Positions 1 through 64,000 of a DNA stretch of 64,000 nucleotides are shown here, in pieces. The number at the start of each line of letters is the position of its first letter. Position 1 is the stretch's first letter. Source of the DNA: Clostridiaceae bacterium (GTDB lineage Bacteria > Bacillota > Clostridia > Saccharofermentanales > DTU023). A model generated the notes under the pieces. It was not told the DNA's origin. It searched no databases and saw only the letters and a list, made by a program, of their open reading frames with translations. A program made the position numbers and the translations under genes. Location of the stretch: contig DUOO01000026.1 of assembly GCA_012838795.1 (NCBI GenBank), positions 1 through 64,000 on the forward strand, read 5' to 3'.

Positions 1-234
1 CCTGGTTTCCTTTTCCTGATACAATGTATTTGGCTCAAAACGATTCTCCTTTGTTCGTATTTTTCCAATAACATTGTACAGAATTGTTGCGAGCCTTTTA
101 AATTTCATTTCATTTTACAACTCGCCTATCTGATCTGAAAAATAAAAAGAGATTAACTCTCAACTTTATTTTTTATGCTTTCTTTGAGTTAATCTCTTAT
201 CAATTTCTAATCCGACAATTTGAATTTTGAGGAA

Positions 235-975
235 TTATGGCATATGTATACCACCGTTCGGTGTCAAGTAAGTACCGGTTGTATAGTCATTGGTAATCAA
301 ATATTCCATAGCATCAGCAACACATTTCGGATCACCGATTTTTCCCAGAGGTACTGTTGCAGCTAATGCGTTTAATTCATCTTGATTTACACCTTTTAAG
401 ATGTCTGTATCGATCATACCCGGGCAAATTGCATTTACACGAATATTTTTACCTGCATATTCCAAAGCTAAAGCACGTGTAAATCCGATAGCAGCAGATT
501 TGGATGCACAGTAGTCAGCTTGATTGATAACACCCATTAAACCACCGATTGATGAGATGTTTATTATGTTACCTTCTTCGGACTCTACCATATAAGGTAA
601 AACCAATCTTGTCATGTGCATCATGGAGAATAAGTTTACACCGATTAACCATTCATAATCGCCATGATCTTGTTGGTAGAAAGGAGCGTTATTGGAAACA
701 CCGGCATTATTAATTAATACATCGATTTTGTTCCCGAATTTTTCAACAGCTGCGTCTACAACTTTTTTACATTGATCATAATCGGATGCATCTGCTTGTA
801 CGTATAAGCCATCTACACCCATTTTTTGTAATTCTTCTAAATTCTTTTCACATTCTTTTTTGCTCGTATCGCTAACATAGTTCATAACAACGTTATAACC
901 CATCTTACCGAGACGAAGAACCATAGCCCTGCCTAAACCTCTGGAGCCACCTGTAACAATTGCAACTTTTGTCAT
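235..975 (-). CDS. SDR-family oxidoreductase (3-oxoacyl-ACP reductase / FabG-like)
   Basis: TGGSRGLG nucleotide-binding motif, NNAG, YCASK catalytic motif, C-terminal NGG; classical SDR. Confidence 0.9.
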   Translation of the reverse strand: MTKVAIVTGGSRGLGRAMVLRLGKMGYNVVMNYVSDTSKKECEKNLEELQKMGVDGLYVQADASDYDQCKKVVDAAVEKFGNKIDVLINNAGVSNNAPFYQQDHGDYEWLIGVNLFSMMHMTRLVLPYMVESEEGNIINISSIGGLMGVINQADYCASKSAAIGFTRALALEYAGKNIRVNAICPGMIDTDILKGVNQDELNALAATVPLGKIGDPKCVADAMEYLITNDYTTGTYLTPNGGIHMP

Positions 976-1551
976 AATATCCTCCTGAAAATTTGCATTA
1001 TTATTTATAATGAATAACTATATAGATATTCATTATTTTTATTATACTAACAAGAATTTGTTTTTCCGTAAACATTTACGGTTGTTTTTGTTTATACTGT
1101 CAAATATCGAAAGAATAAACCATGGAACATTGTATAAAACAGCAGTAATATAAATCAAGTATCTGATTATCTGTCATACCTGTTTCTTTACATATAGTGA
1201 CTTGAAACAATGAAGCAGAAAAACATAAAAACAAATAGTTGTTTTTTAGAAACAATCTGCATTTTTCACTAATATTTTGTCGACTTATGTTATACTTAAT
1301 AAAGTAATATTTTATTTTTTAACAATCAGTAAATTGTCAATCTTGTTCATTGATTAAAAAAACATGAAAAATCAATGATTATCTTTAGCCAAAGGAGGTT
1401 GTTTTCAGTTTTTATACAAGAACAGAAGTATAATCCATTTTTCGAATTTTTTCTTTTCGAAATTAGAATTTTAACAGTAGTATTGAACTTTTCAAACATA
1501 ATGTATGACTAATTAAACACGACAAAATTGTAGAATTACGGGAGGCAAGCA

Positions 1552-2544
1552 ATGAAAAAATTTATTAATGATGTAGAAAATGTTGAAAATGAAATGATCG
1601 CAGGTCTGGTCAAAGCATATCCTCAATATCTCAGAAAACTTGATGATAGCCATGTATTGGTTCGCAAAGATGCAAAAGAAGGTAAAGTAGCTTTAGTCAG
1701 TGGCGGCGGCAGCGGCCACGAACCGGCACACGCAGGATTTGTCGGATATGGTATGCTCGACGCTGCAGTACCTGGTGCAGTGTTCACTTCCCCGACTCCT
1801 GATGCAGTGTATGAAGCCATTAAAGAAGTTGCCACGGACGAAGGTGTACTTTTAGTAATTAAAAACTATACCGGTGACGTTATGAATTTTGAAATGGCCA
1901 GTGATATGGCTCAAGGCGAAGGTATTAACGTTAAACAAGTTATTGTTGAAGATGACGTTGCTGTTGAAGACAGTACTTGGACTGTAGGCAGACGCGGAAT
2001 AGCAGGAACAATTTTTGTACACAAAATTGCAGGTGCTAAAGCAGAAACAGGTGCTTCACTTGATGATGTACAAGCAGTAGCCCAAAAAGTTTGTGATCAA
2101 GTAAGGTCCATGGGTGTTGCCATTACTCCGTGTACAGTACCGGCAAACGGCAAACCCGGTTTCGAACTGTCAGAAGATGAAATGGAAATCGGCATCGGTA
2201 TCCACGGTGAACCGGGTACACATCGTGAAACAGTCACACCGGTCAATGAGATTGTTGACCATTTACTGGAAAAAATCTTAGCGGATTTGGATTATACCGG
2301 AAGTGAAGTCGCTGTAATGATTAACGGTTCAGGCGGAACTCCTTTGATGGAGCTGTATATTATTATGAATCATGTTGCAGATGTATTGGAAGCAAAAGAT
2401 GTTAAAATTTATAAGAGTTTTGTCGGTGAATATATGACATCAATCGAAATGGCAGGATTCTCAATCAGCTTACTCAAACTGGATGCTGAAATGAAAGAAT
2501 TATTAGATGCAAAAGCTGACACTCCTGCCCTGACCGTCATCTAA
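1552..2544 (+). CDS. dhaK: Dihydroxyacetone kinase subunit DhaK
   Basis: GGGSGHEPAHAGFVG motif and DhaK-like full-length protein; followed by dhaL and dhaM. RBS gggagg upstream. Confidence 0.95.
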   Translation: MKKFINDVENVENEMIAGLVKAYPQYLRKLDDSHVLVRKDAKEGKVALVSGGGSGHEPAHAGFVGYGMLDAAVPGAVFTSPTPDAVYEAIKEVATDEGVLLVIKNYTGDVMNFEMASDMAQGEGINVKQVIVEDDVAVEDSTWTVGRRGIAGTIFVHKIAGAKAETGASLDDVQAVAQKVCDQVRSMGVAITPCTVPANGKPGFELSEDEMEIGIGIHGEPGTHRETVTPVNEIVDHLLEKILADLDYTGSEVAVMINGSGGTPLMELYIIMNHVADVLEAKDVKIYKSFVGEYMTSIEMAGFSISLLKLDAEMKELLDAKADTPALTVI

Positions 2545-2650
2545 TTCCATCAATTGTGACAAATTAAGATTTCATTAACTGCCGGTATTTTTCTTAACTG
2601 CCGGCAGTTAAACATCAACTATAAATTTTATTGTATTAAAGGAAAATCAC

Positions 2651-3280
2651 ATGAGCGTTAATAAAGAAACTCTATTGAACATTATTAAATGTATGCAAAA
2701 AAACATTACCGAAAACAGGGAATATCTTTCCGATTTAGATCGTGAAATCGGTGACGGTGACCATGGAATCAATATGGATCGCGGCTTTCAGGAAGTAATG
2801 AAAAAAATGGATGAAATGGAAAATCAGGATTTGGCAGGAATCTTGCGAACCACAGGCATGACTCTGGCTTTCAAGGTCGGTGGTGCATCAGGTCCCTTAT
2901 ATGGTACAGCTTTTATGAAAGCAAGCGATGTACTTAAAGGTAAAGAAGAAATTGTAATTGCAGATTTACCTGCTCTTTTAGAAGCCGGAATCGGCGGAAT
3001 CCAAATGCGAGGCAAAGCCGAACAGTATGAAAAAACTATGTTGGATGCTCTTATTCCTGCAAAAAATGCTTTGGAAGAAGCTTTAGCCAATGGCAGCAGT
3101 TCAGAGGAAGCAATTAAAGCAATGCTTGATGCCTGTGAAGCAGGAACTGAATATACAAAAACAATAAAAGCAACTAAAGGCAGAGCAAGTTATATCGGCG
3201 AGCGGAGTATCGGTCACATGGATCCCGGTGCTGCTTCATCATTGGTTCTGTTGCGATCAATTGCCGAAGTCATAAAATAG
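2651..3280 (+). CDS. dhaL: Dihydroxyacetone kinase ADP-binding subunit DhaL
   Basis: LDREIGDGDHGINMDRGF motif and RASYIGERSIGHMDPGAAS; operon position. Confidence 0.95.
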   Translation: MSVNKETLLNIIKCMQKNITENREYLSDLDREIGDGDHGINMDRGFQEVMKKMDEMENQDLAGILRTTGMTLAFKVGGASGPLYGTAFMKASDVLKGKEEIVIADLPALLEAGIGGIQMRGKAEQYEKTMLDALIPAKNALEEALANGSSSEEAIKAMLDACEAGTEYTKTIKATKGRASYIGERSIGHMDPGAASSLVLLRSIAEVIK

Positions 3281-3293
3281 AGCGGAGTAGTAA

Positions 3294-3674
3294 ATGGTAG
3301 GAATATTACTTGTTTCACATGTTCAAAGCTTGGCTGACGGTGTGAAAGATTTAGCTAAAATGATTGCTCCTGCAGTTCCGATCGTTGCTGTAGGCGGATT
3401 ATCTGATGGAAGTCCCGGAACAGATGTTGAGAGAATATATTCCGGATTAAACGAAGTTGACCAAGGTGACGGTGTAATGATTTTCATGGATCTCGGAAGT
3501 GCGGTAATGAGTACCGAAATGGCACTGGAGTTTAATCCGAATGATAAGCATATTATGCAAAACGCCCCGATGGTTGAAGGAACAATAGTTGCAGCATCAG
3601 CTATTCAAGTCGGAAGCACAATTGAAGATGCTTGCGATTTGGTTGAAAGCCAAAAAAACATTGATAAATTTTAG
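3294..3674 (+). CDS. dhaM: PTS-dependent dihydroxyacetone kinase phosphotransferase subunit DhaM (EIIA-man domain only)
   Basis: GILLVSHVQSLADGVKDL with the active-site His; 126 aa; operon position. Confidence 0.9.
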   Translation: MVGILLVSHVQSLADGVKDLAKMIAPAVPIVAVGGLSDGSPGTDVERIYSGLNEVDQGDGVMIFMDLGSAVMSTEMALEFNPNDKHIMQNAPMVEGTIVAASAIQVGSTIEDACDLVESQKNIDKF

Positions 3675-3804
3675 TCTTGCAATGATGATGAATTATCCTT
3701 ATAATACTTTGGTGTAGCAAAAATCCTGACTCTGATTCAGTAAATAATTATTAGCAGAATTAGTGCCGGTTACAACGGCAATATTAATAAACTAGGAGTA
3801 TTAA

Positions 3805-4047
3805 ATGGGCGTTTTGATAACAATATTAGCGATCGTAGATATCATCATAGCAATTGTTTTAGTAGTTTTGGTAATTTCTCAAGAAGGAAATTCACAAGGA
3901 ATGGGACGTTCAATCCAAGGTGGTTCGGATACGTTCTTCGGAACCGGGCAAGCAAAAAGTAAAGAACAACTGCAAAAAAGATTAACAGCAATTGCTGCTA
4001 CGCTTTTTGCGATTCTGACTATTGTGCTTTACTTGTTAACCAGATAA
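3805..4047 (+). CDS. secG: Preprotein translocase subunit SecG
   Basis: Two-TM 80 aa protein with VISQEGNSQGMG...GGSDTFFGTGQAKS signature. Confidence 0.9.
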   Translation: MGVLITILAIVDIIIAIVLVVLVISQEGNSQGMGRSIQGGSDTFFGTGQAKSKEQLQKRLTAIAATLFAILTIVLYLLTR

Positions 4048-4088
4048 CTTATGTTTACAAGAATTAGATTAACTAAGAATACTTAAAT

Positions 4089-4118
4089 AAAAAATCGCCT
4101 TCACGGCGATTTTTTATT
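4089..4118 (+). terminator. Rho-independent terminator after secG
   Basis: aaaatcgcc-ttcac-ggcgatttt stem followed by T tract; likely bidirectional with rho. Confidence 0.85.
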
Positions 4119-4197
4119 TTGCTATTTCTACATATTCAAGATAATCAGCATAACCTTCTACAGCTAAATAAATACTTCTAATTTGGTTATTATAACT

Positions 4198-6039
4198 TTA
4201 TCCTGCTTTGTTATTACCGTTATTATCATTGCCTTTCGGCATTGAACCGCGCATCGCTTCAAATAAATCCTGGTCTTTCAATGATATGCTGATTGAATTG
4301 GTAAATTGTTCATTATTTTTGGTTTTCAGTAATAAGCTGATCATGGTTTCAGTAACTGCCGCTGTTTCTAAAGATGAGAAAGCTTTACGCATTGCCCAAA
4401 CTGTATTTAATTCTTGGGTTTTCATCAGCAATTCTTCTCTTCTCGTACTTGAACGATTTAAATCAATTGCAGGGAAAATTCTTCTTTCAGCTAACTTGCG
4501 ATCCAAGTATACTTCCATATTGCCCGTACCTTTGAATTCCTCAAAGATAACTTCATCCATACGCGAACCTGTTTCAACCAGAGCCGTCGCAATAATCGTT
4601 AAACTGCCACCATTTTCAATATTTCTTGCCGCTCCGAAGAAACGCTTCGGTCCGTACAAAGCGCCGGGATCCAAACCGCCGGAAAGGGTTCTGCCGGTAG
4701 GGTTAATCGTCAAATTATATGCTCTTGACATTCTGGTAATGCTGTCCAACAAGATTACAACATCCTGGCCCAATTCTACTAAACGCATTGCTCTCGCCAA
4801 AACCAATTCCGTTACCTTGACATGATTTTCCGGTGTCTTGTCAAAAGTAGAATAAACTACTTCTCCCTTGATTGATCTTTGCATATCGGTAACTTCTTCC
4901 GGACGTTCATCAATCAAGAGCACAAATAATTTGGTATCAGGATTATTGATACTGATCGCATTAGCGATTTTTTGCAAAAGAATTGTCTTCCCCGCTTTAG
5001 GAGGTGAAACTATCATACCTCTTTGTCCTTTGCCGATTGGAGATACTAAATCAATCATCCGTGTGGAAAGTTCTTTGGTATCAGTTTCCAGAATGTATTT
5101 TTCATTGGGATAAATCGGAGTCAAGCGATCAAAGTTTTTTCTGTGATGCATTTGTTCAGGAGGTATTTCGTTGATAAAATCAATATACGTTAAAGCCCGA
5201 TAACGATCGGCATCACGCTGATCTTTACATGGTCCCGTTATTTTATCTCCGTCCCTTAAATTAAAGCGTCTGATAAATTGAGGCGGAACATATACATCGT
5301 TATTGCTTTGCAAGTAATTCTCAACTCTGAGAAAACCGTAATTATCCGGCATAATTTCAAGAATTCCTGAAACAATTTCCAACTCTTCTTTTTCTTTGGG
5401 TTCTTTTAAGTCTTTTGTAGTTTGATCTTTGGAGTCATTTGCTTGAGATTTCTTGGAATCCGACTTGCTTTTTTGCTCAGAAGAATCTGCTTTTAATTCA
5501 ATGATTTTTTTATCAGTTGCTTTAGTTCGTCGGGTCCTCGTTCTTTTGTTTGATTTTGCCGTGTTTTTTTCATCATCTGAATCTTCCTCAGCAATATCAA
5601 GTAAATTCTTTTCAGATGATTCTTCTGCGATCTCTGTTAAGTTTTCTTCAGATTGATCTTCAGAAATCTCTTCCGGTAAATTTTCTGAAGACTCTTCTAA
5701 AGATTTATCTGAAGATTCTTTAGAAACCGGTTCTTCTGACATGACCAAATTTGTTTGGCCATCTTGATTCTCGTCTTTGGAAGCTAATTCAGTCTTCTTA
5801 GTCCTGCCGGTCGTTCTTTTATTGATTGTCTTTTCCGGTTCAGCTTCAGATTTCTCCGGAGTTGTTTTACCCGCTTCTGCTACAGCTTGCGTTTCAGACT
5901 CTTCTTCAATTTTTTGTAAGAACTCCAATATCTGAGCCTTTGTCATACGATTAGTTTCTTTCGGAGTAAGTAAACCGGCCAGATGAGCAATCTCTACGAG
6001 ATCTCTCTTGGTCTTGCCCTTGAGTTTTGATAGCGACAT
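4198..6039 (-). CDS. rho: Transcription termination factor Rho with long low-complexity N-terminal insertion
   Basis: Rho N-terminal SAP-like helices, RNA-binding domain (ILEIMPDNYGFLR), Walker A SPPKAGKT, Q/R-loop motifs (LSGGLDPGALYGPKRFFGAARN); acidic Ser/Glu/Lys-rich insertion. Confidence 0.97.
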   Translation of the reverse strand: MSLSKLKGKTKRDLVEIAHLAGLLTPKETNRMTKAQILEFLQKIEEESETQAVAEAGKTTPEKSEAEPEKTINKRTTGRTKKTELASKDENQDGQTNLVMSEEPVSKESSDKSLEESSENLPEEISEDQSEENLTEIAEESSEKNLLDIAEEDSDDEKNTAKSNKRTRTRRTKATDKKIIELKADSSEQKSKSDSKKSQANDSKDQTTKDLKEPKEKEELEIVSGILEIMPDNYGFLRVENYLQSNNDVYVPPQFIRRFNLRDGDKITGPCKDQRDADRYRALTYIDFINEIPPEQMHHRKNFDRLTPIYPNEKYILETDTKELSTRMIDLVSPIGKGQRGMIVSPPKAGKTILLQKIANAISINNPDTKLFVLLIDERPEEVTDMQRSIKGEVVYSTFDKTPENHVKVTELVLARAMRLVELGQDVVILLDSITRMSRAYNLTINPTGRTLSGGLDPGALYGPKRFFGAARNIENGGSLTIIATALVETGSRMDEVIFEEFKGTGNMEVYLDRKLAERRIFPAIDLNRSSTRREELLMKTQELNTVWAMRKAFSSLETAAVTETMISLLLKTKNNEQFTNSISISLKDQDLFEAMRGSMPKGNDNNGNNKAG

Positions 6040-6324
6040 AAAATTCTCCTCTTGTCGATGTTTGTTTTATATTTAATTAATATATTAATATTTGCAATTA
6101 AGTTGGGTATATTCAGAATAATCGGAAGTAGATTAGAATAATATAATATTTTTTACTTTTGGTCAAGATTTACCTGACTTTTAGTTCTTATTTGTCTTTA
6201 GTTATTATCATTTCTTAATTCAATAATCAAATATCTGCCATTGCACTCAAACTGAATAATTTGAACAATTGCGGATTACCGGATTGATTATTGCCGGTAA
6301 TTCGCAAATATCTTATAAAATTTA

Positions 6325-7332
6325 TCAACCGCTCAAAGCATCAAATTTATCCATAATATTCAGTGCCAGTCCGGTTCCGATCGCTACACATGAAATCGGA
6401 TCTTCAGCAATCAGGATTTCTACGCCTACTTTTGCTTCTAACATCCGATCAATACCATATAGTAATGTTCCGCCACCAGTCATCATGATTCCTCTTTGTG
6501 AAATATCTGCCATTAATTCAGGCGGCGTGCGTTCCAATACACTGTGAACACCTTCAAAAATCTGATTGACCGGTTCTTCCAATGCTTCCAACATTTCGGT
6601 TGAAGTTAATGTCAATGTTGCAGGCATACCGGTGATTAGATTTCTCCCTCTAACTTCCATACTTAATTCTTCATCACGCGGATAAGCACAACCTATATTG
6701 ATTTTCAAATCTTCCGCCGTTTGTTCGCCGATTAAGACATTATGTTTACGTCTGATGTATTTAATAATAGCTTGGTCGAATGCATCACCGGCAATCTTTA
6801 ATGATTCTTCTACAACCGGTTGACACATTGAAATAACTGCTATATCCGTAGTTCCCCCACCGATGTCTAAAATCATCGAACCGTTGGCTTGAGTAATATC
6901 AATGCCTGCTCCGATTGCTGCGGCAATCGGTTCTCTAATCAAGTAAACATCTTTTGCTCCGGCACGTCTGCATGCGTCTTCTACTGCTTTCTGTTCTACT
7001 TGTGTAATTACGGTCGGAACACAAACGACTATTGTCGGTTTGAAATATCTTGCTAAAAATCCGGTTGAAACTCTGCTGATAAAAGCTTTGAGCATAACCT
7101 CGGTCACTTTAAAATCTGAAATCACACCATCCTTTAAAGGTCGGACAGCCTCAACCATTTCGGGAGTTCTCCCTAACATTAAACTTGCACTTTCGCCAAC
7201 TGCCAATACTTTACCTGTACGCGAATTAATTGCCACAACTGAAGGTTCGCGTAGTACAATGCCCTTGCCGCGAACATAAATCAGGACACTTGAAGTACCT
7301 AAATCAATGCCCATGTTCATTCCTAAACCCAT
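6325..7332 (-). CDS. mreB: Rod shape-determining protein MreB/Mbl
   Basis: MNMGIDLGTSSVLIYVRGKGIVLREPSVVAI; LDIGGGTTDIAVIS; MTGGGTLLYGID. Confidence 0.95.
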   Translation of the reverse strand: MGLGMNMGIDLGTSSVLIYVRGKGIVLREPSVVAINSRTGKVLAVGESASLMLGRTPEMVEAVRPLKDGVISDFKVTEVMLKAFISRVSTGFLARYFKPTIVVCVPTVITQVEQKAVEDACRRAGAKDVYLIREPIAAAIGAGIDITQANGSMILDIGGGTTDIAVISMCQPVVEESLKIAGDAFDQAIIKYIRRKHNVLIGEQTAEDLKINIGCAYPRDEELSMEVRGRNLITGMPATLTLTSTEMLEALEEPVNQIFEGVHSVLERTPPELMADISQRGIMMTGGGTLLYGIDRMLEAKVGVEILIAEDPISCVAIGTGLALNIMDKFDALSG

Positions 7333-7648
7333 GGATGTTACCTCGAAAATCTATATAAAAACGAATTAGTCTAAATTAAAACTATACTGAAAAAATTAAC
7401 TGTTTCTAAAAGTACTTATTTCAGAATAGTCAGTGGTTAAATCATACAATATATATATTATTTTCGCAAATGAAATACAAGGTCCAGTCTTAAGATTTGT
7501 TTAAAGGATTTATTACTATATTATTTCAAAATGCTCACCTATTGCAGATTCACAACAGATGAGCATTAATACAATTAAATCATGGCAATTTTAACTTCTG
7601 ATAAATACCGATCGTTCTCACTACAGGGAAGGATCAGTATAGCATCAA

Positions 7649-8500
7649 TTAGAACTTTCCACTGGAGCCTCCATGCCTTGAGCCGGAAGATGAAGTATGA
7701 GTTCTGGATCCGCCTCTGCTGCCTCCTCCGCTACTGCCGGAAGAACTTTCCTTCGGTTTAGCTGTCCGCGTAACATTGCTATATAGATAGATATCTCGTT
7801 GATCGGTCAAAACAAAACTGTCCGCTGCAATATAATCATCTGCACCGACTTTTCTGCGTACAGATTTCAGATTAGCCTTCATACCGCCGACAACACTAAA
7901 GGCAATAATCACACCAAGTCCGATTGCAGCAGGCAACCAATACCAAGCTAACGGTTTTTTCGGTAAATGACCATAATCATACGGTTCACCTTTGGCAGCT
8001 TGTTTTAAAAACTGATCAGACAGATCTGCAAATTTATTGAAACCTTTAGCATATTCGGCATCACTTATATATGATAAAAACTGTTCCGTCATATACCTCT
8101 GACCGGCATCGGTAAATGTCTCTATTCCGGAACCATGAATAGTAATCGCCCAATCTCTATACTCCATGCTGATCAGAAATAATATTCCGTCACGATTCGG
8201 TCCGAAACCATAACCGTTATAATCAAAATAATTATCAGCAAATTCTGTTGCGGTTTTGCCTTCCAAGGAATAGACCGTGACTATAGCCACATCAGTTTGA
8301 TGCTTCTCACTGATCGAGTCCAATTTATCCAGCAATTTTTCTTCTTCGGAATTTGTTAACAAATCAGCATTATCAACTAATCTCGGCAACAATCTCTCGT
8401 CCGGAATCATCTGGGCATCAACATTGAACGGTATCAATAAAACCGTGAAAATTACGCTGAGCAAAAGAGTTATTGCATTAAGATATTTTTTTTGTTTCAT
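7649..8500 (-). CDS. TPM-domain membrane protein (YgcG/YdjH-like)
   Basis: TPM domain (LVDNADLLTNSEEEKLLDKLDSISEKHQTDVAIVTV), TM segment, Gly/Ser-rich C-terminus (SSGSRHGGSSGKF). ORF is open to 8575, but GGAG upstream of MKQKK supports the start near 8500. Confidence 0.85.
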   Translation of the reverse strand: MKQKKYLNAITLLLSVIFTVLLIPFNVDAQMIPDERLLPRLVDNADLLTNSEEEKLLDKLDSISEKHQTDVAIVTVYSLEGKTATEFADNYFDYNGYGFGPNRDGILFLISMEYRDWAITIHGSGIETFTDAGQRYMTEQFLSYISDAEYAKGFNKFADLSDQFLKQAAKGEPYDYGHLPKKPLAWYWLPAAIGLGVIIAFSVVGGMKANLKSVRRKVGADDYIAADSFVLTDQRDIYLYSNVTRTAKPKESSSGSSGGGSRGGSRTHTSSSGSRHGGSSGKF

Positions 8501-8528
8501 ATTCATCTCCATTTTCTCAACGTAATGC

Positions 8529-9614
8529 TCAACGCAAAAATAACCAAGCTGCTGCATATGCCAATACTGCAACAATTAAGGCTATCAAACCGAACCATTT
8601 CCAATAAGCTTTTCTATCTAATGGCAAATCACCGATAAAACGACCGGTTTGGCCATTCATCGCAAAAGTAAATTGCTCACCTTGCCAAGAAGTATTTAAC
8701 ACCCAGACCGGATATAGAACATAGTTCGCTTTACCATCGGATAATTTAATATTACTGTTTTCCTGAGCGACTGTTTTATAACCGCTTACGGTTGATCTGA
8801 ATCGATCTTCGGTGCTCTGACGCACACGATGATTTGCCCTTTCAATACAATCATCTGCCGGAACATCATAACGATCGGCCAGGTAACCTGCCAAGAAACC
8901 TGCATTAAAGTCTGTTAATTCAGCAATGTTGTATGGCTCTATTGATTCCATCAAGTCATCAGGCATCTTTGAAGATGCATCAACCGGAACACTGTTGAAG
9001 GCAATATTACCGCTACGCAAAATCGAATAATAACTGGTTTTGGTATAAACGTAATCGCTGTCACTCCACGTACTGGTTTTTGTTCCTTTATATCTGAAGT
9101 TAGCATCAGCTTTAGTATCAAAAAGCCAAAACGGTACATACATCCCGCGAATTTTATCGATATGATTTTCATCTTTAAATTGCTTAGGTAATAGCCGTTT
9201 ACCTTTAATATGATTACGCAATCCTTGTTTAGCCTGCTCTTTGGTCAATTTAAAAGGAATTATATAATCAGGGCGCATATCACCCGCTATATTGCCGGCA
9301 ATCACTACCGGATTATCACAATAAGGACAGCTGGTTGCTGAAGTTGTAGTATCACCGACTATTTGACCGCCACAAGACATACAAACATAAGCTGCATAAT
9401 TATTAAGTTCATCTTCCTGCCAATTACTGTCCGCTTTTATGTTCCAAGTAAAATCATCTTGTTCATGTTCATTTTGGATAGCTTCCTCATATTGCTTAAC
9501 GGCATCCATTTCAAATTCCGTATCACAGTAAGGACACTTCATTTTTTGAATTTGACTGTCAAAATTTATCGCACCGCCACAGGAAGGACATTTAAAATCT
9601 AATAATTGAGCCAT
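8529..9614 (-). CDS. Zinc-ribbon membrane protein (YdjG-like)
   Basis: Two zinc ribbons (CPSCGGAINFD...CPYCDTEF; CMSCGGQIV...CPYCDNP) and C-terminal TM; adjacent to SPFH and TPM genes. Confidence 0.85.
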   Translation of the reverse strand: MAQLLDFKCPSCGGAINFDSQIQKMKCPYCDTEFEMDAVKQYEEAIQNEHEQDDFTWNIKADSNWQEDELNNYAAYVCMSCGGQIVGDTTTSATSCPYCDNPVVIAGNIAGDMRPDYIIPFKLTKEQAKQGLRNHIKGKRLLPKQFKDENHIDKIRGMYVPFWLFDTKADANFRYKGTKTSTWSDSDYVYTKTSYYSILRSGNIAFNSVPVDASSKMPDDLMESIEPYNIAELTDFNAGFLAGYLADRYDVPADDCIERANHRVRQSTEDRFRSTVSGYKTVAQENSNIKLSDGKANYVLYPVWVLNTSWQGEQFTFAMNGQTGRFIGDLPLDRKAYWKWFGLIALIVAVLAYAAAWLFLR

Positions 9615-9647
9615 AGTCTACCTCTAATCATAAGTTATTTTAAAGTA

Positions 9648-10979
9648 TTATAGGATATCGTTCTCGTCAAAAGGATCACCGCATTCAGGACAGAATTTAG
9701 GCGGATTTTGCGGATCTTTCGGTTCAAAACCACATTTATCACATTTATAAAGAGGTGCTCCCTCCGGTTTGGCTTTCCCGCAATTATGACAAAACTTACC
9801 TTGATTGACCGTGCCGCATGTACATTGCCAGCCTTGCTCAGGTTTCGGGCCGCCACATTCCGTACAGAATTTACCACTCGCGACATTGCCGCATTTCGGA
9901 CATGTCCATGAATCAATACCGGGTTGACCGCCGGTTGCCTGTTGAGAAGCAACTTGAGTATTTTGTTGATTCTGTTGCCCCATTGCAAACAGATCTTTCG
10001 CTTGAGCACCGCCTGCTTGCTGAGCCATGCCGAAGCCCATAAAACCGGTCATTGCACCGGCTTCATTCGCTGCAGCCGCTTTCATTGCATCTGCTTGTGC
10101 TCCGACTAAAGTTGCTCCTGCCATTGAAGGATCACGCAACATTCCGGCTCTTTGTGCTTGTTTGATCAGTTCGGCATCTTCTTCCGGTAAAGTAATCGGA
10201 TTTAAAGCAACTGAAACTATTTTCAAACCACGCAATTCGGACCATTTTTTAGTTAATTCGATATTCATCAGATCTGCAAGTTTACCGGCATGACCCGGCA
10301 ATTCACTCGGTCTGACCTGCATAGTTGAAATTTCAGCAAAAGCTGGTTGCAGTGCGCTGACAAATTCAGTTTTCAACTGATTGTCAATTTGATCTCTTGT
10401 ATATTCTAATTGAACATTACCCGTCACATTAGTGTAAAAAAGAATCGGATCGGAAATTTCATATGAGTATACTCCGGAGCATCTCACCGCAACATCAATA
10501 TCCAAACCTATATTCCGATCCACAACACGAAACGGAATCGGGTTCGGTGTGCCGAATTTATTATCCAGAATTTCTTTTGTATTGAAATAATAGACTCTTT
10601 GATCTCTGCCGGTATCACCGCCGAAAGTAAAACGTCTGCCTATTGTTTTGAATGTGTTAAGCAGGCTCTCACCGAATTTGCCTGAGAAAATACTGGGTTC
10701 AGTAGAAGTATCATATGTATATTCTCCCGGCTCTGCACAAACATCAACAACTTTACCCTGGTCAACAATGATCATACATTGGCCATCAGCAACAGCAATG
10801 CCGGATCCATTGGAAATGATATTGTCGCTGCCTTTTGTATTCGATGAACGACCACCAATTACTTTTTGACCTTTTTTTACTAAAACATCATTTTCTAAAG
10901 CTTCACAATAAAAAAACTCTTTCCATTGATCGGCCAAGGTACCTCCTATGGCACCTGTAATAGCTTTTATTAAACCCAT
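9648..10979 (-). CDS. SPFH-domain protein with C-terminal zinc ribbons (YdjI-like)
   Basis: MGLIKAITGAIGGTLADQWKEFFYCEAL start, SPFH-like core, three C-terminal CxxC ribbons. Confidence 0.88.
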   Translation of the reverse strand: MGLIKAITGAIGGTLADQWKEFFYCEALENDVLVKKGQKVIGGRSSNTKGSDNIISNGSGIAVADGQCMIIVDQGKVVDVCAEPGEYTYDTSTEPSIFSGKFGESLLNTFKTIGRRFTFGGDTGRDQRVYYFNTKEILDNKFGTPNPIPFRVVDRNIGLDIDVAVRCSGVYSYEISDPILFYTNVTGNVQLEYTRDQIDNQLKTEFVSALQPAFAEISTMQVRPSELPGHAGKLADLMNIELTKKWSELRGLKIVSVALNPITLPEEDAELIKQAQRAGMLRDPSMAGATLVGAQADAMKAAAANEAGAMTGFMGFGMAQQAGGAQAKDLFAMGQQNQQNTQVASQQATGGQPGIDSWTCPKCGNVASGKFCTECGGPKPEQGWQCTCGTVNQGKFCHNCGKAKPEGAPLYKCDKCGFEPKDPQNPPKFCPECGDPFDENDIL

Positions 10980-11167
10980 TTGTTTCTCCTATTCATATTT
11001 TTTTAATAGACTTATCGTTCAAATAACAATTTAGAAATCTAAGATTAAGCTGCTTTCATGATTTAATATGCTCATTTATGATATTATCATAAATGACTAT
11101 GAAACACTGCAATAATTTTTAATTTTATTTATTTTTAATATTTATATTTCTGCCGAGGCAAGTATTT

Positions 11168-12589
11168 ATGGTTTTTTCCAGTTTGTTTTTTTTATATGCG
11201 TTTTTACCTTTATGTTTAATTGTTTACCGGATACCACGAAGTCTAAAGTACAAAAATCTTATCTTATTAGTTTTCTCTCTTTTCTTTTATGCTTGGGGTG
11301 AGCCATTCTGGATTATTCAGATGCTTGCATCAGGTATCTGGGTATTTCTTTCAGGCTTGTTTTTGGAACGTTATAAACATGATCCTGCAATTCACAAAAC
11401 CATTTTAACTATTGGAACAGTCGGAGCATTATTACCCTTGTTAATATTCAAATATTCAGGTTTTTTCATCGGTATAATAAATGTTCTTCCTCTGATTAAT
11501 ATCCCTCTTCCCGGTTGGACAATGCCGATCGGTATATCCTTTTATACATTTCAAATTTTAAGTTATCTGATTGATCTCTACCGGGGCCAATGCAAAGTCC
11601 AAAAATTTCTCCCGGATTTTTTGCTTTATCAGGCTTTATTTCCGCAATTGATCGCCGGGCCGATTGTTCGTTACAGCGATATTGAGCAACAATTGAGAAA
11701 ACGCGAAATTACAGCCAGAGGTCTGGCAGACGGCACCAAAAAATTTATTATCGGTTTAGCGAAAAAAACTCTGATTGCCAACTATGCAGGAACTTTAGTT
11801 GCTCAGACTGTTGGCAGCGGGAATTTGAATATGCTTTCCGGCATCGAATGTCTGGTTGGAATAATCGCAGTAACTATTCAAATATATTTTGATTTTTCCG
11901 GTTATTCAGATATGGCAATCGGTTTAGGACATATGTTCGGCTTTAATTTCAAAGAAAATTTTGAATATCCTTATTATTCCAAATCGGTTACTGAATTCTG
12001 GCGCAGATGGCATATTTCACTCGGAACTTTCTTCCGCGACTATGTATATATTCCTTTAGGTGGAAATAGACATCATCAATTACGTAATACATTTATCGTC
12101 TGGTTTTTGACCGGTTTTTGGCATGGTGCGGGTTGGAATTTTATTTTTTGGGGATTATATTATTTTGTAATTCTTCAAATAGAAAAACATATTACCTTGA
12201 AATATACGGAAAAAATTCCGCGTTTCATCATGTGGTTACCAATGAGTATTGTATCAATGTTCGGCTTTGCTGTTTTTTACTTTACTGCAATCCCCGATCT
12301 CGGAATATTTCTTAGCAGATTATTTACTTTTGCCGGCAACGATTTTTTTAATTTGAAAGGGAAATTATTATTTAATCAAAATTTGATATTTTTCCTTTTC
12401 TCCTGGATTGCATCAATGCCGGTTGTGCCTCAAATCAGAAAACGTTTGCCCGGTTTACAGAGCTACAGATTTAGGGCAACAAAATTCTATGTAATAGGAT
12501 CAAGCGTTTCAATATTATTGTTATTATTGATTTGTACCGCATCTTTGGTCGGTGACAGTTTTAATCCTTTCCTTTATTTCAGGTTTTAG
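11168..12589 (+). CDS. MBOAT-family O-acyltransferase (AlgI/DltB-like)
   Basis: Multi-TM; FWRRWHISLGTFFRDYVYIPLGGNR and NTFIVWFLTGFWHGAGWNFIFWG MBOAT signatures. Confidence 0.93.
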   Translation: MVFSSLFFLYAFLPLCLIVYRIPRSLKYKNLILLVFSLFFYAWGEPFWIIQMLASGIWVFLSGLFLERYKHDPAIHKTILTIGTVGALLPLLIFKYSGFFIGIINVLPLINIPLPGWTMPIGISFYTFQILSYLIDLYRGQCKVQKFLPDFLLYQALFPQLIAGPIVRYSDIEQQLRKREITARGLADGTKKFIIGLAKKTLIANYAGTLVAQTVGSGNLNMLSGIECLVGIIAVTIQIYFDFSGYSDMAIGLGHMFGFNFKENFEYPYYSKSVTEFWRRWHISLGTFFRDYVYIPLGGNRHHQLRNTFIVWFLTGFWHGAGWNFIFWGLYYFVILQIEKHITLKYTEKIPRFIMWLPMSIVSMFGFAVFYFTAIPDLGIFLSRLFTFAGNDFFNLKGKLLFNQNLIFFLFSWIASMPVVPQIRKRLPGLQSYRFRATKFYVIGSSVSILLLLLICTASLVGDSFNPFLYFRF

Positions 12590-12644
12590 CAGACAATTGA
12601 AGTATTCAGGTAATGTAAAGCGATCATTTTTGAAAAGGTGAAAA

Positions 12645-14135
12645 ATGGAAATTGAAAAATACAATTTAAATCACAAACGTTCTGAATTTAAGACAAGGGA
12701 GAGAAAGCCTTTGAGGAAAAAACCTAATCCGTACAGGTCGCAAGCTATGAAAAATGACGGGATTATTTTCGTCAGTTTTTTTATTTTTCTGATTATATTC
12801 GGACTGCTTTTTATGATCTGGAAAAAACAAGACATATCTGAAACAGAAAAAAGACATTTACAACAAAAACCTGAATTAACCTCAGAAAAATTATTCAACG
12901 GAGAATACAGCAAAGAGTTTGAAGCTTATTATGCAGACCAATTCCCAATGCGAGATCAATTTATGGGTTTCTATAAATCACTGGTTAACCTCATGAATTC
13001 TGTTCCGAGCGGAAAACAAAAAATTCACTTGGTCACAGGTAGAAAAAATCAAGCGGATGACACATTTACAGCAAATGATTCCCAAATAAATAATCCGGAT
13101 ACCAACAATCAGTTTGAGCAAAATGAAAAGTCGGAAATAAATCTGGAAAATATATTAAAAGAAAATAACAATAATAGAAAAGATGATAATCCGGAAAAAA
13201 TCATCTCAGAAAATAATAAAGAAAAAACTCAAATCCGTGAGCTGCAATACAATGATACCAGCAACATTATTATCGATGGCAAGGCTATGGAAATATTCGG
13301 CTATTTGCCGGAAAATGCCGCAGCTTACGCAGACAGAATTAATTATTTGCGCGAAATTTTACCGGACCAAGTAAGATTAATTCATATGATTGCACCACCG
13401 GCAATAGCTTTTAACGGAATGGAAGAATTAGAAACCGAAAGCCAAATAGTCTATCAGGCAATTGATCAAATCTATCAAGCTGAAAATGATTCTATTATCA
13501 AAGTTGATGCGATTACGAATATTGCCAAACATACCGATGAATATATCTATTTCAATACCGATCATCACTGGACTGGACGTGGTGCATATTATGCTTATCA
13601 AGCATTTTGTTTTCATACCGGACAAACTGCCACTGCTTTGGAAGATATGAAATTGACAAAACCGGACTATGAATTTCTCGGATCATTATACAGTTTTACC
13701 GGTAACAGCCCTCTGCTCGAGAATTCCAAAGATCAAGCTGAAATCTTTTTGCCCAAACATTCAGGTACCAATACGGTATATAGTGATACAAGCATGTCTG
13801 ACGGAGTCCCGACAATGCTCTTAGATTCCGAAAGCAAAATCGATTCGCAGTATATCCTTTATTCAGGCGACGATGTCGCTTTGGGTTTAATCAAAAGCGA
13901 CATCAATAACGGAAAATCTATTCTGGTAATCAAAGATTCTTTCGCGAACGCATTTTTACCTTATTTAATGGATAATTATGAAAACATATATTCCGTTGAT
14001 CCGCGATACATGACTGATCCGATTATTCCTTTTATCGAAGAAAAAGAGATCAATGATGTATTGGTTCTTAACTCAGCTTTCATAACCGGAGTTACAGAAT
14101 GGCTTTACGGTTTTGACAATATAGTCGGGTATTAA
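12645..14135 (+). CDS. DHHW / AlgX-like acetyltransferase partner protein
   Basis: N-terminal TM; YFNTDHHWTGRGAYYAYQAF (DHHW motif); follows MBOAT. Confidence 0.85.
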   Translation: MEIEKYNLNHKRSEFKTRERKPLRKKPNPYRSQAMKNDGIIFVSFFIFLIIFGLLFMIWKKQDISETEKRHLQQKPELTSEKLFNGEYSKEFEAYYADQFPMRDQFMGFYKSLVNLMNSVPSGKQKIHLVTGRKNQADDTFTANDSQINNPDTNNQFEQNEKSEINLENILKENNNNRKDDNPEKIISENNKEKTQIRELQYNDTSNIIIDGKAMEIFGYLPENAAAYADRINYLREILPDQVRLIHMIAPPAIAFNGMEELETESQIVYQAIDQIYQAENDSIIKVDAITNIAKHTDEYIYFNTDHHWTGRGAYYAYQAFCFHTGQTATALEDMKLTKPDYEFLGSLYSFTGNSPLLENSKDQAEIFLPKHSGTNTVYSDTSMSDGVPTMLLDSESKIDSQYILYSGDDVALGLIKSDINNGKSILVIKDSFANAFLPYLMDNYENIYSVDPRYMTDPIIPFIEEKEINDVLVLNSAFITGVTEWLYGFDNIVGY

Positions 14136-14185
14136 ACTAATTGTTGACTGCCAAGTAAACTACTGACTACTGAGCATCTTGCCAG

Positions 14186-15079
14186 CTACACTAAAGCCGA
14201 GCCACATCCGGGGCAAAAACGTGATGTTTCAGGCACAACTGACAGATCGGTACCGCAATTCGGACAAAACTTCGGACGACTGGTTTGCGCTGACGCGGGA
14301 GTGTCTTCCGGAATACTACCGCTTTGAGTACCTGCCGGTGTTCCGACCACAACACCGGGTGCCGACTGTATTGGCATAACCAAACTCTCACTTATCGGAG
14401 ATGAAGATGCTTGTTGAACATTGACATTTGATTGATTATCCAATTGTCCTCTGGCATTCATATACTCTCTTATTTCTTCACCTTCTCTTTCATATTCTTT
14501 GAAGGATCTATCAAAACGATTTTCCGGACGAATAGTAGATAATTCAAAACGGATTTCATCAAACCAAGGAGATTGAATTCCAATCTCGATCCAAAAAGCA
14601 TATTTATATTCGTAACGGCGAGGTTCATAACTTACTCGTTTACCTTCTTTGTCTTCACGATAAATCTCTCTCTTATCCTCATCAACCTTCAGATTACAAT
14701 AGGTTATTTGGTCTAAGCTAATCAAATCAGGATTATATTCTTGCCAATTTTTTCTACTGGTTACAATAAACTTTCGACTCTTTTCATCTATCATTATTTT
14801 TGTATTATTGCCGAAAATTCTGGTAGGTGTAAAATTGTTTAGATCTTGCTCATTCTCCGCCCGATACTGTAATTGTTCTTTAATTTCCAGCAAAGTAGAT
14901 TTACGACGTTCACTGAAAAAAGGTGACAATTTTTTCGCACACTTACTACATATATTTCCATCTTCCAATTTTCGATTACCTAATAACTTGATTTTTTCAC
15001 CGCAAACATCACAATTTTTACTTTTAAATAAATCTTTCAGAGCCATAACAACCTCCACATATTGTAGTTTCACAAACAA
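14186..15079 (-). CDS. Zinc-ribbon protein (DUF4428-like N-terminus, C-terminal zinc ribbon)
   Basis: CDVCGEKIKLLGNRKLEDGNICSKCAKKL and C-terminal CPNCGTDLS...CPGCGSAL. Confidence 0.75.
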   Translation of the reverse strand: MFVKLQYVEVVMALKDLFKSKNCDVCGEKIKLLGNRKLEDGNICSKCAKKLSPFFSERRKSTLLEIKEQLQYRAENEQDLNNFTPTRIFGNNTKIMIDEKSRKFIVTSRKNWQEYNPDLISLDQITYCNLKVDEDKREIYREDKEGKRVSYEPRRYEYKYAFWIEIGIQSPWFDEIRFELSTIRPENRFDRSFKEYEREGEEIREYMNARGQLDNQSNVNVQQASSSPISESLVMPIQSAPGVVVGTPAGTQSGSIPEDTPASAQTSRPKFCPNCGTDLSVVPETSRFCPGCGSALV

Positions 15080-15352
15080 AATGTTTTTCGCTTCATCTTG
15101 ATCTGCCTGTTAACAAACTTCAGGACAAAAACAATCCGCAATATTCTATTTTTCATGATAGTACTGATTAAATATATCTTAACGTATATTCGATTAAAAC
15201 AAAACTTGATCTGTCTATTTGGTCGAACAATTTAATCAGCTTGCTAAATAAATCTGTTTTGCTCAGACAGCTAAATAAACCGGCAAATTTTTCAGCCGCA
15301 CGTTACTCAAAACTAGCGGAGTAATTACAGGTCTGAGATTTCGCACCCGGGA

Positions 15353-15700
15353 TCAAAGACTTTCAACAAATGTTTTCACCTGCGGACCGACATAAACTTG
15401 ATCAAGATATAAAAGAATCGGTCTTTTCACTAACATACCATCTGTAGCAAGCAATTCATATTTTTCTTCAAGCGACATATTCGGAAGCTTATCTTTCAGT
15501 TTTTGTGCGCGATAAACCATACCGCTTGTATTAAAAAATTTCTGAATTGCCAGCTCCGATTTTTCATGCCATTTCTTCAACTCATCAACCGTAGGATTTT
15601 CAGTATCAATATTTCTGTATTCATACTCTATGTTTTTCTCTTGCAAGATCTTTTCCACATTACGGCAAGTTCCACATTTTTTATAACAAATTAATAACAC
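15353..15700 (-). CDS. ArsC/Spx-family thioredoxin-fold protein
   Basis: CGTCRNVEKILQEKNIEYEYRNID; GMLVKRPILL; 115 aa. Confidence 0.88.
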   Translation of the reverse strand: MLLICYKKCGTCRNVEKILQEKNIEYEYRNIDTENPTVDELKKWHEKSELAIQKFFNTSGMVYRAQKLKDKLPNMSLEEKYELLATDGMLVKRPILLYLDQVYVGPQVKTFVESL

Positions 15701-15950
15701 GCTATCTCCTTGTAATTAAAATTATTTCTGTTTCTATTCTAGCTGTTTATTATTATATTTTCAGTCTTAATTCTCTTTTTGTGTAAATATCAATCACATT
15801 CATATCACAGTCGTAAAGGAGAAGGAATCAGGCAGAATGATTTGCCGGTACATTACAAGCTTTCAATAATGTCTTATTATAATATAATGCCACTCTGCAA
15901 TAAGGTATCGTATACTGCGCACTCATTGAATCGGACACGTTCTCTGTCAC

Positions 15951-16610
15951 TTGGCAAGATTGAGTTACAGACCTATAGACCAAGGAGGAGTATTTGATTC
16001 ATATTGTGACTATATATCTCCTGAAGAAGCCAGGGCCGGAGATTTGGTCTTTTTTGAAAGAACATATGCTTCAGCAAATAGAATCTCACATGTTGGAATT
16101 TATGCCGGTAACAACCAAATGATACATGCCGGAAGCCCGATTGAATATGCAGACTTAACTCTTGATTATTATAGAGAACATTTTTATTGTTTCGGCCGAG
16201 TTAAAAATGGATTAATTAATCCGAATTCAAGGAGTTTGCAATGGCCTGTTCCTTCATCCAAGAATATAACTTCGCATTTCGGTCCAAGATCTTGGGAGGG
16301 TTATTCGGACTTTCATACAGGTACCGATATTGCTGCACCTACTGGAACTCCTGTTATAGCACCGGCATCCGGAACTGTATCTCATGTAGGATGGATAGAT
16401 GTTAATGGTAATACTGTAAAGATCGACCATGGGAATGGGTTAATTACAATGTATTGCCATTTAAGCGGATTTAATTGCCTTGTAGGTCAACGTGTCAATG
16501 CCGGTGATATTATTTGTTATATTGGCTCTACAGGTTTTTCTACCGGTCCACATCTGCATTATGAGATTCAAGTTGATGGACAGTCGGTTGATCCTATGAC
16601 TTATTATTAA
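15951..16610 (+). pseudogene. Truncated NlpC/P60 + M23 peptidase (mobile-element cell-wall hydrolase remnant)
   Basis: C-terminal half of NlpC/P60 (EEARAGDLVFFERTYASANRISHVGIYAGNNQMIHAGSPI) with no catalytic-Cys half upstream; complete M23 domain (HTGTDIAAPTGTPVIAPASGTV; HLHYEI). Confidence 0.7.
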
Positions 16611-16634
16611 ACTTTTAGTGAAGTTCTTCACCAA
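16609..16634. repeat. Palindrome R1 (9-2-9)
   Basis: aaacttttagtgaag-tt-cttcaccaa; same core as R2-R4, one mismatch in right arm. Confidence 0.75.
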
Positions 16635-16655
16635 TTTTTGTTAACCGGGAATCTG

Positions 16656-16683
16656 AAACTTTTAGTGAAGCTCTTCACTAAAA
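16656..16683. repeat. Palindrome R2 (perfect 11-2-11)
   Basis: ttttagtgaag-ct-cttcactaaaa; shares AAACTTTTAGTGAAGYTCTTCAC with R1 as a direct repeat 47 bp away. Confidence 0.85.
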
Positions 16684-16701
16684 ACATACAAGACACTGAA
16701 A

Positions 16702-16731
16702 CGGTGTCATAACTCCTGAGTTGTGGCACCG
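16702..16731 (+). other. Hairpin upstream of serine recombinase
   Basis: cggtgtcataactc / gagttgtggcaccg, fully paired as RNA when G-U pairs are allowed, followed by cttttcat. Confidence 0.6.
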
Positions 16732-16803
16732 CTTTTCATATGCAGTAATTTCAGCACTTTGAACGGTGTCATATTATAGTGTCATTAAAGAAAGGAAATT
16801 TTT

Positions 16804-17412
16804 ATGAAATATGGTTATGCCAGAGTAAGCACAAAAGGACAAGCAGCTGATGGAAATAGTCTCGAAAATCAAATAGAACTTCTAGAAAAAGCCGGAGCTG
16901 AAATAATATATAAAGATGTTTTCTCCGGAACTAAACTCGATAGACCGGAATTAAATAAATTGCTTAAAATCCTAAAACCTGATGATACAATTATCATCAC
17001 AAAACTGGATAGGTTTGCCAGGAGCATTGGACAAGCTAGTGAATTAATTACTAATCTTATTGATAACGGTATTAAGGTTGAAGTTCTTAATTTAGGAGTT
17101 TTAGATAACAGCTCGGTAAGCACACTATTTAGAAATATGCTTCTTGCTTTCGCTCAATTTGAAAGAGATATGATTGTTGAAAGAACTCAGGAAGGAAAAG
17201 CGGTTGCTAGAAGAAATCCTAATTATCGAGAAGGCAGAAAAAAGAAATATACTGATGAACAAATTAAACTTGCCTTAAAACTACTCGAAACATACTCTTA
17301 TTCACAAGTTACTGAAATGACAGGGATCAGTAAAAGCACTTTGATTAGAGCTAAAAAAGACATTAAACGAGCTTATGAACGGAAAACGCGTTCCCAGAAG
17401 TCCAGTAGTTGA
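16804..17412 (+). CDS. Small serine recombinase / resolvase
   Basis: [11 protein letters not shown] catalytic motif, [33 protein letters not shown]-terminal HTH; 202 aa. Confidence 0.95.
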
Positions 17413-17463
17413 CTTACCAGAACAGCCTTTGGCTTTCAGAAACTACGTTTTTCAGTAAGTTTT

Positions 17464-19215
17464 TCAATTATTAATAAAATCATAAAAATTATAAATATTT
17501 TCTTTTCCAAAAATATTTTCTAAATATGTACAGAAGTGCTCATTAACAGGTATTGTGATAAATATTGCTAATCGTTTTTTAGCTCTTGAACAACCAACAT
17601 AAAAAAGATTTCTATTTCTTATATATGCTTTTAAATCCTTTTCAATTAAATATTTTTTGTTTTTGTATAATATATCTTCGAAACGATAATTGTTCCACCC
17701 TCTACCCATCACCATAATAACATTGTCAAATTCTGTACCTTTAACACCATGATTTGTTGCATATAAAGAATTCTCATTGAAAAACTTTAGTGCTTTTACA
17801 ACTTCTTTATATTTTATAGAATAAAGATCAACAGGTTTTGTAATAACTTCTTTAGAAACGCCATCAATTAATATATCAGTGTTCTCTTTTTTATAGTCAT
17901 CTATCAATAGACTTATGTTTTCAGGAATCGGAATAAGTTTACTGTCTTTTATACATTTTAAAACATCATATATCGTACTATTTCTAGCCTTTTCTAAAGA
18001 CAAGAAAAATTTTTTCCATATCGTCTTTTTGCTTCTAGAGGTTAGTGGAGGACGTCTTATCCTTAAGGTATCATATAATAAAGCAGTATTATTTTCTTTT
18101 AAGGATCTATAAACAGGTTCAACATAGTTGTTGAAAAATAATAGATGAGGATCTGTCATTTCCTTCAAGCCATCATCTAATATTTCTAAAAGATTAGAAT
18201 ATCCTTGTTGCTTAGATAGCAATTTGTGAGTTAACATAAACACTTTACGAATTTCTCCATTATCATTAGACCACCCCATACTTTCTAGTTTAATGATTAC
18301 TTTGTTAATATATTCATTCAGGATTTTTTCTGGTAATTCGCCTTTGTAATACCCTGAGTTTTCTCTAATACCTCTATAATCATTAGTTAGTATGACTATA
18401 ACTTTTCCATTGTTATCATCTATGGCAGAAATTTGAGTCAAATTCGGCCTGATTTTATTAAGGACATCAACTATTATTTCTTGGGATCTAAAATTTGATT
18501 TCTTTTTTATAAGAATAATGTTATCACTCACTATTTCACCACATACTTGACCTAAACTGTAAATGGTCTGCCAAGAATCTCCAAATAATCCAATTTGTGG
18601 TCCTTCAGTTCTTTCTATAAAATAATTTAAGAATTGGTCCATAATGCTTTTAGAAGAGTCTTGATATTCATCAATAAGTATCAATGGGTATCTGTTTGAT
18701 ATTAAAAATCTAAACTTTTTATTATCCAAAAACAAGGAAAATAATGTGATCACATCATCATGGCTTAAATACAATATTGAGCTCTCAATGTACCTTACAC
18801 CCAAGGTATAATTAACATTATTGATAGAATTAATTTCTTCTTCATTGTACTTCTTTGACAAATCTATATGAGATAAAGATTTAATCAAATCCTTTTGAAA
18901 ATCTTTAATTAAGTCCCAAGCAAAACTATGAATAGTTGATGGAACAATAGAACTATTTGCAGATAATCTATTCGCAATCTCTTCAACTGCAACATTTGTA
19001 TAAGTTATACAAGCCACTGATTTTCCTGTTATTTTTAGATAGTCACTTCTATTCTCTTCAATCCATGAGAGAACCTTTAACAAAGAATATGTCTTTCCGG
19101 TTCCAGCACCTGCTTCCACACAAAAGTTTTTTCCGGATTTTAATACTGAAATTATATTATCATCTATTTCATCAGCAACTTTTTTTGCTTTTTCATACTT
19201 AGTTGTTGCTCCCAT
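17464..19215 (-). CDS. UvrD/Rep-like superfamily 1 helicase (GajB-like)
   Basis: VEAGAGTGKTYSLLK (Walker A), ILIDEYQDSS (Walker B), LFGDSWQTIYSL, NFRS, HGVKGTEFDNVI (motif V), FYVGCSRAKKRL (motif VI); directly downstream of an OLD-type ATPase/TOPRIM gene. Confidence 0.9.
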   Translation of the reverse strand: MGATTKYEKAKKVADEIDDNIISVLKSGKNFCVEAGAGTGKTYSLLKVLSWIEENRSDYLKITGKSVACITYTNVAVEEIANRLSANSSIVPSTIHSFAWDLIKDFQKDLIKSLSHIDLSKKYNEEEINSINNVNYTLGVRYIESSILYLSHDDVITLFSLFLDNKKFRFLISNRYPLILIDEYQDSSKSIMDQFLNYFIERTEGPQIGLFGDSWQTIYSLGQVCGEIVSDNIILIKKKSNFRSQEIIVDVLNKIRPNLTQISAIDDNNGKVIVILTNDYRGIRENSGYYKGELPEKILNEYINKVIIKLESMGWSNDNGEIRKVFMLTHKLLSKQQGYSNLLEILDDGLKEMTDPHLLFFNNYVEPVYRSLKENNTALLYDTLRIRRPPLTSRSKKTIWKKFFLSLEKARNSTIYDVLKCIKDSKLIPIPENISLLIDDYKKENTDILIDGVSKEVITKPVDLYSIKYKEVVKALKFFNENSLYATNHGVKGTEFDNVIMVMGRGWNNYRFEDILYKNKKYLIEKDLKAYIRNRNLFYVGCSRAKKRLAIFITIPVNEHFCTYLENIFGKENIYNFYDFINN

Positions 19216-19255
19216 ATATATTCTCCAAATACACTTTTTCCATACACTAAAGATC

Positions 19256-21250
19256 TTACTTTTGAGAACTAAGCCACACTAAGCCTGTCTCAATATAGGA
19301 AGGGATGTTATAGTTCCTATAATTCTCGTCAACCAACATCCGAATAGCAAAATCTGTTTTACTTAACTTGCTTGGATCATATTCATGACTTGCTTCTTCA
19401 TCGTTAATATCGTATATATTCCTATTTACATTTAAAATAGCTTCTTCAAAACTACGAGGAAACATATTATTTTCTTTTCCTTGATAGGTTAATTTGATTT
19501 TATTATCAATTAATAATTCTTTTGTTTCAGCCATTTCAAGAATTTTTTCAATAGATACTTTATTTTCAGGTATTTCGTAAACAGATCGACACCATCTATT
19601 TATTGTTCCATTCGAGCTTCTTACGGATTCTTCTTTTCGACAAGCTTTTCCTTCAGAATTTACATAATCAATATCAGTTATTACTAAAGTCGGTATTTCT
19701 AAAAAATTCAAAAAATCAAAAAATCTAAAAGCGTATGTTCCTCCAACTTCAATTATTGTATAATATTGTGATTGCAAAGATGGCCTCTGTTGATTAAATA
19801 AACCTTTTTGATAACATTTATTAATCATATCAGCAATAAGCAGCCTTTCTGAAGCTCCCTCTACCAAGATTGCTTTATCACAAAAATACAAATCACAATG
19901 ACTGAGATTTATATATTTTTGTAGAAAATCTATGTTTTCCCTTCTTTTGTCTTCATTACTTATGGCTTCATCTTGCTTAAAATCTACAAGATTTTTACAC
20001 TTAATATTATTTAAATGTTTCCTAAAATATCTAACTTGTTCAAAAGGTACTGCATTCGCAATGTGTGATGAATGTGTCGTTACTATTGTTTGTATTGAAT
20101 GGCTTGTATTATCTTTAAGAAAATTCTCTAGGTATGAAATAAATGTTGTTTGAAGCTGTGGATGCATATGAGCTTCTGGTTCTTCTATAAATAATATAGG
20201 AATTCTTGTTTCATCATTATTCAAGCTTCTAATATAGTCTTGTAAAATTAGTGAAATCTTAATTAAATTTTTATATCCCAATCCATTATGTGTTCCAGGT
20301 AAAGCTTCTAAATTATCATGACTAACATAGGTCAATTCAGTACCGGAAATAATGCTATTTTCAATATCTAAATCGGTATTAGCCTTTAATTTTAAGTCCT
20401 CACCTGAAGGATAGCCAAATTGCAGCATAGATTCTACTATATCATTCATATGATTGCTTATATTATCTTGTAAGTCATACTTTGTTGTGCTAATAACTTT
20501 TTTTAACCCTCTTATTGCAGGCTGTATCTCCATTTTTGCTTTCGAAAGTTCAGTATTAAATAAAGAACTTAATACTGATGCAAGAGGATTCTCTTGATGT
20601 TCATTCTCTTGTGTTTCCCCTAAGTTTCTTTCAGCACTAATTATCCTTAAAGCAAACAATCCCTTAACATCTTCAATATTTCTTAATTGAGTGTCATTCA
20701 AATCTGTCGGATTAAGAGCATATACTTTTAACTCAAAAAAAAGATGAAAGTTTTCTTTTACCAACTGCTGTATAACCAAGAAACAATCAGTGTTTACAAT
20801 TAATTCTTCATATTGTCCTTTTAATTCTTCTAATATGACTTCTAGATTTGTTGATATTTCATAAGAGCATTTAATCTTTGCTAATGAAATATTTTCATCC
20901 AAATCGATAATGAAATTTGATAATCTTCCCAGTGATTCGTCTTCTTCAACATTTCCATAATCTACATCTATTATAAAACTTGTTATGTCAATATTTTGGT
21001 ATAAATCCTTAATGTTCGTCTCACCTAAAAAATATCGTTCTACTTGTTTGTATAAAACTACTCTACAACTCAGTGGATAGTCTTCAAATCTCAATCGTTT
21101 TGTGCCATTTGCTATTAAACTAAATGCATTCATTACCGAGGTTTTACCAGTGTTATTTCTACCAACAAATAATGTTTTAGTAGAAGTCAGTGAAATTTTT
21201 GAATTTTTTAAAAGTCTAAAATTTCTAATCTCTATTTTTTCAATATGCAT
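19256..21250 (-). CDS. OLD-family ATP-dependent endonuclease, AAA ATPase + TOPRIM (GajA-like)
   Basis: IRNFRLLKNSKISL, Walker A VGRNNTGKTS, FIEEPEAHMHPQ, VTTHSSHIAN, TOPRIM ILVEGASERLLIADMI and VITDIDYVNSEGK. Start at MHIEK (21250) preferred: ggagg 7 nt upstream; ORF open to 21265. Confidence 0.92.
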   Translation of the reverse strand: MHIEKIEIRNFRLLKNSKISLTSTKTLFVGRNNTGKTSVMNAFSLIANGTKRLRFEDYPLSCRVVLYKQVERYFLGETNIKDLYQNIDITSFIIDVDYGNVEEDESLGRLSNFIIDLDENISLAKIKCSYEISTNLEVILEELKGQYEELIVNTDCFLVIQQLVKENFHLFFELKVYALNPTDLNDTQLRNIEDVKGLFALRIISAERNLGETQENEHQENPLASVLSSLFNTELSKAKMEIQPAIRGLKKVISTTKYDLQDNISNHMNDIVESMLQFGYPSGEDLKLKANTDLDIENSIISGTELTYVSHDNLEALPGTHNGLGYKNLIKISLILQDYIRSLNNDETRIPILFIEEPEAHMHPQLQTTFISYLENFLKDNTSHSIQTIVTTHSSHIANAVPFEQVRYFRKHLNNIKCKNLVDFKQDEAISNEDKRRENIDFLQKYINLSHCDLYFCDKAILVEGASERLLIADMINKCYQKGLFNQQRPSLQSQYYTIIEVGGTYAFRFFDFLNFLEIPTLVITDIDYVNSEGKACRKEESVRSSNGTINRWCRSVYEIPENKVSIEKILEMAETKELLIDNKIKLTYQGKENNMFPRSFEEAILNVNRNIYDINDEEASHEYDPSKLSKTDFAIRMLVDENYRNYNIPSYIETGLVWLSSQK

Positions 21251-21283
21251 TTTTAGCCTCCACATAAAATGGACGATTTGAAA

Positions 21284-24046
21284 TCATATGTTCTGTCTCA
21301 TTTTATGCATAGATAAGAAGGATTTCTTGATTTCAGTATATATATCGGACAAGCCATAACATTTTAGGACATATTTATCGAATTTTGCTCGATCTTCCAT
21401 TGATAATTCCTCTTCATAATCTAAAATATCTCTTTCTAATATAGGAAGAAATAGTCTTTTTATATTGTTTTTTTGACTTTCAGATAAACATTTTGGATTT
21501 AATAAGAACATAGAGGCTATACTTGTTTTATTAATATCTAACACTCCTAATCCTCTGCCAAAACCTACTGCTTCTATATAGTACATACTAAAAACAGAAT
21601 TAAGCAAAGCATGAAGAAGGAATTTATCACTTGTATTTTCTTTTAATTTCAATCCAATTAGTCTCTGATTGATAAAGCTTCTGTTTGTAAATTTCCCGAA
21701 AAAGAATCTTTTGTCCGGATTCATCATGGTAAAAAAATCAGCCGTTTCAGAGGTTTTAATTTCATACCAGTACATATTATTACGAGACAATACCTCTGGT
21801 AGAGGTTTACCTATACCGTTTACTTCATTTTCAAATTTTTCAATCCAGCTTAAAGCTCCATGATGTCCGCTTTCTCTTAATTCTAATTTGCTTTTTGAGC
21901 AACAAAACACATCAGAGTTAGCCTCCGTCTCAAGACGATTTACATTTTTAGCATTTCTTAAAACCTTTCTTATATATTCATCTTCTATAGAATGATTGCC
22001 TTCTGGATAAAACAGTGGATCCCAACCTCTACGGCTACCCCTTAATACCTCAAATACATCTTGAATTGGAACAACTTTATCTTCAGATGCAATTTTCCCT
22101 TTTGTCTTTAATAACCATCTCGCATCATGGAAAAGCGAATTAATCGAGACGTTATAATTAAGAATTTCTATTTGTTCTTCAGGAGTATATGTAACTCTTG
22201 AAGATATCTCTGGTTCAGGATTGATATCTAATAAAGAACTTTGAATTAGATTATTTTTATATGTTATGTTTTCACTGAATTCCGCTAATTGTTTTCTCCA
22301 AATAAAGAAACTTATATTATCTATATTGGGTTGACCTATCTCCTTCTTTTCTAATATTAAAATTATTGTAATCACATCAGCATTATTAAACCACTTTTTA
22401 TTTCCACTAATATGCAGTTGTCTTATATAAAAGTATTTGCTCAATGCTTCATAGAATAGTTTGCCACTATCAGTACCTAGCCACGAATTAGATGTAATAA
22501 CACCCATTCTTCCTTTTATGTTTAATAAATCATATAAAGCAAATGGTATATATGTGTAAATATCTCCTCTCTTACTTAATGTAATTCGAGTCTCTACTTT
22601 TACTTTCTCTATTATTTCCTCAATAATTTCTTTGTCTTCATTTTCTAGTCTCTCAAAAGCAATGAATGGTAAATTAGAACATATTGTTTCAATTTTTGGA
22701 AGATTGTATTCCAAGACTTCTCCATCTTCCGGGTTAATGATACTAATTTTTTTACCATATTTTAAAGCCAAAACATTATCATTAAAAACAAGTACGGGCT
22801 TGTTAATGGTTTCAATAGAAGACATCGTTATTGTTGCTAACTGCAAAGGAAAATTGTCCTTGTCAGAAGCCCATGTTGTACTTAGTGCTTTTTCCATCCC
22901 AATTTTGTCTTTTTTTAAATTAAGTCCAGCTTTAGCAATTGTACCAGTTCCACAACAGCAATCCATAAATGGCTTTTCTACATTTAGCATGGTAAGATTA
23001 CATAATATTTCTGATAATATTTCAGGTGTTGTATATTGCCCTTTTATTAATCGCTTGGATGAAGCTACTGATTGTTCTAGAATATCTTGAATATTCTGTT
23101 GATCTATTATCTCGATATTCATTGACTTTAACAATAAATTGTATTCTAAAATCTCACTCCATGTCTCATTATCAATCAACTCGTTATACGCAATTTTGCA
23201 GAAAATGGCATAGAAATCACATTCGTTTGTGATTTTATCGAATATTTTTATGATATCTTCTATTGTTTCATCATCCGAAATTATATCAACATCTCTTGCT
23301 TGAAGCTGATAGCTTTTAATCAAATGAGCAAACAAAAACTTATTTAACCAATTCAAAATAATCATCTTGGCGTATGCTATGAAGGGATCTATTTCATCGT
23401 TCAAATATTCTGATTGGGCAATCTCCCACCATTGTTTAATATATGCTTCAACGACTCTATTAACATTCGATGCCTCTTTTAGTTTTCGCCCGACATTCTC
23501 TTTATTATTTTCTATTATATTTGCCATTAACGAATCCGTTACGACTCTATCAATTCTTTGACTAATGATTTCACCAGTAGTTAAAAACTCATCTACTTGT
23601 AAAACTACTTTTTCTAGTAGTTTTTTCCAATCATCTTGGTACATAGCAACATCAACACGATTTCTTATATGACTGGTCTCATTCCAAGATTTTTTCACAG
23701 TCCATTTCTCACCATCAAAAATATATAAAACAACTGATGTAAAGTTCCATATTATTGTGCTATTAAGACCCAGATTATTAGCTTTTCTCTGCGCATCATT
23801 TACAAATTCACTATCGGTGATTAAAGTATCTGGCATTTTTAATTCCCAACCCTGTAAGAATTCTATTTGATCAGTGTCTCCAAATAAAATTACATCAGGA
23901 AACATTCGTTGCTTACCAGTTAAAATTGTTGATTCTCCGCCCGCTTTTTTTATTTTTAAGTTATGGATATTTGCTAACTGATTTATACTAGATATTAAAT
24001 CAATAGCCCAACTTCTCTCATTAGGATTTATTGTTATATTATTCAT
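21284..24046 (-). CDS. Restriction-modification fusion: PD-(D/E)XK nuclease-like N-terminus + gamma-class N6-DNA methyltransferase
   Basis: FPDVILFGD...QGWELKMP (PD-(D/E)XK pattern); DCCCGTGTIAKAG (motif I) then SNLPF (variant motif IV); C-terminal target-recognition-like region; 920 aa. Overlaps preceding methyltransferase by 8 nt. Confidence 0.85.
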   Translation of the reverse strand: MNNITINPNERSWAIDLISSINQLANIHNLKIKKAGGESTILTGKQRMFPDVILFGDTDQIEFLQGWELKMPDTLITDSEFVNDAQRKANNLGLNSTIIWNFTSVVLYIFDGEKWTVKKSWNETSHIRNRVDVAMYQDDWKKLLEKVVLQVDEFLTTGEIISQRIDRVVTDSLMANIIENNKENVGRKLKEASNVNRVVEAYIKQWWEIAQSEYLNDEIDPFIAYAKMIILNWLNKFLFAHLIKSYQLQARDVDIISDDETIEDIIKIFDKITNECDFYAIFCKIAYNELIDNETWSEILEYNLLLKSMNIEIIDQQNIQDILEQSVASSKRLIKGQYTTPEILSEILCNLTMLNVEKPFMDCCCGTGTIAKAGLNLKKDKIGMEKALSTTWASDKDNFPLQLATITMSSIETINKPVLVFNDNVLALKYGKKISIINPEDGEVLEYNLPKIETICSNLPFIAFERLENEDKEIIEEIIEKVKVETRITLSKRGDIYTYIPFALYDLLNIKGRMGVITSNSWLGTDSGKLFYEALSKYFYIRQLHISGNKKWFNNADVITIILILEKKEIGQPNIDNISFFIWRKQLAEFSENITYKNNLIQSSLLDINPEPEISSRVTYTPEEQIEILNYNVSINSLFHDARWLLKTKGKIASEDKVVPIQDVFEVLRGSRRGWDPLFYPEGNHSIEDEYIRKVLRNAKNVNRLETEANSDVFCCSKSKLELRESGHHGALSWIEKFENEVNGIGKPLPEVLSRNNMYWYEIKTSETADFFTMMNPDKRFFFGKFTNRSFINQRLIGLKLKENTSDKFLLHALLNSVFSMYYIEAVGFGRGLGVLDINKTSIASMFLLNPKCLSESQKNNIKRLFLPILERDILDYEEELSMEDRAKFDKYVLKCYGLSDIYTEIKKSFLSMHKMRQNI

Positions 24047-24884
24047 TATTAATAAACTCCTTTATTAAGTTAGTTCTTTCAATGAATTTCTTTTTAAGTG
24101 ACGGTAAATTATACCAAGATCTTTGAAGCCTTTTGCTTGCAACCTTGATTAAATTATATTTTTGTTTTTTAAATTGATCAGTATCTTCATTTTTTTCAAT
24201 ACCAACAAAATTTCGTCCTTCTTCAAGCGCAGCTACTAAAAAACTACCACTACCAAATGTATTATCTAATATTAAATCTCCTTCATTTGTATAAGTTCTT
24301 ACGAAATATCTTCCCAAATCTACAGGTTTCTGAGTTGGATGATAAACTTTACCCTCATTTTCTGCTGTTTTAAAATAAATTAAATCCACAGGATATCTTT
24401 CACCATCACTCTTTACTCGTACAGGATTAAAGTCTCCATAAGAACCGCTTAATTGGTCTTTGCGTATTCCTTTATCATAAGATTCGCCATTCATCATTTG
24501 AGGATTGTAAACAGGTTGTTTTTTATAGAAAACACATATCTCCTCATATTTTCTCAGAGGCTGTAACCTAGAATTCAAAAAATTGGTAGCTTTTGACTTT
24601 ATCCAAATCCACTTATATTTAAATTCATCAATATTGCTTAACATAAGTCTGGCAGTAAATAACCCATGTGATGTTAAAACAATAGCCCCATTATCTTTAA
24701 CAATCCTTCTATATTCATTCCATAGTTCGTCTAAAGGAATTATTGAATCCCATTTATTTTGTGTTGTTCCATACGGTAAATCACATAAAACCATATCAAT
24801 GGAATTATCAGGAAAGTTCCTCATTACATCTATACAATCTCCTTCAAATAATCTATTGGTAATATCAGTTTTTGATAATTGCAT
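24039..24884 (-). CDS. Beta-class site-specific DNA methyltransferase
   Basis: DMVLCDLPYGTTQNKWD (motif IV) precedes LDNTFGSGSFLVAALEEGRNFVGIE (motif I). Confidence 0.92.
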   Translation of the reverse strand: MQLSKTDITNRLFEGDCIDVMRNFPDNSIDMVLCDLPYGTTQNKWDSIIPLDELWNEYRRIVKDNGAIVLTSHGLFTARLMLSNIDEFKYKWIWIKSKATNFLNSRLQPLRKYEEICVFYKKQPVYNPQMMNGESYDKGIRKDQLSGSYGDFNPVRVKSDGERYPVDLIYFKTAENEGKVYHPTQKPVDLGRYFVRTYTNEGDLILDNTFGSGSFLVAALEEGRNFVGIEKNEDTDQFKKQKYNLIKVASKRLQRSWYNLPSLKKKFIERTNLIKEFINNE

Positions 24885-24941
24885 TTTCTCTCATATCCCC
24901 TCTATAAATAATTCACACATACCTTAATAAAATACTCATAT

Positions 24942-25157
24942 TTATTTTTTCCCTCGTTCCATAATTTCTGAAATATCACAATCCAAAACATCACATATTC
25001 GTAGCAAAGTTTCAGTTGTAACATTTTCCGAGTTTTTTATTTTATAAAAAGTGCTTCTACTTATATCTGCACGTTCCATTAAATCTTTATTGCTCATATC
25101 TTCATCAATAAGCTTTTTTAACAATTTTTTATAAGAAAAATAACTATTTGTGGACAT
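24942..25157 (-). CDS. XRE/Cro-C1-type HTH regulator
   Basis: 71 aa; NKDLMERADISRSTFYKIKNSENVTTETLLRICDVLDCDISEIME typical HTH; first gene of the operon. Confidence 0.9.
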   Translation of the reverse strand: MSTNSYFSYKKLLKKLIDEDMSNKDLMERADISRSTFYKIKNSENVTTETLLRICDVLDCDISEIMERGKK

Positions 25158-25394
25158 TTTGGCTCTCCTTGTTATTTTATTGTTTACTCATTGATTATAT
25201 CAAATTATCACTTAAACTATCACAAAGTTATTCTTTCTCGAACTTTTTGAAGTCCTTAATTAGTCTTCTACTTGGTTCTTTTCTTACTCCTTGCTTTTTT
25301 CTTTTCACAAGATTTATTATACTTCCATATTTAGTGTCTATTAGTTTCAAACCTTTATTATTCAAACAATTATTTTATTTTTCATATGATTTGC

Positions 25395-25418
25395 GGTGTA
25401 GTATATGGTGTAGTATAT
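25395..25418. repeat. Tandem 12-mer direct repeat in divergent intergenic region
   Basis: ggtgtagtatat x2. Confidence 0.7.
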
Positions 25419-25608
25419 GTAGGTTTTATATTCTTTATCTTGACAAAATTTCTTATATGACAAGCCCTTTCAATTGCTAGTGTAATATAGAAAAGCAATC
25501 GAATTGGACAATATATAAGTAATTTCTATAAATAGTATTTAAATATGAAATAGAAAAAAGTTCTGATAGTATATTCAGTAATCACAAGTTAAAAACAAAT
25601 GTTTATAC

Positions 25609-25626
25609 TAGTGAAGCACTTCATTA
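25609..25626. repeat. Palindrome R3
   Basis: tagtgaag-ca-cttcatta; same core as R1/R2/R4, one arm mismatch. Confidence 0.6.
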
Positions 25627-25672
25627 ATTTGATTATTCCCCCAGTGTTAGTCAAATATGAAAGGATATTAAT

Positions 25673-25912
25673 ATGGAGAAAAAAGATTTTTCGTTAGAAG
25701 ATATTGACTATATGAAAAAAGCCGTAGAATTTGTGTTGAAAGAATATGCGTCTCCCGGTAAAAAAAGAATTGAAGTAGCCCAAGCAACAGGATTAGATTC
25801 AAGTGTTGTTGGAAAGTATAATCGCGGAGTATTAGCTTACGGAAATATGCGAGCAAGTAATTTTTTAAAAGTGTTTGAATTTTATATCAACAATTTTCAA
25901 AACAACTCTTGA
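25673..25912 (+). CDS. Small protein, possible HTH DNA-binding protein
   Basis: 79 aa; RIEVAQATGLDSSVVGKYNRGV resembles a helix-turn-helix; RBS gaaagga upstream; divergent from the defence operon. Confidence 0.6.
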   Translation: MEKKDFSLEDIDYMKKAVEFVLKEYASPGKKRIEVAQATGLDSSVVGKYNRGVLAYGNMRASNFLKVFEFYINNFQNNS

Positions 25913-26322
25913 TCATACAAATTGAACAAACAATAGTTCGTTCAATTGTTCAAGATGCCGAATTGTTGAATTTCATCTTCTGAAATCATTCTCATGGCAT
26001 AATTGCCGTCTTATAATGTATAATATTTGAGTACAATTAATATTGTCTATGTCGTATCTTGATAGCCAGTTAGCAGAACTGCACGGTTCATTGACCAGCA
26101 ATGAGCTGTGGTATAGAGAGTGTCGTACGCAGGAAGCAAACCGGGAGAGGGTGGTCTATTGCGATGAATGTGAGAGCTGACGGAGCGAGAGGGTCATTGT
26201 CTGAACGTAACCTGTAGGGCAAAAATTCTAATCGAATCAATATCTAGATTACTGTTGTATTAGCATACTGCAATGCTATTGACATAATATAGGATCGGGA
26301 TTTAGAGGGTTAGAATTAGCAT

Positions 26323-26342
26323 TTAGTGAAGAGCTTCACTAA
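26323..26342. repeat. Palindrome R4 (perfect 9-2-9)
   Basis: ttagtgaag-ag-cttcactaa; reverse-complement orientation of R2 core (centre AG versus CT). Confidence 0.8.
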
Positions 26343-26431
26343 TTACGATACGGTAGAAAACAGTGGTATATCTGAATTGTGTTGATTCAGTTATATATTT
26401 TTATTCTTTTGACGGAAATAAAAACAACACA

Positions 26432-26568
26432 AACTAGAAGTGCCATCACCTTTGCCTAAATTTTCAACCCTGGCAGATAAAAGCTCAAACACTTCTAGTT
26501 ATGTTTTCGAGATATCGTTTTTTACGATACTCTTGTTTTTTTTAATACCAAATCTTATATTGGTATTA
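26432..26568. other. Cluster of three consecutive hairpins between island edge and tRNA-Ser
   Basis: aactagaagtg(26432)...cacttctagtt(26500), 11 bp arms, 47 nt loop; gagatatcg/cgatactc at 26509-26532; taataccaa/ttggtatta at 26543-26568. Confidence 0.55.
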
Positions 26569-26606
26569 GAGGCAAGAAACAAATTCCACTACCCCATTTT
26601 ATAAAT

Positions 26607-26698
26607 TGGCGGAGAGTGGGGGATTTGAACCCCCGTTACGCTATTAACGTAAACACGATTTCCAATCGTGCGCCTTCAGCCAGCTCGGCCAACTCTCC
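26607..26698 (-). tRNA. tRNA-Ser(GGA)
   Basis: Acceptor GGAGAGU/ACUCUCC, long variable arm, anticodon loop ...TTGGAAA..., encoded CCA. Confidence 0.93.
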
Positions 26699-26852
26699 AT
26701 TCATTTAAGATATATTGACAAATTCAACGGAAATTAGTTTATCACAGGAAATTTTATTAATCAAATATCCTGATATATGATTTCGAAAAAGTAATTTGAA
26801 TTGCATCTTTGATCATTTATTCAGTTTCGTTTTAAGGTATTTCAGGGGTAAT

Positions 26853-27515
26853 CTAGGCGAAATGACCTGAACTTTGATCCGGATTTGGAAAACCGCAATT
26901 ATTGCAGAAATTACCCTGATTGATTTTATTACATCTCGGACACTGCCATTGCTTCGTGACAGCTTGGTTTGGATTGTTTAATCGGTTGGCATAATTACCG
27001 GGATATTGATAAGAGCGTTGCGCAGGATGCTGATTAGGATAATTTGCCGACTGCGGCTGCACTTTTTGTTTTGCTCGCTTTTTCGATTTCTTCTTTTTGC
27101 CACCTTTATTAAAAGTTGCATATAATATAAGAATTCCGGCGCCTAATGAAACCAAGCCTGCCATAATATTGCCCGTTCCTGCATTACTATTTACCACTTT
27201 CCAATTCGGCAAAAAAGTAAGATAAAAAACGCTTCTCGGAGCATGGACATTGCTTCCGGTCGCATTGCCATTTTGATCATAGGCACCGGTATGTCTATCA
27301 CCTTTTGAATCAAAATATTCATACTGTATTTCCCAAACAAACTGGAGATCCGGATGCTCATCACGATCTCGTCTTACAATGTCACGTTTGATTTCTCTGG
27401 CACTTGTTTCTTTTCCCAACAAAGGTATAATTAATTGCAACACAGCTCCAAAAAGAAAAATTAATGCAATAAGTGTCGGTAAAATTTTCGTTTTTATTAT
27501 ACTGGGTTTACTCAT
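26853..27515 (-). CDS. Membrane protein with C-terminal zinc ribbon
   Basis: Two TM segments; WQCPRCNKINQGNFCNNCGFPNPD. Confidence 0.7.
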   Translation of the reverse strand: MSKPSIIKTKILPTLIALIFLFGAVLQLIIPLLGKETSAREIKRDIVRRDRDEHPDLQFVWEIQYEYFDSKGDRHTGAYDQNGNATGSNVHAPRSVFYLTFLPNWKVVNSNAGTGNIMAGLVSLGAGILILYATFNKGGKKKKSKKRAKQKVQPQSANYPNQHPAQRSYQYPGNYANRLNNPNQAVTKQWQCPRCNKINQGNFCNNCGFPNPDQSSGHFA

Positions 27516-27621
27516 ACATATCTCTCAAGTTTCTTTCCTGAAAAACAATGTTGTCACCTGTAACAGAATAAATGATTTGCCTTTTTAAGCTTATTATATT
27601 CCGATATGCTTACTCAATAAA

Positions 27622-28548
27622 TCAGTCACTTGCATCTTTCATCATGTAAAATGATACATTGACCACAGAAGGTAAACCGTTTATTGTAGTATCTTTACTA
27701 ATATAAATAATACCTGATAAAAACTGCTCTGTATCCAGCCGAATATCTAAATCTAAAGGTTCAATAAAACCTTTATCCTCGAAACCTTCAAAAGCAAATG
27801 CTTCAGATTCTACAGAAAAAGATAATATGTCATTATTTAATTCAGCTTCATATTTGAGTGGCCCCTGGCGTATACCCTCCATAGAAGCTTCTTCGTATTC
27901 TATAATATACTTGACAGGAGTTAATGAAACAGTATACATATTTCCCGATACATGATTTAAAGTCATCGCAAAAACGAATTCTTCGGACCAAATACTGTCC
28001 AATACTCCCGGTTCAGAAATTTCCGAATAAAAATCTACTGTTAAGTATGCTTCCCAATTTCCGGCAATCTGATCCGGAGTTAAACCTCTTTGAGAACCGG
28101 TAGTTGCAGCAGTCGTCGGGGCAGTTGTTGTAGTAGTCCGTGTCGTTCCGGCAGTTGTTGTGGTAGTTGAACGGGATGTGGGCGTTGCAGATGCTGTTTG
28201 ACTTGTTGTTTCAGACGTTGATTCACTTGTGGATTCATTTGTTGTTTCAGCCGTAGATTCATTTGTCGTTTGACCGGTTGAGGGAGTCGTGTCTTCAGTA
28301 CTTATCTCACTCGTCTCATTTTCAGATTGTGAAGTTTCCGGAGTGCTGCCAGAAACCTGTTCTGATGATGTAAAAACTACTTTTTTCCATGATTTGCTTG
28401 CTTTTTCAGATGAATCAGTTTGAGCGTGTTTACTGAATTCTATATCACCGTCTTTTTTACATGATACAGAACACAGTAAGATGAAAACTAACGCTATACA
28501 GATTATTCTTCTCATTACTATTGAAGTTGTTGAACTTTTTCGTTTCAT
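27622..28548 (-). CDS. Lipoprotein with Thr/Ser-rich linker
   Basis: Signal with lipobox-like CSVSC, Thr/Ser/Glu low-complexity segment, C-terminal beta-rich domain. Confidence 0.7.
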   Translation of the reverse strand: MKRKSSTTSIVMRRIICIALVFILLCSVSCKKDGDIEFSKHAQTDSSEKASKSWKKVVFTSSEQVSGSTPETSQSENETSEISTEDTTPSTGQTTNESTAETTNESTSESTSETTSQTASATPTSRSTTTTTAGTTRTTTTTAPTTAATTGSQRGLTPDQIAGNWEAYLTVDFYSEISEPGVLDSIWSEEFVFAMTLNHVSGNMYTVSLTPVKYIIEYEEASMEGIRQGPLKYEAELNNDILSFSVESEAFAFEGFEDKGFIEPLDLDIRLDTEQFLSGIIYISKDTTINGLPSVVNVSFYMMKDASD

Positions 28549-28922
28549 GATTTTTCTCCTTAAAAGACAATTTCTTTACAGCAGCTAAAACTCTTTGTAA
28601 TGATCAACTTTCAGACTCTAACCATATTGCTGATTGCTAAAACCATATTGCTGAAAATACTAAATTAATTATGGTTGTTTTTATTCTATTAGTCTTACCT
28701 ATATAGTTATATTGTAATGTAATAACAGATGTAATAACAGTAAATTCAATTGTATTTAAATTTTAACAATTGCATCAAGATATTTAACATCAAAATATCA
28801 ATTGGCAATTTTTGTCATTGACAATTACAGTAATTTTTTTGCCGATGAATATTAAATTATTATTATTTTTCAATAAGCCAAAAATCAAAATCAATTAATT
28901 TTGATTAATTCCGACTGTTCAT

Positions 28923-31454
28923 TTAATTAGCAACAACATTAACTATTCTGCCCGGAACATAAATGATTTTTCTGACAGTTCTATCGGCAAGCCAAGTTGT
29001 AAATTCCGGCATAGCTTTCAATTGTTCTTCAACCTCAGATCGTTTTGCATCATTGGCCACACTCATACGCCCTTTTAATTGGCCGTTGAATTGGATTGCA
29101 ATTTCTACTTTATCCATAATCAAGGCGTCTTCATCATATTCCGGCCATTTTTCATAGAAAACACTGGTATTTCGATGCCCTGAGATTTCCCATAATTCTT
29201 CACTGAAATGAGGAGCAAACGGAGCCAAAAGTCTTAAATAGTCGGAAACGGTTTGATAGACTAAGTCTAATTTCATGTCATCTTCTTTTACATAGCTCTG
29301 CAAGGCATTCAGCAATTCCATTAAACGCGCAATAGAAGTATTGAATTGGAATTTGTCTGCATCACGTGTAATTTCTTTAATTGTATAGTTTTTGACTCGA
29401 TTTAATTCTTTTTCAGTTTTAGTCAGTTCAGCGTTTTGCCAAGGATCAAAATCCGAATCCGATGCCCACGTATCCAACAGGGATTCATCACGTTGTTTAA
29501 TCTGTTCAACCAGTTCAGATACGAAACGTTCAATTCTTCCCATGTATTTCGTAATTGCAATTAGAGTATCATCATTCCACGGGCCGCCATCAACATAAGA
29601 GAATGCAAATGCCAGGAACAGGCGTAATGTGTCGGAACCGTATTTATTAACGTAGGTATCCGGTGAAATTGTATTGCCTATAGATTTTGACATTTTTCTT
29701 CCATCCGCCCCCAAGATTGTTCCCTGATGGGTCAATGCTTGAAACGGCTCATCAAAATCTAAATATCCCATATCACGCAATGCTTTGGTTATAAATCTGG
29801 AATACAATAGATGCATCGTTGTATGCTCTGCTCCGCCGATATAGTGATCAACCGGACACATTTTATTTACTTTGGTTTTATCAAACATCATTTGATCATT
29901 ATTGTTATCGACAAATCGGAATTGATACCAGGATGAACAAACGAAAGTATCCAAAGTATCCGGATCTCTCTTCGCAGGACCACCGCAGGTTGGGCATTTA
30001 GTATTCATAAAACCTGAATGTTTTGAAAGCGGGGATTCACCATCCGGTGTGAAATCGACATCATATGGAAGTTCGACCGGCAAATCGGTTTCCGGCACGG
30101 GGACTACCCCGCATTGATCACAGTATACAATCGGAATCGGTGTTCCCCAATAACGTTGACGGGAAACCAGCCAATCACGCAAACGATAATTAATTTGTTC
30201 TTCAGCCAAATTATCCATAGCCAATTCAGCAACAATTTCTTTCATTGCTTCTTCAGAAGTCAGTCCGGTATGATCGCCGCTATTGATTAAAATTCCGTAT
30301 TCAACATAAGGCAGTTCAGTACTTTCCGGATTATTCGGATCTGCAATGACCGGGATTACCGGCAAATCGAATTTAGTGCAAAATTCATAATCTCTTTCAT
30401 CGTGGCCCGGAACAACCATAACGCAACCTGTTCCGTAACCTGCAATAACATAATCCGAAGTCCAAATCGGAATTTTTTTATTGTTAATCGGATTGACGGC
30501 ATATGAACCGGTAAACACACCGGTTTTTTCCAAAACAGTTGATGTGCGATCAATATCACTCATCAAAAGAGTTTTCGCTTGATAAGCTTTAATTTCATCT
30601 GCTTGTTCGGGAGTCGTTAATAATTCACAAAGTTCACTTTCCGGTGCAACAACCAGTGCCACTACACCGTAAAGCGTATCTACTCTCGTAGTAAATGTTT
30701 TAAGTTTTAACTGTTCACCGTTCTCATCTGATAAGTCCTGACCATTTTGAATTGCTTTGAAAGTTATTTCAGCACCTTCTGAACGACCGATCCAGTTTTC
30801 CTGATTCTTCTTTGTCGTTTCCGGCCAATCCAAATCAGCTAATTTTTCCAGTAATTCCTCTGCATAATCTGTAATTTTGAAAAACCATTGAGTGAGATTT
30901 TTCTTGGTTACAACCGTGCCGCAGCGTTCACAAGTATGATCTGCCTGTACTTGTTCATTGGCTAAAACCGTATTGCAATGCGGACACCAATTGACCGGTG
31001 CTTTTTTTCGATATGCCAAGCCTTGTTTATACAACTGTAAAAAGAGATATTGGTTCCAACGATAATATTCAGGACGGCAAGTTGCCAATTCATGATCCCA
31101 ATTAAAAAGACCACCCATTGATTTGAGTTGTTCTTCCATTTTAGCAATATTGGATTCCGTACTGTCTTTGGGATGAATACCGGTGTCTATGGCATAATTC
31201 TCTGCAGGTAACCCGAAAGCGTCAAAGCCCATCGGTTGAAAAACTTCATATCCTTGCATTTTTTTCATCCGTGCCCAGCTGTCAGACAAACCGTAGTTAT
31301 ACCAATGGCCTACATGTAAATTTGCTCCTGAAGGATATGAAAACATTTCCAGAACATATAATTTCTGATCAATTCTTGTTTCATCAAATTTCGCAATATT
31401 TATTTCATTCCAACGCCTTTGCCATTTACGATCTATTTCAGTTGAATAATTCAT
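28923..31454 (-). CDS. leuS: Leucyl-tRNA synthetase
   Basis: [23 protein letters not shown] (HIGH region), KMSKSIGN, zinc domain, editing domain. Confidence 0.97.
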
Positions 31455-31549
31455 TTAACACCTCATACCGTTTCGGATTATTCATTATATGTTTTCAAAT
31501 TCTAAATACTGTCATACAGAATACATCTAAAGCTGTATTTTTACAACTT

Positions 31550-32371
31550 CTAGACAGTTAACAAATACCTGATTAAAGTTAAGATAATATATTGAGCAGG
31601 ATATGCAAAATAGAAAAAATACTTCTGCCACTTCTTCGGTTTTTGCTCTTCTTCTTTATAAAAACAAAAAGGAACGGAAGCAACCGTTAACCACTGTAAA
31701 GAGTTATATTTGAACACTGAACCGAGATTGAGCAGACTGCCTATTTGGAAAATCAGATTGATAATTATCAATAAGCCGATCCCCAAGATCATAGGATGTT
31801 TAGGTTTTACAGCTAAGACAATATAAAATGCAGTCACTATTAACATGCCATATATCCCATATTCCATATTATATTTGATAATCAGCCAGGAAGAAATCAA
31901 CATAAAAATCAAACCCAGAATTAAACCCAGGATTGGCGGAAGTTCAATTCCGCCCAGATTGACTCGGAAATCGTAAGTAAGATCATTTTCCGGGACACCG
32001 GTTGAACCTACAGGTTGCATTTTTACTAACAGATCATAGCCTGAACTCAGTAATATCTTTAGAGCTATCAAGAAAACCAGACTGCAGCTAAACATAAAAA
32101 CGATATTAATTAAAGAGCGATGAAAACCGAGTAAATCATAACATTTAATTATTACAAATTCAGAAACTGCAGCGGTGAATAATAATCTGATTAAATATTT
32201 CAGCCAATTTCTGCTTTTCGTAAAGCCATAAGCCAATGCGTATGCGAACAGCGGCATTGCCAATCTTCCTAATCCGCGCATTAAGTCATAAATAACCGGT
32301 GGAATCATATCGAATAAAAAAAATCCGATATGATCTATTAACATTAGGATAAAAGCCAGCCATTTTACCAT
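31550..32371 (-). CDS. TraX-family membrane protein
   Basis: MVKWLAFILMLIDHIGFFLF...RGLGRLAMPLFAYALAYGF TraX signature. Confidence 0.85.
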   Translation of the reverse strand: MVKWLAFILMLIDHIGFFLFDMIPPVIYDLMRGLGRLAMPLFAYALAYGFTKSRNWLKYLIRLLFTAAVSEFVIIKCYDLLGFHRSLINIVFMFSCSLVFLIALKILLSSGYDLLVKMQPVGSTGVPENDLTYDFRVNLGGIELPPILGLILGLIFMLISSWLIIKYNMEYGIYGMLIVTAFYIVLAVKPKHPMILGIGLLIIINLIFQIGSLLNLGSVFKYNSLQWLTVASVPFCFYKEEEQKPKKWQKYFFYFAYPAQYIILTLIRYLLTV

Positions 32372-32594
32372 TATTTACAATTCCTTCTTTTTATAAAGCA
32401 GTCTCTTTCAAAGCAAATCAAAATTATATAATTATCTCTATCTTAATCTTATTATTTATACATCCGTCTTCGGGCAGACAAATGTTCAAATGTCATTGTT
32501 AAATTATATTGATTCTTGTTCATCAAGTCGAATATAAAAATTCTCTGTGTTGAATAAAAACCTGTAGCTGATTATTTATTCTGAATAATCGTTG

Positions 32595-33602
32595 TTAATA
32601 GTTAGCTCTTAAATAAAATACCAACAAACCAAAACCCATAATTATTGTCATCGCACCCAAGCAAAGCGTTTCAACAAATTGCAAGAAAGACAAATTAATC
32701 GGCCGATACTTTGCATGTGTTGTTTGTTCTTGATTTGACATTGTTAATCTGTTGTTTTCATCGGAAACCGGATCATAATTTCGTTCGGAAGGTTCAAAAT
32801 TATTTGGGTTTTTCACAGAATTAGTTTTTTGCAATACATATTTTTCAGAGGAAAATATTTGATTAAAGTTTAGATATTCATCCTTAAACTCCTTTTTCTC
32901 ATTTTCGGAACCTCGGCAAAATAAAAACAAACAACGCATCAGTGCGATGGTTAGCAAATGAGGCAGTCGCAGAATTTGATCAATTATTTTATTTTGCAGT
33001 TTGAACTCCCGGTACTGAATGATAAATATTAAATAAAAGAAAGTAAACGGCCAAAATCCGTAAAGCAAAACAATCAGAGGTATTAACCAGTAGAGTGTAA
33101 CTTGCATCAAATAATTGTTCAAAGTTATCTTGAACAATTGACGGATCGGGGCAGATTCCTGCTCACCATCCAGATTAACGCGTAATCGGGCCAATCCTGC
33201 CATAGTTCCCTCTTTTCGGAAAAGATCTCTTGCCTGCATTAACGGTTGCACATAACGTCTGATCGGAAAAGCCTGCCAGGCAAACATTACCTGAACGATT
33301 AATGCCAAGGGTATCGCAATCAAACAGCTTAAATCAAATATAAGATCAATGAAACCGGCAATTAAAACTGAAATTATCAATATCCAAAAATAAGTAAATC
33401 CTAACGGATAGGCAAGATAGACTTTTCTCAAACCGGAATTATTAAAAATAATAAATTTACTCTGTCGTGCAAAATTCAAGATACTAATCTGATCAGATTC
33501 AATCATTAAAGCTAATATTAAACCGATCATCAGAACGAAAGGTAAACTTTGTTTCGGAAACAGATAATTAAAAACTTGCCAAAATTCCAGAATATTATTC
33601 AT
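32595..33602 (-). CDS. Uncharacterised membrane protein
   Basis: Multi-TM, 335 aa; start overlaps stop of the upstream precorrin-2 dehydrogenase-like gene. Confidence 0.6.
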   Translation of the reverse strand: MNNILEFWQVFNYLFPKQSLPFVLMIGLILALMIESDQISILNFARQSKFIIFNNSGLRKVYLAYPLGFTYFWILIISVLIAGFIDLIFDLSCLIAIPLALIVQVMFAWQAFPIRRYVQPLMQARDLFRKEGTMAGLARLRVNLDGEQESAPIRQLFKITLNNYLMQVTLYWLIPLIVLLYGFWPFTFFYLIFIIQYREFKLQNKIIDQILRLPHLLTIALMRCLFLFCRGSENEKKEFKDEYLNFNQIFSSEKYVLQKTNSVKNPNNFEPSERNYDPVSDENNRLTMSNQEQTTHAKYRPINLSFLQFVETLCLGAMTIIMGFGLLVFYLRANY

Positions 33603-34300
33603 TAATCCATCAAAGAACGTTCACCAGCCAACTCAATCAATAAATCATCTTGGGCCTGTAAATTATCATAGTAAGCTTTTGTTACTTGTAAGGCTTTTTC
33701 AAAGTCACCTTCCGATTTAATGATCTCTTCTGCTAAACGTCTGAAGAAAATTCTCTTCTCAGGTTTGTTGAGCTGACCTGCTTCATCACCGCAGGCATAA
33801 TCAGAATAGGCTTTTACCGAATCCAGCCATGTTTTTTCAAAATATTTACCGAATCTGTCTTGCAGATGTTTTGTAAGAACAGGATATCCTTTTGCTATCA
33901 CTGCAAATTCAATCGGTTCTTCCGAATAATTATCCGCTATAATAACTTCACTATTTGATTCACCCGGATTTGCACTTAAGACATTGTTTCTGATACAAAT
34001 ATCACAAATTGCCTGATTTGTTTCCGAATCCGCAAGAGTAGTAATTACGATAAACGGTTTTACTCTGGCAGAACAGTAATGATCTGCCACTTCCGGTGTG
34101 AATTCCGCCTGTAAAAGATTGAGTTGTTTGGGATATTGTTTGCTCAGTGATGAAAAATCTTCGGCAAACTCTTCACTCCACACCGTTACCAAGGCACCGT
34201 CTGCCATCAATGATGAACTGATTTGTGCCGCTGATTTATTGCCGCCGATCACAAAACATGATTTATTTTTTAAATTGATGAAAAAAGATCTATATTGCAT
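33602..34300 (-). CDS. Precorrin-2 dehydrogenase / siroheme synthase N-domain-like protein
   Basis: MQYRSFFINLKNKSCFVIGGNKSAAQISSSLMADGALVTVWSEEF and ITTLADSETNQAICDICIRNNVLSANPGE; CysG-N/Met8 fold pattern. Confidence 0.85.
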   Translation of the reverse strand: MQYRSFFINLKNKSCFVIGGNKSAAQISSSLMADGALVTVWSEEFAEDFSSLSKQYPKQLNLLQAEFTPEVADHYCSARVKPFIVITTLADSETNQAICDICIRNNVLSANPGESNSEVIIADNYSEEPIEFAVIAKGYPVLTKHLQDRFGKYFEKTWLDSVKAYSDYACGDEAGQLNKPEKRIFFRRLAEEIIKSEGDFEKALQVTKAYYDNLQAQDDLLIELAGERSLMD

Positions 34301-34380
34301 CCGTTATCTCCTTTAGATCTGAAATCCGATGTCATTATGATGTTAATAGTTTAGCCATTCACTCTGATTGATTCAAGTAA

Positions 34381-35232
34381 CTAAGCAATTAAACTGAAAT
34401 AAAGCAGAACTAATCCACCAAGTATAACGCGATAATAACCGAATACTTTGAAATCATTTTTCCGAATATAATTCATCAAAAAATTGATAATTAAATAAGA
34501 TACGGCAAAAGCCACCATCATTCCTACCAGAAGTGTTGTCCATTCGACTGCACCCATCAGACTGTAATCCATTTTGAACATTTTCAAAGCTGATGCGCCA
34601 AACATAACCGGAATTGCCAGATAAAAAGTAAATTCAGCAGCCAGAGTTCTTGATAAACCTATTAAAATACCGCCGAGTATAGTTGCACCTGATCTTGATG
34701 TCCCCGGGAATACTGCGGCAATTAATTGAAACACGCCGATAATCAAAGCAATTTTATAAGTGATTTGATCTGAACGCACTATCTTAGGATGACGTTTTTT
34801 ATTGTAATTTTCAATGATAATGAATGCTATACCAACCAGAATCAGCATAATTGCAACCGTCGTATAATTGTAGAAAAGAGCATCTATTTGTTCATCGAAC
34901 AACAGACCGACTATACCTGCAGGAACACACCCGACCAGAATTTTCAGCCATAAATCAATAATTGATTTATCGACGGTGATTTGCTTTTTCCCTGTATGAG
35001 GATTAAGTTTTCGGGGAAAAGGCCAGATGTTTTGCCAAAATAAAAGTACAACGGCAATAATTGCCCCCAATTGGATGACGACAATAAATAACGATTTAAA
35101 TTGTTCTGAAAGATTTAAGGTGACAAATTCATCCAGGAGAATCATATGACCTGTACTGCTAACCGGCAACCATTCTGTAATCCCCTCAATAATTCCGAAT
35201 AAAACTGCTTTGAAAACTTCTATCCACTGCAT
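34381..35232 (-). CDS. uppP: Undecaprenyl-diphosphatase
   Basis: IIEGITEWLPVSSTGHMIL and PGTSRSGATI motifs. Confidence 0.96.
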   Translation of the reverse strand: MQWIEVFKAVLFGIIEGITEWLPVSSTGHMILLDEFVTLNLSEQFKSLFIVVIQLGAIIAVVLLFWQNIWPFPRKLNPHTGKKQITVDKSIIDLWLKILVGCVPAGIVGLLFDEQIDALFYNYTTVAIMLILVGIAFIIIENYNKKRHPKIVRSDQITYKIALIIGVFQLIAAVFPGTSRSGATILGGILIGLSRTLAAEFTFYLAIPVMFGASALKMFKMDYSLMGAVEWTTLLVGMMVAFAVSYLIINFLMNYIRKNDFKVFGYYRVILGGLVLLYFSLIA

Positions 35233-35317
35233 ATTATAACCTCGTTAATTTATCAGCATCTGATTTTTTAATTATTTGATTGTTATATTTCAAACTAGAG
35301 CCGCATATTGTATCTAC

Positions 35318-35782
35318 CTACTTTATAAAAATTCTCATTAACAACCAACCAAGAATAACACCGATGATATTTAACAAATAATCGTCAATATCCAGAATCC
35401 CCCACACTGTAATCAATTGAACAAACTCTATCAAAAGAATAATTAAACTTCCGGATAAAAAAGTAATTAAAAAACTTTTTCGGTTCGGCCAAAACAACTG
35501 TACAAAAATTCCGAAAGGCATAAATATCAAAATGTTTCCCAAAACATTCAGCAAAGATGTCAAATTGCGATTATTCAGAAATGATTTAATGAACAATTTG
35601 ATCGTATTAAAAGGAATTAAGTTGAAATTGCTCGGTTTCTTATTTGTTATTTGGTGAATGGCAGTATAATCATGAGGCGAAAATCCGGGATCTGCTTTAA
35701 ACAATAAGATATAGACCAATGCCGCAAGATATACAATAAACAATACACCAGCAATTATTTTATGGTTTTTCTTCTTTAACAT
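35318..35782 (-). CDS. VanZ-family protein
   Basis: NLIPFNTIK..., NILIFMPFGIFV, ELVQ-like EFVQLIT...DIDDYLLNIIGVILGW. Confidence 0.9.
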   Translation of the reverse strand: MLKKKNHKIIAGVLFIVYLAALVYILLFKADPGFSPHDYTAIHQITNKKPSNFNLIPFNTIKLFIKSFLNNRNLTSLLNVLGNILIFMPFGIFVQLFWPNRKSFLITFLSGSLIILLIEFVQLITVWGILDIDDYLLNIIGVILGWLLMRIFIK

Positions 35783-35917
35783 CGGTCTATTATAACATTA
35801 ATTTATTTTACTTGATAACAACGAATATTTAACTTGTCTTAAATTTTATCTCCGTTTCATTTGTTTTTTGACTTTTATTTTCATGTTGTCAGTTTATAAC
35901 ATCGTTTTATATACCTT

Positions 35918-37093
35918 TTATATACCTTCCTTTAATTTCATTCTGCGTAAGACAAAAGTCAATAAAATGAAAACGGCTGCCATCATTAACATTACAAGCA
36001 TATTTTGCAGTATATAACCGTAGTCAATTTGGTTGAGCATGTTTGCTTGTACATGAGCAGCATTGCTGACATCCCAATAGGTTGGAGTGATACTTGAAAT
36101 TTTTAATAAAATCTCATTCAGAAAATCACGGGTGATAAAGATGCCGGTTGTAAAGGAAATTGATAGTCCCACAACATTTCCCAGAAAAGAACTGCTGTCT
36201 TTTTTGGGGTAAAGATGACAAACAAACAATACTAAAGCAGTTATCGCAATCAGATGAACAAAATTAGAAACAATCAAAATTCGGCTTACATTAATAGTCA
36301 GATTTTCAAATCCGCTGAATATCAGTACTACCGTCATCAGTAGCAACCAGATAACGAACATCACAGAAAATGCTGCCAGAAAGAGTTCTTTAGTCCGTTT
36401 ACCTTCCGGATAACCGCTAACCAATTCACGTTTTTTAATCAGCGGGTCTTCCATTACCAAAAAGGAATATCCAATTATCGAAAAGCCCAATACGATTATT
36501 ACATAATTAATTTGACTTACAAGGTAAGAAAAAATCTTATAACTTTCACTTTGTTGTTTTTCCTGAGAAGCAACCTTCACTGAAGGCGTCATAATTTGGT
36601 CAACTTCTGAAATAATTCCGGGAATTTTATCGGCAGGTATATTATTGTCATAAAGAATCCTGTATTGATTCCAAATATTCAAATAGTTGTTGATTTTATT
36701 TTCAAAAGTCATTGCAACTTGTCGATTAAGCATTGAATTCGTTTGTAAATCCAGTGAATTCGGGTCTTTGGCAAAAGTTTCCGAGAAATCCCGGGGTATT
36801 ATTACCAGATAGTCCAAACTTTCATCATAAAATTTGTCTGCTATCACATCACGATCGTCCGGTACTTCCACCTGATGATTATCTTGCAGGAGATATTTTT
36901 TGAAATGAGCTGAAAATTCCGATTGTTCATGATCGATGACAGCGACAGCTGCTTCATTCATTGTAAAATCACCGTTGTGGGCAGCAACTTGATTGCCGAC
37001 AATTGAGATTATCAAAATCATGATCATGATATACATGATTGCCATACCCTTGTGTTTATTTATTATCTGCAAAAATAATTTAAATACTTTCAT
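35918..37093 (-). CDS. ABC-2 type transporter permease
   Basis: N-terminal TM, large extracytoplasmic domain, C-terminal TM bundle; overlaps next permease gene by 14 nt. Confidence 0.85.
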   Translation of the reverse strand: MKVFKLFLQIINKHKGMAIMYIMIMILIISIVGNQVAAHNGDFTMNEAAVAVIDHEQSEFSAHFKKYLLQDNHQVEVPDDRDVIADKFYDESLDYLVIIPRDFSETFAKDPNSLDLQTNSMLNRQVAMTFENKINNYLNIWNQYRILYDNNIPADKIPGIISEVDQIMTPSVKVASQEKQQSESYKIFSYLVSQINYVIIVLGFSIIGYSFLVMEDPLIKKRELVSGYPEGKRTKELFLAAFSVMFVIWLLLMTVVLIFSGFENLTINVSRILIVSNFVHLIAITALVLFVCHLYPKKDSSSFLGNVVGLSISFTTGIFITRDFLNEILLKISSITPTYWDVSNAAHVQANMLNQIDYGYILQNMLVMLMMAAVFILLTFVLRRMKLKEGI

Positions 37094-38342
37094 AGCTGTT
37101 TCTCCTTAATCCGAAAATGGTTACAATAAGCATTATGCCGATTATTATCAAAAGACTGACGATCTGTTGATTAAATCTGGTAAAAGTCGTATCGGAATAA
37201 AGCATGTATAATCCTTTAGAAATGATGCCGATCGGATTCATTTCATTAAACCATGGGATATACTGAGCAATAATTCGCGGCATTCCGTTATACATCATGC
37301 CGGATGCAAAACCGAATACTAACGGTAAAGCAATCGATATACCGATTTTCAAACCGGTATTGAAATTAAATAGTGCACCTATTGCGGTTCCGGTCAGTAC
37401 AGCACTAGTTGTACCAAGTAATAACAATACTATGATTTGCAGATAGTTATTACCTAAATTCACGCCGAGTAAATTTACATACAAATAAATCACCAAAGTG
37501 AAAATGCAATGAATAATCCAGCGCGGAATAAAAACTGCAAAAAACATTTTTGTTTTAGAAATTGGTGTTGCTGAATTTCTAAGTCCAACTCCGGTTTGAT
37601 TAGCCGTTATTTCGGCTAAAGTTGAAACTCCTGTATTAAGCGGATAGAATGCGATATAGGCCATACAAGCAAAAAAGTAGATCAGAAGAGGGCTGGTTGA
37701 AAATTCCGTTGATTCCGACTCATCAGAAAACAAATCAACTGTTTCCTCATGCTTTGCCAGAATATCCATTTTTGTCTGTTTCATGATCTCATTAAATTCT
37801 TGTTCACTTAGCTGAGAACCGGCAAAACTTTCCAAATCCGAGAATTTTTCATCGGCATATCGGTCACCGATCATAGTTGTTGTCTTGCGTATACTCTCAT
37901 ATGATTCCAGAAATTGATCCAGCAAACTGGATTTGACTTTGCTTAAATTATTGTAAGCCTGTATTTCAACCGGATTTCCTGCCTTGACAATAGCTTGTAC
38001 AGCTTGATCTGCCAGCAATTGCTCCGCATTTTCAACATCAGTTAACTGATACTTTATAAACACATCATCTGACGATGTTTCTTCCGACTTAGTCTGCTCT
38101 GCAATGCCTTCCTCACCGAAATTTCCTAAGAATTCGGCTATATTATCCGCTTCCTGCTGATCAGTATCAATGATGGCAATTTTAATCGGATCTTTCGAAA
38201 ACTCAACAGTCGGATTTGATAAATTTCCCAAAGCCAGAAAAAACACTGAAATAAAAACAAAAGGAAAAATAAAATTCCACATCATATTAGCTTTATTATA
38301 AAAATATATTTTAAATGAATATTTTAATAAATGTCTAAACAT
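37080..38342 (-). CDS. ABC-2 type transporter permease
   Basis: Same architecture; overlaps ATPase gene by 8 nt. Confidence 0.85.
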   Translation of the reverse strand: MFRHLLKYSFKIYFYNKANMMWNFIFPFVFISVFFLALGNLSNPTVEFSKDPIKIAIIDTDQQEADNIAEFLGNFGEEGIAEQTKSEETSSDDVFIKYQLTDVENAEQLLADQAVQAIVKAGNPVEIQAYNNLSKVKSSLLDQFLESYESIRKTTTMIGDRYADEKFSDLESFAGSQLSEQEFNEIMKQTKMDILAKHEETVDLFSDESESTEFSTSPLLIYFFACMAYIAFYPLNTGVSTLAEITANQTGVGLRNSATPISKTKMFFAVFIPRWIIHCIFTLVIYLYVNLLGVNLGNNYLQIIVLLLLGTTSAVLTGTAIGALFNFNTGLKIGISIALPLVFGFASGMMYNGMPRIIAQYIPWFNEMNPIGIISKGLYMLYSDTTFTRFNQQIVSLLIIIGIMLIVTIFGLRRNSYESI

Positions 38343-39291
38343 TGTCCTTTAACTCCTTCCCGGTAATTTCTAAGAAGACATCATTCAGGGTGGGCTTTTT
38401 ACTTGAAACTGAAATCGGTGTTAAGCTATTTTCTTCAAACAGATGCAGAATTCCTAAAAGACCGATTCCGCCTTGTTTGGTTTTAATGCTTAATCTGCCG
38501 TCTTGATAATCCAGATGAGAAATATCCGAATTATCATTTAATTCTTGTAAGATATGATTGGGCATACCGTATATTTCAAGTTCAATGTTCTCATCCAAGG
38601 CAGACATGGCGATTATTTCTGCACTGGTGCCGGTAACCAAAACACTGCCTTTATCCAGAATCGATAATCTGTCACATAGAATCTCGACTTCTTCCATATA
38701 GTGTGTCGTATAAACAATAGTCGACCCTTGGGCTCGTAATTCCTTAACACCCTCCAAAATCCGATTACGTGACTGGGGATCTACCGCTACAGTCGGCTCA
38801 TCTAAAAAAATCAATTTCGGTTTATGAGCGATCCCGCAGGCTAAATTCAATCTGCGTAACAAACCGCCGGATAATTTTGAAGGATTAAATTTAACAAAAT
38901 CATTCAAACCGGCAAATTCTATCGCTTCTTCAACCAATGCCTGACGCTCCGCTTTATCTTTAATATATAAACCGCAAAAATAATCAATATTGCCGTATAC
39001 TGTTAATTCTTCATATACAGTAGGTTCCTGCGGCACCAAACCTATTTGTTGTTTTATATTATATGCAGTCGGCTTCATTTTTTGACCGAATATCTCAACT
39101 TCTCCTTGATCGTACTTTAACAAGGACAAAATACTGTTGATCAAGGTAGATTTACCGGATCCGTTCGGTCCCAATAAACCGAAAATCTCACCTTCATAAA
39201 TTTCCAAGCTCAAATGGTCTATTGCTACTAATTCTTTATAGCGTTTTACCAAATTGTTAACTTTTACCGCTACTTTTCGATTTGTTTTCAT
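38335..39291 (-). CDS. ABC transporter ATP-binding protein
   Basis: GPNGSGKST, LSGGLLRRLNLA, LIFLDEPTVAVD. Confidence 0.95.
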   Translation of the reverse strand: MKTNRKVAVKVNNLVKRYKELVAIDHLSLEIYEGEIFGLLGPNGSGKSTLINSILSLLKYDQGEVEIFGQKMKPTAYNIKQQIGLVPQEPTVYEELTVYGNIDYFCGLYIKDKAERQALVEEAIEFAGLNDFVKFNPSKLSGGLLRRLNLACGIAHKPKLIFLDEPTVAVDPQSRNRILEGVKELRAQGSTIVYTTHYMEEVEILCDRLSILDKGSVLVTGTSAEIIAMSALDENIELEIYGMPNHILQELNDNSDISHLDYQDGRLSIKTKQGGIGLLGILHLFEENSLTPISVSSKKPTLNDVFLEITGKELKDNV

Positions 39292-39487
39292 TTATTCACC
39301 TCATCACTTTGTTATTCGCTTAAATTTGTTATGATATTAACAACGAATCCGTGCATGATCAGACTTATTCCTTATTCAGAATTCGTTCAATCAGATTTAG
39401 CTCGAATTCTAATACAGCTTAAAACATGTGAACAGAATATAACATTGAAAATTGTCACCATCTGAAATGACAAATGTCATCGACTAA

Positions 39488-40594
39488 TTGTATATAATAG
39501 AAGTTATGAAAAATTTTATTAATCTGATATTAATAACCTGCTGTGCCATAATAACTGCTCTGATTGCAAAAAAGGATGAATTAATTATTTTATCAATTTT
39601 TCTGGCTTTGTTTTTTTATTCTGTTTTATATTTAATAGGCGAGCATAAAAATCAAAAAATTGCCAACTTTGTTTCGCTTTTAAGCTGTCTGTTTTTCTTT
39701 GTTTTAATCGGTCTTGATTTTGTTTTGCCTGCTACTTACGCCGGCTTGCCTATAATCGTCTACTATTTCACTCACTGGAATCGACTTTGGATATTATTCA
39801 GTTGTTTATTTATTTTCGGTCTGCCAAATTACAACATATTGGCCTTTAGCCTGATGTTGATTAATTGCGGTTTTGCCATAGTATTAAGACACTTGACTAC
39901 TTCATATCTCAGTTTAAGCGAAATTTTTATCAATACAGTAGATCAAAACACTTTAACAACCCGAACATTACGCCAGCACAATAAATACCTGATGGAACAA
40001 CAAGAAGTTGAAAAAGAAAATACCGTACTTGAAGAACGCAATCGAATTGCACGAGAAATTCATGACAATGTCGGACATAAATTAACCAGCGCTCTTGTTC
40101 AAGTCGGAGCATTGGAATTTACTTTAGCAGAAGAAAAACAACCTGAAATTAAAGCTTTGCATGCAACATTGGATGAAGCAATGGAGCAGGTTCGTGAGAG
40201 TGTGCATAATTTGCATCGTGAATCAGTTTCAATCGAGAACTCTCTGCATAATCTAATTAACAATTACAAATATTGTGCTGTGGAATTAAATATTAAGATT
40301 GACAATGAACCGGATAACAATACGATCCGGGCTATCATGTCGATAGCTCGGGAGGCTTTGGCTAATACAGCCAAACATTCCAATGCAGATTTAATTAAAA
40401 TTAATTTAAGCCAAATAGCAAATAATTACATTTTGTTAATTGTTGATAATGGGAAAAAAGGTAAAATAGACACCAAGAACGGTCTAGGTCTGCTCAATAT
40501 TGAAGAACGGGCAATTCTGCTTGGAGGAATTGCGAATTTTTCTACCGAAAACGGTTTTCGAATTTTTGTTCGTCTACCGATTAATAATAGTTAA
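39488..40594 (+). CDS. Sensor histidine kinase (HisKA_3/NarX type)
   Basis: ERNRIAREIHDNVGHKLTSALVQ, IAREALANTAKHSNA, NGLGLLNIEERA; multi-TM N-terminus. ORF called from 39488; alternative ATG at 39506. Confidence 0.92.
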   Translation: MYIIEVMKNFINLILITCCAIITALIAKKDELIILSIFLALFFYSVLYLIGEHKNQKIANFVSLLSCLFFFVLIGLDFVLPATYAGLPIIVYYFTHWNRLWILFSCLFIFGLPNYNILAFSLMLINCGFAIVLRHLTTSYLSLSEIFINTVDQNTLTTRTLRQHNKYLMEQQEVEKENTVLEERNRIAREIHDNVGHKLTSALVQVGALEFTLAEEKQPEIKALHATLDEAMEQVRESVHNLHRESVSIENSLHNLINNYKYCAVELNIKIDNEPDNNTIRAIMSIAREALANTAKHSNADLIKINLSQIANNYILLIVDNGKKGKIDTKNGLGLLNIEERAILLGGIANFSTENGFRIFVRLPINNS

Positions 40595-40631
40595 AATTAT
40601 AAAAAAATATACATTTTACAAGGAATAATTT

Positions 40632-41291
40632 ATGAGAATAATTATTATAGATGATGATGCCTTAGTCTGTGAAAGCTTAGCTACGATTGCCGTACAGGGA
40701 TCTATTCAGCAAGGTACGGAGCCAATTGAGGTATTGGCAATCGGACATGACGGTCAAGCAGCTATTGAATTATACGATAAATTTCAGCCGGATATTATAT
40801 TATTAGATATCAGAATGCCGGAACTAGACGGTTTGGAAGCAGGTAAGATTATTTTGGCAAATTATCCCAAAGCAAAGATTCTTTATCTGACGACCTTTTT
40901 AGATGAAGAATATATTATGCAGGCTTTGCGCATCGGAGCCAAAGGTTATTTAATGAAATCAAGTGTCAAAAACGTCTTGCCTGCACTTTACGCAATTGAA
41001 CGCGGTCAAAGAGTATTCGGCGATGAGATCATAGAAAAAATACCGCCTTTATTAGATAAAGCTGTTAAAAACAAAACCGATAATAAAATCCAAAATAATA
41101 TCTTCTCAGTATTGTCGGAAACAGAATACACAATCGTGGAATTAATTGCTGACGGCAAAAATAATCGAGAGATTGCAGATGCTTTACACTTCAGTGAAGG
41201 TACAATCCGCAACTATCTCTCGACCATCTTAGAAAAATTAAATTTAAGAGATCGGACTCAATTAGCAATTGCATACTATAAACAACTATAA
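40632..41291 (+). CDS. LuxR/NarL-family response regulator
   Basis: Receiver IIIIDDDALV...DIILLDIRMPELDG; LuxR HTH LSETEYTIVELIADGKNNREIADALHFSEGTIRNYLS. Confidence 0.95.
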   Translation: MRIIIIDDDALVCESLATIAVQGSIQQGTEPIEVLAIGHDGQAAIELYDKFQPDIILLDIRMPELDGLEAGKIILANYPKAKILYLTTFLDEEYIMQALRIGAKGYLMKSSVKNVLPALYAIERGQRVFGDEIIEKIPPLLDKAVKNKTDNKIQNNIFSVLSETEYTIVELIADGKNNREIADALHFSEGTIRNYLSTILEKLNLRDRTQLAIAYYKQL

Positions 41292-41356
41292 AACTTGCAT
41301 TCTTCTTATAACAGTAATTGTTTAATACAACCCAAGCCTATTCAACAGAAATATGA

Positions 41357-42205
41357 TTAAGCCTCAAAGTCGTCTTCTTCGGGATCTTTGATAATTTCTC
41401 CCGGCATCATCATCGAGCTGACTGCAGAATTCGCTCCGTAGTCTTCACCGTCACGACGATACGAATGGAGCAACTCATTCTCAGCAAAGGTAGACAGGCC
41501 GACATAGAAAATGTTTTCTTCCCGAACACCGTCATTGACTAAACAACTGGCAATAGCCTTACGTAAATCCAAAGTACGCTTACCGTTTTCGTCCTTGAAG
41601 ATTATTTCTTCATAGTTGGCGAATCCGCCATAAAACAGTTCTACGACATCATCCTGAATTTCATAATTTTCACGTTCAATATGAGGACCGATACCGACGA
41701 TGATATCTGCCGGATCAGTTTGATAACGCATTACTAAATTTTTTACGGCTTTAGAAACAATTTTGGCAAGCGTTCCTTTCCAACCGGAATGAATGTTAGC
41801 TTGAACTTTTTTCACCGGATCAAATAATAAGACCGGGGCACAATCAGCCACAGTTGTACACAGCACAAAATATTTTCGACTTGTAACCAAGGCATCAATA
41901 CCCATTGCACGATGTCCAAAAGGATATCTTCGCCCGAGTTCTTTTTCGTCAACTATGGAAACCCAATCCGAATGTTCCTGCTCCATAAAATAAAACTGAC
42001 TGGGTTCTATTTCCAGCGCCTGATAGATTTTTTCCAGATTTTCTGCAAAACGCCGGTTCATTTCCGAACCGTCAGGGCGCATGTTTAAATCTATAGTTGT
42101 AAAAACATGATTCAATCCGGCTTGTAAAAGCTCCGGGATCCTGATATAACGTATACCGTCAACAGTAATTATTTCATGTGATTCTACCATAAAATTTCCT
42201 TTCAT
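41357..42205 (-). CDS. pgeF: Polyphenol oxidase / purine nucleoside phosphorylase-like (YfiH, laccase domain)
   Basis: CTTVADCAPVLLFDPVKKVQANIHSGWKGTLAKI signature. Confidence 0.92.
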   Translation of the reverse strand: MKGNFMVESHEIITVDGIRYIRIPELLQAGLNHVFTTIDLNMRPDGSEMNRRFAENLEKIYQALEIEPSQFYFMEQEHSDWVSIVDEKELGRRYPFGHRAMGIDALVTSRKYFVLCTTVADCAPVLLFDPVKKVQANIHSGWKGTLAKIVSKAVKNLVMRYQTDPADIIVGIGPHIERENYEIQDDVVELFYGGFANYEEIIFKDENGKRTLDLRKAIASCLVNDGVREENIFYVGLSTFAENELLHSYRRDGEDYGANSAVSSMMMPGEIIKDPEEDDFEA

Positions 42206-42483
42206 AATTTAGATTGCCGTAATGAAATATCACATTCCGTAATAATGGAAATTATGTCCAACATATCGGCAAATCTAACTCCGGACAGTCTATTTATTAT
42301 ATCATATTCAGGTATTTTCGGCCTGTCTTTCACGAAAAAAATCATGTTAATTTGTTCAAGCTCATGAAATCACTTATGGTTTTAAACAAGTAATTGGAAC
42401 TACATATGCATCATCTTCTCTTTTTAATGCTATACTAGTAAGCTATAAATTAAATTGAAATAACAAAAGAAATATTTATTGAA

Positions 42484-43824
42484 ATGGTTAAAGAACAAAT
42501 GAAACAAAATCGCAGAAGAATAGATAAATGTAAACAATATGCAGATAGTTTAATTAAATTTATTAATCAAAGTCCAACCTCATATCAAGCAGTGGAAACT
42601 ATTAAAAACACTTTGTTGGAACATAATTATCTCCCGTATAAACCAAACCAAACAACTCAACTTCAAACCGGAGATCGTTACTTTTATGTAAAAGATGATT
42701 CTGCAATAATCGCCTTTGAAATAGGTGTTAATCCGCTATCTGAAGGTTTTAAAATATTCGGTGCTCATACGGATTCACCTGCGTTACGCATCAAGCCACA
42801 TTCAATCTCAATTAAAGAAAATGTAATTCGTTTGAATACCGAAGTATACGGCGGTCCGATTCTCAGTACTTGGTTTGATCGTCCTCTTTCGCTTGCAGGC
42901 AGAGTCACTATCAAAGGGCAAGAACAATTTCATCCTGAAACGAGACTGATAGATTTTCAAAAGCCGATCCTGATCTTACCGAATGTGGCAATCCATATGA
43001 ATCGTGAAGTTAATCGAGGCGTTGAAATTAAAGCCGATCAACATCTTTTGCCGTTTATTGCAATCTGTGATCAACAAGATCTGAACCGGAATTGGTTTGA
43101 ACAATTGATTGCTGAGCAACTTTATCTTGAACCGGATCACATTCTGGATTACGACTTATTTCTGTACGATACTACACCGGGATGTATTGTCGGGATTAAT
43201 CAGGATTTTATCTCCGCAAGCCGGCTTGATAATCTCGGTATGTGTTTCAGCGGCTTAAATGCAATGATCAATTTAACTCCGGAACATGAGTTTAACGGCA
43301 TTAACGTATTGTTGTATACCAATAATGAAGAAGTCGGTTCTTTGAGCAAACAAGGCGCAAGAGGAATGTTTCAGCGTGATATCCTCGAAAGTATATGCCT
43401 TAATCTGGGCGGAACCAGACAAGATTTTCTGAATATTTTTGATCATTCCGTTATGATTTCAGCGGATCAGGCTCATGCAGTACATCCGAATTACAGCGAA
43501 TATGCCGATCCTGATCACAGACCTAAAATTAACGGCGGTCCGGTTATTAAACTTGCAGCAGCATTATCTTATGCAACTGACAGCAAATCTGCAGGTTTTT
43601 TTATTGAACTTTGTCAAGCAGCCGATATTCCTTATCAAAGGTTTGTCAATCGCAGTGATCTCAAAGGCGGTTCCACAATCGGATCTATTGTTTCAGCCAT
43701 TATGCCGCTTTCCACAGTTGATATCGGTAATGCTATTTGGGCAATGCACTCAATTCGAGAAACCGGCGGAGTTAAAGATATTTATTATTTAGATCAGGTT
43801 CTCAAATTATTCTTTAGCATTTGA
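42484..43824 (+). CDS. M18 family aminopeptidase
   Basis: FGAHTDSPALRIKP, TNNEEVGSLSKQGARG, SADQAHAVHPNY. Confidence 0.94.
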   Translation: MVKEQMKQNRRRIDKCKQYADSLIKFINQSPTSYQAVETIKNTLLEHNYLPYKPNQTTQLQTGDRYFYVKDDSAIIAFEIGVNPLSEGFKIFGAHTDSPALRIKPHSISIKENVIRLNTEVYGGPILSTWFDRPLSLAGRVTIKGQEQFHPETRLIDFQKPILILPNVAIHMNREVNRGVEIKADQHLLPFIAICDQQDLNRNWFEQLIAEQLYLEPDHILDYDLFLYDTTPGCIVGINQDFISASRLDNLGMCFSGLNAMINLTPEHEFNGINVLLYTNNEEVGSLSKQGARGMFQRDILESICLNLGGTRQDFLNIFDHSVMISADQAHAVHPNYSEYADPDHRPKINGGPVIKLAAALSYATDSKSAGFFIELCQAADIPYQRFVNRSDLKGGSTIGSIVSAIMPLSTVDIGNAIWAMHSIRETGGVKDIYYLDQVLKLFFSI

Positions 43825-43914
43825 GTAAAACTTTTTCTGATGGAAATGAAGAACTTAATTGCTTTTGTCAAGTTTTTTCGACACAAGTTACACCTTTGGC
43901 ACCTCTAGGGATGT

Positions 43915-44730
43915 TTAAATTTTCAGTTCCGTAAATTTCAGAGAATACTGTTCATCCAGCATAATTGTGCCTATCATTTGCCTGAAAGTAGTTGACAAAT
44001 CGCTTGCATAAAAATTATATGCCGCTTTTTGTTCAGAATCAGCTCTCAAATTCAAGCATATTAAAAGTTCTTCGATTTTTTCCGCTTGGGAAAATGCAGG
44101 ATCCAGCAGGATAATTCCCGGATAAATACTTGCAAGCTTATGTTTAATCAGAGGGTAATGTGTACAACCTAAAATCAAATAATCGGGTTGATTTTCAGTA
44201 ATAAAATCATCTAAATAATAGTGAATAAGAGCATCCATCACCGGTGAATCATGTAAACCTTCTTCAATTAAAGTTACAAATAACGGACATGCCTGAGAAA
44301 TCACTTTGATTTTCGGTAAGCTTTGTTTGATCGCTTTCTCATATGTTTTACTCTTGATTGTCACTTCCGTACCGATTACGGCGACTGTAGAATTATCTTT
44401 AATTAAATCAGGTAAACTTGCGACCATCGGATCAATTATGCCTATAAATGGAACTTCCGGATATTTTTGCTTTAATAATTCCAAGCTTGCAGCACTCACC
44501 GTATTACAAGCAATAGCAATCATCTTTACATCGCGTGTTAAGAGAAATTCCGTTATTTGTTGGGAGAATCGGTTAATCGTATCAATCGATTTCGAACCAT
44601 AAGGTGTTCGTGCAGTATCACCGAAATATATAATATTTTCATTAGGTAATAAAGCCTTTATTCGTTTCAGAGAAGTTAATCCGCCAAGACCTGAATCAAA
44701 AACCCCGATCGGTCTATTATCAATATTCAA
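43915..44730 (-). CDS. murI: Glutamate racemase
   Basis: IGVFDSGLGGLTSLKRI, IACNTVSA, LGCTHYPLI. Confidence 0.96.
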   Translation of the reverse strand: MNIDNRPIGVFDSGLGGLTSLKRIKALLPNENIIYFGDTARTPYGSKSIDTINRFSQQITEFLLTRDVKMIAIACNTVSAASLELLKQKYPEVPFIGIIDPMVASLPDLIKDNSTVAVIGTEVTIKSKTYEKAIKQSLPKIKVISQACPLFVTLIEEGLHDSPVMDALIHYYLDDFITENQPDYLILGCTHYPLIKHKLASIYPGIILLDPAFSQAEKIEELLICLNLRADSEQKAAYNFYASDLSTTFRQMIGTIMLDEQYSLKFTELKI

Positions 44731-44748
44731 AGCTAATCCCTCACTATT

Positions 44749-46890
44749 TTATTTGTTACTTAGTTTCATACTCAATGCCAAACGCTGCCGTTCCGAATCA
44801 TAAGACTCCACTTCTACTTTTACGTTTTGGCCGACCGAGACAACTTTGAAAGGATCTTTTACATAATGATCAGCCATTTTAGAAACATGGACCAAACCGT
44901 CATGTTCTATACCTACATCAACAAATGCACCGAATGCCACGACATTGCGCACAACTCCGTCCAATATCATACCCGGTTTCAGATCAGAACCTTTAAGAAT
45001 ATCTGATTTCAAAATCGGCTGAGCCAGATTTTCTCTCGGATCACGATTCGGTTTGAGTAAACTTTCGGTTATTTCTCTTATGGTAAAAACGTCTAATGCA
45101 AATCGTTCACACATTTCGGTTTCATCTTGCTCTGATAATATTTGTCCCAATTCAGAAGATACCGGTAATTTGAAATAATCAGCCATTTTTTGTGTAACTT
45201 CATATGATTCAGGATGAACTGCAGTTCGATCTAAATATAATGCAGCATCAGTAATTCTCAAGAATCCTGCAGCCTGTTCAAAAGTTTTCGGTCCTAAATA
45301 TTTCACTTGTTTCAATTGTTCTCTTGAAGTAAAACCTGATAGTTCTTTTCTGGTTGCGACAATTTCAGCTGCAATACGCGGTGTCAAACCTGCAACATAA
45401 GACAAAACATGAGGCGATGCCGTATTCAAATCTACTCCAACCTGATTTACACAGTCTTCAACCACATCAGCTAAAGATTTTTCTAATTTTTTCTCATTCA
45501 GGTCATGTTGATATTGTCCTACCCCGATTGCTTTCGGCTCTATCTTGACCAATTCAGCCAAAGGATCTTGTACACGTCTGGCAATTGAGACAGCAGATCT
45601 GAGATTGACATCCATTTCCGGAAATTCTTCAGCTGCTACTTCAGATACTGAATAAACAGATGCGCCGGCTTCCGAAACAATCAGCCACTTCAATTTTAAC
45701 TTATTACGCTCAACAAATTCAGCAATCCATAATTCTGATTCCCTGGAAGCAGTGCCGTTACCTATTGCCACAAGGTCAATATGATGTTCTGACAACATTG
45801 CTAGTAATTGTTGTTCAGCTAACAAAGATTCTTGTTTTGATTCGAAAGGATAGATCGTATTTATCTCTACTACTCCGCCTCTTTTGTCAATCAGGGCTAA
45901 TTTACATCCGTGAGTATATCCGGGATCCCAGCCGAGAATATTACAATCTTTGATTGGAGGTTGCAATAATAAATTGCGCAAATTTTTTGCAAACATTTCA
46001 ATTGATTCATCTTCTGCAATTTCACTTTTCATTTTGAATAAATCATTGCGCAAAGAAGGATACAATAATCGTTTCCAACTGTCTTCGCACATTGCAAACA
46101 ATCTGGGATACAGTTCGGAATTTTCCGGTATATACCAACGACTTAACAGTAAAACGATATGTTCATCAGGACAAGTCAAACTTACTCTCAGGAAACCTTC
46201 ACGCTCACCTCTTTGAATCGCGAGCCACCGATGAGATTCCATCGTTTCAATTTTTTCCTGATAATCGTAATACATGCGGTAAACACTGTCCGAAGCGTTT
46301 CTTTGTTTCGTCTGAACAATTCCATGTTGCATTAACAATTTACGTAAACCTCTCCTGACATCAGGCTTATCTGATAAATCTTCCGCTAAAATATCCAAAC
46401 CGCCTTGAATTACCGATTCAATCGATTTAAGTTCCGAATAATCTGATCCGGCAAGGAATTCTTGCGCTTTCTCGAACAATCCTTGCTCCGTAGCATTGAC
46501 CGACAACATATAAGCAGCCAAAGGTTGTAAACCTTGTTCGATTGCTTTACTTGCTCTGGTTTGTCTTTTGATTTTATACGGGCGATAAAGATCTTCCACC
46601 GTAGCCAAATTAGAAGCAGAAACAATTTTTGTTTGAAGTTCCGGTGTCAATTTGCCTCTTTCGGTTATTAGACGCAAAACTTCATTTTTTCTTTCGTTTA
46701 ATTTAAGTAATCTTTGCCATTCATTTTCGAATTTACGTAAAGTCTGATCATCCAAATCTCCCGTCTCCTGTTTGCGATAGCGGGCAATAAACGGCACTGT
46801 ATTACCATCGGACAAAAGATTTATTATCTGTTCGGCATTTAACCGGGTTATCTTGAAAGTTTTGCTTAATTGAGAAATAATTTTTTGCAA
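44749..46890 (-). CDS. tex: Tex-family RNA-binding transcriptional accessory protein
   Basis: TVPFIARYRKQETGDLDDQTLR, ILGWDPGYTHGCKLA, HhH, C-terminal S1 domain. Confidence 0.95.
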   Translation of the reverse strand: MQKIISQLSKTFKITRLNAEQIINLLSDGNTVPFIARYRKQETGDLDDQTLRKFENEWQRLLKLNERKNEVLRLITERGKLTPELQTKIVSASNLATVEDLYRPYKIKRQTRASKAIEQGLQPLAAYMLSVNATEQGLFEKAQEFLAGSDYSELKSIESVIQGGLDILAEDLSDKPDVRRGLRKLLMQHGIVQTKQRNASDSVYRMYYDYQEKIETMESHRWLAIQRGEREGFLRVSLTCPDEHIVLLLSRWYIPENSELYPRLFAMCEDSWKRLLYPSLRNDLFKMKSEIAEDESIEMFAKNLRNLLLQPPIKDCNILGWDPGYTHGCKLALIDKRGGVVEINTIYPFESKQESLLAEQQLLAMLSEHHIDLVAIGNGTASRESELWIAEFVERNKLKLKWLIVSEAGASVYSVSEVAAEEFPEMDVNLRSAVSIARRVQDPLAELVKIEPKAIGVGQYQHDLNEKKLEKSLADVVEDCVNQVGVDLNTASPHVLSYVAGLTPRIAAEIVATRKELSGFTSREQLKQVKYLGPKTFEQAAGFLRITDAALYLDRTAVHPESYEVTQKMADYFKLPVSSELGQILSEQDETEMCERFALDVFTIREITESLLKPNRDPRENLAQPILKSDILKGSDLKPGMILDGVVRNVVAFGAFVDVGIEHDGLVHVSKMADHYVKDPFKVVSVGQNVKVEVESYDSERQRLALSMKLSNK

Positions 46891-46987
46891 ATTAGTACCT
46901 CTAAAAATATATTCTAAAAATCACTTCACTTTTCTTTTTAATCAATATTGTTTAAATTTCTTTTGGATTCATTGATCTCTTGTCTGA

Positions 46988-47818
46988 TCATTTAGAAGAT
47001 CTGCATTTATCCTGGCCTTGATTGAGTTCGTCATATTTGAAAGTTTTTGTTTCCGTATCGCCATCTATTTCTATAAATACACGTGCAGTTTCTTTCAATA
47101 AATTAACAGTCGCTACTTTCCCTTGTCCCAAAGGTGTTTGAACAATTTGACCGATTTTAGGCATCCTCTTATATGCATCGACATAAGCATCATGTTCGTA
47201 TTGCAAGCAACATAAAAGTCTACCGCAAGCACCTGAAATTTTCGCCGGGTTCATTGCCAGATTTTGTTGTTTCGCCATTTTGATCGAAACCGGATAAAAA
47301 TCCTGTAAGAAGGAGCAACAACATAACTCATGCCCGCAAACACCAAGTCCGCCAATTAAACGAGCTTCGTCTCGAACACCGATTTGTCGCAGTTCAATCC
47401 GCAGGCAAAAAACACTAGCCAAATCTTTGACCAAATCACGAAAATCAATCCTTCCGTCAGCTGTAAAATAGAAAATAATACGTTGATTATCAAACATACA
47501 TTCAACATCTACCAAACGCATATTCAGTTCATGCTCTTGGATTTTTTCTTTGGCAATCTCAAAGGCTTCTGCTTCCAGTTTCAAATTCTCTGCAAAATGT
47601 TCCAGGTCTTCTTCTGTAGCTTTACGCATAACAGGCTTTAATTCATGCTCGAAATTACTGATATCTATATTGGAAATTTCTCCCGTGCAAAAACCCAAAT
47701 CAATTCCTTGCGAAGTCTGAACGATCACCGCATCATTTGTATGTAGTTCAATATCCTGCGGATCAAAATAATAAACTTTTCCACGACCGTGTAAACGGAT
47801 GCTAACCACATTTTTCAT
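46988..47818 (-). CDS. ricT: RicT/YaaT PSP1-domain protein
   Basis: GRGKVYYFDP...; CGHELCCCSFLQDFYPVSIKMAKQQNLAMNPAKISGACGRLLCCLQYE. Confidence 0.94.
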   Translation of the reverse strand: MKNVVSIRLHGRGKVYYFDPQDIELHTNDAVIVQTSQGIDLGFCTGEISNIDISNFEHELKPVMRKATEEDLEHFAENLKLEAEAFEIAKEKIQEHELNMRLVDVECMFDNQRIIFYFTADGRIDFRDLVKDLASVFCLRIELRQIGVRDEARLIGGLGVCGHELCCCSFLQDFYPVSIKMAKQQNLAMNPAKISGACGRLLCCLQYEHDAYVDAYKRMPKIGQIVQTPLGQGKVATVNLLKETARVFIEIDGDTETKTFKYDELNQGQDKCRSSK

Positions 47819-47871
47819 CTATATAAATCCTTTCTTGACATTAAACATTGTATTAAAGTTTAAGCTATATT

Positions 47872-49038
47872 TTAATCTATATGCAAATTATTTCTTAACG
47901 TCAAGAATAACTGTCCGATCATACCTTCAAAACTTGCATTGACTTTGCTTGCCTGGCGTGCTTCTGTTATTGCATCAAAAGCATTTAACAGTTTTTCAAT
48001 ATAACCTTGCCCCGTTTCATTGAATTTGTCCAAATACGCTTGAGCCAATCTCAAAATTCGTGATCTTAAATCAGATTGTTTCACTTGATCAGAATTTTGG
48101 TCACGCATAAGAACCAATAAATCTCTGATCAGACCTTGCCATAAATCAAAAATTAAATCTGTATATTCTTTATTTTCTTTAAAATAATCTATTCCTGATG
48201 ACAAAAGCTCAGTTCTGTTTATTGTCGGAAACTTAAAGAAAAAATCATTTGCTTCCTGACGTATCTTTTTGAAATCTTCATCAACAGCTATTTGCAAAGC
48301 ATTACCCGGGTTACCGGCAGCATACTGAACAATAAAATCCAAATCATCAAAAATATCTTTTTGCTTCAAAATAGTTTTAATTTCAGAATCTTTATACCTT
48401 TGAAAATTAAAAACTGCAACTCTGGACAGAATAGTCGGCAATAAATTATCCTGCAAAGTTGTCATAAGTAAAAAGACTGCATATTCAGGAGGCTCTTCCA
48501 AAGATTTTAACAAAGCATTTTGTCCCTGTTCATTCAGATCATCCATATTGATCAGATATATTTTATAATTACCGATTTGCGGTCTGGTTTGAATATCTGC
48601 TACAACCTCATGTCTGATGCGATCGACCTTGATGATCCGTTCATCGCCACGATCAATCAGCTTAAAATCCGGATGAGTCCCTGCCAGAAAATAGCGGCAT
48701 GCAACACATTGAGAACAAGGCGGACGGCTTGTATAATCATGTGAACTCTCTTCATCCGGACAATGAAAAGCAACATTATCGGGGCCGGATAAACCTGTAT
48801 CACCCCGATTTGAATTTCGGCTCATCTGTAATTTATTATTTTGGCAGAGGATAGTTTGGGCAAAATTAAGAGCAAAAGACCTTTTACCCATCCCTGTATC
48901 ACCGACAAACAAAAAAGCATGCTGAACAGGACTCCCTGCATTCAAAGAATCCTGCAATCTCACTTTCAGATTAAATTGTCCTATTAAATTATCAGCAGAC
49001 AAATTACATTCTCTCGTAATAATCAACATCAAGCACAA
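47872..49038 (-). CDS. holB: DNA polymerase III delta-prime subunit
   Basis: FVGDTGMGKRSFALNFA, DQNALLKSLEEPPE-type motif (EQGQNALLKSLEEPPEYAVFLL); N-terminus overlaps darA, so true start may be internal. Confidence 0.9.
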   Translation of the reverse strand: MCLMLIITRECNLSADNLIGQFNLKVRLQDSLNAGSPVQHAFLFVGDTGMGKRSFALNFAQTILCQNNKLQMSRNSNRGDTGLSGPDNVAFHCPDEESSHDYTSRPPCSQCVACRYFLAGTHPDFKLIDRGDERIIKVDRIRHEVVADIQTRPQIGNYKIYLINMDDLNEQGQNALLKSLEEPPEYAVFLLMTTLQDNLLPTILSRVAVFNFQRYKDSEIKTILKQKDIFDDLDFIVQYAAGNPGNALQIAVDEDFKKIRQEANDFFFKFPTINRTELLSSGIDYFKENKEYTDLIFDLWQGLIRDLLVLMRDQNSDQVKQSDLRSRILRLAQAYLDKFNETGQGYIEKLLNAFDAITEARQASKVNASFEGMIGQLFLTLRNNLHID

Positions 49039-49333
49039 ATACCGTTGCGCCCCCGATGTTTACTTCAACAGGATATGGCAAATATGAATTTCCCATATCG
49101 GTCGGCGTCATTGTCGTATTAATTGTAGCCTTTCTGCTACAAGAATTTTTGCGTACTATATCCAAAGCCGCATCCAATTCAGGTTTATCGACTCCGATCA
49201 ATAAAGTCGTATTTCCGGATCGCAAAAAACCTCCTGTACTGCTCAGCTTAGTAACACGAAAATGTGCTTTGTTTAATTCCGATATTAAACGGGAAGTATC
49301 TTCATCATTCACAATAGCTAAAATCAATTTCAT
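49004..49333 (-). CDS. darA: Cyclic-di-AMP receptor (DarA/PstA, DUF970)
   Basis: MKLILAIVNDEDTSRLISELNKAHFRVTKLSSTGGFLRSGNTTLLIGV. Confidence 0.94.
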   Translation of the reverse strand: MKLILAIVNDEDTSRLISELNKAHFRVTKLSSTGGFLRSGNTTLLIGVDKPELDAALDIVRKNSCSRKATINTTMTPTDMGNSYLPYPVEVNIGGATVFVLDVDYYERM

Positions 49334-49410
49334 CTATCTACCTCCAAGGCCAACCAAGCCATATTAACTCATTTCAAACTTTCATATCTTTTTATAAAAT
49401 TGAATTATCG

Positions 49411-50055
49411 TCACTTTACCAAATTGAGAATTTTATCAAATTGCAATTTCAAATCTTTGAAAATCTCTTCCGGGTCTCTTTCTGCATCAATTACTCTTAC
49501 ACGATCAGGATTCCGCTCAGCAATTTTTAAATATCCTGAGCGTGTTCTCTCCATAAAATTTTGACTTTCCAAATCAATACGATCCGACTTCTCAGTTCTA
49601 TCCTTCAACCTGCCAAGTGCAGTTTCGACAGAAACATCAAAATAAAAAGTCAAATCCGGAGACAAGCCTTGTATCGCAAAATCATTCAAGTTCTGAATAA
49701 AATTGACATTCATTTCACGGCCATAGCCCTGGTAAGCAGTAGTTGAATCAAAAAAACGATCTGAAATTACAATTGTTTTTTCAGCGAGAGCTGGTTTCAC
49801 TATTTGCTTTACTAATTGCGCTCTGGCTGCAGCAAATAAAAGAAGTTCCGTCTCAGCCGACATCTCTATGTTCTTACGGTCTAATAGTATTTTGCGAATT
49901 TGTTCACTAATTGAAGTTCCGCCCGGTTCTCTTATTAATAAGTACTTTAAACCCGCTTTCTCCAAATTAGCAGTCAAAAGCTCTAATTGCAGTGTTTTTC
50001 CGGAGCCGTCAATCCCTTCAAATGTTATAAATAATCCTCTGTTTAAGACCATCAA
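49411..50055 (-). CDS. tmk: Thymidylate kinase
   Basis: FITFEGIDGSGKTLQ, REPGGTSISEQIR, DRFFDSTTAYQGYGR. Confidence 0.96.
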   Translation of the reverse strand: MMVLNRGLFITFEGIDGSGKTLQLELLTANLEKAGLKYLLIREPGGTSISEQIRKILLDRKNIEMSAETELLLFAAARAQLVKQIVKPALAEKTIVISDRFFDSTTAYQGYGREMNVNFIQNLNDFAIQGLSPDLTFYFDVSVETALGRLKDRTEKSDRIDLESQNFMERTRSGYLKIAERNPDRVRVIDAERDPEEIFKDLKLQFDKILNLVK

Positions 50056-50190
50056 ATTAACCTTCTAATTTTAGTATATGATAACATATCCTCTGTTTTC
50101 TTGAAATAAGTTGTTGCTGCTCAGAATAACAAGCAGGTTTCTTCAATTTGTATTCAACATCAGAGTCAATTTTTTATTTTGTTAAAAATA

Positions 50191-51537
50191 CTACTTGTGA
50201 CTTGCAGCCCAGAGTTCATCAGCTTTGGGTGTCCAGCGGTCTGCATAAGGTTTACACTTAGCATATAAATCGTCAATATTTTCAGGAGACTGCATATCGG
50301 TGGAATGCGCACCGGAATCTTTTACCATATTGCAGAGACACTCCGGATTTTCCAGCATCGGACAAGGACGGAGCATATTCTCATTAAAAGGTTGACCTGC
50401 TTTATATGCCATAAACAAAGGACGTTTGTAGGTTTCTAAGAGTGTATGGCTTCTAATGTTGGAGTCAGCGTAGTGAATAAACGCACAGGGCTCAATATCA
50501 CCGTTAGCATTAATGTGCAGATAAGAATTACCACCTGCAATGCATCCGTTAACATATTCACCGTCATTTTGGAAATCAATGGTAAAAATCGGTTTGCTTT
50601 TTCTGTATTCTCTGATTTTATGGTACATAATTTCGCGTTGTTCAGGTAAAGGCAGCAGTTCGGGAACAGCGTCATTGCCAACCGGCATATAATGAAAGAA
50701 CCAGGCAAATTTTGCCCCTGATTCTACCAGCATATCAATATATTCCTCAGAACTTAGAGAATCTATATTCTTGGAGGTATAGCAACAGGATGCACCAAAT
50801 ATTAATTTCTTTTCTTTCAGAATGCGCATAGCATTCATAACCTTCTGATAGGTACCCTTGCCACGACGGTAATCCGTTGCTTCTTCAAAGCCTTCAATAC
50901 TGATAGCAGGAACAAAGTTCTTGACCCTCAACATTTCATCAGCAAACTTCTCATCAATCAACGTTCCATTGGTGAAAGCCAGGAACATACAGTCAGGATG
51001 TGCCTCACACAAACGGATAATATCGTCCTTGCGAACTAACGGCTCACCACCGGAGTAAATATACATATAGGTACCCATCTCGTTACCCTGACGGATAATA
51101 TCATCAAGAACTTCGTATTCCAAATTCAGCTTTTGACCGTAATCTGCTGCCCAACATCCGATACATTTAAGATTGCAGGCAGATGTAAGATCCATGAGAA
51201 TTGCCCATGGAATGTTGCAGTTATGTTCTTTTTTCCATTTTTGCTGTTTGGGAAAACCGATAAATGTAGCATTTATAACAAAATTCTCAAAAAAAACTTT
51301 GCGAACCCCAGGATCTATATCAGTCCAGAGACTTTTGATAAGTTGGTTCCAGTTGTTATCCGGATCATCTAAAACTGAGTGAAAAGGTTTAATCAAATGT
51401 GTAAGATTACCATCCTTGTCAAACTTTTCAGCCCATCCTAAGATTTTCGGAAAAGCCTTTGCCGGATCTTCGTCAAGGTATTTAAGAACTTGCTTTATTG
51501 CTAATGCTTGTATGTTTTCTTTAAATGTTCTGCTCAT
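50191..51537 (-). CDS. Radical SAM/SPASM-like protein
   Basis: SACNLKCIGCWA (CxxxCxxC), YSGGEPLVR, C-terminal NGCIAGGNSYLHINANGDIEPCAF. Confidence 0.92.
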   Translation of the reverse strand: MSRTFKENIQALAIKQVLKYLDEDPAKAFPKILGWAEKFDKDGNLTHLIKPFHSVLDDPDNNWNQLIKSLWTDIDPGVRKVFFENFVINATFIGFPKQQKWKKEHNCNIPWAILMDLTSACNLKCIGCWAADYGQKLNLEYEVLDDIIRQGNEMGTYMYIYSGGEPLVRKDDIIRLCEAHPDCMFLAFTNGTLIDEKFADEMLRVKNFVPAISIEGFEEATDYRRGKGTYQKVMNAMRILKEKKLIFGASCCYTSKNIDSLSSEEYIDMLVESGAKFAWFFHYMPVGNDAVPELLPLPEQREIMYHKIREYRKSKPIFTIDFQNDGEYVNGCIAGGNSYLHINANGDIEPCAFIHYADSNIRSHTLLETYKRPLFMAYKAGQPFNENMLRPCPMLENPECLCNMVKDSGAHSTDMQSPENIDDLYAKCKPYADRWTPKADELWAASHK

Positions 51538-51812
51538 TGTAAGTATCTCCTTTTTCTGTTTAGTGTTCTGTTAACTTGAAAATGATCCAAAAATCAGTTG
51601 ACAAATACAATTTTATTTAATCAGATTATAAAAAACGCACTCTGAAAGAGCATTAGACATAAAATAACAAAAGTCCTAAATTGTAACACAACTGATAATT
51701 TGTCACCTTTTACGACATTAAGAGAACTTTGTGCATTGTTGACAATAATTTCTTTTAATACTCTTTGGATAGGCAACAGAGGGTATATTTTATAAGGAGC
51801 GAATATACGTAA

Positions 51813-52841
51813 ATGAAAAACAGAATGCCTCGATTATTAGTTGAAACCATTGTTGAAAAGGCATTAAAAAGTATTAAACACAGTCCGGAACGCGGTATCA
51901 GAAACCTGATCGATTTTGCCCTGCAATTTTCGGATGGCAGATTTCAAAAGGATTTTTTTACAGTTGCTCAAACTATGCTCCGGAATGAGAATAGTGCTTA
52001 TTATAATCTGATAAGAGATGTCATAACATATGCGGACACAGAAAAACTCTACACGTTCGGTATCAACGTAGGATATAACAGTTGTACCGTTGGTGCAAAA
52101 CGTATTCGTGAAAACGAGAAAGCGCTGGGTTGCAATATTCCATGGACAATATGCGTTGAGATCGATTCACAACTGTTTAAAAAAAATCAGCAAAAATATG
52201 ATGATCTGATCTTCGAGGGTGAAAGTTTAGGTATTTACACATGGATGTTTTTTGTACCTGATCAGCCCGGCAAACTGTTTTCCCTTATAAAAAAACACCC
52301 TGACAGTGCTTTTTGTGTGTTTTGTGATCCGAAGGACATAACCCTTGGATTCCTTAAAGAAGCAACTATATTAAATAACCTGATGGTCGTTATTCGTTAC
52401 GACGAAAATATCACCGATGTTTGTGCTGAACTTCGTACAAATAAAATGCTTTACTCTATATGGTATGAGTATGGGCAGAAAAACACAGAAATTATCATAA
52501 ATGGTGATTTATTCAATAACGTTCAAGAGTTTTCACCTATTTTCTCCGTTCTGGTACCGGAAAAGAATTGTTTGAGAGAAGTACGCCAAGTAATATATTC
52601 GACAGTGAAGCAAACTCGCCTGGACCAATCATATAGTACAATCGCCTGGGATTTGCAAGGTGATAATTGTCTGGTCGACACGATTATTTCAGGGGATGCT
52701 TGTTTCGTATGTTTTAATAAAAAAGGCAATTTGTGTGATTGTGAAAAAACGTTTGAGAATGGACACCATAATCTATTTCGAAGCAGTATTACAGATATTC
52801 TATTGAATACTTGTACAAAAACTGAAGGTGAATTAATATAA
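51813..52841 (+). CDS. Radical-SAM-related paralogue lacking the CxxxCxxC motif (predicted pseudoenzyme)
   Basis: Collinear similarity to the 50191-51537 product (NIPWTICVEID / NIPWAILMDL; KKHPDSAFCVF / EAHPDCMFLAF; GDACFVCFNKKGNLCDC / GNSYLHINANGDIEPC), but the cluster motif and GGEP are missing. Confidence 0.7.
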   Translation: MKNRMPRLLVETIVEKALKSIKHSPERGIRNLIDFALQFSDGRFQKDFFTVAQTMLRNENSAYYNLIRDVITYADTEKLYTFGINVGYNSCTVGAKRIRENEKALGCNIPWTICVEIDSQLFKKNQQKYDDLIFEGESLGIYTWMFFVPDQPGKLFSLIKKHPDSAFCVFCDPKDITLGFLKEATILNNLMVVIRYDENITDVCAELRTNKMLYSIWYEYGQKNTEIIINGDLFNNVQEFSPIFSVLVPEKNCLREVRQVIYSTVKQTRLDQSYSTIAWDLQGDNCLVDTIISGDACFVCFNKKGNLCDCEKTFENGHHNLFRSSITDILLNTCTKTEGELI

Positions 52842-53698
52842 AAAGTGAAAAAATCGGCATCGTAGATGTGGGCGGCGGTTTCAGAGGAATTTATACAGCC
52901 GGAGTACTTGACTACTGCATAGATTACAATATTCATTTTGACCTTGGAATTGGTGTGTCTGCCGGAAGCGGCAATTTAATCACCTATATTGCCGGTCAGA
53001 GAGGAAGAAACTGTCAATTTTATACTGAATATATCTTGCGGGAAGAATATGCCGGCATGAATAATTTTCGTTCCAAAAAATCATTCCTTGATCTTGATTA
53101 CATTTACAGCACACTAAGTAATTCAGATGGAGAAAATCCATTGGATTATCCGGCTGTTGTTGCTAATCCCATGGAATTTATCGTTGTAGCCACAGAAGCG
53201 GAAACCGGCAGAGTAAAATATTTTGATAAAAGTGATTTGCATCAGGATGATTACAGTATTCTGAAAGCATCATGTGCTATGCCTTATGTATGTCAGCCTT
53301 ATGCCGTAGAAGACAAACTTTATTACGATGGTGCTCTTGCTGATTCCATTCCGATTCAAAAAGCATTTTTGCTCGGTTGCGACAGAGTTGTACTCCTTCT
53401 CACATTACCTGAAAATACGATAATGACATCTGATCAAGATAAGAAAATAGCAAAGCATATTAGAAAAAAATATCCGCTGATAGCCGAAAGACTGGAGCAT
53501 CAAGCGGAAAATTATAATAAAGGTGTGATGTTAGCTCAAAATCTTGCTGCATGTGGAATGTTGTTGATCGTATCGCCTGATGATACCTGCGGTGTCAGCA
53601 CATTAAGCCGAAATACGGATGCTCTCCGTCAACTATATCAAAAAGGCTATCAAGATGGCATAAAGATCACCAATTTTTTAAAAGAAAGTAATTGTTAA
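52838..53698 (+). CDS. Patatin-like phospholipase
   Basis: KIGIVDVGGGFRGIYTAGVLDYC, GVSAGSGN nucleophile motif, DGALADSIP Asp motif. No in-frame ATG upstream; ATA at 52838 or ATT at 52832 as start would preserve the N-terminal strand (the ORF track uses GTG 52868). Confidence 0.85.
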   Translation: MKSEKIGIVDVGGGFRGIYTAGVLDYCIDYNIHFDLGIGVSAGSGNLITYIAGQRGRNCQFYTEYILREEYAGMNNFRSKKSFLDLDYIYSTLSNSDGENPLDYPAVVANPMEFIVVATEAETGRVKYFDKSDLHQDDYSILKASCAMPYVCQPYAVEDKLYYDGALADSIPIQKAFLLGCDRVVLLLTLPENTIMTSDQDKKIAKHIRKKYPLIAERLEHQAENYNKGVMLAQNLAACGMLLIVSPDDTCGVSTLSRNTDALRQLYQKGYQDGIKITNFLKESNC

Positions 53699-53733
53699 TT
53701 ACTCAGAATAATTACCCTGAGAATTTCAATCAA

Positions 53734-54294
53734 TTATTCTTCCCTATTTAATTCATTGTGTAATGCCTCAGCTCCTTGCTGAACAATGTGCATCAATTTG
53801 TTCAAAAAATCATCCGGTGACATACAATTTTTATCTAACAGCCAACGCTCTATTGTTGCCACCGCTGCATCAGTAAAAAAATTCAATGTAAACTCATCTT
53901 CGCTGTCACCGAATAAATACTCAATTCGCAGCTTCATAATAGGCATTACATATGCTCGGAAATGTTCAGGAAAAGAGTTTTGTCCTTCCGTTTGCAACGC
54001 CTTGCGATAGAAATCTCTGTTTTCATAAAAATAATTGCATATATTTTGAACTGCATCTACATGCTCATTGAGTTCTTCAGCTTGTGAAAGATCTTTAGCA
54101 AATGAAATAAATTCGGTATCAAAAATCCAGTTTAACAGATCATATTTATCCTTAAAATGATAATAGAAACTCTTTCGATTCATATCACATCGATTACAAA
54201 TATCTGCTATACGGATTTTATCGAAAGGAATTTCTTCCATGAGTTCTTTCAATGCATTTGAAAGCGCTTGTTTTGTTATATTGGAATTTGCCAC
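53734..54294 (-). CDS. TetR-family regulator
   Basis: KIRIADICNRCDMNRKSFYYHFKDKYDLLNWIF HTH. Confidence 0.9.
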   Translation of the reverse strand: MANSNITKQALSNALKELMEEIPFDKIRIADICNRCDMNRKSFYYHFKDKYDLLNWIFDTEFISFAKDLSQAEELNEHVDAVQNICNYFYENRDFYRKALQTEGQNSFPEHFRAYVMPIMKLRIEYLFGDSEDEFTLNFFTDAAVATIERWLLDKNCMSPDDFLNKLMHIVQQGAEALHNELNREE

Positions 54295-54501
54295 AAGCTC
54301 CCCCCCCCTTACAACTCATCTGCCGGCAATCAGTGAGTGTAACGGCTTGTCATAGGATATTGCCGTAAGTTTTCTGCCATACTTGAGAAACTGTCTTTAT
54401 TCTAACATTTGTATGCAAAAAATTCTATAAATAATGACTTTTCAGGATTCTTACACTACGACCTTATCACTTGGCTATGCTGATAATTAGATATATAATT
54501 T

Positions 54502-54786
54502 ATGAAAGGCAGGTGTAAGAAGTGTGCAATCGAAGATCTCAAAAGAAGATCCTACAAGAGCGTGAAATCCTTGGTCAATGAAGAAATCGAGGTTGCAGAC
54601 AGATTCATTACTTTTGACTTGACTAGGATTGCGGCTTTCATAGCTATACTCGACAAGGTTCGCACCCTCCTATTGTAGTTCCACCGGTTCAGTATGGTCA
54701 CGGTGACGGTGAAGAATAACAGTACTCTGCTTTACCGCTTCAAAGACGGCAGCAAAATCTCGTTACCCGTTCCGGACAGAAAATAA
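54502..54786 (+). pseudogene. Interrupted gene remnant of unknown origin
   Basis: 54502-54678 open (MKGRCKKCAIEDLKRRSYKSVKSLVNEEIEVADRFITFDLTRIAAFIAILDKVRTLLL*), then the same-frame continuation 54679-54786 (FHRFSMVTVTVKNNSTLLYRFKDGSKISLPVPDRK*). Confidence 0.35.
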
Positions 54787-54848
54787 GCTCAAAACAAAAG
54801 AAAGCAGTTACTAATACAAGAAATTGTATCAATAACTGCGTTCCAGGT

Positions 54849-54924
54849 TGGAGCCCATTGCCGGAATTGAACCGGCGACCTCATCCTTACCATGGATGCG
54901 CTCTACCTACTGAGCTAAATGGGC
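54849..54924 (-). tRNA. tRNA-Thr(GGT)
   Basis: Cloverleaf GCCCATT...AATGGGC, anticodon loop ATGGTAA, encoded CCA. Confidence 0.92.
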
Positions 54925-55046
54925 AACTTTACAGCAAACATCATTATAGCGACCTCTATCATACAAGTCAACATCATTATGCTGATTGATTCTGATGTGT
55001 GAATTGCAACTTAAACTGAAATTGATGCTGATTGAATTGATCTGAC

Positions 55047-55811
55047 TCAGGTATTAATTATTGGATCATAACGATAAATGATGAATTTTTCAAATTCATC
55101 TTCCAACATATCCAGAGAGATCGATCCTTCTCTTTGAAAGATTGTTTTGTTTTCCATAAATGTTTGATAGTCATACATCGGATAATACAAAATTATTTCT
55201 GCTGCACGCGGATTATCAAATAAACTATGCTCAATATTGCGGATGACTTGTGTAAAAATTTTTATAGTAAAAGGATTGAAAAAATAAAAGACATTCTGAT
55301 TATTTTGAATTTGATATAGTTCTGCATATTCCTGAACAAATTTAATGGGAGCCGGCTTTTGTTTAACTTTTTTGTTTTTACTTCTCTTATTATTTTTTCC
55401 AGGCTTAAAATCGTAATTGTACTTTTTGTCTGATATATTATGTTGTTCAACTTGTTGATATAAAGCAATATTTTCTGCAAAATTTACTTTCGGATTGGCT
55501 TTTATATAAGAAGTCAAATTATCTTCTAATTCATAGTATGTTTCCAGGTTAAGTTCAATTCCGGTAACTGGAATATTGAAACGGTTGTGTACATAAAAAG
55601 CTACCCGGCCGCTGCCGCAACCAAAATCAACAAAATTAGAATCCGAACCTAAATCATTAAACTCAAAAAGTTTATCTAAAGCTTGATACGGAGTCGATTC
55701 CAAACGATTATATAACAGTAAGTCTTCGATTTCTGTCCACTCGCGCATAAATTGTGTTTTAATATGAAGCTCCCTATCCATCTGTCTTTCATACCATAAA
55801 TGAAACATCAA
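55047..55811 (-). CDS. Class I SAM-dependent methyltransferase
   Basis: VDFGCGSGRVAFYVHNRFNIPVTGIELN. Confidence 0.8.
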   Translation of the reverse strand: MMFHLWYERQMDRELHIKTQFMREWTEIEDLLLYNRLESTPYQALDKLFEFNDLGSDSNFVDFGCGSGRVAFYVHNRFNIPVTGIELNLETYYELEDNLTSYIKANPKVNFAENIALYQQVEQHNISDKKYNYDFKPGKNNKRSKNKKVKQKPAPIKFVQEYAELYQIQNNQNVFYFFNPFTIKIFTQVIRNIEHSLFDNPRAAEIILYYPMYDYQTFMENKTIFQREGSISLDMLEDEFEKFIIYRYDPIINT

Positions 55812-55938
55812 CTTCCACCTATATAATTATTTATATCTTCAAATTGTATATCTCAAATAAGTATATATACAAACTAATTCTGCGGCCTATTGTATCATAA
55901 AAAAATAATAAACATGGTTAATCGAATGATTTAAAAGA

Positions 55939-56030
55939 GATCAAGATCCCGAGAAGGGACCTTGATCATGAGGAGACGTATGAAGAGGTGTTTGTTTATA
56001 GTCGCCTCTTTTTGCGACTGCGTTTATTAA
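55939..56030 (+). ncRNA. Candidate attenuator / small RNA: two hairpins with short leader-peptide ORF
   Basis: Hairpin gatcaagatccc-gagaa-gggaccttgatc (55939-55967); gaggag RBS then ATG at 55980 encoding MKRCLFIVASFCDCVY*; terminator-like aagaggtg...cgcctcttttt (55983-56013) inside that ORF. Confidence 0.5.
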
Positions 56031-56131
56031 CGTGACTATATAATAACAACAACTTTTGAAATAAAAATAGTTTGAAAGTGAAGTATTGTGAAGATTCTTG
56101 AAAAATTACATTATTTTCCTCTTGACTTTGT

Positions 56132-56161
56132 AATAATCCAGATTGTATTATTGTATTAATC
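56132..56161 (+). promoter_or_regulatory. Putative promoter for GntR-ABC operon
   Basis: ttgact ... tattat with roughly consensus spacing upstream of 56241. Confidence 0.4.
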
Positions 56162-56240
56162 TATTAATACAAGATGTTAATTATTAACTAAATGTTATTA
56201 CTATTAGAGATTGATTGTACAGAAATTGGAGTAAAACTGA

Positions 56241-56609
56241 ATGTCGTATAAATTTGACGAAAGTCAACCAATCTATTTGCAATTAATTGAAATATTCAAA
56301 ACAAATATTGCCAACGGTACTTGGAAGGCAGGAGAAAAAATTGACAGCGTCAGAAATTTAGCTTTGGATTTTGCCGTAAATCCCAATACTGTTCAACGTG
56401 CTTTAGTTGAGTTGGAAAATATCGGTTTAGCTTACAGTCAAAGAACTTCAGGCAGATTTATTACTCAAAATCAAGAATTAACACGTAATTTAAAACATGA
56501 AATGGCTGAGAATAAAACGCGAGATTTTGTTAAGCAAATGCAAGCAATTGATATAGAGCAAAAAGCAATTTTAGATTTAGTACAACGTTGTTTAAGTTTA
56601 GAAGAATAA
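56241..56609 (+). CDS. GntR-family (YtrA-like) regulator
   Basis: QPIYLQLIEIFKTNIANGTWKAGEKIDSVRNLALDFAVNPNTVQRAL. Confidence 0.93.
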   Translation: MSYKFDESQPIYLQLIEIFKTNIANGTWKAGEKIDSVRNLALDFAVNPNTVQRALVELENIGLAYSQRTSGRFITQNQELTRNLKHEMAENKTRDFVKQMQAIDIEQKAILDLVQRCLSLEE

Positions 56610-56713
56610 TTGAATTCAACAGAAAAGTCATTAAGTATGAATGAATTAAAGAGAATTATTGTTCATTAGAATAACAAATTAATTATTCGAGTAAATCGAG
56701 GAGTAATCACAAA

Positions 56714-57406
56714 ATGTCAACAATTAAAATCAATAATTTATGTAAAAATTACGGAAAGCTTCAAGCAATCAACAATCTGAGTCTGGAACTTAATTCCGGT
56801 CAGATAGTTGGTTTAGTCGGACCGAACGGATCCGGTAAAAGTAGTTTATTACGAATTTTAGGTGCTTTCGATATGGCATATTCCGGTGAAGTTCTGATTA
56901 ACGGTTTCAAGCCGGGATTAGAAAGCAGAAAAATCGTTTCTTTTTTGCCGGACAAGCCTTATATCAGTGAAAATTTAAGGGCTGAACAAATCATTGAACT
57001 ATATGACGGATTTTTTTCTGATTTTAATAAAGAGAAAGCTTTTAAAATGCTTGAATTATTTAAACTGAAACCTGAACAAAAGTTGATCGAAATGTCTAAA
57101 GGTATGGGAGAAAAAGTTCAAGTTTTGCTGACTATGTCGCGAGATGCAGAAATTTTTATCCTGGACGAACCGATTTCAGGTGTTGATCCTGCTTCCAGAA
57201 AAATAATTCTGCGCAGTATGATTGAAGGTTTTTCTGAAGACGCTCTGATGGTCGTATCTACACATTTATTAAATGATATCGAAAATATTATCGACTCGGT
57301 TATTTTTCTCGATTCAGGTCAGATCAAAATTCAAGGTTCAACTGATGATCTGCGTGAACAATATGGAAAAAGTATCAATGAATTATTCGAGCAGATATTT
57401 CAGTAA
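56714..57406 (+). CDS. ABC transporter ATP-binding protein
   Basis: GPNGSGKSSLLRIL, MSKGMGEKVQV, IFILDEPISGVD. Confidence 0.93.
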   Translation: MSTIKINNLCKNYGKLQAINNLSLELNSGQIVGLVGPNGSGKSSLLRILGAFDMAYSGEVLINGFKPGLESRKIVSFLPDKPYISENLRAEQIIELYDGFFSDFNKEKAFKMLELFKLKPEQKLIEMSKGMGEKVQVLLTMSRDAEIFILDEPISGVDPASRKIILRSMIEGFSEDALMVVSTHLLNDIENIIDSVIFLDSGQIKIQGSTDDLREQYGKSINELFEQIFQ

Positions 57407-57455
57407 CTTTAAATTTAAAATAACAAATATTTAAGGAACAGATAAGGAGTTTTCT

Positions 57456-58292
57456 ATGTTTTCCAAACTATATAAATATCAAATAAAAGAATTGTGGTTT
57501 ATCGCACGATATTTCTATCTTGCAATGACAGGAACTATCTTAATCGGTTTGTTTATTTCAGAAACAAGAATTCCCGGCGTTGTTCAATTTTTTAATACAT
57601 TGCTTTTAATAGGTTTTATTATATGCGGTATAGCTATTATCATATTTACAATTACTCATGATTATCAAAATCAACAAGGTAAACGTTCATACTTCTTTCG
57701 TTCAATACCGGCCAAAGAGTCTGTCATTATAGGTTCGCGGCTGTCATATTATTTAACTTATTATTTTGCAACCGTAATTGTTCTCGCAATCGGTATAGCA
57801 ATTTTCACCATTTCACATACTGCAATTAACATGATGTTGCCGTTTCATATTGCGTTCAGCATTATTAAAGATATCTTTTTCCAAACCAAAATCATCGGAA
57901 TGCTATTATTTATTATAGTTTATGCAGTATTTCATCAAGTTATTTCGATGATGTTTGCTATAACCATCGGCTCACATGCAAGATTAAAAAGCCTGGGTAT
58001 CGGAGGTCCCATTCTGGTTTATTTTCTGCATTACGTCGCAATGCAGATATTAACCTTAATAAGCATGTTATTTATTCCGATTTCAATCAAATTGCCGGAA
58101 AATCCGGATACAGGCTTTGAGTTCCGGATTGTTTTCGAAAGTATGATGCCTGAAATGAGTAAATTATTCAGTGCTCAAAGCAATGAGATTAAATATATAG
58201 GAATCGGATTTATTTTCACGACTTTTATTGTTTGGATTATCATGGCTATCTGGATATACAAATGTTCCAAAAATAAAATATCACTTAATTAA
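57456..58292 (+). CDS. ABC transporter permease-like membrane protein
   Basis: Multi-TM protein following ATPase gene. Confidence 0.75.
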   Translation: MFSKLYKYQIKELWFIARYFYLAMTGTILIGLFISETRIPGVVQFFNTLLLIGFIICGIAIIIFTITHDYQNQQGKRSYFFRSIPAKESVIIGSRLSYYLTYYFATVIVLAIGIAIFTISHTAINMMLPFHIAFSIIKDIFFQTKIIGMLLFIIVYAVFHQVISMMFAITIGSHARLKSLGIGGPILVYFLHYVAMQILTLISMLFIPISIKLPENPDTGFEFRIVFESMMPEMSKLFSAQSNEIKYIGIGFIFTTFIVWIIMAIWIYKCSKNKISLN

Positions 58293-58361
58293 TCTTAGTA
58301 TCATTGAAAATATATATTTGTTGAATTAATAATTTTTTGATTCAATTTGTCAATCAGATAT

Positions 58362-58402
58362 AAAAAAGCCTGTTATAAGCAAATTGTTGTAACAGGCTTT
58401 TC
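58362..58402. terminator. Bidirectional Rho-independent terminator
   Basis: aaaaagcctgttataa...ttgtaacaggctttt between convergent genes. Confidence 0.85.
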
Positions 58403-58460
58403 ATCAATAAAAGAAACGAAATCAATAAAATCTCTTTGATTTCATTGAAGTACGGTAAAA

Positions 58461-59219
58461 TTATACACAGGTATAACCACCGTCGACCGGTAAGATAACA
58501 CCGGTTACATACGAAGCTTCTTCACTGCCTAAGAAGATAGCACTAGCATTCAATTCACCGCTTTTGCCATAGCGCCCCAGAGGAACTGTAGCTTTCATAT
58601 AAGCTGTGAAATCATCTGTATTTAATGTATCGGTTGTCAATTCAGTTTCGAAGTAACCAGGGCAGATACAATTACATGTAATATTGTATTTTGCCAATTC
58701 GGCAGCAACAGCACGTGTGAAGTTTACAACACCACCTTTGGAAGTATGGTAAGCAACTGTATCGATAGCTGTATTACCGACTAAACCGTACATTGATGAA
58801 ATGTTGATAATACGACCATAATTTGCTTCTTTCATATATTTACCGAAAGCACGCGTTACATAAAACACACTAGTCATATCGGTTTCAATGGTGAAATCCC
58901 ATTCTTCATCTGTCATTTCTAAAACGCCTGCATTGGCAGAAGCACCGGCACAATTAACTACTACATCAATTCTACCCATTTTTTCTTTAGCTTCAGCAGC
59001 TGCAGAATTTACGCTTTCTACGTCTGTAACATCACAACGAATAGCCAGACATTTAACACCTTTGGCTTCAATTTCTTTTGCTAATTCTTCGAGTCTCTCC
59101 AATCTTCTTGCCATGATAACCATGTCAGCACCTTGATCTGCATAAGCGAGCGCCATTTGTTTTCCGAGACCTGATGAAGCTCCCGACAATACTACTACTC
59201 TTCCTGTGTAATCAAACAT
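58461..59219 (-). CDS. SDR-family oxidoreductase (gluconate 5-dehydrogenase-like)
   Basis: VVLSGASSGLGKQMA, NCAGASA, YHTSKGGV, VDGGY. Confidence 0.9.
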   Translation of the reverse strand: MFDYTGRVVVLSGASSGLGKQMALAYADQGADMVIMARRLERLEELAKEIEAKGVKCLAIRCDVTDVESVNSAAAEAKEKMGRIDVVVNCAGASANAGVLEMTDEEWDFTIETDMTSVFYVTRAFGKYMKEANYGRIINISSMYGLVGNTAIDTVAYHTSKGGVVNFTRAVAAELAKYNITCNCICPGYFETELTTDTLNTDDFTAYMKATVPLGRYGKSGELNASAIFLGSEEASYVTGVILPVDGGYTCV

Positions 59220-59503
59220 GTTTTTTCCCTTTCACTATTAAGAAACGATATTTGTCTTCTTTTTATCAGATATTAATTTTATTAATTTTATAATGATTGA
59301 AGTTAATAGAATTAACATCTGTTTCGACTATCTTGATTATATAGGCACTGACTGAACTAATCAATAATTGTTCTGCAAAGTGAAATGATAAAAGGCAAAG
59401 ATCTATCGCTCTGTCACACAAACAAAGAGCAAGATAACAATCACAACTTGAGTTTATCTGGTTTTTTATTGCACTGAGTACTGCAACCGGCTTCAGGCAA
59501 TGA

Positions 59504-61405
59504 TTACAATAATTTCTTTGCATACTTCAGATTCTCAATAGCTTGATTCATACGTTGTGTCATATTCATCACAGATCCGTTTTCATCTACAACTCGCATT
59601 GAACCTCGGATCACTTTTGTTTGCCAATCTACTGCAGGAAAAAACTTCTCTTGTTCACTCCAAAGATAAGGCACTGGAAAAAATCCGGCGGCAAAGGCTA
59701 AGAAAAATCCTTCCGGAGTATAAAGATCTTGTATATTCTCCTCTAATGTTTTAAGCATGACTCTTGAATTTGCATAGAGTTCTTTTTCACGTTGCCCAAC
59801 TTCAATATTTTTACTCATATCATCAATCAAGCCCTTTTTGCGAGCTTCACGATACTGTTTTATAGTATGCAGAGTAATTTGTATACTCTCATTAATTATA
59901 TCCGGAGTTGCCAAATGAGATGCCTCTGAATAACTAACAACATGAATAACATCAGGACTTGTCTGATTATATGGCTCAATATCATCCATCAAACAGCTGA
60001 CCGAAGCCAGTTGTATCTTTGCTTCATGCAGATCAGGTCTAAAATAATCCAGACCGGCTCGTGGTTGAAATATGATTTTAAAATTTCCATCTTCCAAACT
60101 TCTGACTAATTTCAATAATGTTCTTGATTTTGCTAAATCTTGTACTCCCCATGTACTTCGCGGTGTATTAAGCATATTTTGTAAAACAAAAGTTTTTACT
60201 CCGCATTTTTTAGCAAGCTTAGCCGCCAAATATGCAACAACAATATAAGTTATGTCATCGGAACCCCGAAATGCGAAATGATGAGAAACATTGGCTTCCA
60301 GAGGCTTGTCGGTAGTTGCTATATAGTCGATGGTTTTAAAGTGCTCTTGCAGATTGGTGTATAAATCATATGGGCCACGACTATCCAATTGATTAAACCA
60401 CCATAAAGACAGCGCGTGCCAAGCGATATTTATCGTATCTTCATACATTTTTGCCAATTGCGGAATGTTTTTTGTTCCGGCATATGTGCGCACCAAAAGC
60501 GGTCTGGACTGTTCATACAGATAACGATAATCTGCTTCCGAATTAACCGGAACTCCTCCGCCATTTATTCTGCCTGCCCAATTTTCCGAAAAATTTGATT
60601 GAGATAACTGAGAAGTTCCCAAAGATAAAATATCCAGTAAACCTTGTTCAGCTAACTGTTTCACCCATGAACCGCATTCAAGCACCGCTTCTTCTCTTTT
60701 TTGATCGGAACGGTAAGGCCCTACATGTGCTCTGACTAAAGGTCTGACATTGTTGCCGTAATTTTTGGCAGTAGCTTTTAGTCTTTTTAATAATGTATCC
60801 TGATTCGTACCGAATCCCTGATAATCGGCGGCAGATTTATCATTGTATGAATGATATTTACCTGACTCAATTATTTCTTTACCGAACTGATATAGTGAAT
60901 CGTCATATTGGCTGACTTCAAGCATGTCTTGTGGAATTAAGTTTGACGGAACTTTCATTAAAGATAAAGTCTCACCAATTGTTTCACCGCCTTGAAAGCA
61001 TGTGTAAATTCCGGAAAACTTTTGTTCGACTGCCAGACAAGTTTGAGGCAGACCGCCAAAAAACAACAAATCGATATTTCCATCTTGAAATTTGAGCATT
61101 CTTTGTTGTTTAAGTTCTTCTAAAATGAAACCCAGCATGTTTAATGCATCTGTATGATCAAGTCGATAACTGATACCTAAACGATTTATCCGGTTAGCTC
61201 GAATCCAATTTATTACTTCTGTTCTTGCAGAATGATCATGATAATAACTCAATGCTTTCTGAACTTTTTCATCAGCAATAACTACTCGAAAACCGCATTC
61301 AGTCAATAATTCACCGGCTGTTTGTAAACCTATCGTATGTGCATCGTTAGCAGGTTTCATTAAACCGTATACCGCTCTTAAATCAGAAAGTTTCATCTGT
61401 GTCAT
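59504..61405 (-). CDS. Cobalamin-binding / glutamate-mutase-E-like fusion protein
   Basis: N-terminal B12-domain signature DAHTIG...SYRL...GG (DxHxxG...SxL...GG pattern) followed by a long barrel-like domain reminiscent of MutE. Confidence 0.65.
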   Translation of the reverse strand: MTQMKLSDLRAVYGLMKPANDAHTIGLQTAGELLTECGFRVVIADEKVQKALSYYHDHSARTEVINWIRANRINRLGISYRLDHTDALNMLGFILEELKQQRMLKFQDGNIDLLFFGGLPQTCLAVEQKFSGIYTCFQGGETIGETLSLMKVPSNLIPQDMLEVSQYDDSLYQFGKEIIESGKYHSYNDKSAADYQGFGTNQDTLLKRLKATAKNYGNNVRPLVRAHVGPYRSDQKREEAVLECGSWVKQLAEQGLLDILSLGTSQLSQSNFSENWAGRINGGGVPVNSEADYRYLYEQSRPLLVRTYAGTKNIPQLAKMYEDTINIAWHALSLWWFNQLDSRGPYDLYTNLQEHFKTIDYIATTDKPLEANVSHHFAFRGSDDITYIVVAYLAAKLAKKCGVKTFVLQNMLNTPRSTWGVQDLAKSRTLLKLVRSLEDGNFKIIFQPRAGLDYFRPDLHEAKIQLASVSCLMDDIEPYNQTSPDVIHVVSYSEASHLATPDIINESIQITLHTIKQYREARKKGLIDDMSKNIEVGQREKELYANSRVMLKTLEENIQDLYTPEGFFLAFAAGFFPVPYLWSEQEKFFPAVDWQTKVIRGSMRVVDENGSVMNMTQRMNQAIENLKYAKKLL

Positions 61406-61446
61406 CCTTATGAATTTTAAATAATACTCTAGTTAAACAGTTTAAA

Positions 61447-62541
61447 TTAGTAGATCTCCTCTGCATCATCCTTGCGGACCAGTCTTTGGAAGAAATCTAC
61501 AAAATCTATTTCGCGCAAATTTCTTCCGCTTTCACGAAAATCTATATGCATGAGCTTGGAACCAAGATCTATAATTAAGCTTGTATAGCTCATGTCAATA
61601 TCAAACATCAAACCTAAAGCCTCCAAAGGCACCAATCCGTACGGAATATCTTCCAAAATATAGCGATGATTTATCGTTGAAGGAGCTAATATTTCCGAAT
61701 AAGCATTCGTATTTTGAATTTTTTCATACAGATTACTGCCTTGAGACTGATAACTGCGAGTAAGCCAATCACTAGTACTTTCAATTTCACAATCCAAAGC
61801 CAGTGCAACTTGCATTCTCTCCCGATCCATAGCTTCAAGGTATTCAGCAATACGTGGTGTAACACCTTGGTGATAATAAAGATAATCTGTATATTGATCT
61901 TCGGTTCTGCCGGTATTTAACAATAAGGGCGCACAATGCAAAATCATACCTACATTACCGATCGAAGTTTGAATCATTGAATCCGCCGGACGATAATTTT
62001 GTTTAAGATCCGGAGACAGCCTGTTATATATTTCTTCATTACTGACAATACCTAATCCTGATAAATATACTGCATTTTTAATAGCATATAAATAAACAAG
62101 ATCTACCGAGAGTTTGCGGCAAGTATGGATTACAGTTTGAGCTTCCGCGATTAACGGTCGATTCGGATTATTTCCTTTATTATAGAAATGTCTGAATTCA
62201 ATTGCACCACAAGTACGTCCCGGACTGAGAATAATCAATGGTTCACACTGTAAACATTCACTGAATTGAATCGCTAACTCACTATGAGAATAAGCAGGCG
62301 AAGTGATAATCACGATTTCCGGTTCAGCCAAGGCTAAATTCAAATCCGGAGTTGCATCTTTCAGAACCGCTTCTCCCTCAATTACACCTTTCATATTTAC
62401 AATTTTAGTATGCATGAGCTTTTTAATATTTTCTTCCGTTCGATTCCAAAGAATTACCTCATGCCCGGCAATTGCTAATTGCCCTGCCATTGACAAGCCC
62501 GAGTTTCCTGCACCGATTACTGAAATTTTCATATAAATCAC
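61447..62541 (-). CDS. NAD/opine dehydrogenase-like protein (octopine/nopaline dehydrogenase family)
   Basis: MKISVIGAGNSGLSMAGQLAIAGHEVILWNR; C-terminal octopine-DH-like region (EDIPYGLVPLEALG). Confidence 0.82.
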   Translation of the reverse strand: MIYMKISVIGAGNSGLSMAGQLAIAGHEVILWNRTEENIKKLMHTKIVNMKGVIEGEAVLKDATPDLNLALAEPEIVIITSPAYSHSELAIQFSECLQCEPLIILSPGRTCGAIEFRHFYNKGNNPNRPLIAEAQTVIHTCRKLSVDLVYLYAIKNAVYLSGLGIVSNEEIYNRLSPDLKQNYRPADSMIQTSIGNVGMILHCAPLLLNTGRTEDQYTDYLYYHQGVTPRIAEYLEAMDRERMQVALALDCEIESTSDWLTRSYQSQGSNLYEKIQNTNAYSEILAPSTINHRYILEDIPYGLVPLEALGLMFDIDMSYTSLIIDLGSKLMHIDFRESGRNLREIDFVDFFQRLVRKDDAEEIY

Positions 62542-62825
62542 CTATATTCTTCTTAAAATATTTAATTTCCCCAAATTATCTCTAATAATTTTTTATAAAA
62601 TAATTTAAATCAATCTCTGCTATTTCTCTTATAAGAACTGAAATTTTAAAGTCCTAAACGATCACCCTAAAATTAATTGTTGTATCATAAAACTTATATT
62701 ATTAAAATAACAATTCTTAAATAGATTAAATCTGAGTTGATATTAAACTACTGACATTAGATTCTTGATAAAAAACGAAGATATTATTAAATATATTATA
62801 ACAAAAATGCCATATTTCACCAAAT

Positions 62826-62860
62826 AAATAAGGCTAATCTTAATCAGATCAGCCTTATTT
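62826..62860. terminator. Terminator downstream of tRNA cluster
   Basis: aaataaggct...agccttattt stem. Confidence 0.65.
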
Positions 62861-62887
62861 GTAACTCGAATTATTTTGAGTTCTAAG

Positions 62888-62963
62888 TGGTTGCGGAGGC
62901 AGGATTCGAACCTGCGACCTCCGGGTTATGAGCCCGACAAGCTACCAGCTGCTCCACTCCGCG
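62888..62963 (-). tRNA. tRNA-Met(CAT), initiator-like
   Basis: CGCGGAGTGGAGCAG...GGGCTCATAACCC...; C1-A72 mismatch; encoded CCA. Confidence 0.93.
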
Positions 62964-63003
62964 GTATTTATGTATTTGTTTGATTGATGAGAACAAACTC
63001 TAG

Positions 63004-63091
63004 TGGTGCTCGTGGCCGGACTCGAACCGGCACGAATGTTTAGTTCGACGGATTTTAAGTCCGTTGCGTCTGCCAGTTCCGCCACACGAGC
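63004..63091 (-). tRNA. tRNA-Leu(TAA)
   Basis: GCTCGTGTGGCGGAACTGGCAGACGC, anticodon TAA, long variable arm, encoded CCA. Confidence 0.93.
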
Positions 63092-63178
63092 GTTTGGCTT
63101 GCCCTCTTTAGTGCTTAACCATACTATCACCCGATTTTATATTTGTCAAACTAATTCCTGTTACAGGCTGCATAAATT

Positions 63179-63997
63179 TTATTCAGCATTTTTATTTTCT
63201 TTTTTCTCTTCAATCTTGGCAGTTTTCTGCTCTGCAAAAGAATTTCTTTCCCAGAATACTCCATCTACATAACCTTGAATTTCTGTATTGGTGTCAGCTA
63301 TTTCAAGTCTTTGTTCCGCCCATAAACAATATTGTTTGTCTATTTCTATGCCTACATAGTGACGTTTCAATTTTTTCGCGACGACACTTGTAGTTCCGGA
63401 GCCTAAAAAAGGATCAAGAATAATATCATTTTCATTTGAGCTGGCCAAAATCATTTTCGCGATTAATTTTTCAGATTTTTGAGTCGGATGAGCGGTGTTT
63501 TCCGGCATTGACCAAAAGGGAATCGTAATATCATCCCAAAAATTCGAGGGATGTGTATCTCTGAAATTGCCATTTTCAGTTTCTTGCCAATCTTTGGGTT
63601 TACCATCGATGCGATATGGTGCGATAACTCTTTTACGTGTTTTTACTGCATTCAGATTGAAAGTATATTGATCGCCTTTTGTTGCAAACCATATGTCTTC
63701 CATGCCATTTTTCCAATTTGCTTTTGCACCTCTGCCCTTTTCTCGTTGCCAAGTAATTCGATTCCGGATTTTAAAATAATCATCTAAAACATTTCCGATT
63801 ATAATACCGGATTCCCAATCACAACAAACATAAATGGAGCCGTTTGTTTTTAAAAGGGGAGCAAGCAAAGTGAGCCATTTGTGTGAGTAATTTTCATATT
63901 CTGCTTTCGACTTTTTGGAAAATGTTTTTTTATTGAACATTTTGGTCAAGTTATATGGTGGATCTGCAATGATTAAATCAAAACTTTCTTTTGGCAA
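63179..63997 (-). CDS. Beta-class site-specific DNA methyltransferase, 5' end cut by window edge
   Basis: LIIADPPYNLTK (motif IV) then ILDPFLGSGTTSVVAKKLKRHYVGIE (motif I); likely continues past 64000. Confidence 0.9.
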   Translation of the reverse strand: MPKESFDLIIADPPYNLTKMFNKKTFSKKSKAEYENYSHKWLTLLAPLLKTNGSIYVCCDWESGIIIGNVLDDYFKIRNRITWQREKGRGAKANWKNGMEDIWFATKGDQYTFNLNAVKTRKRVIAPYRIDGKPKDWQETENGNFRDTHPSNFWDDITIPFWSMPENTAHPTQKSEKLIAKMILASSNENDIILDPFLGSGTTSVVAKKLKRHYVGIEIDKQYCLWAEQRLEIADTNTEIQGYVDGVFWERNSFAEQKTAKIEEKKENKNAE

Positions 63998-64000
63998 ATG

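Follow-up and report, generated by a model that had tools for sequence, protein, structure and literature searches.

Do the five neighbouring defence genes between positions 25157 and 17464 of this stretch of a Clostridiaceae genome work as one modification-gated system, or are they two systems that share an address? The whole stretch analysed, 64,000 nucleotides long, is called the window here. An earlier note on the window, made from its letters, leaned towards the former and named two adjacent independent systems as the alternative. To address the question, the gene content of the locus, its genomic setting and the occurrence of each half in other genomes are considered below.

Organization of the apparent operon

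Five intact genes, all on the minus strand, run from 25157 to 17464 and encode an XRE regulator, a beta-class methyltransferase (MTase), a type IIG restriction enzyme-methyltransferase fusion, GajA and GajB. Co-direction and spacing were reproduced as first described: the MTase and IIG reading frames share 8 nt, the IIG stop lies 33 nt from the preferred GajA ATG, and 40 nt separate GajA from GajB; the XRE-MTase spacing is 57 nt. PADLOC and Pfam agree with the identities proposed in the earlier note (XRE, beta-MTase, PD-(D/E)XK/gamma-MTase, GajA and GajB), and its choice of GajA start also held, the ATG at 21250 with an RBS-like GGAGG before it appearing better than the opening of the frame at 21265. 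The GajB ATG is preceded by an RBS-like GGAG, and a plausible ribosome site was found before every downstream gene of the operon. A consensus scan returned no terminators between the five genes, and the sole minus-strand terminator-like site in the operon is a weak one inside the IIG gene. The consensus scan also placed a 10/12 promoter-like site immediately 5' of XRE; since such sites are no commoner here than in shuffled sequence, the scan is compatible with a single transcript but no proof of it. The short gaps and shared direction fit a layout in which one transcript would span all five genes. Catalytic motifs were checked in IIG, GajA and GajB and are intact by conservation.

The restriction-modification cassette

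The first gene (24942..25157, minus strand) encodes a small XRE/Cro-CI regulator of 71 aa (Pfam HTH_26, 1.7e-17), which is likely an autoregulator of the restriction-modification (RM) cassette. An XRE homologue lies immediately 5' of the MTase gene in at least seven loci (L053-L055, L058, L060, L135 and L136), and in L133 it is also found 5' of the MTase, with pieces of a C5 methylase between. The second gene (24039..24884, minus strand) encodes a beta-class N6/N4 DNA methyltransferase of 281 aa (PF01555, 3.8e-26; PADLOC MTase_II, PDLC03251, 9e-69) with conserved DLPY and FGSGSF motifs and with CcrM and RsrI as solved relatives; it is predicted to be the second methylase of the cassette.

The third gene (21284..24046, minus strand) encodes the type IIG protein of 920 aa (PADLOC REase_MTase_IIG, PDLC03606, 1.5e-239), in which an N-terminal PD-(D/E)XK nuclease is followed by a gamma N6-adenine methylase and a C-terminal region where target recognition is expected. 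In an alignment of 32 sequences, the nuclease motif PD(50-51)...E68xK70, that is PD-(16 residues)-ExK, is invariant, and the methylase motifs D362..G366xG368 and NLPF (458-461) are conserved. The AlphaFold model of the protein has a mean pLDDT of 86, and its best fold match in the PDB is BpuSI (3s1s, E 1.6e-24), followed by CamA, M.BseCI, DrdV and MmeI. What marks a type IIG enzyme, a nuclease and a gamma methylase on a single polypeptide, was thus found with intact motifs and a BpuSI/DrdV/MmeI fold. The cassette resembles the BpuSI/Eco57I-like type IIG systems with a partner methylase (PDLC03606 group), both in its single-chain PD-(D/E)XK nuclease, gamma methylase and C-terminal region and in its separate methylase gene, whereas it differs from them in the beta class of that partner. 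Its motif IV also departs from the usual NPPY/F of type IIG enzymes, NLPF being invariant in its group.

The Gabija pair

GajA (19256..21250, minus strand; 664 aa from the preferred start) joins an OLD-type ABC ATPase to a TOPRIM nuclease and is recognized by PADLOC (PDLC00063, 4.5e-175) and by Pfam (AAA_15, PF13175; OLD-like_TOPRIM, PF20469), while a profile search matches the solved GajA structures 8j4t, 8jq9 and 8sm3. Walker A/B and the TOPRIM residues E469...D531xD533 are intact and invariant in the alignment. Directly 3' of GajA, across the 40-nt gap, lies the gene for the UvrD-like helicase GajB (17464..19215, minus strand; 583 aa; PDLC00113, 8.9e-184; Pfam UvrD-helicase and UvrD_C), whose helicase motifs are invariant. 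By sequence, the two are an ordinary Gabija pair: both are full-length, they stand in the canonical order, and the ABC, TOPRIM and helicase motifs are intact. The AriA profile of PARIS (AriA-AriB) also fits the ATPase (1.6e-46), but PARIS was rejected because it needs the ATPase and the TOPRIM nuclease on separate genes, and here one protein combines the two. The GajA lineage of the window has diverged, with 61% identity to L133, and its full-length identity to the remaining GajA proteins sampled is about 30% or lower. Compared with known Gabija, the pair differs in its position at the end of a directon of five genes that opens with an RM cassette.

A probable mobile element at a tRNA-Ser gene

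Beside the operon, a small serine recombinase of the resolvase/invertase family (16804..17412, plus strand; 202 aa; PF00239, 9.3e-35) is likely part of the mobile element that carries it, and recombinases 33-34% identical adjoin the same RM cassette in the plasmid loci L037 and L038. The palindrome TTAGTGAAGNNCTTCACTAA occurs twice at the left edge of the element (16615..16681) and twice at the right edge (25608-25627 and 26323-26342). Allowing up to 2 mismatches, these four copies, all flanking the operon, are the only ones in the whole 2.09-Mb genome, and the chance expectation within the window is none. The 202-aa recombinase may act at this palindrome, which was not found in L133, L102, L143, L194 or L225. 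On the right, the variable region is bounded by the 3' end (26607) of a tRNA-Ser(GGA) gene (26607..26698, minus strand). In a genome of the same genus (G004), the flanks align up to window position 14152 and from 26607, the exact tRNA-Ser 3' end, and 5.5 kb of other cargo lies between them. A second copy of the tRNA 3' end, as an attachment repeat, was not found in the window. GC content is 0.28-0.31 over 17-26 kb and 0.34-0.41 around it, and no close GajA match was present in 187 other genomes of the order. Together, the low GC, the lack of a close GajA in the order and the tRNA boundary fit an element that was acquired horizontally and sits at a tRNA-Ser hotspot. The IIG search of 59 relatives gave one weak match elsewhere only, and such near absence argues against vertical inheritance of the IIG gene.

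A hotspot of this kind invites the explanation that the two modules simply piled up there by chance, with neither joint regulation nor joint function, and the different cargo of G004 at the tRNA-Ser boundary speaks in its favour. Against it are the tight co-directional gaps of 33 and 40 nt without a terminator, and further evidence on both sides comes from the distribution of each half.

Neighbours of the restriction cassette

A first genome scan with the single IIG protein as query gave no matches. An alignment-based scan of 85,000 genomes yielded 166 matches, the best 80 of which were read together with 9 loci from IMG/VR and 4 from plasmids; the IIG search of phage records gave no match. 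About 95 IIG cassette loci span Bacillota, Bacteroidota, Pseudomonadota, Patescibacteria and others. Practically all of the ~95 loci that extend far enough have an MTase homologue (58-81% identical) next to the IIG gene; in L094 it is convergent on the other side of that gene. This constancy, with the recurrence of XRE 5' of the MTase, suggests that XRE-methylase-IIG is a complete, self-sufficient cassette.

The gene that follows is far less constant. A locus counted as testable if it extended 1 kb or more beyond the IIG gene and the next gene encoded 100 aa or more; of the 78 such loci, 40 show a gene in the same direction no further than 200 nt downstream of IIG. Besides the window, Gabija directly follows the cassette in two of the 78 (L133 and L102) and is absent from the other 76. 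L133, an IMG/VR contig, keeps the four effector and modifier genes in the same order, with identities of 81% for the methylase, 67% for IIG and 61% for both GajA and GajB; L102, a Clostridiales genome, has the same gene order with gaps of 32 and -16 nt. In other loci the slot is taken by a PrrC/RloC-like AAA_13 protein (L071, L076), Olokun (L074, L081), a SEFIR protein (L136), a GHKL-ATPase protein (L112, L125), SIR2 (L038) or housekeeping genes. The downstream neighbour of the cassette therefore appears to be swappable. Counting PADLOC hits among the first 25 families listed plus single scans, defence genes adjoin the cassette downstream in about 18 of 78 loci and upstream in about 9 of 70; as the upstream share is also substantial, downstream enrichment is not claimed as specific. 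That defence genes are common on either side is also what chance adjacency would predict.

Neighbours of Gabija

From the other side, GajA was searched in two sets of about 400 genomes apiece, drawn from the phylum and class to which the window belongs, and 19 other Bacillota GajA loci were read. The XRE-MTase-IIG cassette was found at none of the 19. In three of them, a different restriction or methylase module lies immediately upstream and co-directional: an Eco57I-type IIG of 1028 aa and an M.Eco57I-like methylase at 38 nt (L143), an N6 methylase, a C5 methylase and an HNH protein (L194), and an N6/N4 methylase (L150). On an Aliarcobacter plasmid (L231), Gabija is followed after 48 nt by a methylase, RhuM and a DEAD helicase, so that RM or methylase modules unrelated to the present cassette abut Gabija in four further loci. 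Toxin-antitoxin modules also stand before GajA, namely a zeta toxin in L144 and AbiEii-type genes in L196, in L195 and L197 (these two by sequence only) and in front of Gabija on a Pontibacter plasmid (L233), a pattern that again favours chance adjacency. Six further plasmid Gabija loci had no tightly spaced restriction neighbour. Elsewhere, GajA-GajB thus stands alone or adjoins other modules.

How often the pairing arose

In a tree of 29 GajA sequences (INDEPENDENCE), the window and L133 form one clade (100/100), and L102 is sister to L150 within a distant clade (100/99). Long branches are flagged in the output of this tree, and the group test is by itself compatible with one origin. The IIG tree is clearer: L102 groups with L136, apart from the window and L133, and its starred branches force two origins. 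Sister IIG genes there carry different cargo, Gabija in L102 and SEFIR in L136, as do L037 and L038. Taken together, the two trees indicate at least two independent assemblies of the IIG-GajA-GajB order, with L102 separate from the window and L133. The latter two share a single assembly, which was retained on distinct carriers while the sequences diverged substantially, the window having a small serine recombinase and palindromes and L133 large serine recombinases (family read from sequence). With the linkage kept in L133 and the order assembled at least twice, chance adjacency is quite unlikely to be the whole account, although much of the adjacency could arise from ordinary clustering in defence islands, without joint function.

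Two stacked modules or one system

The co-occurrence survey that the earlier note had set in advance as its refutation test went against an obligate system, as the halves are not consistently found together. A single integrated system, in which the RM half would sense unmodified DNA for GajA-GajB or methylation would shield the host from GajA, is likewise unlikely. What remains of that proposal is recurrence: L133 keeps the gene order on a different mobile element, the trees have the pairing re-assembled independently in L102, and other RM or methylase modules stand beside Gabija in L143, L194, L150 and L231. Obligate linkage did not stand, with 76 of 78 IIG loci and 19 of 19 GajA loci lacking the partner. 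In addition, published Gabija is described as working alone (PMC8136825, PMC12407980), a domain or recruitment motif common to both halves was not found, and methylation gating of GajA itself is unsupported. Of the two readings in the earlier note, that of adjacent systems is the sounder starting point, and two autonomous systems repeatedly placed in one operon fit better than either extreme.

The locus is therefore best read, with reasonable though not high confidence, as a stack of two anti-phage modules, each autonomous, that share one transcription unit on an acquired element, with Gabija as an end-targeting backup. The XRE, beta methylase and IIG genes would form a complete RM system, in which host sites would be marked by the beta methylase and the IIG methylase domain (presumably each on its own strand of an asymmetric site), DNA left unmarked would be cut by the IIG nuclease and the XRE protein would probably set the timing of the cassette. 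GajA-GajB would act as normal Gabija on linear DNA ends without RecBCD/AddAB activity. Placed one behind the other, the two modules would complement each other. Restriction would then be the first layer, and cut or injected ends left free by AddAB, those made by the IIG enzyme included, may become Gabija substrates; phages that block restriction or AddAB, or shield their ends from AddAB, would meet Gabija. In support of such a division of labour, Gabija was reported to act on linear DNA unengaged by RecBCD (PMC12407980; a preprint, in one host), and the introduction of one paper states that Gabija responds to Ocr, an anti-restriction protein (PMC12255303). An AddA-like nuclease is encoded by the host, with a score of 388 bits, below the curated cut-off.

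Combinations of modification genes with a further effector have been described before. DarTG2 lies inside a type I RM system with the repressor RptR, which likewise has a small regulator in front (PMC12255303), modification genes and an extra effector, and OLD-ABC modules within BREX clusters, which also join modification genes to an additional effector, have been proposed as backups (PMC12839542). In contrast to these cases, the RM part here is a type IIG system, and a complete Gabija follows downstream as the extra module rather than being embedded. The four-gene linkage in L133, kept at 61-81% identity on another element, suggests something firmer than loose stacking. A stronger claim, that RM-Gabija operons are a recurrent functional type in which unmodified ends created or exposed by restriction are processed by GajA-GajB, phages that overcome one layer, for instance through end shielding or inhibitors of restriction, trigger the other, and the cassette is a general platform with exchangeable backup effectors, is tentative and somewhat improbable at present.

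Significance

Both halves are known systems that are usually found apart, and such pairings arose several times. The pairing was not described in the papers found by a literature search; a 2020 classification of ABC ATPases may describe OLD-restriction neighbourhoods, and an earlier account of the pairing is possible. What is surprising is that different restriction modules are repeatedly paired with Gabija in one directon, together with an IIG cassette that swaps effectors. One cassette with interchangeable effectors (Gabija, PrrC-like, Olokun, SEFIR and SIR2) suggests a platform for discovering backup effectors. An operon that sets Gabija behind a methylation-based system, and that was assembled more than once, bears on how Gabija discriminates self from foreign DNA; it offers a natural way to ask whether Gabija is fed by restriction-made ends or serves as a backup once phages block restriction. 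The repeated pairing makes a shared function worth testing.

Sequences around the island

Across the whole genome, the palindrome TTAGTGAAGNNCTTCACTAA has four copies, at window positions 16615-16634, 16662-16681, 25608-25627 and 26323-26342, all of which bracket the island. These palindromes are regarded as candidate recombination sites. Between the XRE gene and the tRNA-Ser gene, a 79-aa ORF without any Pfam match (25673-25909, plus strand) is divergent from the operon. A second DNA methylase gene with a DPPY motif is located at the window end (63179-63997), beside tRNA-Met and tRNA-Leu.

Variation and conservation of the cassette

In several genomes, GajA-GajB is directly preceded by toxin-antitoxin modules, of AbiEii type (L196:7528-8364; L233:3489-4463; and, as judged by sequence, L195 and L197) or with a zeta toxin (L144:9618-10403). 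Two Lactobacillaceae plasmids (L037 and L038) carry nearly identical IIG cassettes, whereas the downstream defence genes differ, being AAA_13 on the opposite strand and SIR2. On the IMG/VR contig L133, the XRE-to-methylase interval (2617-3220) retains remnants of a broken C5-cytosine methylase. In genome G325, an IIG relative is in two pieces (L200:4300-6117 and L201:6504-7598), with the break after roughly residue 570 and some 20 kb between the pieces. Each piece adjoins a 444-aa TnpB-like ORF, and these two ORFs are apparently identical.

Alignments A1 and A2 and tblastn show much stronger conservation of the partner methylase (58-81% identity) than of the IIG protein (mostly 27-49%), which hints at a recognised site that may not vary from phylum to phylum.
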